From an uncultured Actinomycetes bacterium (GTDB lineage Bacteria > Actinomycetota > Actinomycetes > Nanopelagicales > Nanopelagicaceae), in the NCBI GenBank assembly GCA_937876245.1, contig CALEGP010000017.1:1-56920 (forward strand): a stretch of DNA of 56,920 nt. The letters are read 5' to 3'. The notes beneath the pieces are model-generated. The model did no database searches, was not told the origin of the DNA, and worked only from the letters and a program-made list of their open reading frames with translations. This document shows positions 1-56,920 of the stretch, piece by piece. The position numbers were made by a program, and so were the translations under genes. The stretch's first letter is position 1, and each line of letters starts with the position of its first letter.

Positions 1-453
1 GACTATTGGGTATTGGATGGACTCGATTTATCAGGGATAGATATAGTAGTTTGCGAATACAATCCTTTATACGGATCTAAAATAGCATGTTCGGTACCTA
101 GGGATGATAATTATGATCGAACAAAAGCACATTGGAGTTATTTGCATTATGGAATGTCCCTGCGAGCAGCGATTTTTTTGATGACTAATCATGGATTGGT
201 TTTTATAGGAACAAACCGCGCAGGAAATAATGCATTTTTTGTACAAGAGAAATATATTGAATTGTTTAATTTCAAGATTCCAGACTTGAATGAACTTGAG
301 ATATTCGTTGACTGGAGGGTGCGTGAATCAAGAGACGAAGTGGGAATATTAAGTTATCTTCCCAAAAAGTCTATTAAAGAAATTTTATTTGATCTGGAAT
401 TAATTGAAATTACGAAAAAAACAAAAATTAGGTTCAGTGACACAATATGCTAA
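1..453 (+). CDS. C-terminal part of an unidentified glycan-cluster protein (cut by window edge)
   Basis: The reading frame is open to the left edge (it begins D-Y-W-V-L-D-G-L), so only the C-terminal 150 or so residues are visible. The segment has the pattern VCEYNPLYG, then a D-R-T-K-A-H-W-S-Y-L stretch and GTNRAGNNAFFV. I remember this pattern from a family of uncharacterised or methyltransferase-annotated proteins that occur in flagellin and surface-glycan clusters, but no SAM-binding motif lies in the visible part. It points toward the minus-strand fkbH group and ends 7 bp from its end, so the two are convergent. Function is not assigned; a methyltransferase-like role is only a guess. Confidence 0.55.
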   Translation, partial: DYWVLDGLDLSGIDIVVCEYNPLYGSKIACSVPRDDNYDRTKAHWSYLHYGMSLRAAIFLMTNHGLVFIGTNRAGNNAFFVQEKYIELFNFKIPDLNELEIFVDWRVRESRDEVGILSYLPKKSIKEILFDLELIEITKKTKIRFSDTIC

Positions 454-459
454 CAATAG

Positions 460-2226
460 TTAAAAATTCTTCTCATTATGGCTAATGTAATTCAAAGTGT
501 TTCTAATGGAATCAATCGGGCATACATATATATTTTCAGCAGAATCAAATCTAAAACCTAAACTATTAATTGAATTTTGCAAATAGTCATTTCTATCATT
601 AGGAATAAAATCAATTCTTAATTCTTGTGGAAATTCCATGCCGTAAATTTTCAGCAAAATCTCTATAATTTTAGACTCTAGCCCTCTTCCGAAAACTCTA
701 CAACTCATTAGCCATTGGTCAATTATTATTGAATCTCCAGCTAATGAAGTGGCAATGATTGAAACAATCCCATAAGAAGTGTACTTATCAACTAGCTCAA
801 ACTTCAAAAATTTCACTCCTTCACCTTGCAAATTGAAATCAAATTTCTTGTTTGCTCTAAATTGATTAGTTCGTTCGAGCATTTGATTTATGCGTGGCAT
901 ATCAGCTACTGCAATTTCTGAGAACATGCAGGACATTTCAAGTCCAATTAAAAAGTCTTCCAAATTGTAGTTAGAGGCCTGAGCTTCAAAAAACTTCTTG
1001 TTTACTACATAAGATTTCTTACGAAGCAAGTCTTCCTTTGTCAATTGCTTAAATTCAAATATACCAGTTTCGAAAAAATCCCTTGAACTCGCCAGCTCGA
1101 ATTCATCCGAGTGTACGACAAGCATCTTAGGAAATGAACTCTTAATTTCAGCACATTGTTCAATGGAATTGTCAATAAAGCAAACTGATTCTTGTGAAAA
1201 TTGCAATTTACTAATTATCTCAAGTACATTTTTGGTTTTACTTTCCCAGTTAGCCTTTATATATACAAAATCTTCCGCGACTAATGGAAAATTCTCAAGA
1301 TTATTCATCACTTTTAGAACATCATCTAGATTATTTTTACTACAAATTGCCAGTAACACACCTTTTTCTCCACAATTCTTGAGAAATGTTGCGACTCCGT
1401 TTTTGCTCTGTTCACTAGAATTTTTAGAAGCAACCAATTTGTCCGGGCCCTCTTCTGCGAGATTATTGGACCATAACGTGCCATCTAGATCAACTATTAT
1501 CAATTTCAATGGCTGATTGAAAAAGATACGAATTGCTTTCAAAAGAGCAAAAATATAATGAGGAATATTTGAAATTTTAAAAGGGATACGAGCCATTTCT
1601 AGAAGCCGCATATCAAGCCAGCCTCTGTTTTCGTCTACCTGAAAATGCTCCTCCACGTCAACCCAAATAAGATGACGCGCAGTTTTTTCTTGCAAAATCT
1701 TATTTACTTGAAAAAGTGTTTTTTCTATTTCTTCAGACATAAATTTCTTGCGCATTTGAGTTGAGTCAAGAAATTTATGTTGAATAATTTGGAGTTCAGA
1801 ATTTTCTTCAATTTTTTCCCACAAAGGAAGCCACTTATCCAAAATTTGATTTGACATTGTTATGTAACTTCCAAAATCCTCAGGATCATCAATCGAACGA
1901 TCGTAGTCGGGATAGATCAATAATATATCCAAATTACTACTGAATAATTCCGATTGAGAATTAAGAATATAGGATTCGATTTGCTCAATTTGAAACTCTA
2001 TTATTTCGAAATCTATCCCCAGAATTCCAGAAATTAACTGTAAGGATTTTATCACTGGTTCACAGGTGAAGTCTGAAAGTATCCCAACTCGGTAAATTTT
2101 CTCTTCGAAAGAAGTTTTTTTTTCTAACCGCTTTATCGCGATTTCACTTTCAGAGTTTAATAGTTCTAAATCATTTAATGAACTTCCAACCTTGAAGTTT
2201 TTTAGTGAGTACATTAAATTAATCAT
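460..2226 (-). CDS. FkbH-like HAD-superfamily (subfamily IIIC) protein
   Basis: The 588-aa length is normal for the FkbH family. A variable N-terminal region is followed at about residue 245 by the HAD nucleophile motif IIVDLDGTLW, with CSKNN (HAD motif II region) and FIDNS downstream. The C-terminal third has a GNAT-like fold signature around FELVDKY and CRVFGRGLE. Known FkbH proteins take the glyceryl group from 1,3-bisphosphoglycerate, remove phosphate and load D-glyceryl onto an acyl carrier protein. The next gene, 6 bp upstream in transcription order, is an ACP, which supports that chemistry. In a sugar cluster the acyl group would probably go onto an amino sugar; this is inference. An A9 tract (minus strand) lies near codon 36. 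Confidence 0.88.
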   Translation of the reverse strand: MINLMYSLKNFKVGSSLNDLELLNSESEIAIKRLEKKTSFEEKIYRVGILSDFTCEPVIKSLQLISGILGIDFEIIEFQIEQIESYILNSQSELFSSNLDILLIYPDYDRSIDDPEDFGSYITMSNQILDKWLPLWEKIEENSELQIIQHKFLDSTQMRKKFMSEEIEKTLFQVNKILQEKTARHLIWVDVEEHFQVDENRGWLDMRLLEMARIPFKISNIPHYIFALLKAIRIFFNQPLKLIIVDLDGTLWSNNLAEEGPDKLVASKNSSEQSKNGVATFLKNCGEKGVLLAICSKNNLDDVLKVMNNLENFPLVAEDFVYIKANWESKTKNVLEIISKLQFSQESVCFIDNSIEQCAEIKSSFPKMLVVHSDEFELASSRDFFETGIFEFKQLTKEDLLRKKSYVVNKKFFEAQASNYNLEDFLIGLEMSCMFSEIAVADMPRINQMLERTNQFRANKKFDFNLQGEGVKFLKFELVDKYTSYGIVSIIATSLAGDSIIIDQWLMSCRVFGRGLESKIIEILLKIYGMEFPQELRIDFIPNDRNDYLQNSINSLGFRFDSAENIYVCPIDSIRNTLNYISHNEKNF

Positions 2227-2232
2227 AGATTC

Positions 2233-2481
2233 TCACCTATTTTCAATAACAATTCCATATTTTTCCAAAATCGCACATAATTCTTCCGGAGAGGAAAAGG
2301 AAAAAACTTCTGTATCAGCCATTTCTATTTTGAATCGACTTTCTATAGTTGTGACAATCGAAATTTGACCCAAACTGTCCCAATTTGGAATCTCTGATTT
2401 CTTACTAGTCCTCGTAATCTCTTCACGATCTAAAATTAAAGCCCTTGCTATCAGTTCTTGGATCTCAGAAAAGCTAGTCAT
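2233..2481 (-). CDS. Acyl carrier protein
   Basis: This 82-aa acidic protein has the ACP signature IPNWDSLGQISIVTTIE; the Ser of DSLG is the expected 4'-phosphopantetheine site, near residue 36. The helical pattern and length fit a discrete ACP. Its start codon overlaps the stop of the upstream acetyltransferase gene (ATGA-type overlap), and fkbH follows 6 bp downstream, so the three genes are probably one transcript. It most likely carries the acyl group made by the FkbH-like protein and hands it to the GNAT enzyme or another acyltransferase. A role in fatty-acid synthesis is unlikely given the setting. No phosphopantetheinyl transferase is seen in the window, so a genomic one would have to act. 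Confidence 0.88.
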   Translation of the reverse strand: MTSFSEIQELIARALILDREEITRTSKKSEIPNWDSLGQISIVTTIESRFKIEMADTEVFSFSSPEELCAILEKYGIVIENR

Positions 2482-3026
2482 AGTTCTGGATATTTAACTG
2501 TATCTGCAAAAACGGCAAATCTGATAACATCTTTATACTTGCCATTCTTGAAAACTTCTTCTTTTAACAAACCCTCTTTTTCAAAGTTGAAGATTCTTTC
2601 TATTGAGTAATAGATTTCCTCTCGCATCGCTCCACCATATATTTTATGAAGTCTTAACTCTTGAAACCCATGTATCAATATTAATTTCCAGGATTCGTAA
2701 AATAGTTCTGGTTTTTTTGAAGTTTCACTATCCATCATTATTCCAATTTCGGCACTTCCATGAATTAAATTAATATTACTTAACGATATTACCCCACATA
2801 TATTACTATCGTCTTTTTGAATATCAAGAATGCCAAGTTGTATTTTGGTTGCACTCACCGCATTTTGTAAAATTTGTTTCTGTGCTTCATAATTATTTGG
2901 CCAATAATGATGCTGATTGAAGGTACATCTTTCCGCATCGTTGAACCAGCCCAGCCATTGGCTTTCATTGATGTCAGATTCCTCAAGAACTTTTAAGATC
3001 ACGTGTTTGCCTATCAAAAAACTCAT
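2478..3026 (-). CDS. GNAT-family acyltransferase, candidate PseH-like amino-sugar N-acyltransferase
   Basis: The protein resembles RimJ/RimL/PseH-type GNAT enzymes: it starts with IGKHVILKVLEESD, then L-G-W-F-N-D near residue 30, a central beta-strand block (CGVISLSNINLIHGSAEIGIMMD) and a C-terminal helix with F-N-F-E-K-E-G-L-L-K-E. In pseudaminic-acid synthesis PseH acetylates the 4-amino group of the PseC product; PseB, PseC, PseG and PseI homologues lie nearby, and this is the only PseH candidate in the window. Because it overlaps an ACP gene, an acyl-ACP donor instead of acetyl-CoA is an attractive alternative. I chose the ATG at 3026 as the start; in-frame ATG 3044 and TTG 3059 are possible. 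Confidence 0.72.
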   Translation of the reverse strand: MSFLIGKHVILKVLEESDINESQWLGWFNDAERCTFNQHHYWPNNYEAQKQILQNAVSATKIQLGILDIQKDDSNICGVISLSNINLIHGSAEIGIMMDSETSKKPELFYESWKLILIHGFQELRLHKIYGGAMREEIYYSIERIFNFEKEGLLKEEVFKNGKYKDVIRFAVFADTVKYPEL

Positions 3027-3081
3027 TCTTGAATCAATACCCATGCGATAATAATACAACTTTTGGCAAAATATGTTGAGT

Positions 3082-4674
3082 TTATGGAGTGACGTGCTTT
3101 CGGCCTAGCCTCTGATCTCCAGATTGCAGGAAGTGGCTAAAGGTCGATTCAATTTCTGACTCTCCGATTCTGTTTGCTGATTCGAGGTATATGTTATAAG
3201 CAGCCGAGCTCATAGATTTTGAATAGCCGCCGATTTCCTCGAGATATAATTCATAATCATGAAACAAAAGAGACTTGATTGGGTACATATTGTGCATAAA
3301 ATAATATTCCAAAACTTCATTTTTATTGATATTTATTTTCATTGAATCAATATTTGTTATAACTTCACGATATTCAAGTTGGGATTTTGGTGAAATCGAA
3401 AAACTATATTTAATATGTGGGTTGTTGACGCTAGCATTTATAACTGGAACTCCTAAATATGGATACTCACTTGCTATAGTTCCGTATACGGTTAAAGCAC
3501 ACGTCAAACCTTCCTCAATTAATTGTAAATGACTGGTGTCCGGTGGAATAATTGTGAACTTGTCGGAATCTAGAGCAAACTTTTCTAGTATTCTTTTTCC
3601 CTCTCCGACGATGTCTGGATGCGTTTTAATGTACCACTCAAAATCAACATTCAAGGAAATTTTCTTCAATTCACAAAGCCATTCGTATATATCTTCATGA
3701 AGATTCCATCCGAAAGGATGTGGGCTGTCATAAAAATCATGAACTGCGACTAAAATTTTAATTTTGTCCGAATCTCGTAACACTCTATCTCTGTTAGAAG
3801 CAATCCGTTTAAAAGCAGACTTCGACGAATATGGCATATCGATTCCAATTTCACCACTAAATCTCTTCGTCAGCCTACCCTCCGCCTTGGTCAAAGCTCC
3901 TTGTCTTTCTGCAAAAGATAAACTTTTAAACATTGACGGATAATCTAAGTAGTCGGTGTATGCGAAAGGTCTCTCTTTTGAAATTCTAAATGCTGATTCT
4001 CCGGTAATCTGGAAAACATCTAAATTTAAATGAAGGCCTATTCTCGCCGGAATGGCCCATTTATAGGCAGTGTGGCTAACTAAAATTGCGCACACTTCAT
4101 AAGTTTTACAAATTTCCTTGAATTTTTTCACGTAATAAATAAAATTATTAATCGCAGGAATCAGATTAGGATTACTTAAATCAATCGTGTGATAATTATT
4201 TTCGCGAAGATAATTATCATAAAAAATATCACCGATTGCAATTTCTTCAACACTTAGATTTTCAAAATCTTTTAGCGTTCTGATTGTTCCAAGAATTTTT
4301 TCAGAATCAATTGTGATATTTAACATGGGATTCAAATTTTGATCAATAAAAATTATCTTGCGTACACCAGCTGCATATATCGGAGAGAAATAGAATCTTA
4401 ATCTTACCTTAAACCTCGAATAAATATTTCCGCTAGTCATGCAATAAAGTACTGGTGTAAATTGTGATTTGTTATTCATGGCTTTCAAGAAATGTAGGAT
4501 AGCGATTTCATTACTCGCGACCTGGAATGCTTCTATCAAAACGATTGTTTTTTGCTTCTGATCAAAATTGAAGACCGTCTTGTATTTTTTTTTTATTTTT
4601 CTTAACTCATCACTTAGAGCAAAAAATTTCACAATACTCTCATAGAGCTCTTCTACCGATGATTTTCCTCTCAC
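3082..4674 (-). CDS. Unidentified large protein of surface-glycan cluster, possibly GT-B-like
   Basis: This is a 530-aa soluble protein without signal peptide or clear transmembrane segments. It starts with a basic, Lys-rich stretch (K-I-K-K-K-Y-K). The second half has KTHPDIVGEG near residue 360 and TVYGTIASEYPYLGVPVINAS near residue 400. These resemble the phosphate/nucleotide-binding part of capsule-synthesis or GT-B transferases, where G-T-x-x-x-E-x-x-x-x-G-x-P-V is common. I therefore lean to a glycosyltransferase, but the N-terminal half is not recognised. It lies between the GNAT gene and another unidentified gene in the same direction. An A10 homopolymer near codon 28 could allow slippage. 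Confidence 0.55.
   Translation of the reverse strand: MRGKSSVEELYESIVKFFALSDELRKIKKKYKTVFNFDQKQKTIVLIEAFQVASNEIAILHFLKAMNNKSQFTPVLYCMTSGNIYSRFKVRLRFYFSPIYAAGVRKIIFIDQNLNPMLNITIDSEKILGTIRTLKDFENLSVEEIAIGDIFYDNYLRENNYHTIDLSNPNLIPAINNFIYYVKKFKEICKTYEVCAILVSHTAYKWAIPARIGLHLNLDVFQITGESAFRISKERPFAYTDYLDYPSMFKSLSFAERQGALTKAEGRLTKRFSGEIGIDMPYSSKSAFKRIASNRDRVLRDSDKIKILVAVHDFYDSPHPFGWNLHEDIYEWLCELKKISLNVDFEWYIKTHPDIVGEGKRILEKFALDSDKFTIIPPDTSHLQLIEEGLTCALTVYGTIASEYPYLGVPVINASVNNPHIKYSFSISPKSQLEYREVITNIDSMKININKNEVLEYYFMHNMYPIKSLLFHDYELYLEEIGGYSKSMSSAAYNIYLESANRIGESEIESTFSHFLQSGDQRLGRKHVTP
4585..4594 (-). repeat. A10 homopolymer tract near the start of a coding region
   Basis: Ten T in a row on the plus strand give an A10 tract in the coding strand at about codons 27-30 of the 530-aa protein gene, inside the K-I-K-K-K-Y-K segment. 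It is among the longest mononucleotide runs I noticed in the window. Tracts of this kind near the 5' end of surface-glycan genes can slip and switch genes on and off. Here the frame is intact. Phase variation is inference only. Confidence 0.6.
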
Positions 4675-4733
4675 TTCATCATTATATTACGGATTTGAAA
4701 AATGAGATTCTATTGAAACAGTTTTCAGTACGC

Positions 4734-5639
4734 TCATAAATTTCTCAACATCGTAATACCAGGCAAGGGGATCACGAGTTTTCCTTTGTCCGGGGGAATA
4801 ACGGAAAATGTTTCCTTGCCGACTGTGGCCCCGACGACCAATCCGTATGTTTGGGCCCCTGCGATAAAGTCCGAATTAAAAATATCAACTACTAGGCTGG
4901 GTTCATCACTTATTCTAATTCTTGCATCTAGATTGAGATAACTGTTACGTAATTCCTGAATATTTTGAGCCGGGTGTGGCCGAATTAAGATGGTTTCAAT
5001 CTTATTTGAAATTTTGCCAATATTTGAAAGAAAAAAATTGAATGCATCAATTTCCGAAAAATTTGAACTGAGATTAAGGCTATGTTCTGAATCAAAAATC
5101 TGTTTTCTATGTAAATCAATTGGTTCTGATAAGTACAATATTTGATTTGAAATTTTTTGTATCGTTTCTTTGCGCATATGTTCAAATTGATTTGAAATCT
5201 TTTCTAAATATCGATTTGGTAGCAACTCGACAAAAGATGTTGGAAATTTTTCTTTTGCCTCCTGAAATGCGTATTCATCAAAAACAACAAATTTATCTGG
5301 GATCAATAATTCATTATCTAAAGTAAATTCTTCTTCCCGAAAATCCCAGTGATCTAAGTAGACTGAAGTTGGTATAGATTTTTTTCTTGATTCACGCACA
5401 GCAATTAAACCAACATTTGATTGCCAACTTCTTCCAATAACAATTTGTCCGCAGTTGAGCAGTAGATATTCGAGATCGCATTGCTTTATGTCAATTAAAT
5501 TATTCGCAAATACCTTAGCTGCCGTACCTCCGACGTTGAATAAATACTTTTCTTCTTTGCCTTTCACTAATAATGATAGATGTTCGGAAGCACCGGCATC
5601 TGTGGCAATAATTCCCGTATACATCTTTACGCTATTCAC
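4734..5639 (-). CDS. Unidentified protein of nonulosonate/surface-glycan cluster
   Basis: This 301-aa protein has no recognised domain. It has an N-terminal segment TGIIATDAGASEHL, a central YLDHWDFREEEF stretch near residue 93, LIRPHPAQN near residue 222 and GAQTYGLVVGATVGKET near residue 260. The D-H-W motif and the R-P-H-P motif are reminiscent of polysialyltransferase-like or capsule GT-B proteins, where H-P binds the nucleotide. It is not membrane-bound by eye. It is the first gene of the minus-strand group running toward fkbH and diverges from the spsF-like gene. I suspect a role in transfer of, or sensing for, a nonulosonic acid, but do not assign a function. Confidence 0.5.
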   Translation of the reverse strand: MNSVKMYTGIIATDAGASEHLSLLVKGKEEKYLFNVGGTAAKVFANNLIDIKQCDLEYLLLNCGQIVIGRSWQSNVGLIAVRESRKKSIPTSVYLDHWDFREEEFTLDNELLIPDKFVVFDEYAFQEAKEKFPTSFVELLPNRYLEKISNQFEHMRKETIQKISNQILYLSEPIDLHRKQIFDSEHSLNLSSNFSEIDAFNFFLSNIGKISNKIETILIRPHPAQNIQELRNSYLNLDARIRISDEPSLVVDIFNSDFIAGAQTYGLVVGATVGKETFSVIPPDKGKLVIPLPGITMLRNL

Positions 5640-5875
5640 TCTTTCTGCTTATTTAGTGGGAGTTCAAAACAAGAATCTGATCTAATCATATACTCAAATG
5701 ACTGGCGCAATATCAGCGAATCCATGTTGAAATTAAACTAGAGACTAATTACACGGACTTGCGTTAGGCGGGACATATTTACTTTGATTAAGATGGCATT
5801 AAACTATCAGTTTCTAACACTTGATGATATTACACTTGTAGACAGCAGTTTTCTTAAGGATTGGGGATAGAATAA
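5640..5875. promoter_or_regulatory. Divergent intergenic region, probable promoters for both directions
   Basis: This 236-bp AT-rich gap separates the minus-strand group (ending its 5' end at 5639) from the plus-strand spsF-like gene at 5876. It must hold promoters for at least one direction. I see no convincing -35/-10 pair, strong hairpin or tRNA. A purine-rich stretch (GGATTGGGGA) ends 10 bp before the ATG at 5876 and may serve as a weak ribosome binding site. Confidence 0.4.
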
Positions 5876-6610
5876 ATGAAAGTTTTGGGTTGCACAATTG
5901 AGGCAAGGATGAACTCAAGTCGTTTGCCTGGAAAAGTAATGATGGAAATTAATGGCAGATCGATGCTTGATTTGATGATTAGCAGAGTAAGAATGGCCCC
6001 AGAAATAGGAGTAATTGTGGTTGCCACAACTATTCACGAAAATGATGATGAGATAGTAGAAGAGGCAAAGAAATTAGGCGTTGGTTTTTTTCGGGGCTCG
6101 GAACATGATGTTTTGTCCAGAGTTCTCGGCGCAGCAAACGAGAACAAATTTGAAGAATTTGTAGCCCTAACAGGAGATTGTCCATTAATTGATCCAGTCG
6201 TTATTTCAAAAGTTATAGCGGAATTCAAGAAGGGAAAAATTGACTACATTTCAAATGCTTTAATTAGAAGTTATCCTGACGGTATGGATACCCAAGTACT
6301 AACACGAAAAGCGTTAAAGAAATCCAGTGAATTAACAAACGATATCATCGAAAGAGAACATGTGACTCTCCATATTTGTAGGAATCCTCAGATTTTTCAA
6401 ATTCAAAATTTCTCAGCTCCTGATGAATTGTTGTGGCCAGAACTTGGACTTACCCTAGATCAGATAGAGGATTTTAATTTGATTAGAAATATATATGAAT
6501 TTTTTTGGCCTCGACTAGATTTTTCTTGTCTCGAAATAATTGCATATCTGAAGCAGAATCCTGATCTTTTATCTATCAATGGCTTAGTAAATAGAAAGGG
6601 TGATAAGTGA
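5876..6610 (+). CDS. SpsF-family cytidylyltransferase (putative CMP-nonulosonate/amino-acid-sugar synthetase)
   Basis: The 244-aa protein has the nucleotidyltransferase motif IEARMNSSRLPGKVM at residues 8-22 and LTGDCPLIDP near residue 98; these match SpsF-like members of the acylneuraminate cytidylyltransferase family. Such enzymes transfer CMP from CTP to a 2-keto sugar acid. The Bacillus spore-coat genes spsC-D-E-F-G parallel pseC-H-I-F-G, so this or the second copy at 16972 could fill the PseF step. It is the first gene of a plus-strand run and its stop overlaps the GTG start of the oxidoreductase gene. Which CMP-sugar each copy makes cannot be told from sequence. Confidence 0.85.
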   Translation: MKVLGCTIEARMNSSRLPGKVMMEINGRSMLDLMISRVRMAPEIGVIVVATTIHENDDEIVEEAKKLGVGFFRGSEHDVLSRVLGAANENKFEEFVALTGDCPLIDPVVISKVIAEFKKGKIDYISNALIRSYPDGMDTQVLTRKALKKSSELTNDIIEREHVTLHICRNPQIFQIQNFSAPDELLWPELGLTLDQIEDFNLIRNIYEFFWPRLDFSCLEIIAYLKQNPDLLSINGLVNRKGDK

Positions 6611-7575
6611 GTTCAAATGTAATTTTATTTGGTTTAGGCAAAATGGGTTACTTATATGACGCCGAAAATCGGGACAATAATGTAGTACTAACTCATTTTA
6701 GTGCAATAAAGGAATCTTTAAAGCTGAATCTTGTAGCAATTATTGAAACTGATTCTAATAGGCATAAACATTTACATAAAGAGTTTAGCTCGTTGCTTTA
6801 TGCCGATGTCAATCAAATAGAAATTACTGAAAAAATAGATCTAGTGGTAATCGCAACCCCTTCAAAAACGCATCTAGAAGTGGTGAGGGCTGCACTTAAA
6901 TTAAGTCCTAGAGTAATTTTATTGGAAAAACCAGTAGCTAATACTTTACCTGACGCATTAGAAATATTTAATTTGGCATCGGAATCAGGGGTTCAAATAT
7001 TCATAAACTATCAACGTAACTATCATCATGAGTTTAGAAATCTGGCGCTTGACATATCCCAAGGGCGAACCCAGGGTCCTTTCGTATTCACTGGATGGTT
7101 TAATAATGGTTGGCTTAATAATTGCAGCCACCTACTTGCCTTATATCTCGGCTTATTTCCAAATGGATTTGATGATTTGAAAATTTCAGCTAATAATGAA
7201 GACTTGTTGGCTTGGAAGACTTCTGATGGTTCTGCTCAATTCATCAATTTAAAAGATTTTGATGGAGCTTTTTTTTCATTTGAATTGATTTGCAAGAACA
7301 GAACATATAGATACGATTCACATTTTAATACTTTGCGAATATCTGAACTAACTCAGAGCCAATTTTTCCCAAAAGAAAACAGCTTATCCTTTCCTGAACT
7401 GTCAATAGATATGAACGAAAGCAATATGCTTCGCGAGGTTTATGGCCAGCTTGAAAATTACCTCAGCGGCTCTAGTTCATTCACTTTCTCACTGGAAAAA
7501 GGAGTTATGATTGTGAAATTGTTATCAGACCTCATGCAAAATAGAGAAAATGGTGGGAGTGCACTTGGAATTTAA
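6607..7575 (+). CDS. Gfo/Idh/MocA-family sugar oxidoreductase
   Basis: The N-terminus holds a Rossmann segment ILFGLGKMGYLYD and, about 90 residues in, IATPSKTHLEVV and LLEKPVANTL. The E-K-P motif carries the Lys typical of Gfo/Idh/MocA enzymes, which oxidise or reduce a sugar carbon with NAD(P). The length of 322 aa fits. The GTG start overlaps the previous stop by 4 bp, and the next gene, a DegT aminotransferase, overlaps its end by 26 bp. The trio (cytidylyltransferase, oxidoreductase, aminotransferase) suggests oxidation of a sugar hydroxyl to a ketone and then transamination. The substrate is unknown. Confidence 0.85.
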   Translation: MSSNVILFGLGKMGYLYDAENRDNNVVLTHFSAIKESLKLNLVAIIETDSNRHKHLHKEFSSLLYADVNQIEITEKIDLVVIATPSKTHLEVVRAALKLSPRVILLEKPVANTLPDALEIFNLASESGVQIFINYQRNYHHEFRNLALDISQGRTQGPFVFTGWFNNGWLNNCSHLLALYLGLFPNGFDDLKISANNEDLLAWKTSDGSAQFINLKDFDGAFFSFELICKNRTYRYDSHFNTLRISELTQSQFFPKENSLSFPELSIDMNESNMLREVYGQLENYLSGSSSFTFSLEKGVMIVKLLSDLMQNRENGGSALGI

Positions 7576-8797
7576 GAAGCATAATCCTATTGGCGAAGAA
7601 GAGAAAGCGTTAGTCAACCAAGTTTTAGATTCGGGGAAACTTTCGCAATTTGTTGCGGAATGGGGGCCGGATTTTTTGGGTGGTAATTTTGTAAGGAAAT
7701 TGGAGTCAGATTTTCAAGATTTTTTTAGTGTGAAGCACGCTATTTCCTACAATTCTTGGACTTCTGGGCTTATTGCGGCAGTCGGTGCCATAGGCATAGA
7801 ACCTGGCGATGAAGTAATAGTTACTCCTTGGACCATGAGTGCATCGGCTATGGCGATTTTGCATTGGAATGCTATCCCTGTTTTTGCCGACATAGATGAA
7901 AGAACTTTCTGTATAGATCCTGAATCTGTACTCTCAAAAATTACCGAAAGAACAAAAGCAATTCTTAGTGTTGATGTAATGGGTCAATCCGCAAATACAG
8001 AAAAATTGATGGAAATTGCAGAAAAGTATGGTTTAAAAGTTATTTCGGATACAGCACAGGCGCCAGGCGCCATGCGAAATGGAAAATTTGCTGGAACTTT
8101 AACTCATATGGGCGGATATAGTCTTAATTACCATAAGCATATTCATACTGGCGAAGGTGGAATATTAGTAACAAATGATGACGACCTCGCCCTTAGAGCA
8201 CGAATGATACGGAACCATGCTGAGAGTATCGTCGGGGATGCTAAAGTTTCGAATCTTTCTAACATGGTTGGTTTTAATTTTAGAATGACTGAGATAGAAG
8301 CGGCAATTGGCGTTGCCCAACTAAAGAAATTGAAGCCAATCCTAAAAATACGAGAATCTGACATAAAGTATCTAGAATCAAGACTTTCAAAACTTCCAGG
8401 GCTGTTACTTCCTTATGTTGATCAGAATAATACTCATGTCTATTACACATATGGCATGAGAGTTAATCTTAATATTATTAAGAATTCAAAGCATGAGATT
8501 GTAGAAAAATTGACTAATAAGGGAGTTCCAAACCTGGCTACAAAATTTCCAAATTTACATTTGCTTCCTATTTTTCAAGAAAAGATTGCATTTGGAAATA
8601 AGGGATTCCCTTGGACTCTTCCAGGAGTACGAAAAGAGATTTCATACAAAAAGGGTATTTGTCCCGTATCAGAAAACCTTGTCGATAATACTTTTTTTCA
8701 ATTTTACATAAATGATTTTGACCTAAGTCTTGAAAATCTAGACTTTATTGCCAGGTGTTTTGAAGAAGTCTGGTCGACGTTAGATATCCGGCAATAA
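7550..8797 (+). CDS. DegT/DnrJ/EryC1/StrS-family PLP aminotransferase
   Basis: The 415-aa protein has the family pattern: FVRKLESDFQDFF, the G-I-E-P-G-D-E-V-I-V-T-P segment, VISDTAQAPGA (PLP-contacting Asp) and YHKHIHTGEGG, whose Lys should form the Schiff base. C-terminal NMVGFNFRMTEIEAAIG is also typical. These enzymes aminate a keto-sugar nucleotide. It is a longer, more diverged member than the PseC homologue at 9880. The ATG at 7550 was used; GTG 7559 is an alternative. It overlaps the Gfo/Idh gene, so the two probably act in sequence on the same sugar. A weak CGGCA/TGCCG hairpin follows at 8803-8824. Confidence 0.88.
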   Translation: MVGVHLEFKKHNPIGEEEKALVNQVLDSGKLSQFVAEWGPDFLGGNFVRKLESDFQDFFSVKHAISYNSWTSGLIAAVGAIGIEPGDEVIVTPWTMSASAMAILHWNAIPVFADIDERTFCIDPESVLSKITERTKAILSVDVMGQSANTEKLMEIAEKYGLKVISDTAQAPGAMRNGKFAGTLTHMGGYSLNYHKHIHTGEGGILVTNDDDLALRARMIRNHAESIVGDAKVSNLSNMVGFNFRMTEIEAAIGVAQLKKLKPILKIRESDIKYLESRLSKLPGLLLPYVDQNNTHVYYTYGMRVNLNIIKNSKHEIVEKLTNKGVPNLATKFPNLHLLPIFQEKIAFGNKGFPWTLPGVRKEISYKKGICPVSENLVDNTFFQFYINDFDLSLENLDFIARCFEEVWSTLDIRQ

Positions 8798-8893
8798 TTT
8801 CACGGCAAAAACGATATTCTGCCGATTTCTAGACTTCGACGGCTCTTAACCCATTATGATTAAGGGTGGTGTTTTGTTTAATTTGGAGGTTCA

Positions 8894-9874
8894 ATGCGAG
8901 CGACTAATGATTCATCGATACTGATTACAGGTGGTACTGGATCACTCGGCAAAGCATTGATTGAGGAACTTCTTGCAACGAAAAGTGTTCGAAGGATTGC
9001 AATATTTTCACGTGACGAATTAAAACAATCACAGTTGAGAGAGGTCTATCAAAACGAAGATAGGCTTAGATGGTTTCTTGGTGATATCCGAGACTTGCCT
9101 CGACTGAGACAAGCCTTACATGGTGTGGATTTTGTAATTCATGCGGCGGCTTTGAAGCAGGTTGATACAGGAGAGTACAACCCAATGGAGTTCATTAAGA
9201 CTAATGTTCTTGGAAGCCAAAATGTAATTGATGCATCGATAGAAGCAGGCGTAAAAAAAGTCATTGCACTATCGACAGATAAGGCGTCATCGCCCATCAA
9301 TCTATATGGTGCTACGAAGCTGACTGCAGACAAATTGTTTGTCGCGGCAAACAATTATTCGATTGCATATGGAACATCATTCTCAGTTGTCCGGTATGGA
9401 AATGTTATGGGAAGCAGGGGATCTGTTATTCCGTTTTTCCAAAAATTAGCCGATCAGGGTTTGCCTCTTCCACTGACTGATAAGAGGATGACACGATTCT
9501 GGATTAGCATTGAGCAGGCAGTCAAATTTGTCTTGGATTCTTTTCACTTAATGTCTGGTGGTGAACTTTATGTTCCTCGAATTCCAAGTATGAAACTGGT
9601 TGATCTTGCAAATGCAATTTCGCCTAATACAAAAATATCTGAGATTGGCATGCGACCGGGCGAGAAATTGCATGAAGAGATGATTTCTGCGGACGATAGT
9701 CGTAGAACTTTACTTTTAGATGATAGATATGTTGTTATGCCGGTCGTGGCAGAATGGGGATACGCTCCACCTAAAGGCGAATCAATGGAAGAAGGTTTTG
9801 CCTATCGTTCAGACACAAATGACCTTTGGATGTCGCAAGACGATATTTCCGAATTTCTCCGAAGAATCAAATAA
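8894..9874 (+). CDS. pseB: PseB-like UDP-N-acetylglucosamine 4,6-dehydratase (5-inverting)
   Basis: The 326-aa SDR enzyme has LITGGTGSLGKAL near residue 10, STDKASSPINLYGATK near residue 130 with the catalytic Y-x-x-x-K, and RYGNVMGSRGSVIPFF. The T-D-K and N-V-x-G-S-R-G-S-V motifs are hallmarks of the PseB/FlaA1 soluble dehydratases, which turn UDP-GlcNAc into the 4-keto-L-arabino intermediate, the first step of pseudaminic acid synthesis. A strong ribosome site, TTGGAGG, lies 6 bp before the ATG. The PseC homologue starts 5 bp downstream. Confidence in family is high; the exact stereochemistry is inferred from family and partner. Confidence 0.92.
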   Translation: MRATNDSSILITGGTGSLGKALIEELLATKSVRRIAIFSRDELKQSQLREVYQNEDRLRWFLGDIRDLPRLRQALHGVDFVIHAAALKQVDTGEYNPMEFIKTNVLGSQNVIDASIEAGVKKVIALSTDKASSPINLYGATKLTADKLFVAANNYSIAYGTSFSVVRYGNVMGSRGSVIPFFQKLADQGLPLPLTDKRMTRFWISIEQAVKFVLDSFHLMSGGELYVPRIPSMKLVDLANAISPNTKISEIGMRPGEKLHEEMISADDSRRTLLLDDRYVVMPVVAEWGYAPPKGESMEEGFAYRSDTNDLWMSQDDISEFLRRIK

Positions 9875-9879
9875 ATCTT

Positions 9880-11007
9880 ATGATTCCTTATGGCCGTCAA
9901 TCGATAAATGAAGAAGATATCGTTGCGGTTATAAATGCACTTAAAAGTGAGTGGCTTACAACTGGCCCATTAGTTGAGCAATTTGAAGAGAAAATTTCGT
10001 CAATCGTTGGAGCCGGTTCAGTCTCTGTTTCTTCTGGAACAGCCGCACTTCATTGTGCATATGCTGCTATAGGCATTGAACCAGGAGATGAAGTTATTAC
10101 GCCACCCATAACATTCATTGCTACGCAAGCAACCGCAGCGATAATGGGAGCAAAAATAGTTTTTGCTGACGTTGAGGCCGATACAGCAAATATCAATCCA
10201 GATTGCGTTGAGTCATTAATAACTTCAAAAACAAAAGCGATTGTTGCCGTTGATTATGCAGGACACCCGGCTGAATTATTAGCTTTGCGAAAGATTGCTG
10301 ATAAGTATGGGATCTATCTTATTGAGGATGCAGCCCACAGTATTGGGTCTAAATTTAGAGGTCGACTTGTCGGGTCAATTGCAGACCTAACAACTTTTTC
10401 ATTTTTCCCAACCAAAAATATAACCACTGGTGAAGGTGGGGCAGTTTCTTCGAATAACCCAGAGTTGCTAGACAAAGCTAAAAAATTTGCGAGACATGGG
10501 TTGATACGCGATAAAAATAGAATGAAAAATCCAAATGAAGGCCCATGGCATCAAGAGGTCCATGCGTTTGGGTTGAACTATCGACTACCTGATATTTTAT
10601 GTGCCCTTGGATTAAGCCAAATTTCAAGAATAACTACCTTCAAAGCACAAAGAAATAGAATTTTTGATAATTACAGCGAAGCTTTCAAAGATAATTTACA
10701 AATCCAATTGCCAACTAAAAGAGATTATGTTGACCCAATGTGGCATCTATTTCCCATTCAAGTTAAGCGAGAGATTAGAAGTGAATTATTCTCAAAATTG
10801 CGCTCTCTAAATATTAATGTTCAAGTTAATTACATGCCCGCCTATTTTCATCCAATTTTTGCAGATTTGGGCTATAAAAAAGGTTTGTGCCCTACTGCAG
10901 AAAACTTCTATAACTGTGAAATATCTTTGCCACTTTTTTCAGATTTCACAGAATCTGATCAAGAAAAAGTAATTACAGAGATAAAAAATATTTTGCAATC
11001 CTTATAA
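9880..11007 (+). CDS. pseC: PseC-like UDP-4-keto-6-deoxy-sugar aminotransferase
   Basis: This DegT-family protein starts MIPYGRQSINEEDI, as PseC proteins do. It has PPITFIATQAT near residue 90, IEDAAHSIGS (PLP Asp) and FFPTKNITTGEGG, where Lys is the PLP lysine. PseC aminates C4 of the PseB product using glutamate. I placed the start at ATG 9880; an in-frame upstream ATG at 9826 lies inside pseB and is unlikely. The gene follows pseB after 5 bp, so the two are surely co-transcribed. It ends 8 bp from the convergent WbqC gene. Confidence 0.92.
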   Translation: MIPYGRQSINEEDIVAVINALKSEWLTTGPLVEQFEEKISSIVGAGSVSVSSGTAALHCAYAAIGIEPGDEVITPPITFIATQATAAIMGAKIVFADVEADTANINPDCVESLITSKTKAIVAVDYAGHPAELLALRKIADKYGIYLIEDAAHSIGSKFRGRLVGSIADLTTFSFFPTKNITTGEGGAVSSNNPELLDKAKKFARHGLIRDKNRMKNPNEGPWHQEVHAFGLNYRLPDILCALGLSQISRITTFKAQRNRIFDNYSEAFKDNLQIQLPTKRDYVDPMWHLFPIQVKREIRSELFSKLRSLNINVQVNYMPAYFHPIFADLGYKKGLCPTAENFYNCEISLPLFSDFTESDQEKVITEIKNILQSL

Positions 11008-11015
11008 AGCATGTA

Positions 11016-11732
11016 TCACCAAGGTAAGGGGTTTTGCGAACCACTTAACATAACTTTTCTAGCTTCTTTCGCGCCCAATTCTAGTAATGCATCTACCGAA
11101 CTCATAAATGGCATAAATTCCTTGGACTTACTTTGCTTGTACGGAGTAGGTTCGTAATTATATATTTCTAATTTATTTTCAAGTCCTAACCACAAAGGAT
11201 CTTCCCTCATATATTCAACAGCACCCGGGACCGCTACATAACTTGTCCACTCGAAATTATTCAGAATATTTAAAACCTTCTCTGATTTACTTCCTTTTAC
11301 ATTCAAGCTTGAAGAGCGAATAGTCTTTACATTAATCTCCAATGCGTCCACCAAAAATTCTATTAAACCGATGTTGATATCGGCGATTGAATGCAATGCG
11401 CTCAACTCCGAATACAATTTATCTATAAACAATTCTCGAAACTTCGACTCTTTGTAAGAGTTCTTAATACCCTCTGAAATTAACTTAAAAGTTTCAGGAA
11501 TATCTGTAATTTGCGTGTTATTCAAGAATCGATCTTCAATTTTCGAATATTTAATCTCTCTTATTGCTAACCAATGAAATGAATTCTCTCCCTTTGGAAT
11601 GCGATTCCTCGTCATAAAAGACTTCGGTGAGATTTGAACATCATCGAAAAATACGAAAGTATCGACTGTTGCCATCAAATTAAGATAGCCAAGCCAAGGT
11701 AAAAAGGTCGGCTGCATAATTGCTATTTTCAC
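11016..11732 (-). CDS. WbqC-family protein
   Basis: The 238-aa protein begins with the WbqC signature IAIMQPTFLPWLGYLNLM, then FFDDVQISPKSF and R-N-R-I. WbqC-like proteins are frequent in O-antigen and nonulosonate clusters; their reaction is not firmly settled, though an acyltransferase or aminoacyl-type transferase role has been suggested in the family. The start codon is GTG (11732). It is a single gene inserted in opposite direction between the PseC and PseG homologues, with no space for its own terminator. An amino-sugar N-acylation role would suit the setting but is inference. Confidence 0.85.
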   Translation of the reverse strand: MKIAIMQPTFLPWLGYLNLMATVDTFVFFDDVQISPKSFMTRNRIPKGENSFHWLAIREIKYSKIEDRFLNNTQITDIPETFKLISEGIKNSYKESKFRELFIDKLYSELSALHSIADINIGLIEFLVDALEINVKTIRSSSLNVKGSKSEKVLNILNNFEWTSYVAVPGAVEYMREDPLWLGLENKLEIYNYEPTPYKQSKSKEFMPFMSSVDALLELGAKEARKVMLSGSQNPLPW

Positions 11733-11795
11733 AACCTCATAATATCGCTTTTCATGTTAGTCTTAACAAAAGATTAGAGGAGTATTCACTCGATA

Positions 11796-12848
11796 ATGCA
11801 AATACTTTTTCGAACTAATTCAAGTGAAGTTATTGGCTCAGGTCACTTCTTGCGGTGCTTCTATCTAGCCCAAGAGATGCAGAGGGAAAATTGGCAGGTA
11901 TTTTTTGCCACGTCTCAAATTCTAGAACGTCATAAATTACTTTTAGCAGAACAAAATATACCTATTTTTGATTTAGTTAATTCGGACCAGAATATAGCCC
12001 TTTTGGAGATCAAGGAAATATCCGAATATCTTTCGAAATACGAAATTGATGATCTTGATTGGATAGTTATTGATGACTACAGAATTGGAAGTAATTCAGA
12101 TTTACTAACAAAATTGATTTCTAGAAATTTACTGATAATAGAAGATTTGCATTCGGAGTACCGTAACTGCGAAATTATTGTAGATATGAATTTTAGAAAT
12201 TTGAAATTGCACGATCAAATTTTGTTTGAATATCAAAATACCAAGGTTCTTATTGGACCGCAATTCGCATTGCTAAATAGCGAAATTAATGAATTACATA
12301 AAATTGCCTTAAGCGAAGTGTGTGAAGGTGATGCACAAATTTTTATAAATTTTGGAACTTTGGATAAATTTTCGCTGACTAAGAGAACTATTGAAATTAT
12401 TCTCAATAATCTTCCTAGGTTGAGAATGAAAGTAGTAATTCAAGGTAACAATCGTGATAGGGCTCTATTGGAAAAATTGGCAGATCGTTTTCCTAATTCC
12501 ATTGAATTATTCGTGGAACCCAATTCTCTAACACAAATAATGTCGGCTTGTAGATTAAGCGTAGGCGCAGGGGGTATATCATTATGGGAAAGGTTTTCGT
12601 TAGGTTTAAATTGCATCATTGTTACAACTGCGAGTAACCAAGAGAGCTCAATAGTTGATTTGAATAAACAAAATCTAGTTTCTTATTTGGGAATCGCTCA
12701 GAATTTAAGGGATTCTGACTTGCTTGAAAGTTTATTAATAAATCTGAAAAATATTGAAGCAACTGATCGTCGTGACCGGAGATTAATGGCGATTTCCGAC
12801 GGTTTAGGATGCAAACGCGTTATTCGTGAAATCATTGAACTAAGTTAG
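11796..12848 (+). CDS. pseG: PseG-like UDP-2,4-diacetamido-2,4,6-trideoxy-beta-L-altropyranose hydrolase
   Basis: The 350-aa GT-B-fold protein has GSGHFLRC at residues 14-21, with His17 at the position of the catalytic His known in PseG, and GAGGISLWERFSLG near residue 252, which is the UDP-binding loop of PseG/SpsG. PseG removes UDP so that the free sugar can condense with phosphoenolpyruvate. A GAGGAG ribosome site lies about 15 bp upstream of the ATG. It sits in the same direction as pseB-pseC, separated only by the wbqC gene. Confidence 0.9.
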   Translation: MQILFRTNSSEVIGSGHFLRCFYLAQEMQRENWQVFFATSQILERHKLLLAEQNIPIFDLVNSDQNIALLEIKEISEYLSKYEIDDLDWIVIDDYRIGSNSDLLTKLISRNLLIIEDLHSEYRNCEIIVDMNFRNLKLHDQILFEYQNTKVLIGPQFALLNSEINELHKIALSEVCEGDAQIFINFGTLDKFSLTKRTIEIILNNLPRLRMKVVIQGNNRDRALLEKLADRFPNSIELFVEPNSLTQIMSACRLSVGAGGISLWERFSLGLNCIIVTTASNQESSIVDLNKQNLVSYLGIAQNLRDSDLLESLLINLKNIEATDRRDRRLMAISDGLGCKRVIREIIELS

Positions 12849-13007
12849 GGATCTCACCTCTGCTGTGGACCAAAAAACTATCTCACTTTTGGAGTTAGGA
12901 TGTGAGAAAAAAATTGACAATGTGCTGATGACATTTGAATTTATGATACATTGAACACCACTTTATCTTAGGGTTTGAACTCTATTTTTAAGAGGAGTTG
13001 ATGCAGA

Positions 13008-13961
13008 TTGATACGTGTATTAATCACTGGTGTAGGAAGTGTCATTGGACAGGGTGTGATTAAATCTTTAAAGAATACTTCAAAGTCTGTTTTTATTGTT
13101 GGCTGTGATTCAAGAAGTAAAACAGTGGGCCAGGTATGGTCAGATAAATTCATTAAGTGTCCACTTGTCAGTTCATCTAAGTATAAAGAATGGTTCTTAC
13201 AAACTTTAGAAAGCGAAAAGATTGATTTAGTTTTCACCGGATTAGAACAAGATTTAGAGTTCGTTTTGAAAAATTTGAATGAGATTAATCTTTTTACATC
13301 AATTGTTTTCAATAATTTGCATTTGGTAGCATTAACTCGCGACAAGTGGCTATTTCAAGAAAAGTTAATTGAATTATGTCCTAAGTTTGCTATCCCAAGC
13401 TCGGTAGAGAATGATTATCGGGAATTAGTGAATTTACTGGGTAGTAATTTGATTCTAAAACCAAGAATTGGTCACTCAAGTCGAGGAATCCTTCGTATAA
13501 ATTCTGAAAATGAATTTAGTTTAAATGTGAATAAGATTGGTGCCGACTACTTAGTGCAGAAAGTTGTTGGGAATGAAAACACTGAATTTACAAGTAGTGT
13601 TTTTGGAGATGGCTCAGGACGCATATTGGCCATGATTCATTTACATAGGTACTTATCAAATACTGGTGCGACTGAAATGGCAACGCCCGTTGATCATGCG
13701 GGTCTAGATGCAGCATGCCAAGAACTTGCCGAAGTATTCAAACCAGTAGGTCCAACAAATCTACAATTTAGAATTGAGGAGGATAACATCTATTTATTGG
13801 AAATTAATCCGAGAATTTCAAGTTCAACGTCTATTAGAATGTTGAATAACTTCAATGAAGCTGAAATGGCTTTAAATTATTATCTTAATTTGGGAGAAGT
13901 TTCACAGCCGGATGTTTTGAATAAGACCGTAATTAGATATTGGGAAGATTATGTCGGTTAG
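13008..13961 (+). CDS. ATP-grasp protein (carbamoyl-phosphate-synthase-like)
   Basis: The 317-aa protein starts RVLITGVGSVIGQGVIKSL, a nucleotide-binding pre-ATP-grasp domain, followed by LILKPRIGHSSRGI (ATP-lysine region) near residue 150 and LLEINPRISSS near residue 265, where E and N bind magnesium. ATP-grasp enzymes of this type ligate a carboxylate to an amine or thiol through an acyl phosphate. In glycan clusters they often add amino acids or carbamoyl groups to sugars. The TTG start at 13008 follows AGAGGAG by 10 bp; a nearby ATG at 13001 is out of frame. Its end overlaps the phosphoesterase gene by 11 bp. Confidence 0.82.
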   Translation: MIRVLITGVGSVIGQGVIKSLKNTSKSVFIVGCDSRSKTVGQVWSDKFIKCPLVSSSKYKEWFLQTLESEKIDLVFTGLEQDLEFVLKNLNEINLFTSIVFNNLHLVALTRDKWLFQEKLIELCPKFAIPSSVENDYRELVNLLGSNLILKPRIGHSSRGILRINSENEFSLNVNKIGADYLVQKVVGNENTEFTSSVFGDGSGRILAMIHLHRYLSNTGATEMATPVDHAGLDAACQELAEVFKPVGPTNLQFRIEEDNIYLLEINPRISSSTSIRMLNNFNEAEMALNYYLNLGEVSQPDVLNKTVIRYWEDYVG

Positions 13962-14616
13962 TTTTGGTTTGATTTCTGATATTCATGCAAATTATTTTGC
14001 TTTGAAGGAGGTTCTGTTGGAGCTTCACCAAAAAGGAATTTTCGAGATTTATTGCTTAGGGGATATTGTTGGGTATGGCAGCCAAGTGAATTTGGTTTGC
14101 GAATTGTTGCGCGAAAATAGTGTTATCTCTATTCAAGGTAATCACGATTTCTATTTGGTTTCAGGGGAAAAATGTGAAAGATCGAGCTACGTGAATACAG
14201 TAATCGATAAACAACGAAAAATTATTTCGAAAGATAATTTAGAATGGTTAGCAAGTTTGGATAGCGAAATGAATCGACATAATATTAGAATGGTTCATGG
14301 AGGTTGGAATGACTATTTGGAAGAGTACATGGTTCCGAGTGAAGAATATTTTGAGGATTTGGAGTTCGGGAGTTATGCGAGCGGACATACACATAAACCA
14401 TTGATTTGGGAGGGGGAGAATCATAAGTATTGCAATCCCGGATCTGTGGGTCAGCCTAGAGACGGGGATTCTCGAGCTTCTTTCGCTATCTTTAGCGAAG
14501 AGAAATTTAACTTACATAAAGTGCCCTACGATTTAAGCAAATTTCTTAACCAATTGCAGAATGATGGATATTCTGTACCGCGTTATCAATCTATGTTTTT
14601 AGGGAAAGGTATCTAA
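13951..14616 (+). CDS. Calcineurin-like metallophosphoesterase
   Basis: The 221-aa protein contains all metal-ligand motifs of the YfcE/MJ0936-type family: SDIHAN (D-x-H) at 9-14, LGDIVGYG (G-D), QGNHDF (G-N-H-D), VHGGW and SGHTHKP (G-H-T-H). CNPGSVGQPRDG is also typical. It would hydrolyse a phosphodiester or phosphomonoester. It overlaps the ATP-grasp gene by 11 bp and so is probably translated together with it. The pair suggests two steps on one substrate, for instance ligation and dephosphorylation, but this is inference. Confidence 0.88.
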   Translation: MSVSFGLISDIHANYFALKEVLLELHQKGIFEIYCLGDIVGYGSQVNLVCELLRENSVISIQGNHDFYLVSGEKCERSSYVNTVIDKQRKIISKDNLEWLASLDSEMNRHNIRMVHGGWNDYLEEYMVPSEEYFEDLEFGSYASGHTHKPLIWEGENHKYCNPGSVGQPRDGDSRASFAIFSEEKFNLHKVPYDLSKFLNQLQNDGYSVPRYQSMFLGKGI

Positions 14617-14765
14617 TATTTCCATACTATATAAGTAACGTTGTTCTTTAGTGACACGTAATATACGTCAGAAATAAATTGAATTGCAAGTATTCGTATT
14701 TAAGTTTATCGGATTAACACCAATTATGAATTAGAAGAAAACCTTCTCTATATCCCTTTGATTGC

Positions 14766-14771
14766 TATACT
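14766..14771 (+). promoter_or_regulatory. Possible -10 element (TATACT) of a leaderless transcript
   Basis: TATACT ends 7 bp before the ATG at 14779, the distance expected when transcription begins at the start codon, a common arrangement in actinobacteria. The 140-bp gap upstream carries no gene and there is no Shine-Dalgarno sequence before this ATG. No clear -35 was found. Confidence 0.35.
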
Positions 14772-14778
14772 AATTCTT

Positions 14779-15639
14779 ATGCTGAGCATTCTAGTTCTTG
14801 GAGGAACTAGGTTTGTTGGACTCGCAATCCTTAATGAAATTCAGAAACTAGGCGCAGATATCACGATTTTCAATCGTGGTATTACGCACCATAAGAAAAT
14901 ATCTCAAGCAAGTTACGTCGTTGGAGATAGAGAATTTGGATATGAATCTCTGAGTGGTAAGCACTTTGACTTTGTAATTGATATATCAGGACTAAAACGG
15001 CGGTATCTTGAACATACAAAAACTTTGCATTTTAATCATTATATTTTTATTTCATCAGTTGCAGTTTATAATAATGATAATGAATCAGGAATAGATGAGA
15101 ATGGAAAATTGATTGAGTCAGGAGAATTAAAAAATCAATTAGTCCCCAATGGCTATGCCCTAAACAAATTATTGAGTGAAAGATATCTAATAGAAGTAGT
15201 AAGAAATTTGACCATTTTACGACCAGGCTTTATTTTAGGTCCCAACGATTACACGGGAAGATTTTCTAAGTATTGTCAATTTGCAAATGCTACCGAACCA
15301 ATTATTGCTCCATTGCCTAAAAATGCACCGTTCCAGTTCATAGACGTACGAGATTTCGCACGGTTTGTGCTTCATTGCGTAACTGATCGAATTACTGGAA
15401 CTTTTAATGTCGTTGCCCCTCCAACTACTTGGCTGAACTCTATGTCAACTCTAAAAGTTATTCTTGGTAGGGATCTAAAGTTTTTTGAACCAACGACAGT
15501 TGAGGAATTTCCATTGTGTGATTTCGGTACGAATTACGCACAAAGAAATGTTAGCGCACAAGCTGCAATTAATTTAGGGCTTGAGACTAGAAAAATGTCA
15601 GAAACTTATTTAGATTTTGTTAATTGGCTCGAGAAATAA
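14779..15639 (+). CDS. NAD-dependent epimerase/dehydratase-like SDR protein
   Basis: This extended SDR protein starts MLSILVLGGTRFVG, with the Rossmann glycine motif G-G-T-R-F-V-G. It has FISSVAVYN near residue 90, YALNKLLSE near residue 135 (catalytic Y-x-x-x-K), LRPGFILGPNDYTGRF and FIDVRDFARFV. The pattern G-G-T-R-F-V-G is usual in a subgroup of small epimerase-like proteins whose substrate is often unknown. I chose the ATG at 14779 rather than an upstream in-frame start because the Rossmann strand starts there. It is separated from the ATP-grasp pair by 160 bp and probably has its own promoter. It converges with the class III aminotransferase gene. Confidence 0.8.
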   Translation: MLSILVLGGTRFVGLAILNEIQKLGADITIFNRGITHHKKISQASYVVGDREFGYESLSGKHFDFVIDISGLKRRYLEHTKTLHFNHYIFISSVAVYNNDNESGIDENGKLIESGELKNQLVPNGYALNKLLSERYLIEVVRNLTILRPGFILGPNDYTGRFSKYCQFANATEPIIAPLPKNAPFQFIDVRDFARFVLHCVTDRITGTFNVVAPPTTWLNSMSTLKVILGRDLKFFEPTTVEEFPLCDFGTNYAQRNVSAQAAINLGLETRKMSETYLDFVNWLEK

Positions 15640-15671
15640 TTTATTTATCTGACTTCTAATTATTCATAGCA

Positions 15672-16961
15672 TCATCGAATTTTAAAAAGTGGTTCCAGTG
15701 GCAAAACCTCTAAAGCTGTTTCTAATCGGCTTTCACCGATCAATTGTGCCATTGATGATAAAGTCTCAGAATATGCCAACGTAATTTTCTCTCGGACTTT
15801 ACGCCCATGCGCTAATGAGATATTATGTGTATTAAGTATTAATACTCCTCGCTTAAACATTTCTTGCATGAAATAGGTTTTTAATTGGAGGTCACTATAT
15901 TTTTCATTGGAAGTCCATGTGATAAATTTCCAACTTGGATGACCCGAAAGTTTAACAACTTCATCCAGTTTATTTTCGCTAATTGCTCCCTGGACCGAGG
16001 TTGCTAATTGCGCTCCATTTTCTGCTAATCTTGAACAAACATCCTCTTCTAAGTATGTTGTCAGAACTGATTTGGCAGCAGCAAGAGAAAGTAACTCTCC
16101 TCCAAAAGTTCCAGAATAAAATATATTTTCCATCTCCTTCATTATTGCATTTGTCCCGACGATTGCAGATAGTGGGAATCCATTTGCCATTCCTTTCCCA
16201 AATGTCGAAATATCTGGTATAACGTCGAATAAAGTTTGTGCGCCACCATTATTAAATCTAAATCCAGTTATTGTTTCATCAAATATTAATAAGGCGCCAG
16301 CTTTGTGTGCTTCTATTTTTACCTTGCCTAAGAAGTCATCTAATGGCCAATTCACATTCATTGGCTCCAGAATAACTGCTGCAAATTTATTTGGGAATTT
16401 CTCAAGTTGAACTTTAAGGCTCTCAATATTATTGTACTCAAAGTGGTGAGTTAGGGCACTAACTTCTTTTGGTACACCTTTGCTTCGGGTAGTAGCGCCG
16501 ATGTACCAGTCTTGCCAGCCATGGTATCCACAAACGGCAACATGATCTCTACCTGTATAAGCGCGAGCGATTCTTATAGCAGCAGATGTAGCATCGGTAC
16601 CATTTTTACCAAATCTAACTTTTTCGGCCGATGGAACCATATCAACTATCAATTCGGCAACTTCTGCCTCAAGAATTCCTGGTAAAGAAAGTGAAACTCC
16701 TTTTTTTAATTGCTTTTTTACAGCTTTTTCAGTTTTCTCATCACCATATCCCAACGTAATTGCCGCAAGAGCATTAACAAGATCTAGGTATTCGTTATTA
16801 TCGATATCCCAGATTGATGCCCCTTTGGCTTTTTTCATATAGAGTGGAGATATACCTACGGGATATTGAGTTCTTGATTTACTAAAAGTTTGGGAACCTA
16901 AAGGAATAGTATTTTCTGCACGAATAAGATGTTTCATCGAATTTAAATAGCGATTTTCCAT
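15672..16961 (-). CDS. Class III aminotransferase, glutamate-1-semialdehyde 2,1-aminomutase-like
   Basis: The 429-aa protein has the class III PLP fold: KVRFGKNGTDATSAAIRIARA, CGYHGWQDWY, AVILEPMNV, LLIFDETITGFR and TFGKGMANGFPLSA, with the PLP Lys in F-G-K-G. It resembles GSA aminomutase but carries G-K-N-G-T-D-A-T in place of the usual N-S-G-T-E-A, and lies in a glycan cluster, so heme synthesis is not its likely job. It is followed upstream by an SpsF-like cytidylyltransferase, an aldo/keto reductase and a NeuB/PseI-type synthase, a combination I recall from nonulosonate-like clusters of aquatic bacteria. It probably aminates a keto or aldehyde sugar. Confidence 0.85.
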   Translation of the reverse strand: MENRYLNSMKHLIRAENTIPLGSQTFSKSRTQYPVGISPLYMKKAKGASIWDIDNNEYLDLVNALAAITLGYGDEKTEKAVKKQLKKGVSLSLPGILEAEVAELIVDMVPSAEKVRFGKNGTDATSAAIRIARAYTGRDHVAVCGYHGWQDWYIGATTRSKGVPKEVSALTHHFEYNNIESLKVQLEKFPNKFAAVILEPMNVNWPLDDFLGKVKIEAHKAGALLIFDETITGFRFNNGGAQTLFDVIPDISTFGKGMANGFPLSAIVGTNAIMKEMENIFYSGTFGGELLSLAAAKSVLTTYLEEDVCSRLAENGAQLATSVQGAISENKLDEVVKLSGHPSWKFITWTSNEKYSDLQLKTYFMQEMFKRGVLILNTHNISLAHGRKVREKITLAYSETLSSMAQLIGESRLETALEVLPLEPLFKIR

Positions 16962-16971
16962 AGTATCTATT

Positions 16972-17727
16972 TTAATCCCTTTGTCGGTTTAGCGCATTGT
17001 TTCTGAACTTCGACGATATTTTATTAACAATTGCAGGTTCGGATTTAAGAATCAAAAGAATTTCATCCATAGTAAATTGAGTTTCTTTTCCAACAAATTT
17101 AGAATAGATTTTTCTCATAAATTCCAAATCTTCCGGATAATCAACAGTCCATCTTTCATGGCTGTAATCCTTTCTCCCTTTATAAGAACCTACCGCGAAT
17201 TCTTGTTTTCGGGTTAAAAAGCCTAGAGTAACGTGTTCTTTTTCCTCACTACTTAGCTCAAACTTGGATAATCTATTAAGCGCTGATGCTTTAAAAATCT
17301 CTATGTCCAAGCCGTCAGGAAATGTTGGGTCAATTGCGTTCGACATGTAATCGTATTGATTACTTTCAAAATTCGACGCCATTTCATCAATTAGATTGGG
17401 CATAGTTAGCGGACAGTCACCCGTTAACCTAATCACAGTATTAGGTACAAATTCTCTAATCACGCCAATAAATCTACCCATGACATTCTCTAAATCTCCT
17501 CTGTAAACTTCAACTCCGATCTGCATGAGATATTCAGCCAAAATATCATCTGAAGAATCGACTGAAGTTGCTACAACTATGCGATTAACAAACTTTGCTC
17601 GTTCAATTCTGCGAATTTGCCATTCAATTAGAGGTTTTCCATTCACAATTGCCATTACTTTTCCTGGGCAGCGAGAAGAACTCATTCGGGCCTGTAATAT
17701 TACAAAACAAAAATTCTGGGAAAACAT
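16972..17727 (-). CDS. SpsF-family cytidylyltransferase (second copy)
   Basis: The 251-aa protein has VILQARMSSSRCPGKVM near residue 9 and LTGDCPLTMP near residue 105, the same nucleotidyltransferase motifs as the protein at 5876, but the two are diverged paralogues, not recent copies. It should activate a 2-keto sugar acid with CTP. It is 10 bp from the class III aminotransferase and 3 bp from the aldo/keto reductase, all on the minus strand, so it belongs to the PseI-containing operon. One of the two copies may be the functional PseF; the other may activate a second acid sugar. Confidence 0.85.
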   Translation of the reverse strand: MFSQNFCFVILQARMSSSRCPGKVMAIVNGKPLIEWQIRRIERAKFVNRIVVATSVDSSDDILAEYLMQIGVEVYRGDLENVMGRFIGVIREFVPNTVIRLTGDCPLTMPNLIDEMASNFESNQYDYMSNAIDPTFPDGLDIEIFKASALNRLSKFELSSEEKEHVTLGFLTRKQEFAVGSYKGRKDYSHERWTVDYPEDLEFMRKIYSKFVGKETQFTMDEILLILKSEPAIVNKISSKFRNNALNRQRD

Positions 17728-17730
17728 AAT

Positions 17731-18621
17731 TTAAGACCATGACCTTGGGTCAACTAAATTTGGATCTAGCCTTGGAAATTCTGAAAAATCAATATCATAA
17801 CTCTTGCTAAATGCATTTACTATTTCCCGAAGTTGAACAGTATTATTGACCCCAACCAATATTCCATTAGCCCACGCCAAAGATTTAGCATATGCAATGC
17901 ACAAAGACATGATATCCAAATTCAATTTTACGGATATTTCACCTAATTCAATTAATACCTTTCGAGCATCTCTTAAGTTGAGTGGTAATTTATCGGGATC
18001 GGAAGTTAATAGTCCTTGCAAAAATATAGATCTTACAAAAAATAAGTTACCGCTCCTCGACAATTTATGAATCTCTTGGGAATTAGCAATTCTTCTATCT
18101 AAGATATTTTCAGGAACTTGAAAGATTTTTAACTCAGGAAGAGATTCTTTGGCTTCGCAAACTTCAGTTAAGGTATACGCCGAGACTCCAATATTCTCTG
18201 TTAAATTATTTTTTAGGGCTTCAAGCAATGCTATTTTTACAATAGCGGAATTATTTCCAAATAGAACTTCTGGTCGATGGATTAAAACTGACCATAAGCG
18301 TTTCTGATGAGTTTTAACCAAAGATTCTTTTATAACATTTAGTACATCGTCAACGGTTTTACAATTTCTAGGATCAATTTTTGTTGTAATTTTGAATTGC
18401 AATCCAAGTGGGATAAGTTCGCCAATCAATTCTTCTGAATTTCCATAACCATTCGCAGTATCTAGGTGCTCGATATTATTTTCCGCTGCTAAATTTAATA
18501 GATTAGCAACTGTTGTTTTATCAAGTTTTTCTCTTTCAAGACCATAAAACATATCAAAATTGGCGGTTCCTAATACCAATTTATCTACACCAAAATTATT
18601 CTGTTTGGGAATCGATACCAT
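17731..18621 (-). CDS. Aldo/keto reductase
   Basis: The 296-aa TIM-barrel protein starts with VLGTANFDMFYG and has HLDTANGYGNSEELIG near residue 55, with the Asp and Tyr of the aldo/keto reductase active site, KITTKI (catalytic Lys region) and VLIHRPEVLF (His). These enzymes reduce a carbonyl with NADPH. The gene overlaps the start of the synthase gene at 18621 and lies 3 bp from the cytidylyltransferase, so it is a member of the nonulosonate operon. It may reduce an aldehyde or ketone of the acid sugar or its precursor. Confidence 0.87.
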   Translation of the reverse strand: MVSIPKQNNFGVDKLVLGTANFDMFYGLEREKLDKTTVANLLNLAAENNIEHLDTANGYGNSEELIGELIPLGLQFKITTKIDPRNCKTVDDVLNVIKESLVKTHQKRLWSVLIHRPEVLFGNNSAIVKIALLEALKNNLTENIGVSAYTLTEVCEAKESLPELKIFQVPENILDRRIANSQEIHKLSRSGNLFFVRSIFLQGLLTSDPDKLPLNLRDARKVLIELGEISVKLNLDIMSLCIAYAKSLAWANGILVGVNNTVQLREIVNAFSKSYDIDFSEFPRLDPNLVDPRSWS

Positions 18622-19640
18622 TACTCAACTATATTCTCACTCAATGGAGTTCCTATTCGAGTATCTTCTTTAAATTTCTTTCCTAGAAATATCATAATAT
18701 CTTTAGGGAGTGCCCCCCCACCTGGCCTTATTGCTCTAATATTCTCACGACTTAATATTTCGCCGGCTACTACATTCTTTGTAACATAAAGCGACCTTCT
18801 TGATTTTCTAGCTTCTTCTTCTGAATCTTGGATGCTCCATTGAGAAAACCCTAATGATTCTCTAGCTGAAGTTCCTTCACGAACTAAGGATTTAAATTCA
18901 TCTGGCTCCATTGAAAAGGCTCCATCAGCGCCTCCATCTGATCGCCGCAATGTCAAATGTCTTTCTATAACTGTGGCGCCTAGGGTAATTGCGGCAACGC
19001 TAACGCCTATTCCTAATGAGTGATCTGATAGACCCACTTTTACATTGAAATTTTCAGAAATAGTTTTCATCCTATTTATGTGTGCGTCTCTGGGTTCCGC
19101 GGGATACGAACTTGTGCAAACCAGAAGAGTTAAATTCTTATTACCAGTCCGCTCTACGACTTCGACCGCTTCTATAATTTCATCCCAATGTGTAGCACCT
19201 GTTGAAATTATAAGCGGCTTGCCAGTCTCCGCAACTTTCTTAATTAATTCATGATCTCCAGTTTCCAGTGATGCGATTTTGTACATTGGTGCATCCAAGG
19301 ACTCAAGAAAATCTACCGCAGTCGAATCGAACGGGGAACTAAAAGGAATTACTCCCAACTCACGGCATCTCGTGAACAACTTAGGATGCCATTCCCAAGG
19401 AGTGTGGGCCTCACTATAAAGTTCATATAGATTTCTTCCACCCCACAATTCATGATCGGCGCTAACTTCAAATGTTTCCAAATCTAGAGTCATCGTGTCT
19501 GCTGTATATGTCTGAAATTTCACAGCATTCGCGCCACTTGAAGCAGCTGCTTCTATTATTTGTAATGCTCGCTCTAGATCACCCAAATGATTTGCAGAAA
19601 CCTCGGCTACAAAAAGTAGGTCTGGAAATTTTTCTTTCAT
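18621..19640 (-). CDS. pseI: Pseudaminic acid synthase / NeuB-family nonulosonic acid synthase
   Basis: The 339-aa protein has the NeuB barrel motifs FVAEVSANHLGDLERA, AVKFQTY, KIASLETGDHELI, STGATHWDEI, GLSDHSLGIGV and GATVIERHLTL, then a C-terminal antifreeze-like SAF domain (SLYVTKNVVAGEILSRENIR, about residues 283-302, then G-G-G-A-L-P). NeuB enzymes condense phosphoenolpyruvate with a six-carbon amino sugar to a nine-carbon acid. The window holds PseB, PseC and PseG homologues, so the substrate is probably the PseG product, giving a pseudaminic-type acid. It is the second gene of a minus-strand group led by a GT2, which may transfer the product. Confidence 0.9.
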   Translation of the reverse strand: MKEKFPDLLFVAEVSANHLGDLERALQIIEAAASSGANAVKFQTYTADTMTLDLETFEVSADHELWGGRNLYELYSEAHTPWEWHPKLFTRCRELGVIPFSSPFDSTAVDFLESLDAPMYKIASLETGDHELIKKVAETGKPLIISTGATHWDEIIEAVEVVERTGNKNLTLLVCTSSYPAEPRDAHINRMKTISENFNVKVGLSDHSLGIGVSVAAITLGATVIERHLTLRRSDGGADGAFSMEPDEFKSLVREGTSARESLGFSQWSIQDSEEEARKSRRSLYVTKNVVAGEILSRENIRAIRPGGGALPKDIMIFLGKKFKEDTRIGTPLSENIVE

Positions 19641-19666
19641 GAGCGAATTCTAACCGAAAACCTTAC

Positions 19667-20578
19667 CTATGGTCGACTACCCAATAGAGCAATTAGCTTA
19701 GCCTTAATCATTTTCTTCACATTGCCCAAGAAATAGCGAATTAAACGGTATCCCAAAGGTAGAGTTTTAAGATTTAGCCAAATTACTTCAAGATATATGT
19801 GGAAAGATTCATTTTTTGGCCAAGTCCTTATTAAACCTAAAACTCTTTTCGAAAAAATTGAAAATGGAATTATTCGCTTGAATCCGGTTAAACCGTGTGC
19901 CAAATAAATATTGTTCTGACGACTAAATCCCGCTGTCCCAAATACAATCACTTCAGACTTCGTTCGATTTATTTCTCCTTGATTTGCAAGATACAGAACA
20001 ATTGCCCAATCCCAACCAAAAATTAAATCTCTAATCCACGGACATTCTCTAAGAGATTCGATTCTTACAAGCGAGTAAAACAATCCATGCGTTTGATGAG
20101 GATCATTTAAAAACTGCTTGAACCTAGATTTTCTATTTCCAAGTAGTGAAATTCGCACTTCCTTATTCTCAAAATTTACATCTTTGTCGAAAATGTTTGG
20201 AGAAGTAGAAGCAATATAATTTGGATTTTCCAACAAAGCTTCTAAATTTGCTGAAATAAATCCAGAAGATCTCGTATCATCGCCTGCGGCCCACATGAAA
20301 TATTTTCCAGAACTACTTGTTAATACATATTCAAAATTCGCTGTTGGTCCAATATTAGAATCCTGTCTAACAAATTTAATTCGTGCGTCCAAGTTTGCAA
20401 ATTTTCGACAAATCTCTGCGGTTTTATCCGTGGAGCTGTTGTCAGAAATTATTAATTCAATACTTTTATAATCTTGATTAAGGATAGAAAGTATCGCATT
20501 TTCAATTGTGGTTTCCGAGTTATATACGGGCATCCCCACGGAGACTAGAGGTTGGTTTTTCATCTCTGATACATTCAT
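19667..20578 (-). CDS. Family 2 glycosyltransferase
   Basis: The protein has the GT-A opening VSVGMPVYNSETTIENAI, LIISDNSSTDKT and WAAGDD, the last holding the metal-binding D-D. It is about 303 aa and cytosolic, with a basic amphipathic C-terminus (YRLIRYFLGNVKKMIKAKL) that may touch the membrane. I moved the start to ATG 20578 because GAGG lies 6 bp ahead of it; an in-frame TTG at 20596 is the alternative. It leads the minus-strand operon of nonulosonate genes and faces the FAD oxidase gene across a 124-bp gap. Donor and acceptor are unknown. Confidence 0.87.
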   Translation of the reverse strand: MNVSEMKNQPLVSVGMPVYNSETTIENAILSILNQDYKSIELIISDNSSTDKTAEICRKFANLDARIKFVRQDSNIGPTANFEYVLTSSSGKYFMWAAGDDTRSSGFISANLEALLENPNYIASTSPNIFDKDVNFENKEVRISLLGNRKSRFKQFLNDPHQTHGLFYSLVRIESLRECPWIRDLIFGWDWAIVLYLANQGEINRTKSEVIVFGTAGFSRQNNIYLAHGLTGFKRIIPFSIFSKRVLGLIRTWPKNESFHIYLEVIWLNLKTLPLGYRLIRYFLGNVKKMIKAKLIALLGSRP

Positions 20579-20702
20579 TTTAAGCCTCAAATCCAAAGCG
20601 TCATTTGTAGTGACGATGTAATAGGATAACTTGAAAGTGGTGAGCTATATTACATTCATTAGAGCATTTCTATGATTTGTCACTAATTAAACTGGAGTTA
20701 AT

Positions 20703-21902
20703 TTGTCGAATAATACTGATTTTCTAGTAATTGGTTCTGGAGTAATCGGCCTTTCAATTGGCATAGCCTTACTCGAATCCAAACCCAGTTTGAAGGTTAT
20801 TATCTTTGAAAAAGAGAAGGATCTCGGGCGACATGCGAGCGGTCGTAATTCGGGGGTTATTCATGCTGGTTTCTACTATTCACCTGATTCATTGAAAGCC
20901 AAATTCTGCGCAAATGGCAACAGAGAACTTAAGAAGATATGTCAAGAAAATGGACTTCCCCTAAGAGAAACCGGAAAGGTTGTAGTTACATCCAGCACGG
21001 ACCAAGTGGAACGATTAGAAGCACTCTTTAAACGCGGCATAGAAAATAAAATCGACTTAGAGCTTCTAAATGCCAGTCAATTGAAGCGAATCGAACCTGC
21101 TGCTAAAACGCATGAAAAATTCTTATGGTCTCCAACTACAGCGGTTGGAGATCCTGAATCCATAATTAAATATCTTTCCTCAAGATTTAAGAAGCTAGGT
21201 GGCGTAATTGCAGTAGGACAAAGAATTGAAATAAGGGAATCAAAAGGATTGATTAGAGCCTTCACTTTGAACAAAGAGATTCCTGCTAACCAAATAATTA
21301 ATTCTGGGGGGGTCCACGCAAACCAATTAGCCCGAAGTATTGGTGTAGGTACCGAATTTGCTTGCTTACCATTTATGGGGCTTTATAGGGTAGCGGAGAA
21401 AATAGCGTTCAGTCCAAAAACGCTGATTTACCCCGTGCCTCATCCAATTAATCCATTCCTAGGAGTGCATATAACACTTACGCTGGAGGGTGATATTAAA
21501 ATTGGGCCAACCGCTATTCCCTTATTTGGTCGTGAACAATACTCAATTAGATCTGGAGTAGACTTTTCAGAATTCAAAGATTCTTTAAGAGCGATGTGGT
21601 CCATGGTGAGAGGCGGCGAATATGACCTGCCTGAGATACTGCGAGATGAAGTGCCTAAGGTCATAACAAAAAGATTAGTTAAGGATGTTCAGAGACTAGT
21701 ACCAGGCATAAATATGGTGGGAAATTGGCACAAAAACAAGCCGGGTATACGAGCACAACTCGTAAACATTAATTCAGGCAGACTTGAACAAGACTTTATT
21801 GTTCGGAGGCATTTGAACTCAACTCATGTTCTGAATGCTGTTTCACCAGGATGGACAAGTGCGCTGCCATTTGGCCGTTGGGTAGCAGAATCTGTTCAGT
21901 AA
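20703..21902 (+). CDS. LhgO-like FAD-dependent oxidoreductase (L-2-hydroxyglutarate oxidase family)
   Basis: The 399-aa protein begins FLVIGSGVIGLSIGIALLE (FAD-binding G-x-G-x-x-G) and has GRHASGRNSGVIHAGFYY near residue 44, the signature of L-2-hydroxyglutarate oxidases in the DAO family. The TTG start at 20703 follows CTGGAG. In metabolism LhgO repairs L-2-hydroxyglutarate; placed between sugar genes, it may instead oxidise a hydroxy acid or an acid sugar. It is 65 bp upstream of the broken methyltransferase gene. Family call is strong, substrate unknown. Confidence 0.82.
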   Translation: MSNNTDFLVIGSGVIGLSIGIALLESKPSLKVIIFEKEKDLGRHASGRNSGVIHAGFYYSPDSLKAKFCANGNRELKKICQENGLPLRETGKVVVTSSTDQVERLEALFKRGIENKIDLELLNASQLKRIEPAAKTHEKFLWSPTTAVGDPESIIKYLSSRFKKLGGVIAVGQRIEIRESKGLIRAFTLNKEIPANQIINSGGVHANQLARSIGVGTEFACLPFMGLYRVAEKIAFSPKTLIYPVPHPINPFLGVHITLTLEGDIKIGPTAIPLFGREQYSIRSGVDFSEFKDSLRAMWSMVRGGEYDLPEILRDEVPKVITKRLVKDVQRLVPGINMVGNWHKNKPGIRAQLVNINSGRLEQDFIVRRHLNSTHVLNAVSPGWTSALPFGRWVAESVQ

Positions 21903-21967
21903 GAAATGTTCCTCGCAAGAATCCTTTAAGTCTTTTAATCTTGAAAAAGATAGTTATAATCTTAATT

Positions 21968-23345
21968 ATGAATGCTGAGAAAATGAGCAGAATTGAGCTA
22001 AATTCCTTTGGTCCTTTCAATCATGGTGTTTGGGAAAATTCTACTACGGGTGAAAAAATTGGTAAGGAGGAGTTCCTCAGTGGGCGTAGTAGGTTTATTT
22101 TTTCTAAGTTTTGTGAATTTATGAAAACTTTCACTGAAGATCAAATCGCTACTATGACTGTAATTGATGTGGGAAGCTATGATGGTTGGTTTGCAAATGA
22201 AATATCTAAAAAATATGACTTTAAAAAAGTAGTTTCTTCCGAACCTCACCAAAAAACATTGATAAAGGTATTGCGGCCAGGAAATTTCTAAGTATACGTA
22301 GCAAAATTGAAAAAAGCAGGAAAAATTAGAAGAAATTGAAGAAACTTATGACATTGTAGTCTGTATTGGAGTACTACATCACGTTGATTCTGTAAGTAGG
22401 GTAACTGAAAAACTTAGTTCTATCACACGTGTTGCGCTTTTCATAGAAACTCAAATCTATGAACCGCCTTATATTCTAAGCAGAAATTTTATTGGAAGAG
22501 TATTATTTAATAGGCATAACAATCGAATAATTGAACCTAAGGACGTCGTATACATCAACAACAAAAATGGTTTCCCGAAGACATCTTTAAACGGTCATAA
22601 ATTTGAGTCTTCCTACTTCGATGGAAGCACTAGCTTGTCGCAAGTTGTCGAATTACCCTATATCGAGGGGCTAAAATTGAATCTTTATGCAAACAATTTT
22701 TCCCATGTTAGGCAACATACAACTACAAAAGAGTATGGCAAGAAATTGCAAAATAGAAATTTTAGAATTTACAGAGCAACAATTTTAAGTCCTTTGAAAA
22801 ATAAGAAAGACGGTGTAATGGATCAGGGTGCAGTTAACCGGAGTATATATATTTATGAACAATCACATTTCGTAAATATATTAGGTTTAAAGACCCTCAG
22901 AAGGCTTCAAACTAGAAATAATCTTTGTTTGAATCAAAATCTTGCATTACGAATTTTGCAGTTTATAAAAAGGATTGCAATCCAACCTGGGACTTTTGTT
23001 ATTTTGGAGAAATTCATCTGTAAGGTGTTTTTGATTAGACGCGAAGAATTATCGATTCTTGGAATCCTCAAATTTGACTTTTTAAATAAATTGAATTTTG
23101 AAGCTGCGAAATTTGAAATTTCACAAGGGAATTATCACAGTGCTGAAATACTTTTGGCGGAAGTTATCTCATCGGAAAATGCAGATTGGAGAAGTACGTA
23201 TCGAAGTTTCTTTCTGTTATATCTATTGGCTAAACGAAATACCAGTGAAAATGAAGCATCTAGATATTCCAAACTTTTATTACAAGCCAATGCTGGTTTC
23301 TCGTTTGACTTAGAAACGGATGTAAAAAAGGTATTTGGATTATGA
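21968..23345 (+). pseudogene. SAM-dependent methyltransferase gene interrupted by two frameshifts in A tracts
   Basis: The first part (from ATG 21968) holds the SAM motif VIDVGSYDGWFA. Its frame ends at 22291 with nonsense after an A6 run at 22251-22256. Reading one extra base there continues as N-I-D-K-G-I-A-A-R-K-F-L-S-I-R. A second extra base at the A6 run 22310-22315 joins the frame of Y-D-I-V-V-C-I-G-V-L-H-H-V, the next methyltransferase motif, which runs on to 23345. The restored protein would be about 459 aa: methyltransferase, then a C-terminal region with TPR-like helices. Both shifts are single-base losses in short A runs. They may be real decay, phase variation or sequencing error. 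TATAAT lies 6 bp before the start. Confidence 0.82.
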
Positions 23346-23364
23346 TTAATAGTAAATTGTCAGA

Positions 23365-24204
23365 TTATTCAATGGGCTTTCTCGAGTTTATAAAATCTTT
23401 GAATTCGTATCCCACATTTAAGGAATAATCTTGAGGGCTTATAGAACTAATTTGGATTCTTAATTTTCTTTTATTGGACCACTGAGAAACATATGAAAAC
23501 ATTCCCGTACTAGGAAAATGGTCTTCGATGACAATTAATTCCTGAAATTCAAGGCAATTGCGGTCTAATTCCGTAAAACTACCGTTCCCCAGTTCTTCCA
23601 ATATAAATAGATCGATTTGATTATTCCTTGAATATTCCATTGCATATTTGAGGGCAGAGCCGTATGAAATTGCAGCCGTTTTATTTTTTGAGTAACTTTC
23701 TTTTTTCGTAAATTCTTCGAGGCCATTACCCTTTGCAATCCGAATGTAACTAGGAGATAGCTCTGAATAAGTTTTATCGAAAACATTTTCAGCTGAGGTT
23801 TTGTTGTAAGGAGCATAAATTTTCATACCAGGGAAATTAGCCATTGCGCCCCAGTCTTCAAGCATGTGATGAGTTGGTCCGAGTGAAGCATTGTCATATC
23901 CAGTTGAAGTACCAATCAATACAATTGGTAATTTGTGTATCACTATGTCATTTCTTATTTGCTCAAAACATCGATGGACTAAAAAATTCGAAATTGTATA
24001 GACATAAGGCCGCATCCCAGATTCAGCGAGTCCCGCTGCAATCCCAATTAGGTTTTGTTCTGCGATACCAACATTTAGGAATCTATCTGGAAATTTCTCT
24101 TCAAATCTCTCCACAAGATTTATACCCATGTCAGCCGTTAAGAAGAAGATGGTTTCGTCTGTTTCCATTTTTTGAAATAATTTATCTAGGAAGACTCCTC
24201 TCAT
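23365..24204 (-). CDS. Transketolase, C-terminal subunit
   Basis: The 279-aa protein covers the pyrimidine-binding and C-terminal domains of transketolase: FLTADMG, RFLNVGIAEQNLIGIAAGLA (Glu of E-Q-N activates thiamine diphosphate), IGTSTGYDNASLGPTHH and YIRIAKG. It works with the separate N-terminal subunit encoded just upstream (4-bp overlap). Split transketolases are common in secondary sugar clusters, where they may supply or rearrange keto-sugars. It converges with the broken methyltransferase gene. Confidence 0.88.
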   Translation of the reverse strand: MRGVFLDKLFQKMETDETIFFLTADMGINLVERFEEKFPDRFLNVGIAEQNLIGIAAGLAESGMRPYVYTISNFLVHRCFEQIRNDIVIHKLPIVLIGTSTGYDNASLGPTHHMLEDWGAMANFPGMKIYAPYNKTSAENVFDKTYSELSPSYIRIAKGNGLEEFTKKESYSKNKTAAISYGSALKYAMEYSRNNQIDLFILEELGNGSFTELDRNCLEFQELIVIEDHFPSTGMFSYVSQWSNKRKLRIQISSISPQDYSLNVGYEFKDFINSRKPIE

Positions 24205-25034
24205 TTTAAGCCTTTCATTGCTTCAGAGAATAATTCATCGTTAAGAGAACGGTAATGCCAAATGGGCTGATTCTCTGCAAATGAAACACCCATCCCTTTG
24301 ACTGTCTTACAAAGTATAACTAGCGGTTCAGTTCCTTCACTTGAGGTTAATATAGCTTTTTGAATCGCAAATGCATCATGTCCGTCCACTTCAATTACAC
24401 GGAGGCCAAATCCCACAAACCGATCTTTCATATTCCCAGTATTAATTATTTCTTCTGTTCCTTTGATACTGCTAATTCCGTTAACGTCAACCAATAAAAT
24501 TAATTGATTTAATTTTTTTGTTGCAGCAAGCATTAATGCTTCCCAGATCGAACCTTCTTGGATTTCTCCATCTCCACATAGAACCATGACGCGGGAATCT
24601 AGGTTTTTTGATTTCAAGTAAATTGCATGACCAACGCCTACGGATAATCCATGCCCGAGAGCCCCCGTGGAGTGTTCTACATGTTTGACACCATGGGACA
24701 CGTGCCCCTGAAGTCGGGAATTTAATTTGTGATAAGTAAATAAAGTTTCTTCTGACATTAAATCGAATTCATGCATTACTGAATATGTTCCTGCTGCAGC
24801 ATGCCCTTTGCTCACAATGATTCGATCTCGGCTATCCGCATTTTCAAGGATTTTAGAAACATCTGCAACCGAATACATTGCAACTAGCATTTCTACCACC
24901 GACATTGAACTTCCCAAATGACTTGCCTGAGCGGCATGAATAATTCTGAGGATATTGCGTCTCGCACTGAGAGCTTTTGATTTTAAGGTTTCCTGGTTGT
25001 TTATGTTAGGCACAGACGGCATTATATATGGCAT
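24201..25034 (-). CDS. Transketolase, N-terminal (thiamine-diphosphate-binding) subunit
   Basis: The 277-aa protein has AAQASHLGSSMS, IIVSKGHAAAGTY, STGALGHGLSVGVGHA and the thiamine-diphosphate motif CGDGEIQEGSIWEA, ending in V-D-V-N-G (G-D-G ... N). With the C-terminal subunit it forms a full transketolase active site. Sedoheptulose 7-phosphate, a transketolase product, is the substrate of the GmhA homologue that starts 62 bp away in the other direction, so the pair may feed heptose synthesis; this link is inference. ATG 25034 was kept; ATG 25022 is possible. Confidence 0.88.
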   Translation of the reverse strand: MPYIMPSVPNINNQETLKSKALSARRNILRIIHAAQASHLGSSMSVVEMLVAMYSVADVSKILENADSRDRIIVSKGHAAAGTYSVMHEFDLMSEETLFTYHKLNSRLQGHVSHGVKHVEHSTGALGHGLSVGVGHAIYLKSKNLDSRVMVLCGDGEIQEGSIWEALMLAATKKLNQLILLVDVNGISSIKGTEEIINTGNMKDRFVGFGLRVIEVDGHDAFAIQKAILTSSEGTEPLVILCKTVKGMGVSFAENQPIWHYRSLNDELFSEAMKGLK

Positions 25035-25095
25035 AATTAAGGAGAGTTTATATCTGGCCGGGCAGTATCTAGAACCTAAATAAGGAGATGTTTGA

Positions 25096-25665
25096 ATGGA
25101 AATATCCCCTTATTTTGACTTTTTAAAAGGACTTCTAGATGTATCAGAAGAAAAATTAAATCAAATCGCTGAAATGCTTGCGGAAACCAGTATTCGTGAG
25201 AGATCTATATGGGTAGTAGGAAACGGTGGAAGCGCTAGTACGGCTGAGCATTTTGAAACAGACCTGTCATTTATTAGGAAGGGAAATGCTTTTCCCAAAT
25301 CGCGAGTTTCAGCGCTTACATCCAATAGTGCGCTAATTTCAGCAATCGCAAATGATATTGGCTACGAAAATATATTTTCCCAACAATTATTTCGTAAGGC
25401 AGATCCTGGGGATCTGTGTATCCTAATTTCGGCTTCAGGGAATTCCGAAAACCTAATTAATGCAGCACTAGCCTGCAAAGAAATTGGCCTTAAGACAATT
25501 GGCCTACTTGGGTTTGATGGTGGGAAACTTGCCGGGTTGGTTGATTCGTCAATAATTATTAGGACAGAAATAGGAAAATATGGTCCAGTTGAGGATGTGC
25601 ATTTAGCTATATGCCATGCAGTTTCGGAGCTTGTTGGCTCAAAAATAGAACGCTTGAATAACTAA
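25096..25665 (+). CDS. gmhA: GmhA-like sedoheptulose-7-phosphate isomerase (SIS domain)
   Basis: The 189-aa SIS-domain protein has GNGGSASTAEHFETDL near residue 40, LISASGNSENLINA near residue 115 and DVHLAICHAVSEL near the C-terminus; the conserved Glu and His of the GmhA site are present. GmhA makes D-glycero-D-manno-heptose 7-phosphate. An AAGGAG ribosome site precedes the ATG. It opens a long plus-strand operon that also carries HddA, HddC and GmhB functions, so the GDP-heptose branch is complete up to GDP-manno-heptose. Confidence 0.87.
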   Translation: MEISPYFDFLKGLLDVSEEKLNQIAEMLAETSIRERSIWVVGNGGSASTAEHFETDLSFIRKGNAFPKSRVSALTSNSALISAIANDIGYENIFSQQLFRKADPGDLCILISASGNSENLINAALACKEIGLKTIGLLGFDGGKLAGLVDSSIIIRTEIGKYGPVEDVHLAICHAVSELVGSKIERLNN

Positions 25666-25668
25666 TTG

Positions 25669-26697
25669 ATGAGAATCTTAGTCACCGGAAATTTAGGTTA
25701 TGTCGGCACAATTGCTTCTAGTTATTTGCGAAATCAAGGATTTGACGTAGTTGGACTAGACAGCGGATTCTACAAAGAATGTCTGCTTAGTCCCATAGAA
25801 AATGAAGTCGTCACAAATATAAAAGACATAAGAGATATTGAGATTAAAGATTTTTATGGAGTTGAAGCCGTAGTTCATTTAGCCGCGCTATCGAATGACC
25901 CTATAGGCGAGCTAGATCAAGCTTTAACATTTGAAGTTAATTATAAAGGCGCCGTCCGAGTGGCAGAACTGGCTAAAAGTGCCGGGGTGAAAAAGTTTGT
26001 ATTCGTTTCAACTCAAAGCATTTATGGGATATCTTCATCGAATGAAGAATTAGGCGAAGATGATTCATTAAAGAACCCTCAGACAGCCTACGCCTCCAGT
26101 AAGTGGCAAGCAGAACAAGAGATTCTTGCTATGAGTGATTCAAGTTTTATATCAACCGCACTTAGACCTTCGACTGTATTCGGCTGGAGTCCACGGCTTC
26201 GATCAGATATCGTATTTAACAATTTACTTCTTACTGGGCTTAAGCAACAGAGAATTGATGTCCATTCAGATGGGACGCCCTGGCGGCCAATAGTTCACGT
26301 TCTGGACTTGGCTCGGGTGATTGAGATATGCATAAAAGCTGATAGCGAGAAAATTTCAGGACGTTCATTCAATATTGGTGTTTTGAATGGAAATTTCACA
26401 GTAAAACAGCTCGCGGAAGCAGCACAGGAATGTCTCGACGGAATTCCTATAGCTTTTAAAACAGAGAACATCGTTGACCCAAGGAGTTATAAAGTTTCAT
26501 TCGAAAGAGCGCAAACGGAATTAGGTTTCACAGCTAAAGTGGGCCTGAATGCTGGCGGAGCTGAAATTGTTTTGGAATCTAAGAAGTTAATTGGGGAAGG
26601 TATAGATCTTATGGACCGAAAAACTAATAGACTTCTGCAAATAAAATACCTACTTGAAAAGGGTCTTATTGATGGCAGCCTCAGATTTAAACAATGA
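25669..26697 (+). CDS. NAD-dependent epimerase/dehydratase (extended SDR), sugar-nucleotide
   Basis: The protein starts MRILVTGNLGYVGTIASSYL (Rossmann), with FVSTQSIYGISS near residue 120, YASSKWQAEQE (catalytic Y-x-x-x-K), LRPSTVFGWSPRLR and PWRPIVHVLDLARV. These are typical of NDP-sugar 4-epimerases and 4-reductases. ATG 25669 was chosen over an adjacent TTG. It begins 3 bp after gmhA and overlaps the methyltransferase gene. In this operon it probably acts on GDP-(6-deoxy)-heptose, but which carbon is unknown. Confidence 0.84.
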   Translation: MRILVTGNLGYVGTIASSYLRNQGFDVVGLDSGFYKECLLSPIENEVVTNIKDIRDIEIKDFYGVEAVVHLAALSNDPIGELDQALTFEVNYKGAVRVAELAKSAGVKKFVFVSTQSIYGISSSNEELGEDDSLKNPQTAYASSKWQAEQEILAMSDSSFISTALRPSTVFGWSPRLRSDIVFNNLLLTGLKQQRIDVHSDGTPWRPIVHVLDLARVIEICIKADSEKISGRSFNIGVLNGNFTVKQLAEAAQECLDGIPIAFKTENIVDPRSYKVSFERAQTELGFTAKVGLNAGGAEIVLESKKLIGEGIDLMDRKTNRLLQIKYLLEKGLIDGSLRFKQ

Positions 26698-27922
26698 TTG
26701 CGTAACGATAGATAAGTGTCGGATTTGTGATTCCTCAGAAATTCAAGAAATTCTAGATCTTGGTATTCAACCGCTAGCAAATAATCTTAGGGAAATTGCC
26801 GATAGATCTGATGAGAAGAAATTTCCACTTGTCCTCGTAAGGTGCAAGAACTGCACATCTATTCAATTATCAGTAAATGTAAACCCAAAATTGATGTTTC
26901 AGGACTACTTATGGGTGACTGGAACAACAGAGACAGCACGTAAACACTGTGAAAATTTGGCCCAAGAAGTCATTAAGTATTCGATGAATACCGCAAGAGT
27001 CTTAGAAATTGGCAGCAACGATGGAACTCTTCTTAGGGAGTTTAGGAAATTAACGAGTGGTCAGATTCATGGTGTAGACCCAGCTAAAGAGATTTCTGAT
27101 TCAGCGAGAGCGGATGGCATAAACATTCATGCAGATTTCTTTAATTTCGATTTTGCAACCAATTTCGAGAAGAATTTTGGAAAAATTAATATTGTAATTG
27201 CGAGAAATGTCCTATCACACGTTCCGGACTTGATTAATGTGATGAATGGTATTGAAAAAATATTATCAGAAGATGGAATTTTTATTGTTGAATTCCATGA
27301 AGCATCAAGAATCTTGAATGAAATTCATTACGACTCGATTTATCATGAGCATACTTTTTATCATTCAATTAAGAGTATGACGGAAGCTCAATCCAAGGTT
27401 GGCCTGATTCCTTTTGACATAATGGAAAGTCCGATAAGTGGTGGATCATTTGTTCTAATTTCTTCCAAGTCAGCTAGAGTACCCAGCCAAAGACTACTTG
27501 GTGCGATTAAACGAGAGGAATCACTTGGGGTTTTGAGTGAGGATGCTTGGCATAATTTCGCAACATTGGCCACTAAGAATTTAGAAGAAATTAATGAATT
27601 TCTGACATTAAACTCGAATAAGAAGATCCGTGCATTTGGTGCTTCCGCGCGAAGCTCTACTTTAATGAATGCGATTGGCGAGAAGGCGAAAGGCCTTGAA
27701 GCTATTGCTGATAACAATCCCTTGAAGTGGGGCAAGCTTTCACCGGGTAATCATTTGAGGATTGATTCGCCTAAGATCGCAATCCAAAGTGACACGGAGA
27801 TAGTTTTTATCTGCCCATTCAATTTCGAAGGCGAAATTGTTAAATACCTACGTGATGACCTGAAATGGCACGGAGAAGTTTTCTTGCCTCTCCCTGGACA
27901 ACCAAGAGTTTATGCAATCTGA
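26672..27922 (+). CDS. Sugar-nucleotide C-methyltransferase (class I SAM, zinc-finger N-terminus)
   Basis: The 416-aa protein has an N-terminal zinc site CRIC...CKNC about residues 15-60, LEIGSNDGTLLREF (SAM site) near residue 110, IARNVLSHV, and EFHEASRILNEIHYDSIYHEHTFYHS holding the H-E-H active-site pattern of TylC3-type NDP-hexose 3-C-methyltransferases. The C-terminal domain (RAFGASARSSTLMNAIG) fits the family's third domain. It likely adds a methyl to a keto-sugar carbon, giving a branched-chain sugar. ATG 26672 overlaps the epimerase gene by 26 bp. It is placed among GDP-heptose genes, so the acceptor may be a GDP-keto-heptose. Confidence 0.87.
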   Translation: MAASDLNNDCVTIDKCRICDSSEIQEILDLGIQPLANNLREIADRSDEKKFPLVLVRCKNCTSIQLSVNVNPKLMFQDYLWVTGTTETARKHCENLAQEVIKYSMNTARVLEIGSNDGTLLREFRKLTSGQIHGVDPAKEISDSARADGINIHADFFNFDFATNFEKNFGKINIVIARNVLSHVPDLINVMNGIEKILSEDGIFIVEFHEASRILNEIHYDSIYHEHTFYHSIKSMTEAQSKVGLIPFDIMESPISGGSFVLISSKSARVPSQRLLGAIKREESLGVLSEDAWHNFATLATKNLEEINEFLTLNSNKKIRAFGASARSSTLMNAIGEKAKGLEAIADNNPLKWGKLSPGNHLRIDSPKIAIQSDTEIVFICPFNFEGEIVKYLRDDLKWHGEVFLPLPGQPRVYAI

Positions 27923-27932
27923 AGAGAATTAG

Positions 27933-28457
27933 ATGAATAAGATGCAGATTGATGGCTTGAAAATATATAAAGGTTCGACATTCAGCGATTCTCGGGGAAA
28001 GTTTTCTCGTGTCTTTGATTCTGATTGGTTTTCCAGTATCGGATTTACACCGATGCAAATCAATGTCTCATCTAATCCTTACCAGCACACTTTGCGAGGA
28101 ATGCATTTTCAGGTGGATGGTGAACCTGAAAATAAATTAATGACCCTCCTATCCGGTGTCGTCTTTCTCTCTTTAGTTGATCTTCGTCCAAAGGCGATAT
28201 CGTATTTAAAAGTTTTTACCAGTGAAGTTTCTGCTGAGCAAGGTGAATCAATCTATATACCTGCCGGTTGTGCTGCCGGTTGGATTTCACTGTCTAATGA
28301 TGTGCAGATACATTACGTAATGAGTTCAAGATTTGAACACAATAATTACGATGGATTTAAATTTGATGATCCTTTTTTTAGTATTCCCTGGCCGGTTAAG
28401 CCTGAAATAATCTCTGATCAAGATAGAAATTGGCCGAATTTCCAAGAACGAAGCTAA
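27933..28457 (+). CDS. RmlC-like dTDP/GDP-sugar 3(5)-epimerase family protein
   Basis: The 174-aa cupin-fold protein has F-x-D-x-R-G-K-F near residue 17, TLRGMHFQ at 53-60 with the catalytic His58, and IPAGCAAGWISLSND at 109-123. In usual RmlC proteins the last segment reads P-x-G-F-A-H-G-F; here the His is replaced by Ala115. In heptose pathways RmlC-like enzymes (MlghB/DmhB-type) epimerise GDP-4-keto-6-deoxyheptose at C3 and/or C5, which suits this operon better than dTDP-rhamnose. The missing second His may change which carbon is epimerised. Its stop overlaps the next start by 1 bp. Confidence 0.85.
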   Translation: MNKMQIDGLKIYKGSTFSDSRGKFSRVFDSDWFSSIGFTPMQINVSSNPYQHTLRGMHFQVDGEPENKLMTLLSGVVFLSLVDLRPKAISYLKVFTSEVSAEQGESIYIPAGCAAGWISLSNDVQIHYVMSSRFEHNNYDGFKFDDPFFSIPWPVKPEIISDQDRNWPNFQERS

Positions 28458-29314
28458 TGAAGACTCTAATAACTGGGTCATCAGGATTTATCGGTAGAGC
28501 CCTATTGAAACAGAATTTAACAGGTGACTTACATGTAACTTCTAGAGTTTCTACATCCTTGCCAGTTGGGATTACAGGCCATTTTGGGGACCTAAGCGAT
28601 CAAGAATTCTTAAAATATCTTGCGGAACAAGAATTTGAACAAGTCATCCATTTGGCTTGGGAAGGATTACCAAATCTTTCAGAAGAAAATAATTTAAGAA
28701 ACCTAGAGATTTCCAAAAAAATCCTTGAAATCTTGGCTTCCTCGGGGGTCGAAGATTTTCAAATCGCTGGTTCTTGCCTTGAATATGGTGATAAAACTGG
28801 CCAAGTCAATGAGGAAGTAATTGGCGAGAATCTTTCAGATTTTGCAGATACCAAGATAAAATTGCTCGAATTTGTTGCTGGCCTCGGAGTCGCTTATAAA
28901 TGGCATCGAATCTTTTACTCCTATGGACCTTTTCAGCACGATAATTCCCTCTTATCATCGGCATTCTTAAGCGCCAAGAACGGCGTTTCTCTTAAGCTCT
29001 CTAATCCAAATATATCAAGGGATTTTGTTTATGTTGATGATGTAGCAAAAGCTATGTCACAGTTAATTGAAACTCCCGGAGTAAGTGGAATCTTCAACAT
29101 TGGAAGTGGTAAAGGTACCCTAGTCAAAGATCTAGTCGATGCTTTAAATTCTAAAATGGGCTTGGAAATTCAGGATCAAGTAGTTGAAGAGAATTCTGCC
29201 TTGACTGCTGATATCAAGAAAATTACCGAAACTTGCGGCTGGACTCCTGACGTTTCAATTGAGCAAGGTGTCAAGAAATTTGTTGATTGGAAAGATTTTG
29301 GTACTAGAGAGTGA
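28457..29314 (+). CDS. Extended SDR reductase/epimerase-like protein with Phe in place of catalytic Tyr
   Basis: The 285-aa protein starts MKTLITGSSGFIGRALL, has VIHLAWEGLPN, IAGSCLEYGD and RDFVYVDDVAKAM, so it is an NDP-sugar SDR. At the Y-x-x-x-K position the sequence reads F-A-D-T-K (Phe129, Lys133), so the usual catalytic Tyr is lost. It could be a reductase with altered chemistry, a structural partner or an inactive enzyme. The TAATG start at 28457 is used; upstream in-frame starts lie in rmlC-like sequence. It ends overlapping the GTG start of the fused HddC-GmhB gene. Confidence 0.83.
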   Translation: MKTLITGSSGFIGRALLKQNLTGDLHVTSRVSTSLPVGITGHFGDLSDQEFLKYLAEQEFEQVIHLAWEGLPNLSEENNLRNLEISKKILEILASSGVEDFQIAGSCLEYGDKTGQVNEEVIGENLSDFADTKIKLLEFVAGLGVAYKWHRIFYSYGPFQHDNSLLSSAFLSAKNGVSLKLSNPNISRDFVYVDDVAKAMSQLIETPGVSGIFNIGSGKGTLVKDLVDALNSKMGLEIQDQVVEENSALTADIKKITETCGWTPDVSIEQGVKKFVDWKDFGTRE

Positions 29315-30486
29315 AAGCAGTTATTTTAGCTGGGGGACGTGGGGAACGGATTCGTCCAATTACAAACACTCTACCAAAACCACTTATCCCAATTAAGGGG
29401 AAACCAATAATTGCCCATCAACTGGAACAGCTTGAAAGAATTGGGGTTAAGGAAGTTATAGTTTTAACCGGTTATTTAGCATCTAGCATAAAATCATACT
29501 GTGATAAATTTGTCAGTAGTTTGAAAATAACCTGCATCGAGAGTGATCCGGTTGATTCACCAGCCCAGAGGTTGCTTTATAGCCGGAGCAAAATTGGAGA
29601 TGACTTCTTACTCATTTATTGCGACAACTATATTTTGGCTGATGCCGATATAAATGCCGTCTTGCAGAGTGAATCTGGACTTACATTCCTCATCGAACCA
29701 AGAGCTGAGGGAAATATTTCAATCAATAAATATGGCTTGTCTAAATACGATGCAGGAAAAAGAAAGCCGGAGAACAAATATGTAGAGCTTGGAAATATAA
29801 GAATTCAATCAAGTAAATTCATGGAGATTCTGCATGAAACCCAAGACCTGCCTCTTGCTCTTCAGAGATTTAGCCTAGAACAAGATTGCGCAGCAGTAGA
29901 TATAACTGCTGGATTTTGGAGCGTTTCAAATCTTGATCGATATCTGAAGTTAATTAAAGATAGGAAAATTATTCTGCTGGATCGTGATGGTGTTTTACTA
30001 GAGAAAATGCCAAGACGAGAATATGTCAAAAATTTTGAGGATTACCGTCCGATGAAAGAGAACTGGAATGGGTTGAGGATTTTAGGCGAGTCCAGCGTCG
30101 ATTTTGTAATTGCGACAAATCAACCAGGGATTGCTACGGGAGAAGTCTCTGAAACTTTCCTGTTGAGACTCCATCAAAGATTGGTGTCTGAAATGTTGAA
30201 TCTTGGGATAAACATTCTTGCGGTATATGTGTGCAAACATCACTGGAACGATAATTGTGACTGCCGAAAACCTGAGCCGGGAATGTTATTGAATGCGATT
30301 TCTGATTTTGGTATTGATAAGGATCAGACTCTCTATATTGGGGACGACGATAGGGATCTATTGGCGGCAAAAGCAGCCAACATAGAAGGCTTATTGATTG
30401 GTAATGATCATTCAGGAAATTTCCAATATCCGAATACTGAAAGTGCCTTGAAGTCCATACTGGCCGCGATTGGGGCAGTAGAGTAA
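29311..30486 (+). CDS. Fused HddC-GmhB: heptose-1-phosphate guanylyltransferase plus heptose-bisphosphate phosphatase
   Basis: Residues 1-220 are a nucleotidyltransferase (AVILAGGRGERIRPITNTLPKPL and L-I-Y-C-D-N-Y). Residues 225-391 are a HAD phosphatase of the GmhB type, with LLDRDGVLLEK, ATNQPGIATGE, the zinc-site pattern CKHHWNDNCDCRKPEPG and IGDDDRDLLAA. GmhB removes the 7-phosphate of heptose 1,7-bisphosphate; HddC then makes GDP-heptose. The two consecutive steps are joined in one protein. The GTG start overlaps the previous stop by 4 bp. GmhA and HddA homologues in the same operon support the pathway call. Confidence 0.9.
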   Translation: MKAVILAGGRGERIRPITNTLPKPLIPIKGKPIIAHQLEQLERIGVKEVIVLTGYLASSIKSYCDKFVSSLKITCIESDPVDSPAQRLLYSRSKIGDDFLLIYCDNYILADADINAVLQSESGLTFLIEPRAEGNISINKYGLSKYDAGKRKPENKYVELGNIRIQSSKFMEILHETQDLPLALQRFSLEQDCAAVDITAGFWSVSNLDRYLKLIKDRKIILLDRDGVLLEKMPRREYVKNFEDYRPMKENWNGLRILGESSVDFVIATNQPGIATGEVSETFLLRLHQRLVSEMLNLGINILAVYVCKHHWNDNCDCRKPEPGMLLNAISDFGIDKDQTLYIGDDDRDLLAAKAANIEGLLIGNDHSGNFQYPNTESALKSILAAIGAVE

Positions 30487-30490
30487 CCAG

Positions 30491-31483
30491 GTGGAATTTC
30501 AAAGCGTCTTGAGCATGGCACCACTCCGTATCAGTTTTCTCGGTGGTGGATCGGATATTCCATCTTTTTATGAAAAGAGCCCTGGGTGCGTTGTTTCTGC
30601 TGCGATTGATAAATATGTCTATGTCCACATTAAGAGGCATGACCCACTTTTCCAAGAGCGTTACAGAGTTTCATATTCAGAAGTCGAGCACACCAAGAAT
30701 CGCGATGAGATAAAGAACTTGATTGTGCGTGCATGTCTCGAATTATTAAATATGGATGAACCCTTACAAATTTCAACATCTGCTGACTTGCCGGCAAATT
30801 CAGGACTTGGATCATCAAGCAGCTTTGCTGTCGCATTGCTTAACGGATTACATGCCATACGCGGTGAAGAAGTCAGTCCTGTGCAGATTGCTGAGGAAGC
30901 ATGCCAGGCCGAAATTGGAATTCTTAAATCTCCTATTGGCAAGCAAGATCAATATGCCGCAGCTTTTGGTGGAATGAATTATTTCGAATTCCGTGAAAAT
31001 GGATCTGTAAAAATTGAGCCTATGTATCTTTCTAGGACCGATACAGGTAGATTCTTAGAGAAGTCACTTCTTATTTGGACAGGACAGAGCAGAAAAGCAG
31101 ATGTGATACTTGAGGACCAAGCCTCGAGAGCGGAATCTAATTTCGACCAGTTATTGCAGATTACCGAATTGGCAAAGAGTTTCAAAAGATTATTGTTAGC
31201 TTCAAATCTAGACTGGACCGAACTTGGTTCATTGATTTCTCAAGGTTGGAAACTAAAGCAGTCCTTTAGTGAAAAAATTTCAACTGATGAGGTCCGCGCT
31301 ATAACTACCCGACTTGATGATTTGAATTGCTATGGATACAAACTTTTAGGTGCTGGTGGTGGTGGCTTTATTTTCGCTATTTTTGATGAAATTAATGAAC
31401 AGAAATTGGAAAGTTTAAATAATTGGCGAACCTTTAGGCCCTCCCTTGATCACGCAGGTGCGCGAATTGTTTCGGTGAATTAA
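30491..31483 (+). CDS. hddA: HddA-like D-glycero-alpha-D-manno-heptose-7-phosphate kinase (GHMP family)
   Basis: The 330-aa protein has PLRISFLGGGSDIPSFY near residue 11, ADLPANSGLGSSSSFAVAL near residue 97 (GHMP ATP loop) and LLGAGGGGFIFAIF near residue 279. These are the motifs of HddA-type kinases, which phosphorylate C1 of heptose 7-phosphate for the GDP branch. It lies 4 bp after the HddC-GmhB gene. The start is GTG 30491; ATG 30515, closer to the family's usual start, is possible. Confidence 0.9.
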   Translation: MEFQSVLSMAPLRISFLGGGSDIPSFYEKSPGCVVSAAIDKYVYVHIKRHDPLFQERYRVSYSEVEHTKNRDEIKNLIVRACLELLNMDEPLQISTSADLPANSGLGSSSSFAVALLNGLHAIRGEEVSPVQIAEEACQAEIGILKSPIGKQDQYAAAFGGMNYFEFRENGSVKIEPMYLSRTDTGRFLEKSLLIWTGQSRKADVILEDQASRAESNFDQLLQITELAKSFKRLLLASNLDWTELGSLISQGWKLKQSFSEKISTDEVRAITTRLDDLNCYGYKLLGAGGGGFIFAIFDEINEQKLESLNNWRTFRPSLDHAGARIVSVN

Positions 31484-31485
31484 AT

Positions 31486-32394
31486 ATGAATAGCCAAAAG
31501 CAAACTTTAGTAATAACTGGTTCATCCGGTTTCATCGGAGAAAAGCTCGCTATCAGGGCTATCGCTGAAGGATTCGATGTAATTGGTATTGATATTAAGA
31601 AAAGCATGAATCTGGATTGCAAACAACTAGAAATAGATCTAGCAAGTCAGGATTTTTACCACAAAATTCCAGCAGGATCTACAATTATCCATTTGGCGTC
31701 TCTCTCTACCGATTCACTGTGCAGAGAAAATCCTATTTTGGCAATTGATGCAAATCTTCGAGCAACCTCACTGGTGCTCGAGAACGCAAAGAAATCAAGC
31801 GCAGCGCACTTTCTATTTGCATCTTCAGAATGGGTTTATCCAGAGCGCCCAGAAGTTACTGAACAAAGAGAGAGTGATCGCTTGGATTTAGCTGACCTTA
31901 ACTCTCTCTATGCTATGACTAAATTATTTGGTGAATCCTTAATTCGATCTGCATCTTTAGTTCCCTACACAATTCTTAGATTCGGAATAGTTTATGGTCC
32001 ACGAAAAGTTCCTGGCTCTTCTGCTGAAAGCATCGCGCTAAAAGTTTATGCCGGAGAAGAGATAAGTGTTGGGTCTAAAGAAACGGCTCGCCGTTTCATT
32101 TTCATTGATGATCTAATTGCTGGAATATTGCAATCGGCTTCAAAAGGTCCTGATTTACTTAACACCAAAATATTGAATCTGGCTGGCTCTGAATTGGTGT
32201 CTTTAGACCAGATTGTTTCTGCTGCCAATGAAATACTTGGAAAGTCTTCGGTAATAATTGATGGTGGGAAAATCGCAAGTATAAGAAACCCTCTAATCGA
32301 TGAGACCTCAACAATTTTAGAATGGAGTCCTAAGATAAACATTCGAAAGGGTTTAGAGAGTTGCCTAAAAGTGATGAGTGCCAACAATGTATAA
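31486..32394 (+). CDS. NAD-dependent epimerase/reductase (extended SDR)
   Basis: This 302-aa SDR has LVITGSSGFIGEKLA, IIHLASLSTDS, FASSEWVYPE, YAMTKLFGESL (Y-x-x-x-K) and LRFGIVYGPRKVPGSS. It starts 2 bp after hddA and ends 8 bp before the CmcI-like gene. In a GDP-heptose operon it may be the C4 reductase that finishes a 6-deoxy-heptose, or a C2/C4 epimerase. Three SDRs in this operon cannot be told apart by sequence alone. Confidence 0.83.
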   Translation: MNSQKQTLVITGSSGFIGEKLAIRAIAEGFDVIGIDIKKSMNLDCKQLEIDLASQDFYHKIPAGSTIIHLASLSTDSLCRENPILAIDANLRATSLVLENAKKSSAAHFLFASSEWVYPERPEVTEQRESDRLDLADLNSLYAMTKLFGESLIRSASLVPYTILRFGIVYGPRKVPGSSAESIALKVYAGEEISVGSKETARRFIFIDDLIAGILQSASKGPDLLNTKILNLAGSELVSLDQIVSAANEILGKSSVIIDGGKIASIRNPLIDETSTILEWSPKINIRKGLESCLKVMSANNV

Positions 32395-32402
32395 GGGAAA
32401 AT

Positions 32403-33137
32403 ATGAATAAGCCATGGGATGAAGCATTTGAAGTTTGGCGAAATAGTTTCTTAGACATACAGGCAAAAGATAAGGATTTCAGCAATTTGTCTAAGGCTTG
32501 GATGCAGAAGGCTGTAGATAACAAGTTTAGTTATCAGTTCGATTGGATGGGCGTACCAATTATTCAGATGCCTGGTGACCTTGTGATGTTCCAAGAAATA
32601 GTTTGGAAAACGCGTCCTGACTTAATAATTGAAACTGGAATTGCCCGCGGTGGGTCGCTTATTTTTTGGGCCTCCATGCAGAAACTTTGTGGAATAGATG
32701 GAAAAGTATTGGGGGTGGATATTGATATTCGAGATCACGCTAAGAAAGCAATTTCTGGATCTCAATTCAGCCAACAGATAGAACTATTACAAGGAAGTTC
32801 TACAGACCTTGAAGTTTTTGAAAAAGTGAAAAAATTTGCATCACCATTTAAGAAAATCATGATTGCACTAGATTCAAACCATACGCATGACCATGTTCTA
32901 GATGAATTGAGACTTTACGCTGATCTTGTTTCACCCGGATGCATGCTTTTAGTCCTAGATACAGTCATTGATGATTTGGATGTTGATCCAGAAAGACCAT
33001 GGGGACCAGGAGCAAGCCCGAAATCAGCCGTTATCGAATACATGAAATCTAGACCGCATCAGTTCCAAAATCTGGAGGATTTTGAAAAAAGAGCAGTTTT
33101 TTCTGTTGCTCCAACTGGATTCTGGATGAAAATCTAG
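32403..33137 (+). CDS. CmcI-like methyltransferase (cephalosporin hydroxylase family)
   Basis: The 244-aa protein has PDLIIETGIARGGSLIFWAS near residue 75 (SAM-binding), KVLGVDIDIR, IMIALDSNHTHDHVLDEL and LVLDTVIDDL. CmcI-family proteins in glycan clusters act as sugar O-methyltransferases, for example on rhamnose or heptose. I used ATG 32403, preceded by AAGGGAA; the in-frame ATG at 32361 lies within the preceding SDR gene. It is the last plus-strand gene of the heptose operon and converges with the GMD-like gene. Confidence 0.87.
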   Translation: MNKPWDEAFEVWRNSFLDIQAKDKDFSNLSKAWMQKAVDNKFSYQFDWMGVPIIQMPGDLVMFQEIVWKTRPDLIIETGIARGGSLIFWASMQKLCGIDGKVLGVDIDIRDHAKKAISGSQFSQQIELLQGSSTDLEVFEKVKKFASPFKKIMIALDSNHTHDHVLDELRLYADLVSPGCMLLVLDTVIDDLDVDPERPWGPGASPKSAVIEYMKSRPHQFQNLEDFEKRAVFSVAPTGFWMKI

Positions 33138-33223
33138 TTCTCAAAACATTACAATCAATCTTCCCTGTAAGAATCGTAAATTTTTCTGGAATTTGTAGTC
33201 CCTACGGAATTACGCGTTTTAGA

Positions 33224-33238
33224 CCGAAATTCATTCGG
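33224..33238. terminator. Weak bidirectional hairpin between convergent genes
   Basis: CCGAA and TTCGG form a 5-bp stem with a 5-base loop, followed by CATTTTA. It lies in the 116-bp gap between the CmcI-like and GMD-like genes, where terminators are expected for both directions. The stem is short, so the call is tentative. Confidence 0.3.
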
Positions 33239-33253
33239 CATTTTAGGTTAGAG

Positions 33254-34216
33254 TTAATATTTTCGGTGCACTCCTTCGTGTTTAATCATAATTGCAATCA
33301 TTTCTGTAAAAGAAGTAATCGGCTTCCAACCAATAAGATTGTTGATTTTATTAGTGTTCCCAACAAGTCCAATCGTGTCATTTTTTCGGATAAGATCCTG
33401 GTCTATGGTAATAAAGGGTTGATAATTCCCGAGCCCTACCATTGTAAATGCTATCTGGCAGATTTCGCGCAATGAATGTAATTCTCCGGTTGCTACTACA
33501 AAATCATCAGGTATACCGTTTTTCATAATCATCAACATCGCTTTTACATAGTCGCCTGCATAACCCCAATCTCGAAGTGAGTCAATATTTCCAAGTGATA
33601 AGTAATCCCTTTTTCCCGAAGCTATTTCGAACGCTCCCAGAGTTATCTTGCGGGAGGCAAAAGTTGGTTTTCTTCGATGCGATTCATGATTAAAGAGAAT
33701 TGCCGTATAGACGGGAATTTCATATTCTTCACGAAATCTAATTGCGCTCTTATGTGCTTGATATTTGTGCAGCGCATATGGAGATTGTGGATTGAATTCC
33801 GAATTCTCGTGCAATGGTCCTTGTGGATTTGGTCCGAACATTTCCGAACTTGATGCTTGAAAGAATTTTATTGGACGCTTGTTCTTATCTTGTCGTTCTC
33901 TTAGTATTTGCAAGACTATTTCAACAAAACGATAATTAATTTGTTCTGATAGGTCTGGAAAGTCGAAAGAACTTTTCACGGAACTAAAAGAAGCAAGGTT
34001 ATATATGAAATCAGGATCATACTTATCGATAGTGTGTTCAATCAAGTCTCTATCTAACAAATCTCCGGAAATATATGTTACGCCGTTGATGCCATTTGGG
34101 GTCTGGGTTTCTGAGCCGTTTCTTACGAATCCGTAGACATCGTCCCCCTTAAGTAAGAGTTCCTCTGATAAAAACATTCCATCTTGACCAAGCGCACCAA
34201 ATATTAATGATTTCAT
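33254..34216 (-). CDS. GMD-like GDP-sugar 4,6-dehydratase (possibly GDP-heptose specific)
   Basis: The 320-aa SDR has LIFGALGQDGMFLSEELL, FFQASSSEMFG, SPYALHKYQAH (Y-x-x-x-K), LFNHESHRRKPTFASRKI and SLGNIDSLRDWGYAGDYV, so it belongs to the GDP-mannose 4,6-dehydratase group. In the two other GMD copies of this window the loop reads [13 protein letters not shown]; here it is N-H-E-S-H-R-R-K-P-T-F-A-S. That divergence, and the place next to GDP-heptose genes, suggests GDP-manno-heptose as substrate (DmhA-like). ATG 34216 was chosen as start. Confidence 0.86.
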   Translation of the reverse strand: MKSLIFGALGQDGMFLSEELLLKGDDVYGFVRNGSETQTPNGINGVTYISGDLLDRDLIEHTIDKYDPDFIYNLASFSSVKSSFDFPDLSEQINYRFVEIVLQILRERQDKNKRPIKFFQASSSEMFGPNPQGPLHENSEFNPQSPYALHKYQAHKSAIRFREEYEIPVYTAILFNHESHRRKPTFASRKITLGAFEIASGKRDYLSLGNIDSLRDWGYAGDYVKAMLMIMKNGIPDDFVVATGELHSLREICQIAFTMVGLGNYQPFITIDQDLIRKNDTIGLVGNTNKINNLIGWKPITSFTEMIAIMIKHEGVHRKY

Positions 34217-34252
34217 AAATACCAATTTTCTAGGAACGAAAAGTGATTCCTT

Positions 34253-35386
34253 TCACCAACAAAATAGTTTGTTGTATACATCCGCTGTATCTGCACTCGT
34301 TTTCTGCCAAGTATATCTTGATGTATTTATGAAACCGAATTGCTTCATTTTCTCCAGTAAAGCTATATCACTTAATGAATCTTCCATAACTGCCCGCATG
34401 TCATCAACGCTCGTGGCATCAAAGTAAATTGCTCCGTCATTGCAAATTTCCGGAATGCTGCCTTTGTCGCTTGCCAATACGGGACAACCATAATTCATAG
34501 CTTCAAGCGGTGGGAGACCGAAGCCTTCATATAGCGAGGGATAAATAAACGCGGCCGCCGTTGAATACAATTTGATAAGTTTGTCATCACCCCCATCAAC
34601 TTGTAAGACTCTATTCTCAATTCGAAGTTTTCTGATTAAATCAATTTCGGTTTCGTCAAAATGACTCCCGCCAAATGCAATTATGTTGTACTTACTCTTA
34701 AGTAAATCCGATTGCGCAAAGGCGGTGAGGAAATTGTTGAAATTCTTATACCCAGATCGTTTTCCAACATATAAGAGAAATTGATTGTTTTCATCTTTCT
34801 TAATTACCATCTCCCCTGACTCTCGAAGTTCAGAACCAAGATAGACAACTGAAATCTTAGCCTCAGGGATTCGGTAGAATTCCATTAGGTCAGACTTGGT
34901 TGTATTTGAAATACAAATTATGTGATCAGCAGATTTAATTGCTTTCTTCTTAAGGTTAGCACGTGGCCGAGTAAATTTCTTCTCTGGATATTTTTCACTT
35001 ATTAAATCAAATACCGTAATAACAGTTTTAAATCCAGCTTTTTTCCAGGAACTAAAACTTGTATCACTAAAATAAGTTGCGTGATAAATTGATTCTTGGT
35101 TTGTCTTACTAATTCTATTTTTTGCTATTCGAATCAGTTCGGAAGATTTCATTTGAATACTTTGAATTCTGCAGACTTCAGGAAGTAATTCAATATAGTG
35201 ATTGTTATTTGGAGGAATGAATGCATGAGTATTCTTATTTATTGCTGCGATGCCACTAATCAATTCACCGTAGTACCTGGAAATACCACCATGATTCTGT
35301 AAAGGCCATATTTCAGGACCGAAGAACACATTAAGATTATTTTTTGATTGATCCAATGCAATATCCAGATACTCTGAGTTTTTCAT
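34253..35386 (-). CDS. Family 4 glycosyltransferase
   Basis: The 377-aa GT-B protein has WPLQNHGGISRYYGEL near its start, HIICISNTTKSDL, LLYVGKRSGYKN and PSLYEGFGLPPLEAMNYGCPV, in which the E-x7-E pattern (Glu of E-G-F-G and L-E) is the GT4 active-site signature. I chose ATG 35386; the longer open frame to 35596 would overlap the galE gene on the other strand. It diverges from galE with a gap of about 50 bp. Retaining transfer of mannose, glucose or a related sugar is expected; the donor is unknown. Confidence 0.88.
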   Translation of the reverse strand: MKNSEYLDIALDQSKNNLNVFFGPEIWPLQNHGGISRYYGELISGIAAINKNTHAFIPPNNNHYIELLPEVCRIQSIQMKSSELIRIAKNRISKTNQESIYHATYFSDTSFSSWKKAGFKTVITVFDLISEKYPEKKFTRPRANLKKKAIKSADHIICISNTTKSDLMEFYRIPEAKISVVYLGSELRESGEMVIKKDENNQFLLYVGKRSGYKNFNNFLTAFAQSDLLKSKYNIIAFGGSHFDETEIDLIRKLRIENRVLQVDGGDDKLIKLYSTAAAFIYPSLYEGFGLPPLEAMNYGCPVLASDKGSIPEICNDGAIYFDATSVDDMRAVMEDSLSDIALLEKMKQFGFINTSRYTWQKTSADTADVYNKLFCW

Positions 35387-35438
35387 GGCAGATATAGCAT
35401 AAACTAATGTTGTGGCAAACCAAAGCGAAGGACAGATA

Positions 35439-36395
35439 TTGAAGCAAAGAGAAATTGGTGGCTGGTTAATAACTGGTGGAGCCGGATATATAGGCTCGCA
35501 TATAGCCGCAGAGTTTTCGCGCTTAGATATTCCTTTTGCGATAATTGATAATGACAAAAACAAAATGGAAATTCGACTGCCAAATGCTGTTAACAAGTAT
35601 TTCGCTGATATCCGAAGTACTAGGGATTTAGAGCAAATTTTTGGTGGGAATAATTTTTCTGGTGTTATACATTTGGCAGCCTTGAAATCAGTTGAAGAAT
35701 CACAGAAATACCCCGCTATGTATGAGGAAACAAACGTAGAAGGAACTCGAAATATTCTTAAGGCGATGGAAAAATATGATGTGCAGAATTTGGTTTTTTC
35801 GAGTACTGCCGCCGTTTATGGTGAAACTGATAATGGAATTGTCACGGAGTCAACAAGAATTGAACCAATTTCGTATTACGGGAAAACTAAGGTGCTTTCG
35901 GAATTATTGATTGAGGAAGCAAATAAAGAATTCGATTTAAATTTTGTAAATTTGCGTTATTTCAACGTTGCCGGCTCATTAAATAAGAAATTACAGGATG
36001 ATCCCAAAGACAATTTGATCCCTATTGTTATTGATCAAATTCGAAATGGAGTTAATCCTAAGATTTTTGGTGATGATTACCCTACGCCCGATGGAACGGC
36101 TATACGTGACTATATCCATGTAGTTGACATCGTTGGTGCACATCTAGCAGCAGTAAACTATTTAACAAAAGGCGGTTCCAACCAAACTTTGAATATCGGG
36201 ACTGGGACTGGAACCTCGGTTCTAGAAATAGTTACGGAGATAATTTCGCAAATGGGATCCGATTTGGTTCCCGAATTTGTTGGTCGTAGGGAAGGCGATA
36301 TCGGCATTGTTGTGGCAGATCCATCAAAAGCTGAACATGTGCTTGGGTTCAAAGCCAAACACGAATTGGTCGAGATGGTGGCCTCGGTTCTATGA
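35439..36395 (+). CDS. galE: UDP-glucose 4-epimerase (GalE)
   Basis: The protein has WLITGGAGYIGSHIAAEF near its start, VIHLAALKSVEES, FSSTAAVYGE, YYGKTKVLSE (Y-x-x-x-K), RYFNVAGS and GTAIRDYIHVVDI, all typical of GalE, though at about 318 aa it is slightly short. GalE interconverts UDP-glucose and UDP-galactose, sometimes the N-acetyl forms. I prefer TTG 35439, preceded by GAAGGA at a good distance; GTG 35412 would add 9 residues. It overlaps the GT11 gene by 4 bp. UDP-galactose, or UDP-GalNAc, is the donor expected for the GT6 enzyme nearby. Confidence 0.9.
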   Translation: MKQREIGGWLITGGAGYIGSHIAAEFSRLDIPFAIIDNDKNKMEIRLPNAVNKYFADIRSTRDLEQIFGGNNFSGVIHLAALKSVEESQKYPAMYEETNVEGTRNILKAMEKYDVQNLVFSSTAAVYGETDNGIVTESTRIEPISYYGKTKVLSELLIEEANKEFDLNFVNLRYFNVAGSLNKKLQDDPKDNLIPIVIDQIRNGVNPKIFGDDYPTPDGTAIRDYIHVVDIVGAHLAAVNYLTKGGSNQTLNIGTGTGTSVLEIVTEIISQMGSDLVPEFVGRREGDIGIVVADPSKAEHVLGFKAKHELVEMVASVL

Positions 36396-37261
36396 AAAAC
36401 TCTAATGATTTAAAGGTTCGCCTCTTCGGGGGTTTGGGCAATCAACTTTTCCAGTATTTCGCTGGTTTAGATTTATCACTAAAGATTGGTTCCCGATTGA
36501 GAGTGGATGCTAGATGGATAGAAGCTTCCTATTCTCAGGATGAATCTGACATCAGAGACTTCAGGTTTCTCAAAGACACAGAAATAATTACTAAAATCGA
36601 ATCTGGGGGAATGAATTTCATTTTAGAGCGATTAAAAACTAAAATTGCTGGCAAATCGCAAGCTGCCGCTAAGTTCTTGGCTTTATTTGTACCAAATAAC
36701 CCTGGATTTATTGAATTTATAGACCTTGAGCCAGCAGTTGAACTTCGTGGTTATTTTCAATCACACAGATATTTCGAAAATGTAAATAAGAATCATAACT
36801 TGCAAGATTGGTCACTAAAAATTGAATCGCAACTATTCCTAGAAACTAGGCGTGAATTAGATTCAGCACCATTCATTGCGATTCACGTAAGAGGCGGGGA
36901 CTATTTGAATAAAACAAATATTTACCATAAATTAGGAGCAAGATATTATTTAGAATCGCTTAAATATTTAAGGGGAAAAATTGGCGACATTAAGGTGCTA
37001 GTTTTTAGTGATGATGCTGAGTATGCAAGAAATTATTTTGATCCTGATGCTGGATTTGAATTTCTAAATCAGGATGGATTACGGGCAAGTGAAGCTATGA
37101 TTTTAATGTCTTCGGCTAAAGGGATAATTACTGCCAACTCTACTTTTTCCTATTGGGCCGCAATGATTAACGCGGGGAATCATATTTGTGCGCCAAAGTT
37201 TTGGTATGCGAATACTGAGGCTGATGAAAATCTATATCCACCACATTGGAAACTTATTTAA
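36392..37261 (+). CDS. GT11 alpha-1,2-fucosyltransferase-like glycosyltransferase
   Basis: The 289-aa protein has GGLGNQLFQYFAGL at residues 13-26, VELRGYFQSHRYFEN near residue 117, IHVRGGDYL at 164-172 and ANSTFSYWAA near residue 251. The H-x-R-x-G-D-Y motif binds GDP-fucose in the GT11 family, which transfers L-fucose in alpha-1,2 linkage to galactose, as in the H antigen. GDP-fucose synthesis genes (gmd, fcl) lie at 41741-49616. It shares a transcript with galE and faces a GT2/GT6 pair. Linkage and acceptor are inferred from family. Confidence 0.9.
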   Translation: MKNSNDLKVRLFGGLGNQLFQYFAGLDLSLKIGSRLRVDARWIEASYSQDESDIRDFRFLKDTEIITKIESGGMNFILERLKTKIAGKSQAAAKFLALFVPNNPGFIEFIDLEPAVELRGYFQSHRYFENVNKNHNLQDWSLKIESQLFLETRRELDSAPFIAIHVRGGDYLNKTNIYHKLGARYYLESLKYLRGKIGDIKVLVFSDDAEYARNYFDPDAGFEFLNQDGLRASEAMILMSSAKGIITANSTFSYWAAMINAGNHICAPKFWYANTEADENLYPPHWKLI

Positions 37262-37277
37262 GGTTTTGCCTAATATC

Positions 37278-38219
37278 TCAAAGAGACTTTCTACGCTTCT
37301 GCATTTCCTTAAGCTGAATAATTGAAAGAATCGAATTTGGCTGGATTATTTGTCTGAATAATCCGGTGTGTTTTGTAAGTTTACGAACCCCAACTGCTTG
37401 ACTCATTTTCAAATACTTAGATAAATCTCGGAAAAACAAAATTTTTCTGGAAATCGTCTGAGTTGTTAAATTATAAACTTCGAAAGTTTCTTCAGCTTCA
37501 TCGAGAATGGCATCGATAGACAAGGTTTTTACGAATTCCTCTAATAAGAACCTGGTTTTCTTAATCATTTGTTCCTGATGCTTGCTTGTAATATTAGCTT
37601 TATGTATTGTGTAAAAAAGAAGTGTTTCAGGAATCGTCGCGATTTTGAACGATTTGGAGAGATTAATCCAGAGTGATAAATCTTCAGCTGGGAAATCCTC
37701 AGATCTATATCCCCCTAATCCAGTTACAGCGGTTTTCCTAAACATCACACTTGGATGCGGTGTTCGCTGGGGATTTAACAGTGAAAATCGAGTAAGGCGA
37801 GGCGAGATCGAAGTTGGAATAGTTCCCAGATCACGACCATCTGCAGAAAGAATTTGGTAGTCAGAGAATACGGCAGCGCAATTTGGATTTGTGGCCATAA
37901 ATTGAACCTGCCTGGAAATTCGTTTTGAACTGTATTTATCATCTATATCAGCACGAGCAATTAAATCATTCTCACAGTGCCTAATTCCATAATTTAGAGT
38001 TTCTACAAGTCCAGAGTGATTTTTGTTGATAATTTTAATTCTTGAATCCCTTTTTTCTATTTCTCTTAATTCCTCTTTTGAAATATCTTCAGAACCATCA
38101 TTTACAAGCACAAGCTCGTCGATTTCTCTCATACTCTCAAGAATTGATTTTATAGATCCATTTATAAATTTTGATCCGTTATATAGTGGTAGCAAAACAG
38201 AACAGGCTTGTTCTTTCAT
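37278..38219 (-). CDS. Family 2 glycosyltransferase
   Basis: The protein has CSVLLPLYNGSKFINGSI, ELVLVNDGSED, LIARADIDDKY (D-x-D) and PHPSVMFRKTAV; it is a standard inverting GT2 of about 313 aa. I set its start at ATG 38219, where it overlaps the stop of the GT6 gene in ATGA fashion; the longer frame to 38231 is less likely. GT6 and this GT2 are therefore translationally coupled. It converges with the GT11 gene with a 16-bp gap. Confidence 0.88.
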   Translation of the reverse strand: MKEQACSVLLPLYNGSKFINGSIKSILESMREIDELVLVNDGSEDISKEELREIEKRDSRIKIINKNHSGLVETLNYGIRHCENDLIARADIDDKYSSKRISRQVQFMATNPNCAAVFSDYQILSADGRDLGTIPTSISPRLTRFSLLNPQRTPHPSVMFRKTAVTGLGGYRSEDFPAEDLSLWINLSKSFKIATIPETLLFYTIHKANITSKHQEQMIKKTRFLLEEFVKTLSIDAILDEAEETFEVYNLTTQTISRKILFFRDLSKYLKMSQAVGVRKLTKHTGLFRQIIQPNSILSIIQLKEMQKRRKSL

Positions 38220-39022
38220 TGCCTTTCCCAATCAGTTCCCTTGCCCTTTTCAACGGCTATCAACGTAGGCTTTATGCCACTTAGTTGTGGATAATTTTCA
38301 TCATAACAAAACTTTGGGCTTAAGAGTGAAAATGTATTATTTGCCGCAAACCAGTTCAAATGACTTTCATCATGAAACTTGGCAATAACATTCCTTGAAA
38401 GGTCTTCCTGGATCCGTAAGCTTAAAGAACTACATAAATCAATTATCGAATTCTTTTTCCCAAACCAAGTGGCGCCACAGACATAAAGTTTTCTGTCTTT
38501 TCTGGGCACAAATGCTAACGAATCAGAATTTTTCTCCCAAGAACCAATTCCACCATTTAATAGCCAGGATTTAACGTCACTCAGAATATATCTTGGATTC
38601 CCTAAATAGAATATTACTTTTGCAGATTTAGACGGCCTGAAATATCCCGGGTGCCTGACCAAAGCAATTTCATGATTTCCAATCGCTTGGATTAAATCAT
38701 TCTTAGTTAGTGAACCTGCGAAAAGCATATCGGCGTCCAAATGCATAACAATTTCACCCTGAACCTTATCGGCAGCTTTTGCCAATAATTCATAGCGTAA
38801 GAGAGTTGGCATTGGCCAAGGCGAACTTTCGAATCGAACTGTTACAAGATTTGTACCAAGTCTTTCAGATACAGCCCGCGGGATATCGTTTTCGCGATTA
38901 GTAAAGAGGATCCACTGAACATTAAGGTCTTTATCTAGGAATTGCTCAGCGGTACGAAGAAGTTCAAGCCAGTAATCGAGGTAACGGTCCGTTGCAACTG
39001 AAAAAATAGTTAACTGTGCCAT
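38216..39022 (-). CDS. GT6-family (ABO histo-blood-group-like) glycosyltransferase
   Basis: The 268-aa protein matches GT6: PWPMPTLLRYELL near residue 68, HLDADML with the D-x-D metal motif at 96-98, AFVPRKDRKLYVCGATWFG near residue 170, KFHDESHLNWF at 216-226 and LLSPKFCYDENYP near residue 234. Human A/B transferases share W-H-D-E-S-H-L-N and K-x-L-S-P-E-Y. GT6 enzymes add galactose or GalNAc alpha-1,3 to a fucosylated or plain galactose. The GT11 gene 2 kb away would make the fucosylated acceptor. From memory many bacterial GT6 proteins carry N-x-N instead of D-x-D, so the D-A-D here is notable. Donor choice cannot be set from sequence. Confidence 0.87.
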   Translation of the reverse strand: MAQLTIFSVATDRYLDYWLELLRTAEQFLDKDLNVQWILFTNRENDIPRAVSERLGTNLVTVRFESSPWPMPTLLRYELLAKAADKVQGEIVMHLDADMLFAGSLTKNDLIQAIGNHEIALVRHPGYFRPSKSAKVIFYLGNPRYILSDVKSWLLNGGIGSWEKNSDSLAFVPRKDRKLYVCGATWFGKKNSIIDLCSSLSLRIQEDLSRNVIAKFHDESHLNWFAANNTFSLLSPKFCYDENYPQLSGIKPTLIAVEKGKGTDWERQ

Positions 39023-39107
39023 TGGTTAAGAATAACTCTTTTAGGCGGTATTAGGGCAGAATTAGTCCAATAGATTGGTTACGTCAAGAAAGTGGATTAT
39101 CAAAGAG

Positions 39108-39902
39108 ATGATTATTGTAGAAAATAGGAAGTTACAGAATGCACGACCTTTTTTTACAATTATAACGGTGGTCAGGAATGGCTCGACCGCTTTACAGAAA
39201 TGTATTAACAGTATTAAGGCGCAAACGTTTCAAGATTTTGAGTATCTCATTATTGATGGTGCTTCCTCGGATGGGACTATCGAATTAATAAGAGATAATT
39301 CAGATGTTGTAAGTTTTGCGGTGTCTGAAGAGGATCAGGGTCTTTATTTTGCCATGAACAGAGGCCTGAAACTGGCAAGTGGAAAATATATTGGCATACT
39401 CAACGCTGACGACATCTATTTTCCAAACACTCTAGATTTAGTTCAGGACGCGATTCGCAAAGATTCAAATAGCGATGTCATTTATGGTGCCATGAGTTAT
39501 TTTAGTCAACCCGATCAAGTACATTTTATTCACCATGATGAACTGCCCAAGCGAATGATCTTCCACCCAACATGTTTTGTTTCAAGCGAAGCCTACAAAA
39601 GAATTGGAGAATTCGACACAAAATATCAAGTAGCAGCTGACTATGAATTCATTATGCGCTGTTTCAGGGCTGGGGAGAAGTTTCTTGGCTTACATAAAGT
39701 TCTAGCTTCTTTCAGCGAAGGCGGAACATCAGCAAGGCTTCGATTTCAATCGATACTTGAAACATCAGAAATTCAAGGAAGGTATAACTTTGAATCGAAT
39801 GCTCGCCGATTTCTAAAACTTTCACGCCTTCTCATAGTGACCTATTTAAGGGTTATATTGGGCAAGGCTCAAGGCTGGTTTGAATCGACTGTGAGAAGAT
39901 AG
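39108..39902 (+). CDS. Family 2 glycosyltransferase (WcaA-like)
   Basis: The protein has FTIITVVRNGSTALQKCI, LIIDGASSDGT, GLYFAMNRGLKLASG and GILNADDIY, so it is a GT2 of the WcaA/colanic-acid type, often transferring glucose, galactose or N-acetyl sugars. About 264 aa from ATG 39108; an upstream in-frame TTG at 39075 would add 11 residues. It diverges from the GT6 gene and lies 5 bp ahead of the ABC transporter gene, so it is likely transcribed with it. Confidence 0.87.
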   Translation: MIIVENRKLQNARPFFTIITVVRNGSTALQKCINSIKAQTFQDFEYLIIDGASSDGTIELIRDNSDVVSFAVSEEDQGLYFAMNRGLKLASGKYIGILNADDIYFPNTLDLVQDAIRKDSNSDVIYGAMSYFSQPDQVHFIHHDELPKRMIFHPTCFVSSEAYKRIGEFDTKYQVAADYEFIMRCFRAGEKFLGLHKVLASFSEGGTSARLRFQSILETSEIQGRYNFESNARRFLKLSRLLIVTYLRVILGKAQGWFESTVRR

Positions 39903-39907
39903 ACCTG

Positions 39908-41740
39908 ATGAATTTAGGAGAGAAGTGGCGCAAGACCATAATAGGTAGATCTGCACGCATATTTTCGCGTCGGGACCAGAAAAAGATTTTCGCAGTAATT
40001 ATTTTGCAAATTTGCTTAGGCTTTCTCGATTTAATTGGCGTAGCAATTATTGGAATTTTAGGCGCCTTGGCGATAAGTGGAATCCAATCCGGCACGCCGG
40101 GCAATCGGGTTAGTTCCGCTCTTAACCTTCTTCATATAGGAAATCAATCTTTCCAGGCGCAGGCAGCAATACTGGGTCTAGGTGCGGCGGTGATACTGAT
40201 TGGTCGAACTCTGTTATCTGTATTTTTCACTCGGAAAACTTTGTTTTTTCTTAGTCGTCGTGGGGCCGTTATTTCTTCAGAACTTGTATCAAAACTGCTA
40301 TCGCAATCTTTGCAAAAGATTCAAGAGCGTACAAACCAAGAAACAATTTATGCTGTAACTTATGGTGTAACAACAATTGCACTTGGTATTTTGGGCGCAG
40401 CTGTTGCTCTTATTTCTGATACCTCTCTACTGATTGTAATGGCCATAGGTTTATTTATAGTTGATCCAACAATCGCTTTTGGGACTTTCTTAGTCTTCGC
40501 AATTATAGGTTTGATCATGCATCGCTTGATGAACGTTAGAGCAAAGTCTTTGGGTATTAGGAATTGGGAGTTGTCGTTAAGAGGTGATGAAAAAATTGTT
40601 GAAGTTTTGAATTCTTATCGTGAAATAATCGTTAGGAACAGAAGAGAATACTACGCGCGAGAGATAGCACATTCGCGAATGGAACTTGCGAATGTTATGG
40701 CAGAAATTCAATTCATGCCCAACATAAGTAAGTATGTAATTGAATCCACCGTCGTGCTTGGTGCGCTTTCAATTAGTGCAGCTCAATTTCTCATACAGGA
40801 TGCAAAACATGCTGTTGCAACCCTTGCGGTTTTCCTAGCTGCTGGAACAAGAATTGCGCCTGCAATATTGCGTATTCAACAAGGAACTATTCAGATCAGA
40901 AATAGTTTGGGTGCGGCTACTCCGACTCTTCAATTGATCGAGTCCTTGGCGGAAACGAAATTAGCCCATAGGGTTTTTGACAATGTAATAACTGATCATG
41001 AAAATTTTGAAGGCAAAGTTGAGATTAATAATTTGACTTTACTTTATCCTGGCAAAATAGTTCCCGCGCTAGAAAATATAAATCTGGCTTTCAATCATGG
41101 TGAGTCTATTGCGATTGTGGGTCCTTCGGGCGCTGGCAAAACTTCATTAGTTGATGTTCTACTTGGAGTTTTAGAACCTACGGAGGGGTCTGTAAGGATT
41201 TCAGGGTTTCCCCCAATCCAAGCAATCATTAAATGGCCGGGTGCCATTTCGTATGTTCCTCAGGATGTGGCTATTTCAAAGGGTTCGGTGAGAGAGAATG
41301 TTGCACTTGGCTACCCAGTTGAAGTAGCAACCAATGAGTTGGTTGATTCAGCACTCGAGATTGCTCACTTGGATGGTTTCGTTAGGAGTTTGCCTGAGGG
41401 GATTGATGCTCAAGTTGGCGAACGGGGAGCCAAAATAAGTGGTGGTCAGAGACAACGCCTAGGAATTGCACGAGCAATGTTTACGAAGCCTTCGATGCTG
41501 GTTCTTGACGAGGCTACTAGTGCGCTTGATGGCGAAACTGAAACAAATATTTCGGAGGCTATACAAGGCTTACGGGGTTCTGTGACAGTAGTAATGATTG
41601 CCCATAGGCTTTCGACAGTCAGAAATGCGGATTTAGTGGTCTATATGGAAGCTGGAAAAATTATTGCATCAGGCACCTTCAAAGAAGTTAGAAATCAAGT
41701 CCCGGATTTCGATAATCAAGCCAAGTTAATGGGGCTGTAA
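39908..41740 (+). CDS. ABC transporter, fused permease and ATPase (PglK-like lipid-linked glycan flippase)
   Basis: The 610-aa protein has an N-terminal six-helix membrane domain (about residues 25-340) and a C-terminal ATPase with GPSGAGKTSLVD (Walker A), ISGGQRQRLGIARAMF (signature), MLVLDEATSALDGE (Walker B) and I-A-H-R-L-S (H-loop). Half-size transporters of this kind in glycan clusters flip lipid-linked oligosaccharides (PglK, WlaB) across the membrane. No Wzx-type flippase occurs in the window. It follows a GT2 by 5 bp and ends back-to-back with gmd. A diverged, dead copy of its C-terminal half lies at 43259-44335. Confidence 0.88.
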   Translation: MNLGEKWRKTIIGRSARIFSRRDQKKIFAVIILQICLGFLDLIGVAIIGILGALAISGIQSGTPGNRVSSALNLLHIGNQSFQAQAAILGLGAAVILIGRTLLSVFFTRKTLFFLSRRGAVISSELVSKLLSQSLQKIQERTNQETIYAVTYGVTTIALGILGAAVALISDTSLLIVMAIGLFIVDPTIAFGTFLVFAIIGLIMHRLMNVRAKSLGIRNWELSLRGDEKIVEVLNSYREIIVRNRREYYAREIAHSRMELANVMAEIQFMPNISKYVIESTVVLGALSISAAQFLIQDAKHAVATLAVFLAAGTRIAPAILRIQQGTIQIRNSLGAATPTLQLIESLAETKLAHRVFDNVITDHENFEGKVEINNLTLLYPGKIVPALENINLAFNHGESIAIVGPSGAGKTSLVDVLLGVLEPTEGSVRISGFPPIQAIIKWPGAISYVPQDVAISKGSVRENVALGYPVEVATNELVDSALEIAHLDGFVRSLPEGIDAQVGERGAKISGGQRQRLGIARAMFTKPSMLVLDEATSALDGETETNISEAIQGLRGSVTVVMIAHRLSTVRNADLVVYMEAGKIIASGTFKEVRNQVPDFDNQAKLMGL

Positions 41741-42724
41741 TTATTTCCCGCTTGTTAAGAGTTCTAAATCAGCGGCAACCATCAACTTTGCAAGTTCACT
41801 CCAGTGTGTCTTAGCCTTCCAGCCTAGAACTTTTTCTGTCTTAGAAGGATCTCCTATTAATGCATCAACCTCGGTAGGGCGAATATACCTATCTTCCGTT
41901 TCAACATATTTCCTATAGTCAAGTCCTACTTCAGAGAATGCAACCTCACAGAAATCGCGGACAGTTGCGCCTTCACCTGTGGCAACAACGTAATCATCTG
42001 GCTTCTCTTGTTGCAACATTAGCCACATGCTCTCTACATACTCTTTGGCGTAACCCCAGTCGCGAACTGCCTCGAGGTTTCCAAGATAAAGTTTTTCTTG
42101 TAGTCCTAATTTAATTCTGGCAGCGGCCATAGTAATTTTGCGAGTAACAAAGGTTTCACCCCGACGGGGTGACTCGTGATTGAAGAGAATGCCATTTGTT
42201 GCATGGATTCCATAGCCTTCGCGGTAATTTCGAACGATCCAATATGCATAGAGCTTCGCGGCCGCATATGGGCTTCTTGGGGCGAAGAGAGAAAGTTCAC
42301 TCTGAGGAGGAGGAGTACTTCCATATAGTTCAGAGGTCGAAGCTTGATAAAACTTGGTATCAATCTTCGCGGAGCGAATTGCTTCAAGCATTCGAATTGT
42401 TCCCAGAGCATCTACTTGAGCTGTGAAATCTGGCATCTCGAAAGATACTTTGACATGGCTTTGAGCTGCCAAATTGTATATTTCGTGAGGTTGTAATTCG
42501 CGAATTAGGTTTGAGATTCCTACTCCGTCTGTGATATCACCATAATGCAAGAAAAGGTTTGACGCAGTGTCATGAGGATCCTTGTATAGATGTTCAATTC
42601 GGGCTGTATTGAAAGAAGAACTTCTGCGAATCATGCCGTGAACCTCATAGCCTTTTTCAAGGAGAAGTTCGGCAAGATAAGAACCATCTTGTCCGGTAAT
42701 ACCCGTAATTAGAGCACGCTTCAC
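41741..42724 (-). CDS. gmd: GDP-mannose 4,6-dehydratase, first copy
   Basis: The 327-aa protein has [44 protein letters not shown] (Y-x-x-x-K), [17 protein letters not shown] and [15 protein letters not shown], all hallmarks of GMD, which makes GDP-4-keto-6-deoxymannose. It appears identical to the second copy (47706-48689) in the N-terminal part but differs in the last 130 or so residues. Its neighbour, the fcl copy, is truncated, so GDP-fucose formation from this copy would need the intact fcl at 48690. The abrupt change at 42147 marks a recombination border. Confidence 0.93.
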
Positions 42725-43258
42725 TTATGACACCTTTTCTTGATGATTATTAAGATACCAATCATAAACAGATTTAACGCCTTCTTCTAGCGAAATCTCG
42801 GCTTTCCAACCTGTTTCCTGAAGGAGTGAAGAATCTAGAAGTTTTCTTGGAGTTCCATTTGGCTTTTTAGCGTCAAAAGCTATTTTTCCTTCGAATCCGA
42901 CAGTTCTTGCAATTAAGTTAGCCAAATCAAAAATTGAAAGCTCTGAACTGCTCCCGATGTTGAAAAGAGATTCCTTAGTTTTGAATTCCAAGAGATGAAA
43001 AATGGCTTTGGATAGATCATCCACGTGCATAAATTCGCGAAGTGGGGTCCCATCTCCCCAAAGCTTGACTTCTGTTTGCCCCTCAATCTTGGCAAGGTGA
43101 AATCTATGAAGTAAGCCAGGTAAAACGTGAGAGGTTTCAATATCAAAGTTATCATTTGGCCCGTACATGTTTGTAGGCATCAGAGAAATCCAATTATGAC
43201 CATATTCTTTGCGATAAGCATCTATAAGTTTTACTCCTGATATTTTTGCAATTGCATA
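42147..43258 (-). repeat. Direct repeat, left copy (about 1.1 kb, gmd 5' part plus fcl 3' part)
   Basis: By reading line against line, this segment matches 48112-49223 with no mismatch seen, at a constant offset of 5,965 bp and the same orientation. On the left the two copies diverge at once in the gmd 3' part; on the right this copy breaks off inside fcl and joins a piece of an ABC transporter gene. Recombination between the two copies would remove a 5,965-bp unit. Confidence 0.9.
42725..43258 (-). pseudogene. Truncated GDP-L-fucose synthase gene (5' end missing)
   Basis: The sequence equals the last 178 or so codons of the intact fcl at 48690-49616, including K-I-S-G-V-K and SLMPTNMYGPNDNFD, but the first 131 codons, with the NADP-binding glycine motif, are absent. 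At 43258/43259 it abuts a piece of ABC transporter gene in the opposite direction. An internal ATG at 43180 would give a 151-aa open frame, which lacks the Rossmann domain and should not be active. Confidence 0.88.
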
Positions 43259-44335
43259 CTCGGTAGAGGAAGATTTGATTTAGCAGAAGTTCAGGCTGAA
43301 ATGCAACTTATGCCGAACATTAGTAAATACTTTATGCAGTCCACTTTAATTGTGGGAGCTCTTTTAATTAGTGCGACCCAGTTCGCTTTTCAAGCTTCCA
43401 GACATGCTATAGGAACACTTGCCGTTTTCCTTGCAACTGGAACAAGACTGGCACCAGCAATCATGAGAATCCAGCAAGGAGCAATTACAATTAGAAATAG
43501 TTCCGCGGTAGAAGCCCCTACTCTAGATTTGATTGACTCCTTAGATTCTTATGTTTCTGTCGATGAGGTTGTCGGTAACCTAGATCTTGAGCATCATGGA
43601 TTTGAATCTGAGGTTGAAATGTCTAACATATAGTTCTCTTATCCAGAAAGTACTACGCCGGCTCTTTTAAATATAGAACTAAAAATAGAAGAAGCGATGA
43701 GAGTAGCGATAGTTGGTTCATCTGGCGCAGGATAGACTTCGCTCGTTGATTTATTATTGGGCATTTTTCAACCAGATTTTGGTGAGGTTAATATTTCTGG
43801 CCTTCCACCCCTTCTAGCTATTAATTCCTGGCCTGGAGCGATTGCATATGTTCCGCAAGATATTGTGATTTCAAACGGAACAATCCGGAGGAATGTTGGT
43901 CTTGGATTCCTGATAGATGCTGCTACTGATGAAATCGTATTTAATGCGCTAAAAATCGCTCAACTTACTGATTTTGTGACTGAGCTCGACAAAGGAATTG
44001 ATTCTGAGGTTGGAATCCGTGGAACAAGGATGAGTGGTGGACAAAGACAAAGACTTGGAATTGCTCGTGCCATGTTTACAAATCCTAAGCTTTTGGTTTT
44101 GGACGAAGCCACAAGTTCCTTGGATGGGATTACCGAGTTTGCCATTTCAGAAGCGATCAACGCCCTCAAAGGTTCGGTTACAGTAATAATGATTGCCCAT
44201 CGACTTTCTACTGCTCGCAGCGCAGATTTGGTGGTTTATATCGATATGGGCAGATTGATAGCTTCCGGCTCTTTCGAAGACGTAAGGGCTCAGGTTCCTG
44301 ACTTTGATCAGCAGGCAAAGTTAATAGGAACGTAG
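43259..44335 (+). pseudogene. Remnant of a second ABC-transporter flippase gene with two in-frame stops
   Basis: The frame from 43259 matches the C-terminal half of the transporter at 39908: RFDLAEVQAEMQLMPNISKY aligns with RMELANVMAEIQFMPNISKY, then the last membrane helices and the ATPase domain. Two TAG stops occur in the same frame: one at 43631 just before F-S-Y-P, and one about 43733 at the Walker A lysine (G-A-G-stop-T-S). The later signature MSGGQRQRLG and Walker B LLVLDEATSSLDG are intact. With the 5' half missing and the catalytic Lys codon mutated it cannot function. The two copies are only moderately similar, so they are old paralogues. Confidence 0.9.
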
Positions 44336-44432
44336 AGTGTTTGACATTCTCGTCAGGAATGATAAAAATTCACTTTCCCTCTGAAGATCTTGGTGTAATC
44401 TAAGTTCGGTAGCGAAATTAGGGAGGGTAGAA

Positions 44433-44873
44433 ATGATTGAGTTTAATGAACCCACAAACATTTATGACAAAAACGGTTCACATTTGGCTATTTTAATTCC
44501 TGGAAGCTACTCACCTACAAAAATTGAGTTTATTACTAAACCAGACAATCTTTTTCAAATCGGATTGATGAAACGATCTTCTGAGAGTCCTGCGCCAGCC
44601 CACCATCATAATAAAATTGCTCGAACTATCTTGGGGACTCAAGAATTTTTATTAGTAAAGCAAGGTGCTATGTTTGTAAAATTGCTCGAACCTTCTGGGA
44701 ATATAATTGAAGAATTTAACTTGAGTTCGGGGGACGCAATTCTGCTTATTTCTGGGGGGCATGAGATAACGTTTTCAGATGATTGTATAATTCTCGAGAT
44801 TAAGCAAGGACCCTACACCCAAGAAGAGGATAAATCCCAAATACCTAGCCTACTTCGGAGTGGCAAAAATTGA
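44433..44873 (+). CDS. Small cupin-like protein
   Basis: The 146-aa protein has a single-cupin pattern: APAHHHNKIARTILGTQEFLLVKQGAMFVKL and LSSGDAILLISGGHEITF, with His and Glu residues in place to bind a metal. Cupin-like proteins next to DegT aminotransferases often are sugar isomerases (FdtA-like) or epimerases, or have unknown tasks. A strong ribosome site GGGAGGG precedes the ATG. Its stop overlaps the TTG start of the aminotransferase gene. Substrate unknown. Confidence 0.72.
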   Translation: MIEFNEPTNIYDKNGSHLAILIPGSYSPTKIEFITKPDNLFQIGLMKRSSESPAPAHHHNKIARTILGTQEFLLVKQGAMFVKLLEPSGNIIEEFNLSSGDAILLISGGHEITFSDDCIILEIKQGPYTQEEDKSQIPSLLRSGKN

Positions 44874-45994
44874 AATTTCCTGTAAACGTTCCTCTTATTA
44901 CGAGTGAGGATAGGCAGGCAGTTCTAAAAAATCTAGAAAGTGGTTGGATTACTGGCGAAAGTGAAATGGTCGAAAAGTTCGAACTCGCCTTTGCCGCTAA
45001 GGTTGGAGCTAAATATGGAATCGCTGTTTCAAATGGAAGTAATGCTTTGGAGCTTGCCTTCGCTGTTTTGGATCTTAAACCAGGGGATGAAGTTATCCTT
45101 CCTTCATTCACAATCATTTCCTGCTTAGCACCATTGCTTCGAATGGGACTTGTGCCAGTGTTTGTGGACTCGGATCCGTCTAATTGGAATATGTCGGTCG
45201 AGGCTGTCCTGCAAAAAATAAGTCCGAGAACTCGGGCCATATTGGTAGTTCATACCTACGGACTTGCGGTGGATTTGGACTCAATTTTACAAATCTGCAG
45301 AGAAAAAGAAATTTTTTTAGTCGAAGATTGCGCTGAGGCGCACGGCGTTTTATATAAAGGCGAACCATGTGGCTCTTTTGGTGATATTTCTACATTCAGT
45401 TTTTTTATCAATAAATTGATTACGACGGGTGAAGGTGGCATGTGTGTTACATCCAACCCAGAGTTCGATCAAAAGCTGAGAAAATTGCGCAATTTAGCTT
45501 TTGAGCCAGAAACTAGATTTAAGCACAACGAACTTGGCTATAACTTCAGGATGACTGGCATGCAAGCTGCCCTCGGTCTCTCTCAACTTTCTAGACTCGA
45601 TGAGCACTTATCACACAAACGGGAAATCGCTAAAAAATATATTTATAACCTAGGGCAAAACCTAAATATTACTTTTCAACCAGAATCTGACAAAAATAGT
45701 TTAAATTCATTTTGGGTGGTAGGAATTATTCTCAAGGATACAACTGTGAATAGTAATGTCATAAGAAGCCACTTAGAATCTTCCGGCGTCGGCACTCGAC
45801 CATTTTTTTATCCGCTTCATCTTCAACCGTTATTAGGGAAGTTTGGTTTTGCTGGTACTACCGACTGTCCTGTATCAGAAAAATTGTGGCACTATGGATT
45901 CTATGTCCCAACTGGAACAGGAATGAAGCTTACTGATGTTGATAAAATCTCTGAAATTATTTCGTCAAAGTGCAAAAGCTTAGGAATAATATGA
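44870..45994 (+). CDS. DegT/DnrJ/EryC1-family PLP aminotransferase
   Basis: The 374-aa protein has ESGWITGESEMVEKFE, KYGIAVSNGSNALELAF, GDEVILPSFTI, LVEDCAEAHGV (PLP Asp) and FFINKLITTGEGG with the PLP Lys, then GYNFRMTGMQAALGL. The pattern resembles GDP-perosamine synthase and related 4-aminotransferases (ESGWIT..., SNGT/S-ALELA). GMD makes the GDP-4-keto-6-deoxymannose that such enzymes use, so GDP-perosamine formation is a possibility. The TTG start overlaps the cupin gene; the glycosyltransferase-like gene overlaps its end (ATGA). Confidence 0.88.
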   Translation: MKFPVNVPLITSEDRQAVLKNLESGWITGESEMVEKFELAFAAKVGAKYGIAVSNGSNALELAFAVLDLKPGDEVILPSFTIISCLAPLLRMGLVPVFVDSDPSNWNMSVEAVLQKISPRTRAILVVHTYGLAVDLDSILQICREKEIFLVEDCAEAHGVLYKGEPCGSFGDISTFSFFINKLITTGEGGMCVTSNPEFDQKLRKLRNLAFEPETRFKHNELGYNFRMTGMQAALGLSQLSRLDEHLSHKREIAKKYIYNLGQNLNITFQPESDKNSLNSFWVVGIILKDTTVNSNVIRSHLESSGVGTRPFFYPLHLQPLLGKFGFAGTTDCPVSEKLWHYGFYVPTGTGMKLTDVDKISEIISSKCKSLGII

Positions 45995-46926
45995 AGTTTG
46001 AAATCGATAATCCAAATTGTGAGATTATCTTGTGGGGGCTAGTGAGGAAAAGGGACAGCTTTCGATTTATTAGTGGTGGTTTTTACCAAGCACTCTTAAG
46101 ACAAGGTGCAAATGTAAAATGGGTTGATGATCTTCCGGCCAACGCGGGAATGATAAATAAAAATAGTTTGGTGTTTGGAGTGAATGTGGCATGTAAGTAC
46201 TTGCCTTTTGTTGAAGGCGCAAAATACGTGACTTTAAATATTACAAATGAAACGATGTTAGGCTCGAAGTTAGAAAACACCAAAAATTGGTTCAAAATAC
46301 AGGAACTTACGAATCACTCCACAGGCGATATTGATAGGTTTGGTTCTGTCTCACGTCTCGATAAAAACCTGCGAACACTCTTTATGCCCTGGGGTACCCC
46401 CCTTTTTGAGGAGGATTTCTATTCACCTGAAATAAATACACTCACCTCTAAGATCGAGTATTGGGTGGGAGCTATTTGGGATGACTCACTAGGTCAAGGA
46501 AATCGAAATAATATCTATACTTACAGGAAAGTACTAGCTGAGTACGGAGTTAAGTTCAAACGTGTTGGCGGAAGCAGAATTCGATTACAAGGATTGAGCG
46601 AGACTAAGAATGCAGAAAAAGTCAGATCGAGTCGGCTTGGAGCAGCTGTAGTTGGAGATTGGCAAAAAAATAATCAGTACTACCCATGTCGCTTATTTAA
46701 GGCAGCTAGTTTTGGTATACCTCCAATTTCTAATTTAGATGCAAGAGCAATTTACGGCGACACGCTACTCTATTCTGAAAACATAAGAGAATTAGTTGAA
46801 TTATCAATGCTCGAATCAAATTTATCAAGAAACGAACGTGCAAGAGCCGCACAAAAATTGACGATAAATTACACTTATAAAGCTAGTTTTGAACGGATTC
46901 TTCGCCTTGTAAATGATGAGTGGTAA
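45991..46926 (+). CDS. Putative GT-B-like glycosyltransferase, CgeB-like C-terminus
   Basis: The 311-aa soluble protein is not clearly recognised. Its C-terminal half has VGAIWDDSLGQGN, CRLFKAASFGIPPISNLDARAIYGD and a terminal helix SKNERARAA-like segment; the pattern R-L-F-K-A-A-S-F-G-I-P-P resembles the sugar-nucleotide loop of CgeB-type GT-B proteins. The start ATG 45991 overlaps the aminotransferase stop. As the third gene of the cupin-aminotransferase group it may transfer the amino sugar made there. Confidence in the glycosyltransferase call is moderate. Confidence 0.55.
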   Translation: MKFEIDNPNCEIILWGLVRKRDSFRFISGGFYQALLRQGANVKWVDDLPANAGMINKNSLVFGVNVACKYLPFVEGAKYVTLNITNETMLGSKLENTKNWFKIQELTNHSTGDIDRFGSVSRLDKNLRTLFMPWGTPLFEEDFYSPEINTLTSKIEYWVGAIWDDSLGQGNRNNIYTYRKVLAEYGVKFKRVGGSRIRLQGLSETKNAEKVRSSRLGAAVVGDWQKNNQYYPCRLFKAASFGIPPISNLDARAIYGDTLLYSENIRELVELSMLESNLSRNERARAAQKLTINYTYKASFERILRLVNDEW

Positions 46927-46930
46927 AACT

Positions 46931-47704
46931 TTAATTGCGTATTTCGTTCAGTAGTTTTTTATGATCCGGAGGTTGCAAGAATAAGAAATTATTCCGAAAT
47001 TTTGAAAAATCGTCTTCTGGGTAATTTAGTTTGGAATCAATGAAGTCAGAGCGACGCACGACGTCAAGGTAAAAACCATTATAAAAGTATGCACCATAAC
47101 CTAGTTCGGTCAACCTGTCATATAATTTGATCTGTTTATCTCCAGCAAATCGATACTCAATTTCTATCAAGAGTTTTGGAAGGCAATTAGATATCGTAGA
47201 AGAGCCCCCGTAAAGAATCTCTAATTCATGACCCTCCGCGTCAATCTTAATAAACGACACTTTATCTAAGGATAAGGAATCCAATGTGATTTTCTTCGCG
47301 ACGAAGGAATGGAAATCTGAGAATTTAGAATCGATACTTGCGCCACCCGTTGCCAGCCTACCATTGGCAATTTCTGTTTTTATTTCCACCTCTCCCATTT
47401 GTGAAGAAATTGCCGCTTGTATTATTAAACAGTTTTTTCGCCGAATGCCCGACTTAAGATAATGGACTAACTCTGGCTGGGGCTCTATTGCTATCAAATT
47501 TCCAGTATTACCTATTAATTGTGAAATCGGATATGAATACGTACCTCGATGAGCCCCAATGTCTATAGACGTCTCTTCTTTGTTAACCAAAAATTTTAAA
47601 ATCTTTATTTCCCTTTCAGGAGAATCTCCAAATTTGCTTCTTAAAGGCATTCCTAACTTTGCGGGCAAATAATTTCCGAGGAATGACTTCCAAGAACTGG
47701 CCAT
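46931..47704 (-). CDS. FkbM-family SAM methyltransferase
   Basis: The 257-aa protein has ETSIDIGAHRGTYSYPIS near residue 40 (SAM site), LIAIEPQPELVHYL, and FIKIDAEGHELEILYGG near residue 155, the I-D-x-E-G-x-E motif of the FkbM family. These enzymes O-methylate sugars or other glycan parts. It lies 1 bp from gmd copy 2 in the same direction and converges with the preceding gene. The GMD-FkbM neighbourhood suggests methylation of a fucose- or perosamine-containing residue, but this is a guess. Confidence 0.88.
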   Translation of the reverse strand: MASSWKSFLGNYLPAKLGMPLRSKFGDSPEREIKILKFLVNKEETSIDIGAHRGTYSYPISQLIGNTGNLIAIEPQPELVHYLKSGIRRKNCLIIQAAISSQMGEVEIKTEIANGRLATGGASIDSKFSDFHSFVAKKITLDSLSLDKVSFIKIDAEGHELEILYGGSSTISNCLPKLLIEIEYRFAGDKQIKLYDRLTELGYGAYFYNGFYLDVVRRSDFIDSKLNYPEDDFSKFRNNFLFLQPPDHKKLLNEIRN

Positions 47705-47705
47705 T

Positions 47706-48689
47706 TTAGTTTTTTATTTCAAGCAGATAAGAATCTGCTTGAACCATCAACTTTGCAAGTTCTTTCCAATGTGTTTTAGCCTTCCAACCAAGCACCTTTT
47801 GAGCTTTGGACGGATCCCCAATAAGAGCATCGACCTCCGTAGGTCGAATGTAGCGATCCTCGGTTTCCACATATTGCTTATAGTCAAGACCTAAGTCCGC
47901 GAAGGCAACTTCACAGAAATCTCGTACCGTTGCACCTTCGCCTGTAGCAACAACATAATCATCTGGGTTTTCTTGCTGAAGCATTAGCCACATGCTTTCT
48001 ACATACTCTTTGGCGTATCCCCAGTCTCGTACGGCATCCAGATTCCCAAGATAGAGCTTCTCTTGGAGCCCAAGTTTGATTCGGGCAGCGGCCATCGTTA
48101 TTTTTCTAGTTACAAAGGTTTCACCCCGACGGGGTGACTCGTGATTGAAGAGAATGCCATTTGTTGCATGGATTCCATAGCCTTCGCGGTAATTTCGAAC
48201 GATCCAATATGCATAGAGCTTCGCGGCCGCATATGGGCTTCTTGGGGCGAAGAGAGAAAGTTCACTCTGAGGAGGAGGAGTACTTCCATATAGTTCAGAG
48301 GTCGAAGCTTGATAAAACTTGGTATCAATCTTCGCGGAGCGAATTGCTTCAAGCATTCGAATTGTTCCCAGAGCATCTACTTGAGCTGTGAAATCTGGCA
48401 TCTCGAAAGATACTTTGACATGGCTTTGAGCTGCCAAATTGTATATTTCGTGAGGTTGTAATTCGCGAATTAGGTTTGAGATTCCTACTCCGTCTGTGAT
48501 ATCACCATAATGCAAGAAAAGGTTTGACGCAGTGTCATGAGGATCCTTGTATAGATGTTCAATTCGGGCTGTATTGAAAGAAGAACTTCTGCGAATCATG
48601 CCGTGAACCTCATAGCCTTTTTCAAGGAGAAGTTCGGCAAGATAAGAACCATCTTGTCCGGTAATACCCGTAATTAGAGCACGCTTCAC
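47706..48689 (-). CDS. gmd: GDP-mannose 4,6-dehydratase, second copy
   Basis: The 327-aa protein shares with copy 1 the motifs [40 protein letters not shown] and [10 protein letters not shown]. Differences from copy 1 are confined to the C-terminal part (for example [13 protein letters not shown] against [13 protein letters not shown]). It is followed upstream, 1 bp apart, by an intact fcl gene; together they convert GDP-mannose to GDP-L-fucose, the donor for the GT11 enzyme at 36392. Confidence 0.93.
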
Positions 48690-49223
48690 TTATGACACCT
48701 TTTCTTGATGATTATTAAGATACCAATCATAAACAGATTTAACGCCTTCTTCTAGCGAAATCTCGGCTTTCCAACCTGTTTCCTGAAGGAGTGAAGAATC
48801 TAGAAGTTTTCTTGGAGTTCCATTTGGCTTTTTAGCGTCAAAAGCTATTTTTCCTTCGAATCCGACAGTTCTTGCAATTAAGTTAGCCAAATCAAAAATT
48901 GAAAGCTCTGAACTGCTCCCGATGTTGAAAAGAGATTCCTTAGTTTTGAATTCCAAGAGATGAAAAATGGCTTTGGATAGATCATCCACGTGCATAAATT
49001 CGCGAAGTGGGGTCCCATCTCCCCAAAGCTTGACTTCTGTTTGCCCCTCAATCTTGGCAAGGTGAAATCTATGAAGTAAGCCAGGTAAAACGTGAGAGGT
49101 TTCAATATCAAAGTTATCATTTGGCCCGTACATGTTTGTAGGCATCAGAGAAATCCAATTATGACCATATTCTTTGCGATAAGCATCTATAAGTTTTACT
49201 CCTGATATTTTTGCAATTGCATA
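48112..49223 (-). repeat. Direct repeat, right copy
   Basis: Counterpart of 42147-43258, with no mismatch seen on reading. The right copy carries complete flanks on both sides (whole gmd and whole fcl), so it is the likely parent, or both were homogenised by gene conversion. Confidence 0.9.
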
Positions 49224-49616
49224 TGGTTCGTTAGTTGGTTCAAGTGGCCCTGTGAGCAGGGAAGACTCTGAAATTGGTTGAGGCGCGAACTTAGGATAAA
49301 TACATGAAGATCCCAAGAAAATAACTTTTCCAATATTAGCTTCATGGGCTGCATCAATCAAATTGGTTTGAATTTGTAAATTTAGCGTTAAAAACTCGAC
49401 CGGATAAGTTGAGTTTGCTCCGATACCACCAACCTTGGCTGCTGCAATAATTAATACGTCAGGAGAAATTGCATTTAACTCTCTAAAAGTGTCTTCCCGA
49501 TTGGTGAAATCTAACTCTTTGGATGATTTTCCAAATACTTGAATCTTCTCATCGCGAAATTTTCGCGAAATTGATGATCCAACCATCCCATTAATTCCGG
49601 CAATATAGGTTTTCAT
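48690..49616 (-). CDS. fcl: GDP-L-fucose synthase
   Basis: The 308-aa SDR has TYIAGINGMVGSSISRKF at the start (NADP site), AAAKVGGIGANSTYP, FLGSSCIYPKFAPQPISE, PYAIAKISGVKLIDAY (Y-x-x-x-K) and SLMPTNMYGPNDNFD. These are the classic Fcl/WcaG motifs, including the Ser-Cys-His-type epimerase site (S-S-C). It epimerises and reduces GDP-4-keto-6-deoxymannose to GDP-L-fucose. It is 1 bp from gmd copy 2 and is the only intact fcl in the window. Confidence 0.93.
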   Translation of the reverse strand: MKTYIAGINGMVGSSISRKFRDEKIQVFGKSSKELDFTNREDTFRELNAISPDVLIIAAAKVGGIGANSTYPVEFLTLNLQIQTNLIDAAHEANIGKVIFLGSSCIYPKFAPQPISESSLLTGPLEPTNEPYAIAKISGVKLIDAYRKEYGHNWISLMPTNMYGPNDNFDIETSHVLPGLLHRFHLAKIEGQTEVKLWGDGTPLREFMHVDDLSKAIFHLLEFKTKESLFNIGSSSELSIFDLANLIARTVGFEGKIAFDAKKPNGTPRKLLDSSLLQETGWKAEISLEEGVKSVYDWYLNNHQEKVS

Positions 49617-49637
49617 ATGGAAAGGATACCTAGAACT

Positions 49638-50717
49638 TTACTTTTGGTTATAAACCAGTAGATGAGCCGAAAGAAAACTCTGCACCCCGAAATGGGATTT
49701 ACAATATTCCTGTGCAGAAACACCCATTTGTGAACTCAAATCTGAGTCAGTTAACAATCTATTCAAGGCGGAAATTCTTTCAGTATCCCCTCTTACTAAA
49801 ATCCCAGTAATTCCATCCTTAATAATCTCAGAAACGGAGCCAACGTTTTCAGCAATTGTAGGCAATCCTGCCAGCCCTGCCTCAATTAGCGCTGTTGGCA
49901 ACCCTTCATTGTCTGAAGTGAGAAGAGCAATGTCACAACTTGGCCAAAATATTTCGGGTTGCACCCAACCAAGCATTTCAATGTTTCCAGGATTTGATTT
50001 TGAAATATCTTGAAAAAGCTCACCCGTTCCACCGATAATAAAAGTTATTGAAGGGTGACGTTTAGCCAATTCAACCACTCTTTCTGGGTGTTTGATTGCT
50101 GTCAATCTTCCCAACCAACCAATCACCACAGCGCTATTTTCAATTCCAAGTGTTCTCCGAGCATCAATCTTTGAATAGAAAGTTGGGGATGGTATTGCTG
50201 GTGGAATCACAAAATATTGAGATTCGCTTCCGATTTTGGCGGCCAGTAAATCTTCTTTGACTTGGCTTCCAACTGCAATTATTTGGTCTGTGAAACGTGC
50301 CAAAAATTTCTCTATTAAGATAATAATTTTAGTTTTCTGGGGCGGGAAATACCCATAGAGCAAGTGACCATGAAATGTATGGACTACTTTAATACCAGTC
50401 CCAATAGCGGCAATGCGACCAATAACTCCTGCTTTTGCAGTATGAGTGTTTATCACATCGGGTGCTTCGTTCTTTATAGCACTTCTAATAATCAATATCG
50501 CTTTTATATCACTGACCAGATTAACTGATCGACCCAAGCCAGAAACTCTTTTCCCACCTAAATCTTGAAAGCACTTATCCTCAATTTCATTTTCTTGAAC
50601 GCTCCCAGCAAATAGTGAAACTTCATGGCCTGCAATTCGAAGCTCCAAAACAAGCGCTTCAAGCCAGCGGGCCGTACCACCTTGGTTCACCCTTGCGATG
50701 ACTTGAAAGATTTTCAC
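49638..50717 (-). CDS. Family 4 glycosyltransferase (EpsD-like)
   Basis: The 359-aa GT-B protein has IARVNQGGTARWLEALV, INTHTAKAGVIGR, VHTFHGHLLYGYF, IGWLGRLTAIKHPE and LLTSDNEGLPTALIEAGLAGLP, the last with the E-x7-E pattern. The T-H-T-A-K-A-G and H-G-H motifs recall the EpsD/WbpH-like group acting on lipid-linked N-acetyl sugars. It lies 21 bp from fcl on the same strand and diverges from the epimerase gene at 50803. Confidence 0.9.
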   Translation of the reverse strand: MKIFQVIARVNQGGTARWLEALVLELRIAGHEVSLFAGSVQENEIEDKCFQDLGGKRVSGLGRSVNLVSDIKAILIIRSAIKNEAPDVINTHTAKAGVIGRIAAIGTGIKVVHTFHGHLLYGYFPPQKTKIIILIEKFLARFTDQIIAVGSQVKEDLLAAKIGSESQYFVIPPAIPSPTFYSKIDARRTLGIENSAVVIGWLGRLTAIKHPERVVELAKRHPSITFIIGGTGELFQDISKSNPGNIEMLGWVQPEIFWPSCDIALLTSDNEGLPTALIEAGLAGLPTIAENVGSVSEIIKDGITGILVRGDTERISALNRLLTDSDLSSQMGVSAQEYCKSHFGVQSFLSAHLLVYNQK

Positions 50718-50802
50718 TGAAGAATTCTAACAATCAAATTTTTAATTACTGTGGCCTTAGATGAAATTCTCCCTTTAATTTCACTTGAGGTACTCTTCTC
50801 GA

Positions 50803-51759
50803 ATGAGAATTCTGATTACGGGCGGGGCTGGATTCATTGGATCGCACCTTGCAGACAGCTACTTGTCAAAAGGTGATGAAGTCATTTTGCTTGATAATTT
50901 ATCTACTGGAGCAAAAGATAATCTAGGAAATAGTCGAGGTAATTGCAAACTCGTAAATGGAGATATTAGAAATTCCGAACTTGTTGATGACCTAGTAGAG
51001 AAGACAGATTTAGTCCTACACATGGCTGCGGCACTAGGAGTCTCAACTATTTTAGATTCTCCGCTTGAATCCATCTCAACAAATATTCATGGTAGCGAGA
51101 TAGTAATGATGGCCGCCGCAAAACATGGAAAACGAATCATTATTGCGAGTACATCTGAAATTTATGGCAAGAATCCAAAACAACCTCTTGGCGAACTCGA
51201 TGATCGAGTAATTGGAAGCCCACAAAACATTAGATGGACTTATTCAGATGCAAAAGCGATTGAGGAAGCGACCGCTACCGTGCTGCATCAATCAAAAGGT
51301 CTCAAAGTTACGACCATACGGTTCTTTAATACAGTTGGGCCAAGACAGACCGGACAATATGGAATGGTTGTACCAAGATTTGTGCAAAGCGCGATTCGTA
51401 ACGAAGACATTAAAGTTTATGGAGACGGAAACCAAACAAGGGTTTTTTGTCATGTCAGTGATGCAATTTCTGCAGTCATAAGACTGGCAGAAACGGAGTC
51501 AACCATAGGTGAGGTTTATAACGTTGGGGGAATTGGCGAAATCTCAATAAATGAACTTGCAGGAAAGATAACCTCGATCACTAAATCCAAGTCCAATATA
51601 AGACATATTCCATATGATCAGGCTTATCCTTTTGGATTTGAAGACATGCAGCGCCGGGTTCCAGATACCTCGAAGATTCAAAGTGCGGTCGACTGGAAAC
51701 CTGTGAAGTTGCTTGAAGACATAATTCAAGATGTTTCTGATTATTTCAATTCAAAATAA
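50803..51759 (+). CDS. NAD-dependent epimerase (UDP-uronate/UDP-glucose epimerase-like SDR)
   Basis: The 318-aa SDR has RILITGGAGFIGSHLADSYL, VLHMAAALGVSTIL, ASTSEIYGKNPKQPLGE, YSDAKAIEEA (Y-x-x-x-K), RFFNTVGPRQTGQYGMVVPRFV and QTRVFCHVSDAI. The motif G-V-S-x-I-L and R-x-F-N-T-x-G-P-R-Q are typical of UDP-glucuronate decarboxylase or 4-epimerase-like enzymes. ATG 50803 is preceded by GAGG. It converges with the nucleotide-sugar dehydrogenase, which could make its UDP-uronate substrate. The exact reaction is unclear. Confidence 0.86.
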   Translation: MRILITGGAGFIGSHLADSYLSKGDEVILLDNLSTGAKDNLGNSRGNCKLVNGDIRNSELVDDLVEKTDLVLHMAAALGVSTILDSPLESISTNIHGSEIVMMAAAKHGKRIIIASTSEIYGKNPKQPLGELDDRVIGSPQNIRWTYSDAKAIEEATATVLHQSKGLKVTTIRFFNTVGPRQTGQYGMVVPRFVQSAIRNEDIKVYGDGNQTRVFCHVSDAISAVIRLAETESTIGEVYNVGGIGEISINELAGKITSITKSKSNIRHIPYDQAYPFGFEDMQRRVPDTSKIQSAVDWKPVKLLEDIIQDVSDYFNSK

Positions 51760-52977
51760 TTAAAGAGTGTGTGTACCAGCTATTCGGCCTAAGCAGTCAA
51801 AAACATAGTCACTTGAATTAAGAATTGCTTGATAATCAAAAATACCGTGATGTAAGGTTATTATTGTTGCATCATATTTCGTTTGGTCCAAGGAAACAGA
51901 GTTTTGACCATTCCAACTTTCAACTACCGGGTCATGCCAAGCCACTGTCGCCCCTTCAGCTTCTAGTTCTGTAATAAGCACCCTTGCTGGCGTTTCTCTG
52001 GTGTCTGCAATATTTGGTTTATATGAAACCCCACAAATTAAAATTGATTTTCCTTTCAGGGACCCTCCATTTTCAGCCTTAACAATCCCTACGATCGCCG
52101 CCGGCATGTGCAAATTAACCTCATTGGCCAACTCAATGAATCTTGGTTGAACGCCCGCCTTTGATGCCACAAAAGCCAAGTAGCTAGGGTCCACGGGGAT
52201 GCAGTGGCCACCGACGCCTAACCCTGGGCTAAATTTCATAAATCCATAGGGCTTAGTGTTTGCGGCATCTAAGACTTCATTAGTGGGAATCTCAAGTGCG
52301 TTCATTATTGTAGCAAATTCATTCACTAATGCAATATTTACCTGCCGAAACGTATTTTCGAAAAGTTTCGCCGCCTCAGCCACTTCCGGTCTTGAAACCT
52401 CAATTATATTTTCACAAATTTGTCCATACAGTTTCCTAGTCATTAACGTTGCATCTTGAGTTAATCCAGCAATCAGCCTCGGAGTGTTTGAAATCTTCCA
52501 AATCAAATTGCCGGGATCAACCCTTTCGGGCGAGACAGCAAAAGTATGTTCTACTCCCGGTAGGGATTTCTTGGTAACCGTGGGCGCTATGACATCTCTC
52601 AAAGTCCCAGGGAAGGAAGTGGATTCATTGATTATTAAACTGTCTTGAGTTAATACTTCTCCGATCATTTCGGATGCTGCAATCACAAATGAAAGATCAG
52701 GTTCACGCAATCTGTTAAGTGGCGTAGGAACAGCGATAATAACGACGTTACAGTCTGAAATATCCGTAGGTCGCGACGAGGCCAAGTAATTTCCTTGAAT
52801 AATTAATTCATTTAAATCTTGGGACTCAATATCTTCGATAGGGGAAATTCCGGAATTCAATTGTGAAACCCTGCTGACATCAATATCAAATCCAGTTACA
52901 TTAAAACCCTCACTTGCAAAAGCAACAGCAAGTGGTAATCCCACATAACCTTGCCCGACTATTCCTATTTTTGTCAT
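51760..52977 (-). CDS. UDP-glucose/UDP-N-acetyl-sugar 6-dehydrogenase family protein
   Basis: The 405-aa protein has IGIVGQGYVGLPLAVAFA (NAD site), ESTSFPGTLRDVI, AVSPERVDPGN, ENTFRQVNIALVNE and GLGVGGHCIPVDPSYLA near residue 257, where Cys is catalytic. G-H-C-I-P-V-D-P is the pattern of WbpA/TviB/WecC-type enzymes that oxidise C6 of UDP-GlcNAc or UDP-ManNAc; UDP-glucose is less likely. It overlaps the ligase-family gene by 4 bp. A UDP-uronate would be the product for the glycan. Confidence 0.9.
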   Translation of the reverse strand: MTKIGIVGQGYVGLPLAVAFASEGFNVTGFDIDVSRVSQLNSGISPIEDIESQDLNELIIQGNYLASSRPTDISDCNVVIIAVPTPLNRLREPDLSFVIAASEMIGEVLTQDSLIINESTSFPGTLRDVIAPTVTKKSLPGVEHTFAVSPERVDPGNLIWKISNTPRLIAGLTQDATLMTRKLYGQICENIIEVSRPEVAEAAKLFENTFRQVNIALVNEFATIMNALEIPTNEVLDAANTKPYGFMKFSPGLGVGGHCIPVDPSYLAFVASKAGVQPRFIELANEVNLHMPAAIVGIVKAENGGSLKGKSILICGVSYKPNIADTRETPARVLITELEAEGATVAWHDPVVESWNGQNSVSLDQTKYDATIITLHHGIFDYQAILNSSDYVFDCLGRIAGTHTL

Positions 52978-54683
52978 TTAATTGTAATTTCTGGGTTTAG
53001 TTTTTGCATTTTCTTTTTCGCGAGCGCAACAATTTTGGGATTAGGTTTCATGAGGGTATTCTCAATCTTCAACACTAATTCCCAGCCATTATAGTCTCTG
53101 GGATTATTTTTCAAAACTATTTCTAGCAATCTTTTAGATTGATCAACTAGCCCATTCGTCGCCAAAACTTGAACGCCTTGAATTATTCTCTTGTTATCAT
53201 GAGGACTTAAAAGAACCGCATCAATAATCTTTTCAGCGCTTCGGGCCTCAATGGCGGAATTAAAACTAGAATCAGCTCTAAAATTAGGCACGACTAATAT
53301 TAGTCCCGTAAGTAATCCTCCCAAACCGGCAAAAGCAACTAACTTCCAGCGTCTACCAACTACAGAAACGCGCTCTTTGATGAGGGAATTCTTAGCTTCA
53401 GATTTTTGGACTGCCTTGTGACTGGCTTCTCTTGATTGAATTTCAATTCCGACAAGTACGCCCATCAAGATCCACCCCCAAATTGCGAGTCCAATTTGGT
53501 TAATACTAATGATGCCCTGAGCTATGTATCCTAACCAGGCTCCTACTAATCCTGCATAAGCCCAATTATATTGCCGAGCCCGGATCACATATTTAAAAAC
53601 CGACCACAGGGTGAAAATGCTTAGTAACAACGATATAGTAAGAAGCGGAAACCCGCCCACAGCACCAAAATTTAGAAAAATATTATGGGCTTCATTGCTA
53701 TTGGTCGAAGCTGTGTGAAATGCTGCATTCGCGGAACGTAACGATAAGTACCAATCGCCATACGAATCAAATCCCACGCCCACAAAAGGATGAGATTTCA
53801 ACATTTCTATCGCAGCGTGCCAATAGTACCCTCGCTGCCGCACTGATAATTTATATATTAAGTCTGAAAGTGGTCCAATATTTAACATAGCCAAGCCGAC
53901 TGTCGAGCCTGCTATTGATGCAAGACCCAGAAAAGGTAATAAAATAGCTGTTCGTGCGAGTTTTGGTGTTCCCAGCAAGAACAAAAAAGCAATAATCGTA
54001 CAGCCTAAGCCTAATACAAGAATACCTTGTAAAGAATTACTTCTAATTATCAATAATAGATTTCCGATAAAACAAAACACCGATACTGCTCTTACTCTAT
54101 TATTCAATTGTGGTTGCAAGATGAAACTAAACCCCACAATACCAAAAATCCCCAAGAAACTAGACGCAAAATTTGGATTACCCAAAAATCCAATTATGTT
54201 GTTGTATGGGTTAGCCCAAGGGATAGGATCTAAACCTAAAGTTTGGAGTGTCGAGTAAAACGCCGAAATTAATCCTGCCCCGAGTATCCCCAAGGCCATT
54301 TTGCGAAGAACCCGGGTGCTCGAAATTATCGATGCCGATAACGCAAAAATAGAAAAACTCAGATATGTCAAGAACCCAGTATTTCGGCCGTTGGTTCCAT
54401 AAAACTTTTGATTAAATGGAGCAGGAGCGAAAAAAAGAACAAAAAATAGTTGCAATATAAATAAAGATATCAAAATCAGAAATATCGAATTATTTCGTAT
54501 TAAATAGATTTTAAAATTTGTCACCATTATCGCAAAAATTGACAGCGCACACGGTACAAGTAAAGTCATTTTAGATTGATTAAATGGATCTGCAGATATA
54601 AATGGTGTTATTAATAAGCAAATTGCAGGGCCGGAAAATAATAATATCTTGCTCATTAAAGTATCATCTATTGTTCTGTTCAC
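52974..54683 (-). CDS. O-antigen ligase / polymerase family membrane protein
   Basis: The 569-aa protein has about eleven hydrophobic helices across residues 10-430, with a large loop before TNSNEAHNIFLNFGAVGG near residue 330, the Wzy_C-type motif (His near N-I-F). A soluble C-terminal tail of about 100 residues looks TPR-like (DQSKRLLEIVLKNNPRDYNGW). Proteins of this family either polymerise glycan repeats (Wzy), attach glycan to a lipid core, or O-glycosylate proteins. Actinobacteria have no lipid A, so polymerisation or protein O-glycosylation is more likely. It sits beside the S-layer-like gene, a plausible target. Confidence 0.82.
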   Translation of the reverse strand: MNRTIDDTLMSKILLFSGPAICLLITPFISADPFNQSKMTLLVPCALSIFAIMVTNFKIYLIRNNSIFLILISLFILQLFFVLFFAPAPFNQKFYGTNGRNTGFLTYLSFSIFALSASIISSTRVLRKMALGILGAGLISAFYSTLQTLGLDPIPWANPYNNIIGFLGNPNFASSFLGIFGIVGFSFILQPQLNNRVRAVSVFCFIGNLLLIIRSNSLQGILVLGLGCTIIAFLFLLGTPKLARTAILLPFLGLASIAGSTVGLAMLNIGPLSDLIYKLSVRQRGYYWHAAIEMLKSHPFVGVGFDSYGDWYLSLRSANAAFHTASTNSNEAHNIFLNFGAVGGFPLLTISLLLSIFTLWSVFKYVIRARQYNWAYAGLVGAWLGYIAQGIISINQIGLAIWGWILMGVLVGIEIQSREASHKAVQKSEAKNSLIKERVSVVGRRWKLVAFAGLGGLLTGLILVVPNFRADSSFNSAIEARSAEKIIDAVLLSPHDNKRIIQGVQVLATNGLVDQSKRLLEIVLKNNPRDYNGWELVLKIENTLMKPNPKIVALAKKKMQKLNPEITIK

Positions 54684-54745
54684 CAGAGAATACTACTTTC
54701 TATTTTTTCAAAGTTGGGAAAAATCTAGAATTCAGCACAACAATT

Positions 54746-54785
54746 ACAGAAGGCCCGGTCCCCTGAAGGGAGCCGGGCCTTCTGT
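54746..54785 (-). terminator. Strong hairpin terminator of the S-layer-like gene
   Basis: ACAGAAGGCCCGG at the left pairs with CCGGGCCTTCTGT at the right (13 bp perfect), with further pairing of TCCC and AGGGA inside around a CTGA loop. It lies 50 bp past the stop of the S-layer-like gene and 63 bp before the ligase-family gene start. The stem is long and GC-rich, while the following T-run on the minus strand is weak. It separates the core surface gene from the glycan island. Confidence 0.88.
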
Positions 54786-54834
54786 AGTGCTTTATATCAA
54801 CTCCGAAGAGTTAATCTAAGCTCTATTTACTTAC

Positions 54835-56685
54835 TTATAGCTTAGAAACTGCCTTAGCAAGCTTCTTAACCTCTGCGATTAGCTTCTTAACTTGCTTTGC
54901 AAGTGCTGTAGTAGCAGCTAGCGCATCTGATGCAGCCTGTGTTGCATTTTGGGCTTCATCGTATGCATTGTTAGCAGCATCTGTTGCAGCGTTTGCTGCA
55001 TCAAGTGCTAAAGAAGCTGACGGATCAGCATCGATGGTTGCTACTGCTTTAATGGTTGTTCCCGCGGCAGATGTTGCATATGCCTCGAAAGAACCAGAAA
55101 CGGCTGGCGCAAAAACTGCAGGAGCTGTTGCATCAGCAGATGTAAGGTCTGAACCATTTACATACCAACCTATAGCTGGAGTAGTTCCACCAGTTGCCTT
55201 AGTGAAAGAAACGGCTGGAGAAGCTGTTCCGTCTGCCACAACATTGCCTGAGGCATCTACGGCTGTACGTGTGACTAGCATTGGTGCGCCAGCTTCGTAA
55301 CTTGCAGCGTCTAGAGTCAGTGTTTCAGTAGCTGCGGTAGTTGAACCAACAGTTACATTAATTGTGGTCGAGATATAAACAGTTGCATCCGCAGGGTCTA
55401 ACGCACGGATTGTTAGAGTTGCCTTATCGCCAGTCTTGGCAGAAGCAGCTGTTGTAAATGAGCAGTTATAGTACCCAATACCATTTGTGCTACTTGTTGC
55501 CGCAGCATTGTCGACATCAACGATACCGCCATCTAGGCCACAAGTGCCACTAGCAACAACCGAAGTTGCGCTTGAAGAGATTGTTGGAGTTAGGTTTGCT
55601 ACGTTTCCAGAAACATCAGTTGCCTTAACAATAAAGGCAGGAACTGTGGTACCTGCATCTAATGGGGACAGAAGATTTCCAGCTGCAGTACGTGTTGTAC
55701 CGCCGTATCCAGTTGTGTCTCCGCCTGCTACACCAACTGTAAAGTTAGTAGCTGCTAAAGCAAACGCAGTTACATCACCAAATGTTGAGTAGCTAAATGT
55801 TCCAAGAACGGTAGAAACTGAAGTAGCAGCATCTGTAACAGAAACCGTAACAGTACCTACTCCGGCAGTTCCATCTGCTTCAATGTGAACATAACGCAAA
55901 TTATTCGTTGCAGAGTCCTCAGATACACGAGTAGTGAAAGCTGTGTCTGTATTCGCAGTAGTGTTAACTTCAACGTAACCCCCACCGGTGACATATGCAC
56001 TAATAGTGTGTGCACTATTATCCGCAACTCCAGCATCGTCAAGAAGAGTTACTTTAATTTGTGCTATTTGAGTTCCAGCAACCTTAGATCCAGTTCTTGG
56101 AATTGCGTTAGTTGTTGAAGAAGCGCTTGCTCCACCAGCGGTTCCGGCTGTCATGTATGCAGTTGATTGACCGATATCCAAACTAGATCCTGCGGCAACA
56201 ACCATGGTGACATTTGTCGTTGCTGAAGTTACATATCCTGAGGCTGTCCATGTATTAACGGATACATCCAAGGTGTATGTACCAGGAACTGATGTTGCAG
56301 TCAATGGAGTAACATCTGAAGTCAATCCTACTGCTGCTGCTGCTGCTGCTGAATTTGTAGTCAAGTTACCATAACCACGAAGAGTTACTGTGACTGAATC
56401 ATCGCTGCCGATGCCGCCAACAGTTGGAATCAGCTTCAAAGTAAATGTGTCACCTGCTGTGACACTGAATGAGCTAACTCCTGCAGAATCTAGAACTGTG
56501 CTTGCTGTGTAATACCCAGCAACTAGTGGTGTAAGAACTGGTCCTATTGTAGTGTACTTTGAAACGACGATTGTTGTCGCAGTTCCGACGGCAGCATTTG
56601 CTGCTGGTACTGCTGAGAATCCAGCAATAGCCAACGCAGAAGTTGCCACAAGCGCAATGCGCTTAAAGCTTGTCTTTGTAGACAT
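54835..56685 (-). CDS. Secreted surface (S-layer-like) protein
   Basis: The 616-aa protein starts MSTKTSFKRIALVATSAL (basic then hydrophobic) and has a signal peptide ending A-N-A, cut before A-V-G near residue 31. The mature part is Thr/Ser/Ala/Val-rich and beta-strand-like, with several Ig-like repeats, few charges and a pair of Cys (G-T-C-G-L-D, Y-N-C-S). The last 70 residues are an Ala/Asp/Asn-rich helix (DAANAATDAANNAYDEAQ) ending with Lys-rich K-K-L repeats, which may hold it to the wall. ATG 56685 follows GAAAGGAAAC. The abundant Ser/Thr would suit O-glycosylation. G+C looks higher than in the island. Confidence 0.85.
   Translation of the reverse strand: MSTKTSFKRIALVATSALAIAGFSAVPAANAAVGTATTIVVSKYTTIGPVLTPLVAGYYTASTVLDSAGVSSFSVTAGDTFTLKLIPTVGGIGSDDSVTVTLRGYGNLTTNSAAAAAAVGLTSDVTPLTATSVPGTYTLDVSVNTWTASGYVTSATTNVTMVVAAGSSLDIGQSTAYMTAGTAGGASASSTTNAIPRTGSKVAGTQIAQIKVTLLDDAGVADNSAHTISAYVTGGGYVEVNTTANTDTAFTTRVSEDSATNNLRYVHIEADGTAGVGTVTVSVTDAATSVSTVLGTFSYSTFGDVTAFALAATNFTVGVAGGDTTGYGGTTRTAAGNLLSPLDAGTTVPAFIVKATDVSGNVANLTPTISSSATSVVASGTCGLDGGIVDVDNAAATSSTNGIGYYNCSFTTAASAKTGDKATLTIRALDPADATVYISTTINVTVGSTTAATETLTLDAASYEAGAPMLVTRTAVDASGNVVADGTASPAVSFTKATGGTTPAIGWYVNGSDLTSADATAPAVFAPAVSGSFEAYATSAAGTTIKAVATIDADPSASLALDAANAATDAANNAYDEAQNATQAASDALAATTALAKQVKKLIAEVKKLAKAVSKL
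56331..56351 (-). repeat. (CTG)7 trinucleotide repeat in the S-layer-like gene
   Basis: Seven CTG units (CAG in the coding strand) encode the poly-Ala stretch S-A-A-A-A-A-A-V near residue 115. In-frame length change is possible without loss of frame. It is the only trinucleotide microsatellite noticed. Confidence 0.85.
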
Positions 56686-56920
56686 TTGTTTCCTTTCGAT
56701 TGTCGAGGACTGGAACTTCCAGCTCTCGGCTTTGAGATGAGTCGCACGTGCTGACGCATCTCTTTTCTGCTGCAATATCCGGATTGCACCAGAAACCTTT
56801 TTCTTATTCTCCTTAGGCCACATAGGTAGCCTGCCCAAGAATTTGAGTCTTGCCTGGGTTTAGTAGGAGAACTGTTGTGATCTGAGAAGGGGCGGACTTG
56901 CTGTCAACGCCACGACTCGC
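56686..56920 (-). promoter_or_regulatory. Upstream region and structured leader of the S-layer-like gene
   Basis: The 235 bp upstream of ATG 56685 hold no gene. Two good hairpins lie close to the gene: 56706-56726 (CTGGAA/TTCCAG with extra GAG/CTC pairs) and 56734-56762 (GAGATG/CATCTC with GTC/GAC and a GCACGTGC core). A third, smaller one (CAAGA/TCTTG) is near 56834-56853. A long structured 5' leader is common for abundant S-layer messages. TTGACA on the minus strand near 56901-56906 may be a -35 element, but no clear -10 was seen. The open frame upstream is probably not translated. Confidence 0.5.

Follow-up and report, generated by a model that had tools for sequence, protein, structure and literature searches.

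A UDP-glucose/galactose 4-epimerase (GalE), a GT11 fucosyltransferase and a GT6 glycosyltransferase of the ABO family all lie inside 3.6 kb of the window analyzed here, i.e., the whole stretch of 56,920 nucleotides from an uncultured actinobacterium of the family Nanopelagicaceae, which raises the question of whether this bacterium makes a sugar tip of the blood-group type. Most discussion of A- and B-like antigens in bacteria has treated them as mimicry of the animal host or as the capture of genes from vertebrates. The sugar chemistry itself is already known from gut bacteria, with precedents in Escherichia coli O86, Helicobacter mustelae and Bacteroides ovatus. The block quite likely serves terminal decoration within a surface-glycan island, making a B- or A-like tip, and the cell surface is probably decorated with such a blood-group-like structure.

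The first-pass annotation had read the three genes as a single block, and each of them matched its profile (TIGR01179, PF01531 and PF03414, respectively) over the cut-off, while the motifs that it had named were present in both transferases, I-H-V-R-G-G-D-Y in the GT11 and D-A-D and K-F-H-D-E-S-H-L-N in the GT6. The genes run GalE(+), GT11(+), GT2(-), GT6(-), GT2(+), ABC transporter(+), gmd(-) and an fcl fragment(-), so that GT11 and GalE are on the strand opposite to GT6 and its first GT2 neighbor (Table 1). The GT11 and galE genes share 4 bp, and the GT2 gene between GT11 and GT6 overlaps the latter by 16 bp, with a 51% identical counterpart that also adjoins the GT6 of the actinobacterial locus L013. 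The divergent GT2 on the other side of GT6 is 65% identical in another such locus, L011, and 43% identical in L013. The ABC transporter scored 214.6 bits against the PglK model NF050066, under the cut-off of 1000.

Table 1. Features of the putative surface-glycan island, in window coordinates.
Feature	Position	Strand	Basis
GalE, UDP-glucose/galactose 4-epimerase	35412..36395, start possibly 35439	+	TIGR01179 290.6 bits, cut-off 262.3
GT11 fucosyltransferase, motif H165-V-R-G-G-D170	36392..37261	+	PF01531 70.9 bits, cut-off 23.9
GT2 glycosyltransferase	37278..38231	-	PF00535; synteny
GT6 (ABO/alpha-1,3-GalT family): D96-A-D98, H124, H217-D-E219, K259, two-helix insert	38216..39022	-	PF03414, BoGT6a/ABO matches
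GT6 acceptor-side loop with lineage-specific insert (codons of about residues 130-164)	38531..38635	-	Loop comparison, secondary structure of model
GT2 glycosyltransferase divergent from GT6	39075..39902	+	Kept beside GT6 in three genomes
ABC transporter (MsbA/PglK-like), candidate lipid-linked glycan flippase	39908..41740	+	PF00005
gmd, GDP-mannose 4,6-dehydratase, copy 1	41741..42724	-	TIGR01472 519 bits, cut-off 415
fcl fragment, C-terminal 151 aa	42725..43180	-	NF047922 positions 160-307 only
gmd, copy 2	47706..48689	-	TIGR01472 517.6 bits
Full-length fcl-like GDP-L-fucose synthase	48690..49616	-	NF047922 427.5 bits, under cut-off 500
O-antigen ligase/polymerase-like membrane protein (Wzy_C-type), candidate glycan ligase	52974..54683	-	PF04932 42.8 bits, over cut-off

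The placement of the GT6 in the ABO family was upheld by both its profile and its predicted structure. It scored 64.4 bits against PF03414, with a Pfam cut-off of 25, and 113.9 bits against the NCBIfam family 6 transferase model NF041524, under the cut-off of 250, a score that excludes it from that subfamily model but not from GT6. No second PF03414 match turned up in its own 1.52 Mb genome, and among 396 genomes spread over the phylum it was again the only one, so that chance does not explain the match. GT6 genes were found in five of the 296 genomes of the window's family, and the enzyme is rare in this phylum. The solved structures closest to it in sequence are B. ovatus BoGT6a, the bovine alpha-1,3-galactosyltransferase and human ABO. 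The AlphaFold2 model (pLDDT 95.4, from a 41-row alignment) matched BoGT6a best in the Foldseek and VIA-align comparisons (Z 29.7, rmsd 1.8 over 229 residues), followed by the human ABO transferases (Z about 26-26.5) and the bovine enzyme (about 25.5), and all the top structural rows were GT6, of the GT-A fold.

Residues were compared in a 150-row alignment that includes human GTA, the row of which is identical to PDB 1wsz over residues 2-261. The equivalents of D211, D213, H233, H301-D302-E303 and K346 are all kept, with D-A-D aligned to the human D211-V-D213 and K-F-H-D-E-S-H-L-N to W300-H-D-E303-S-H-L-N, in which W300 is replaced by Phe. The likeness to human GTA and GTB thus lies in the fold and in these catalytic positions, whereas identity is only about 20% and the Golgi anchor is lacking. 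BoGT6a, in turn, shares the GT6 fold at about 20% identity over it, but has N-x-N in place of D-x-D, is metal-independent and lacks the two-helix insert. At positions 266/268, the window GT6 has Cys/Ala, against Leu/Gly in GTA and Met/Ala in GTB. Galactose is somewhat more likely than GalNAc as the predicted donor, a preference that is only slight because the GTB-like Ala268 suggests it, yet residue 268 does not decide the donor (PMC4202792).

The GT11 model (pLDDT 84.6) has its best structural matches among fucosyltransferases, i.e., Arabidopsis FUT1, NodZ, POFUT1 and FUT8. This comparison of folds was used because a phmmer search of the solved structures with the single sequence gave no match, and a profile search gave only marginal matches to FUT8. 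In the HxRRxD motif, the His, the first Arg and the Asp are kept, the first Arg being the one reported as critical (PMC4202792), and the second Arg is replaced by Gly, a change shared with just one more of the GT11 rows compared.

A further claim, that D-x-D is unusual among bacterial GT6 and might mark a separate lineage, stood in its first half and in part of its second. A review gives the bacterial motif as N-x-N (PMC4202792), and D-x-D is the minority state in the sampled non-actinobacterial bacterial rows (58 N-x-N, six N-x-T, one N-x-D and 11 D-x-D), while it is present in all 62 viral rows, the five phage isolates and the six actinobacterial rows. In a tree made by quick search, a single branch with 98% SH-aLRT support sets off the N-x-N/other rows, and the window GT6 falls on the opposite side, outside this metal-independent clade. 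It groups, at 85-93% support and with long branches, with L011, L012, L013 and L014, all from Actinomycetota, a grouping that is probable. The loop between human positions 233 and 245 has 38 residues in the window GT6, and 32-39 in the actinobacterial group, against 10-17 in nearly all others, the exception being an unrelated betaproteobacterial row (L044) with 35. The insert comprises about 25 residues, modeled as two helices (132-141 and 143-156). In BoGT6a, a loop in roughly this position (126-150) becomes ordered upon substrate binding (PMC3961637), so the insert possibly shapes the acceptor site.

What holds of this second half is a distinct, insert-bearing actinobacterial subgroup. The D-x-D motif alone was rejected as the mark of a new lineage, as it is shared with cyanophage, chlamydial, Dependentiae and vertebrate GT6. 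GT6 had already been reported in two cyanophages, and a D-x-D enzyme, shown to be metal-dependent, in Parachlamydia (PMC3961637). A subgroup that combines D-x-D with a two-helix insert appears to be new, as far as the literature shows.

The strongest support for GT6 acting on the product of GT11 is the pairing of their genes in other genomes, which was surveyed with a profile made from the GT11 proteins of the window and the phages. GT11 was found less than 3 kb from GT6 in 52 of 80 bacterial loci (directly adjacent in 30) and in 62 of 80 viral contigs; a search of viral contigs for GT6 had given no match with the window GT6 alone, and 562 with the GT6 alignment. Dereplication at 60% identity left 52 bacterial loci, 34 of which had the pair this close (22 as direct neighbors), and 15 viral contigs, of which 14 did. 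Twenty of the dereplicated bacterial loci had flanks of 9 kb or more on each side; they contained 14 GT11 genes, every one separated from GT6 by less than 3 kb (10 of them by less than 1 kb), and none lay 3-9 kb away. In Candidatus Haliotispira prima, a single 907-aa open reading frame joins GT6 (3-214) to GT11 (256-529), followed by an apparent GT2 domain. Within the window's family, GT11 was found in four of the five genomes with GT6, against 24 of the 291 others (Fisher p 3e-4, which is only a guide, as the genomes are related).

Whole gene sets also recur. In G264, a distant relative from another genus, fcl, gmd, a GalE-like gene, GT11 and GT6 lie in 6 kb, the GT11 and GT6 genes sharing about 100 bp, in surroundings that include two GT2-type genes, an ABC transporter, a Wzy_C-like protein and an initiating transferase, while both transferases are on a 4.35 kb contig of G048. 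The cyanophages (Kyanoviridae) have D-x-D cassettes in which GT11 is directly upstream of GT6 in four of five isolates (S-CAM9, Bellamy, DSL-LC02 and DSL-LC03); in the fifth, ACG-2014f, gmd, an epimerase, GT11 and GT6 are together, with GT11 one gene further away. These phage enzymes differ from that of the window in being only 27-30% identical to it, lacking the insert and residing in viral genomes. The distance clustering, the fusion protein and the recurring sets lend comparative support to the functional pair that the first-pass annotation had proposed, and the breadth of this linkage, which extends to viruses and a natural fusion, appears to be new as far as the literature shows.

The sugar supply was described more loosely, as gmd plus fcl a few kb away. 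A complete gmd is indeed near, but the near fcl is a fragment and the intact copy lies 9.7 kb away. The island also has a direct duplication (41777-43258/47742-49223, 95% identity) and a truncated ABC copy. The genome thus has a GDP-fucose supply, a UDP-Gal(NAc) supply, GT11 and GT6, with fcl under its equivalog cut-off. Profile searches found no PF02397 initiating transferase in this genome, with nine controls positive, and three PF00953 proteins are present; there are also four WhiB genes, in line with Actinomycetota. A rhodopsin, looked for as a mark of sunlit plankton, was not matched, but the controls of that search were negative as well, so that this result carries no weight.

In the pathway that we favor, GalE would provide UDP-galactose, and Gmd with the intact Fcl would provide GDP-L-fucose, while the neighboring GT2 and GT4 enzymes would build a lipid-linked oligosaccharide with a terminal galactose, on a chain that one of the PF00953 proteins could start. 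GT11 would put fucose, most likely in alpha-1,2 linkage, on this galactose, and GT6, as a retaining, metal-dependent (D-x-D) enzyme, would then add Gal or GalNAc in alpha-1,3 linkage to the fucosylated galactose, resulting in a B- or A-like trisaccharide tip, before the ABC transporter flips the glycan and the Wzy_C-type protein transfers it to the surface. The linkages, donor, acceptor, metal dependence and export route are those predicted from the enzyme families. In E. coli O86, WbwK (GT11) and WbnI (GT6) act in sequence on galactose to make what is reported as blood group B (PMC4202792), a system with both transferases in one organism, as here, but which is a Gram-negative O-antigen. The known enzymes acting on Fuc-alpha-1,2-Gal also include the A-antigen synthases BoGT6a (PMC3961637) and H. 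mustelae BgtA (PMC4202792).

Several observations sit less easily with this pathway, and two other explanations have to be weighed. The family of GT11 also holds an alpha-1,3-fucosyltransferase, HhFT2 (PMC4202792), and the second Arg of the motif is changed. GT11 is encoded on the strand opposite to GT6; in G043, from another genus, an 86% identical GT6 has no GT11 nearby; in G277, of the same family and with a 50% identical GT6, no GT11 was found on a contig that ends close to GT6; and no GT11 was found in 28 of the 80 bacterial loci within the stretch examined. Together with the Phe at W300 and the enlarged acceptor-side loop, which may mean that acceptor use differs from that of known GT6, most of these points would fit an enzyme acting on another acceptor, such as a non-fucosylated galactose, in the manner of the alpha-1,3-galactosyltransferase, or another sugar. 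In that case, GT11 would fucosylate the glycan elsewhere, and the two would be neighbors merely because the island collects glycosyltransferases. Such an arrangement is unlikely, given the strong clustering of GT11 around GT6, the fusion protein and the same gene set in G264, G048 and phages, and G043 still has a GT11, about 42 kb from its GT6.

It is more improbable still that the genes are relics in a decaying, recombining island, with GT6 and GT11 yielding no product. The truncated fcl and ABC copies, the duplication and the Arg-to-Gly change would fit such decay, but full-length open frames are kept for GT6, GT11, GalE, gmd and one fcl, the catalytic residues of GT6 are intact, and the GT6 of G043, 88.8% identical in DNA, is also an open frame.

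The first-pass annotation had suggested that host-like glycans might help a free-living freshwater cell to evade phage or grazers. If the tip is made as favored here, its role would more plausibly be that of a changeable phage receptor than that of animal-host mimicry, since the fast evolution of glycosyltransferase genes in lake bacterioplankton has been attributed to phage recognition (PMC9426551). A wider and more tentative possibility is that a cassette for H and then A or B synthesis circulates among free-living aquatic bacteria and viruses, with the D-x-D, insert-bearing actinobacterial GT6 as a separate subgroup making such tips outside animal association, and phages using the pair to re-decorate their hosts. 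If true, blood-group-type chemistry would be primarily a surface trait of microbes and phages, not host mimicry. The occurrence of the pair in a small-genome actinobacterium, and side by side in cyanophages, Chlamydiae, spirochaetes and many others, points to a glycan module widespread among microbes, with the N-x-N enzymes of gut bacteria as one of its branches. The GT6 and GT11 of the window offer concrete, easily expressed enzymes for probing whether such tips occur in non-host bacteria and phages and what purpose they would serve.

Finally, the GT6 of G043 is the closest to that of the window, and the tract shared with it covers about 1.85 kb (38014-39852), including the divergent GT2. As rpoB is only 78.7% identical in DNA between the two genomes, and the island gene is thus more alike than this marker, the comparison indicates that the GT6 gene moved recently between genera.

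Sequence comparison within the window revealed a direct duplication of 1482 bp that carries gmd together with the 3' portion of fcl, the two copies being 95.1% identical and spaced 5965 bp apart. A partial ABC copy intervenes, and the arrangement looks like the result of recombination inside the surface-glycan island. A further, gmd-like dehydratase is located some 1.2 kb from GalE, and may perhaps serve another GDP-sugar.

Features and their positions in the window
Feature	Position	Remarks
Diverged gmd-like dehydratase, further to the gmd copies	33254-34225	238.6 bits, under the gmd cut-off of 415
gmd/fcl duplication, one copy	41777-43258	
Partial ABC copy	43757-44335	between the duplication copies
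gmd/fcl duplication, other copy	47742-49223	
Repetitive secreted-type protein, 667 aa	54835-56838	no Pfam match; adjoins the Wzy_C gene

In appearance the island resembles a system for lipid-linked glycans, despite the fact that a profile search of the window's whole genome (99.99% complete) found no PF02397 initiating sugar transferase, which is present in G264, a distant relative from another genus. The repetitive protein is a possible candidate for the glycan acceptor; a protein of comparable appearance is encoded close to the GT6 of another locus (L206, 4204-6960).

In Akkermansia and related loci (L042, L052, L067, and L032), the GT6 has N-G-T in place of N-x-N, an extra N-terminal part precedes it in the same fused protein, and a long GT11 protein is adjacent. 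Candidatus Haliotispira prima (L079:10001-12724) encodes a natural GT6-GT11 fusion of 907 aa with an additional GT2-like part. GT6 relatives are also encoded by two human faecal phage sequences recorded as "Bacteriophage sp." (MT838506.1 and MT836157.1).
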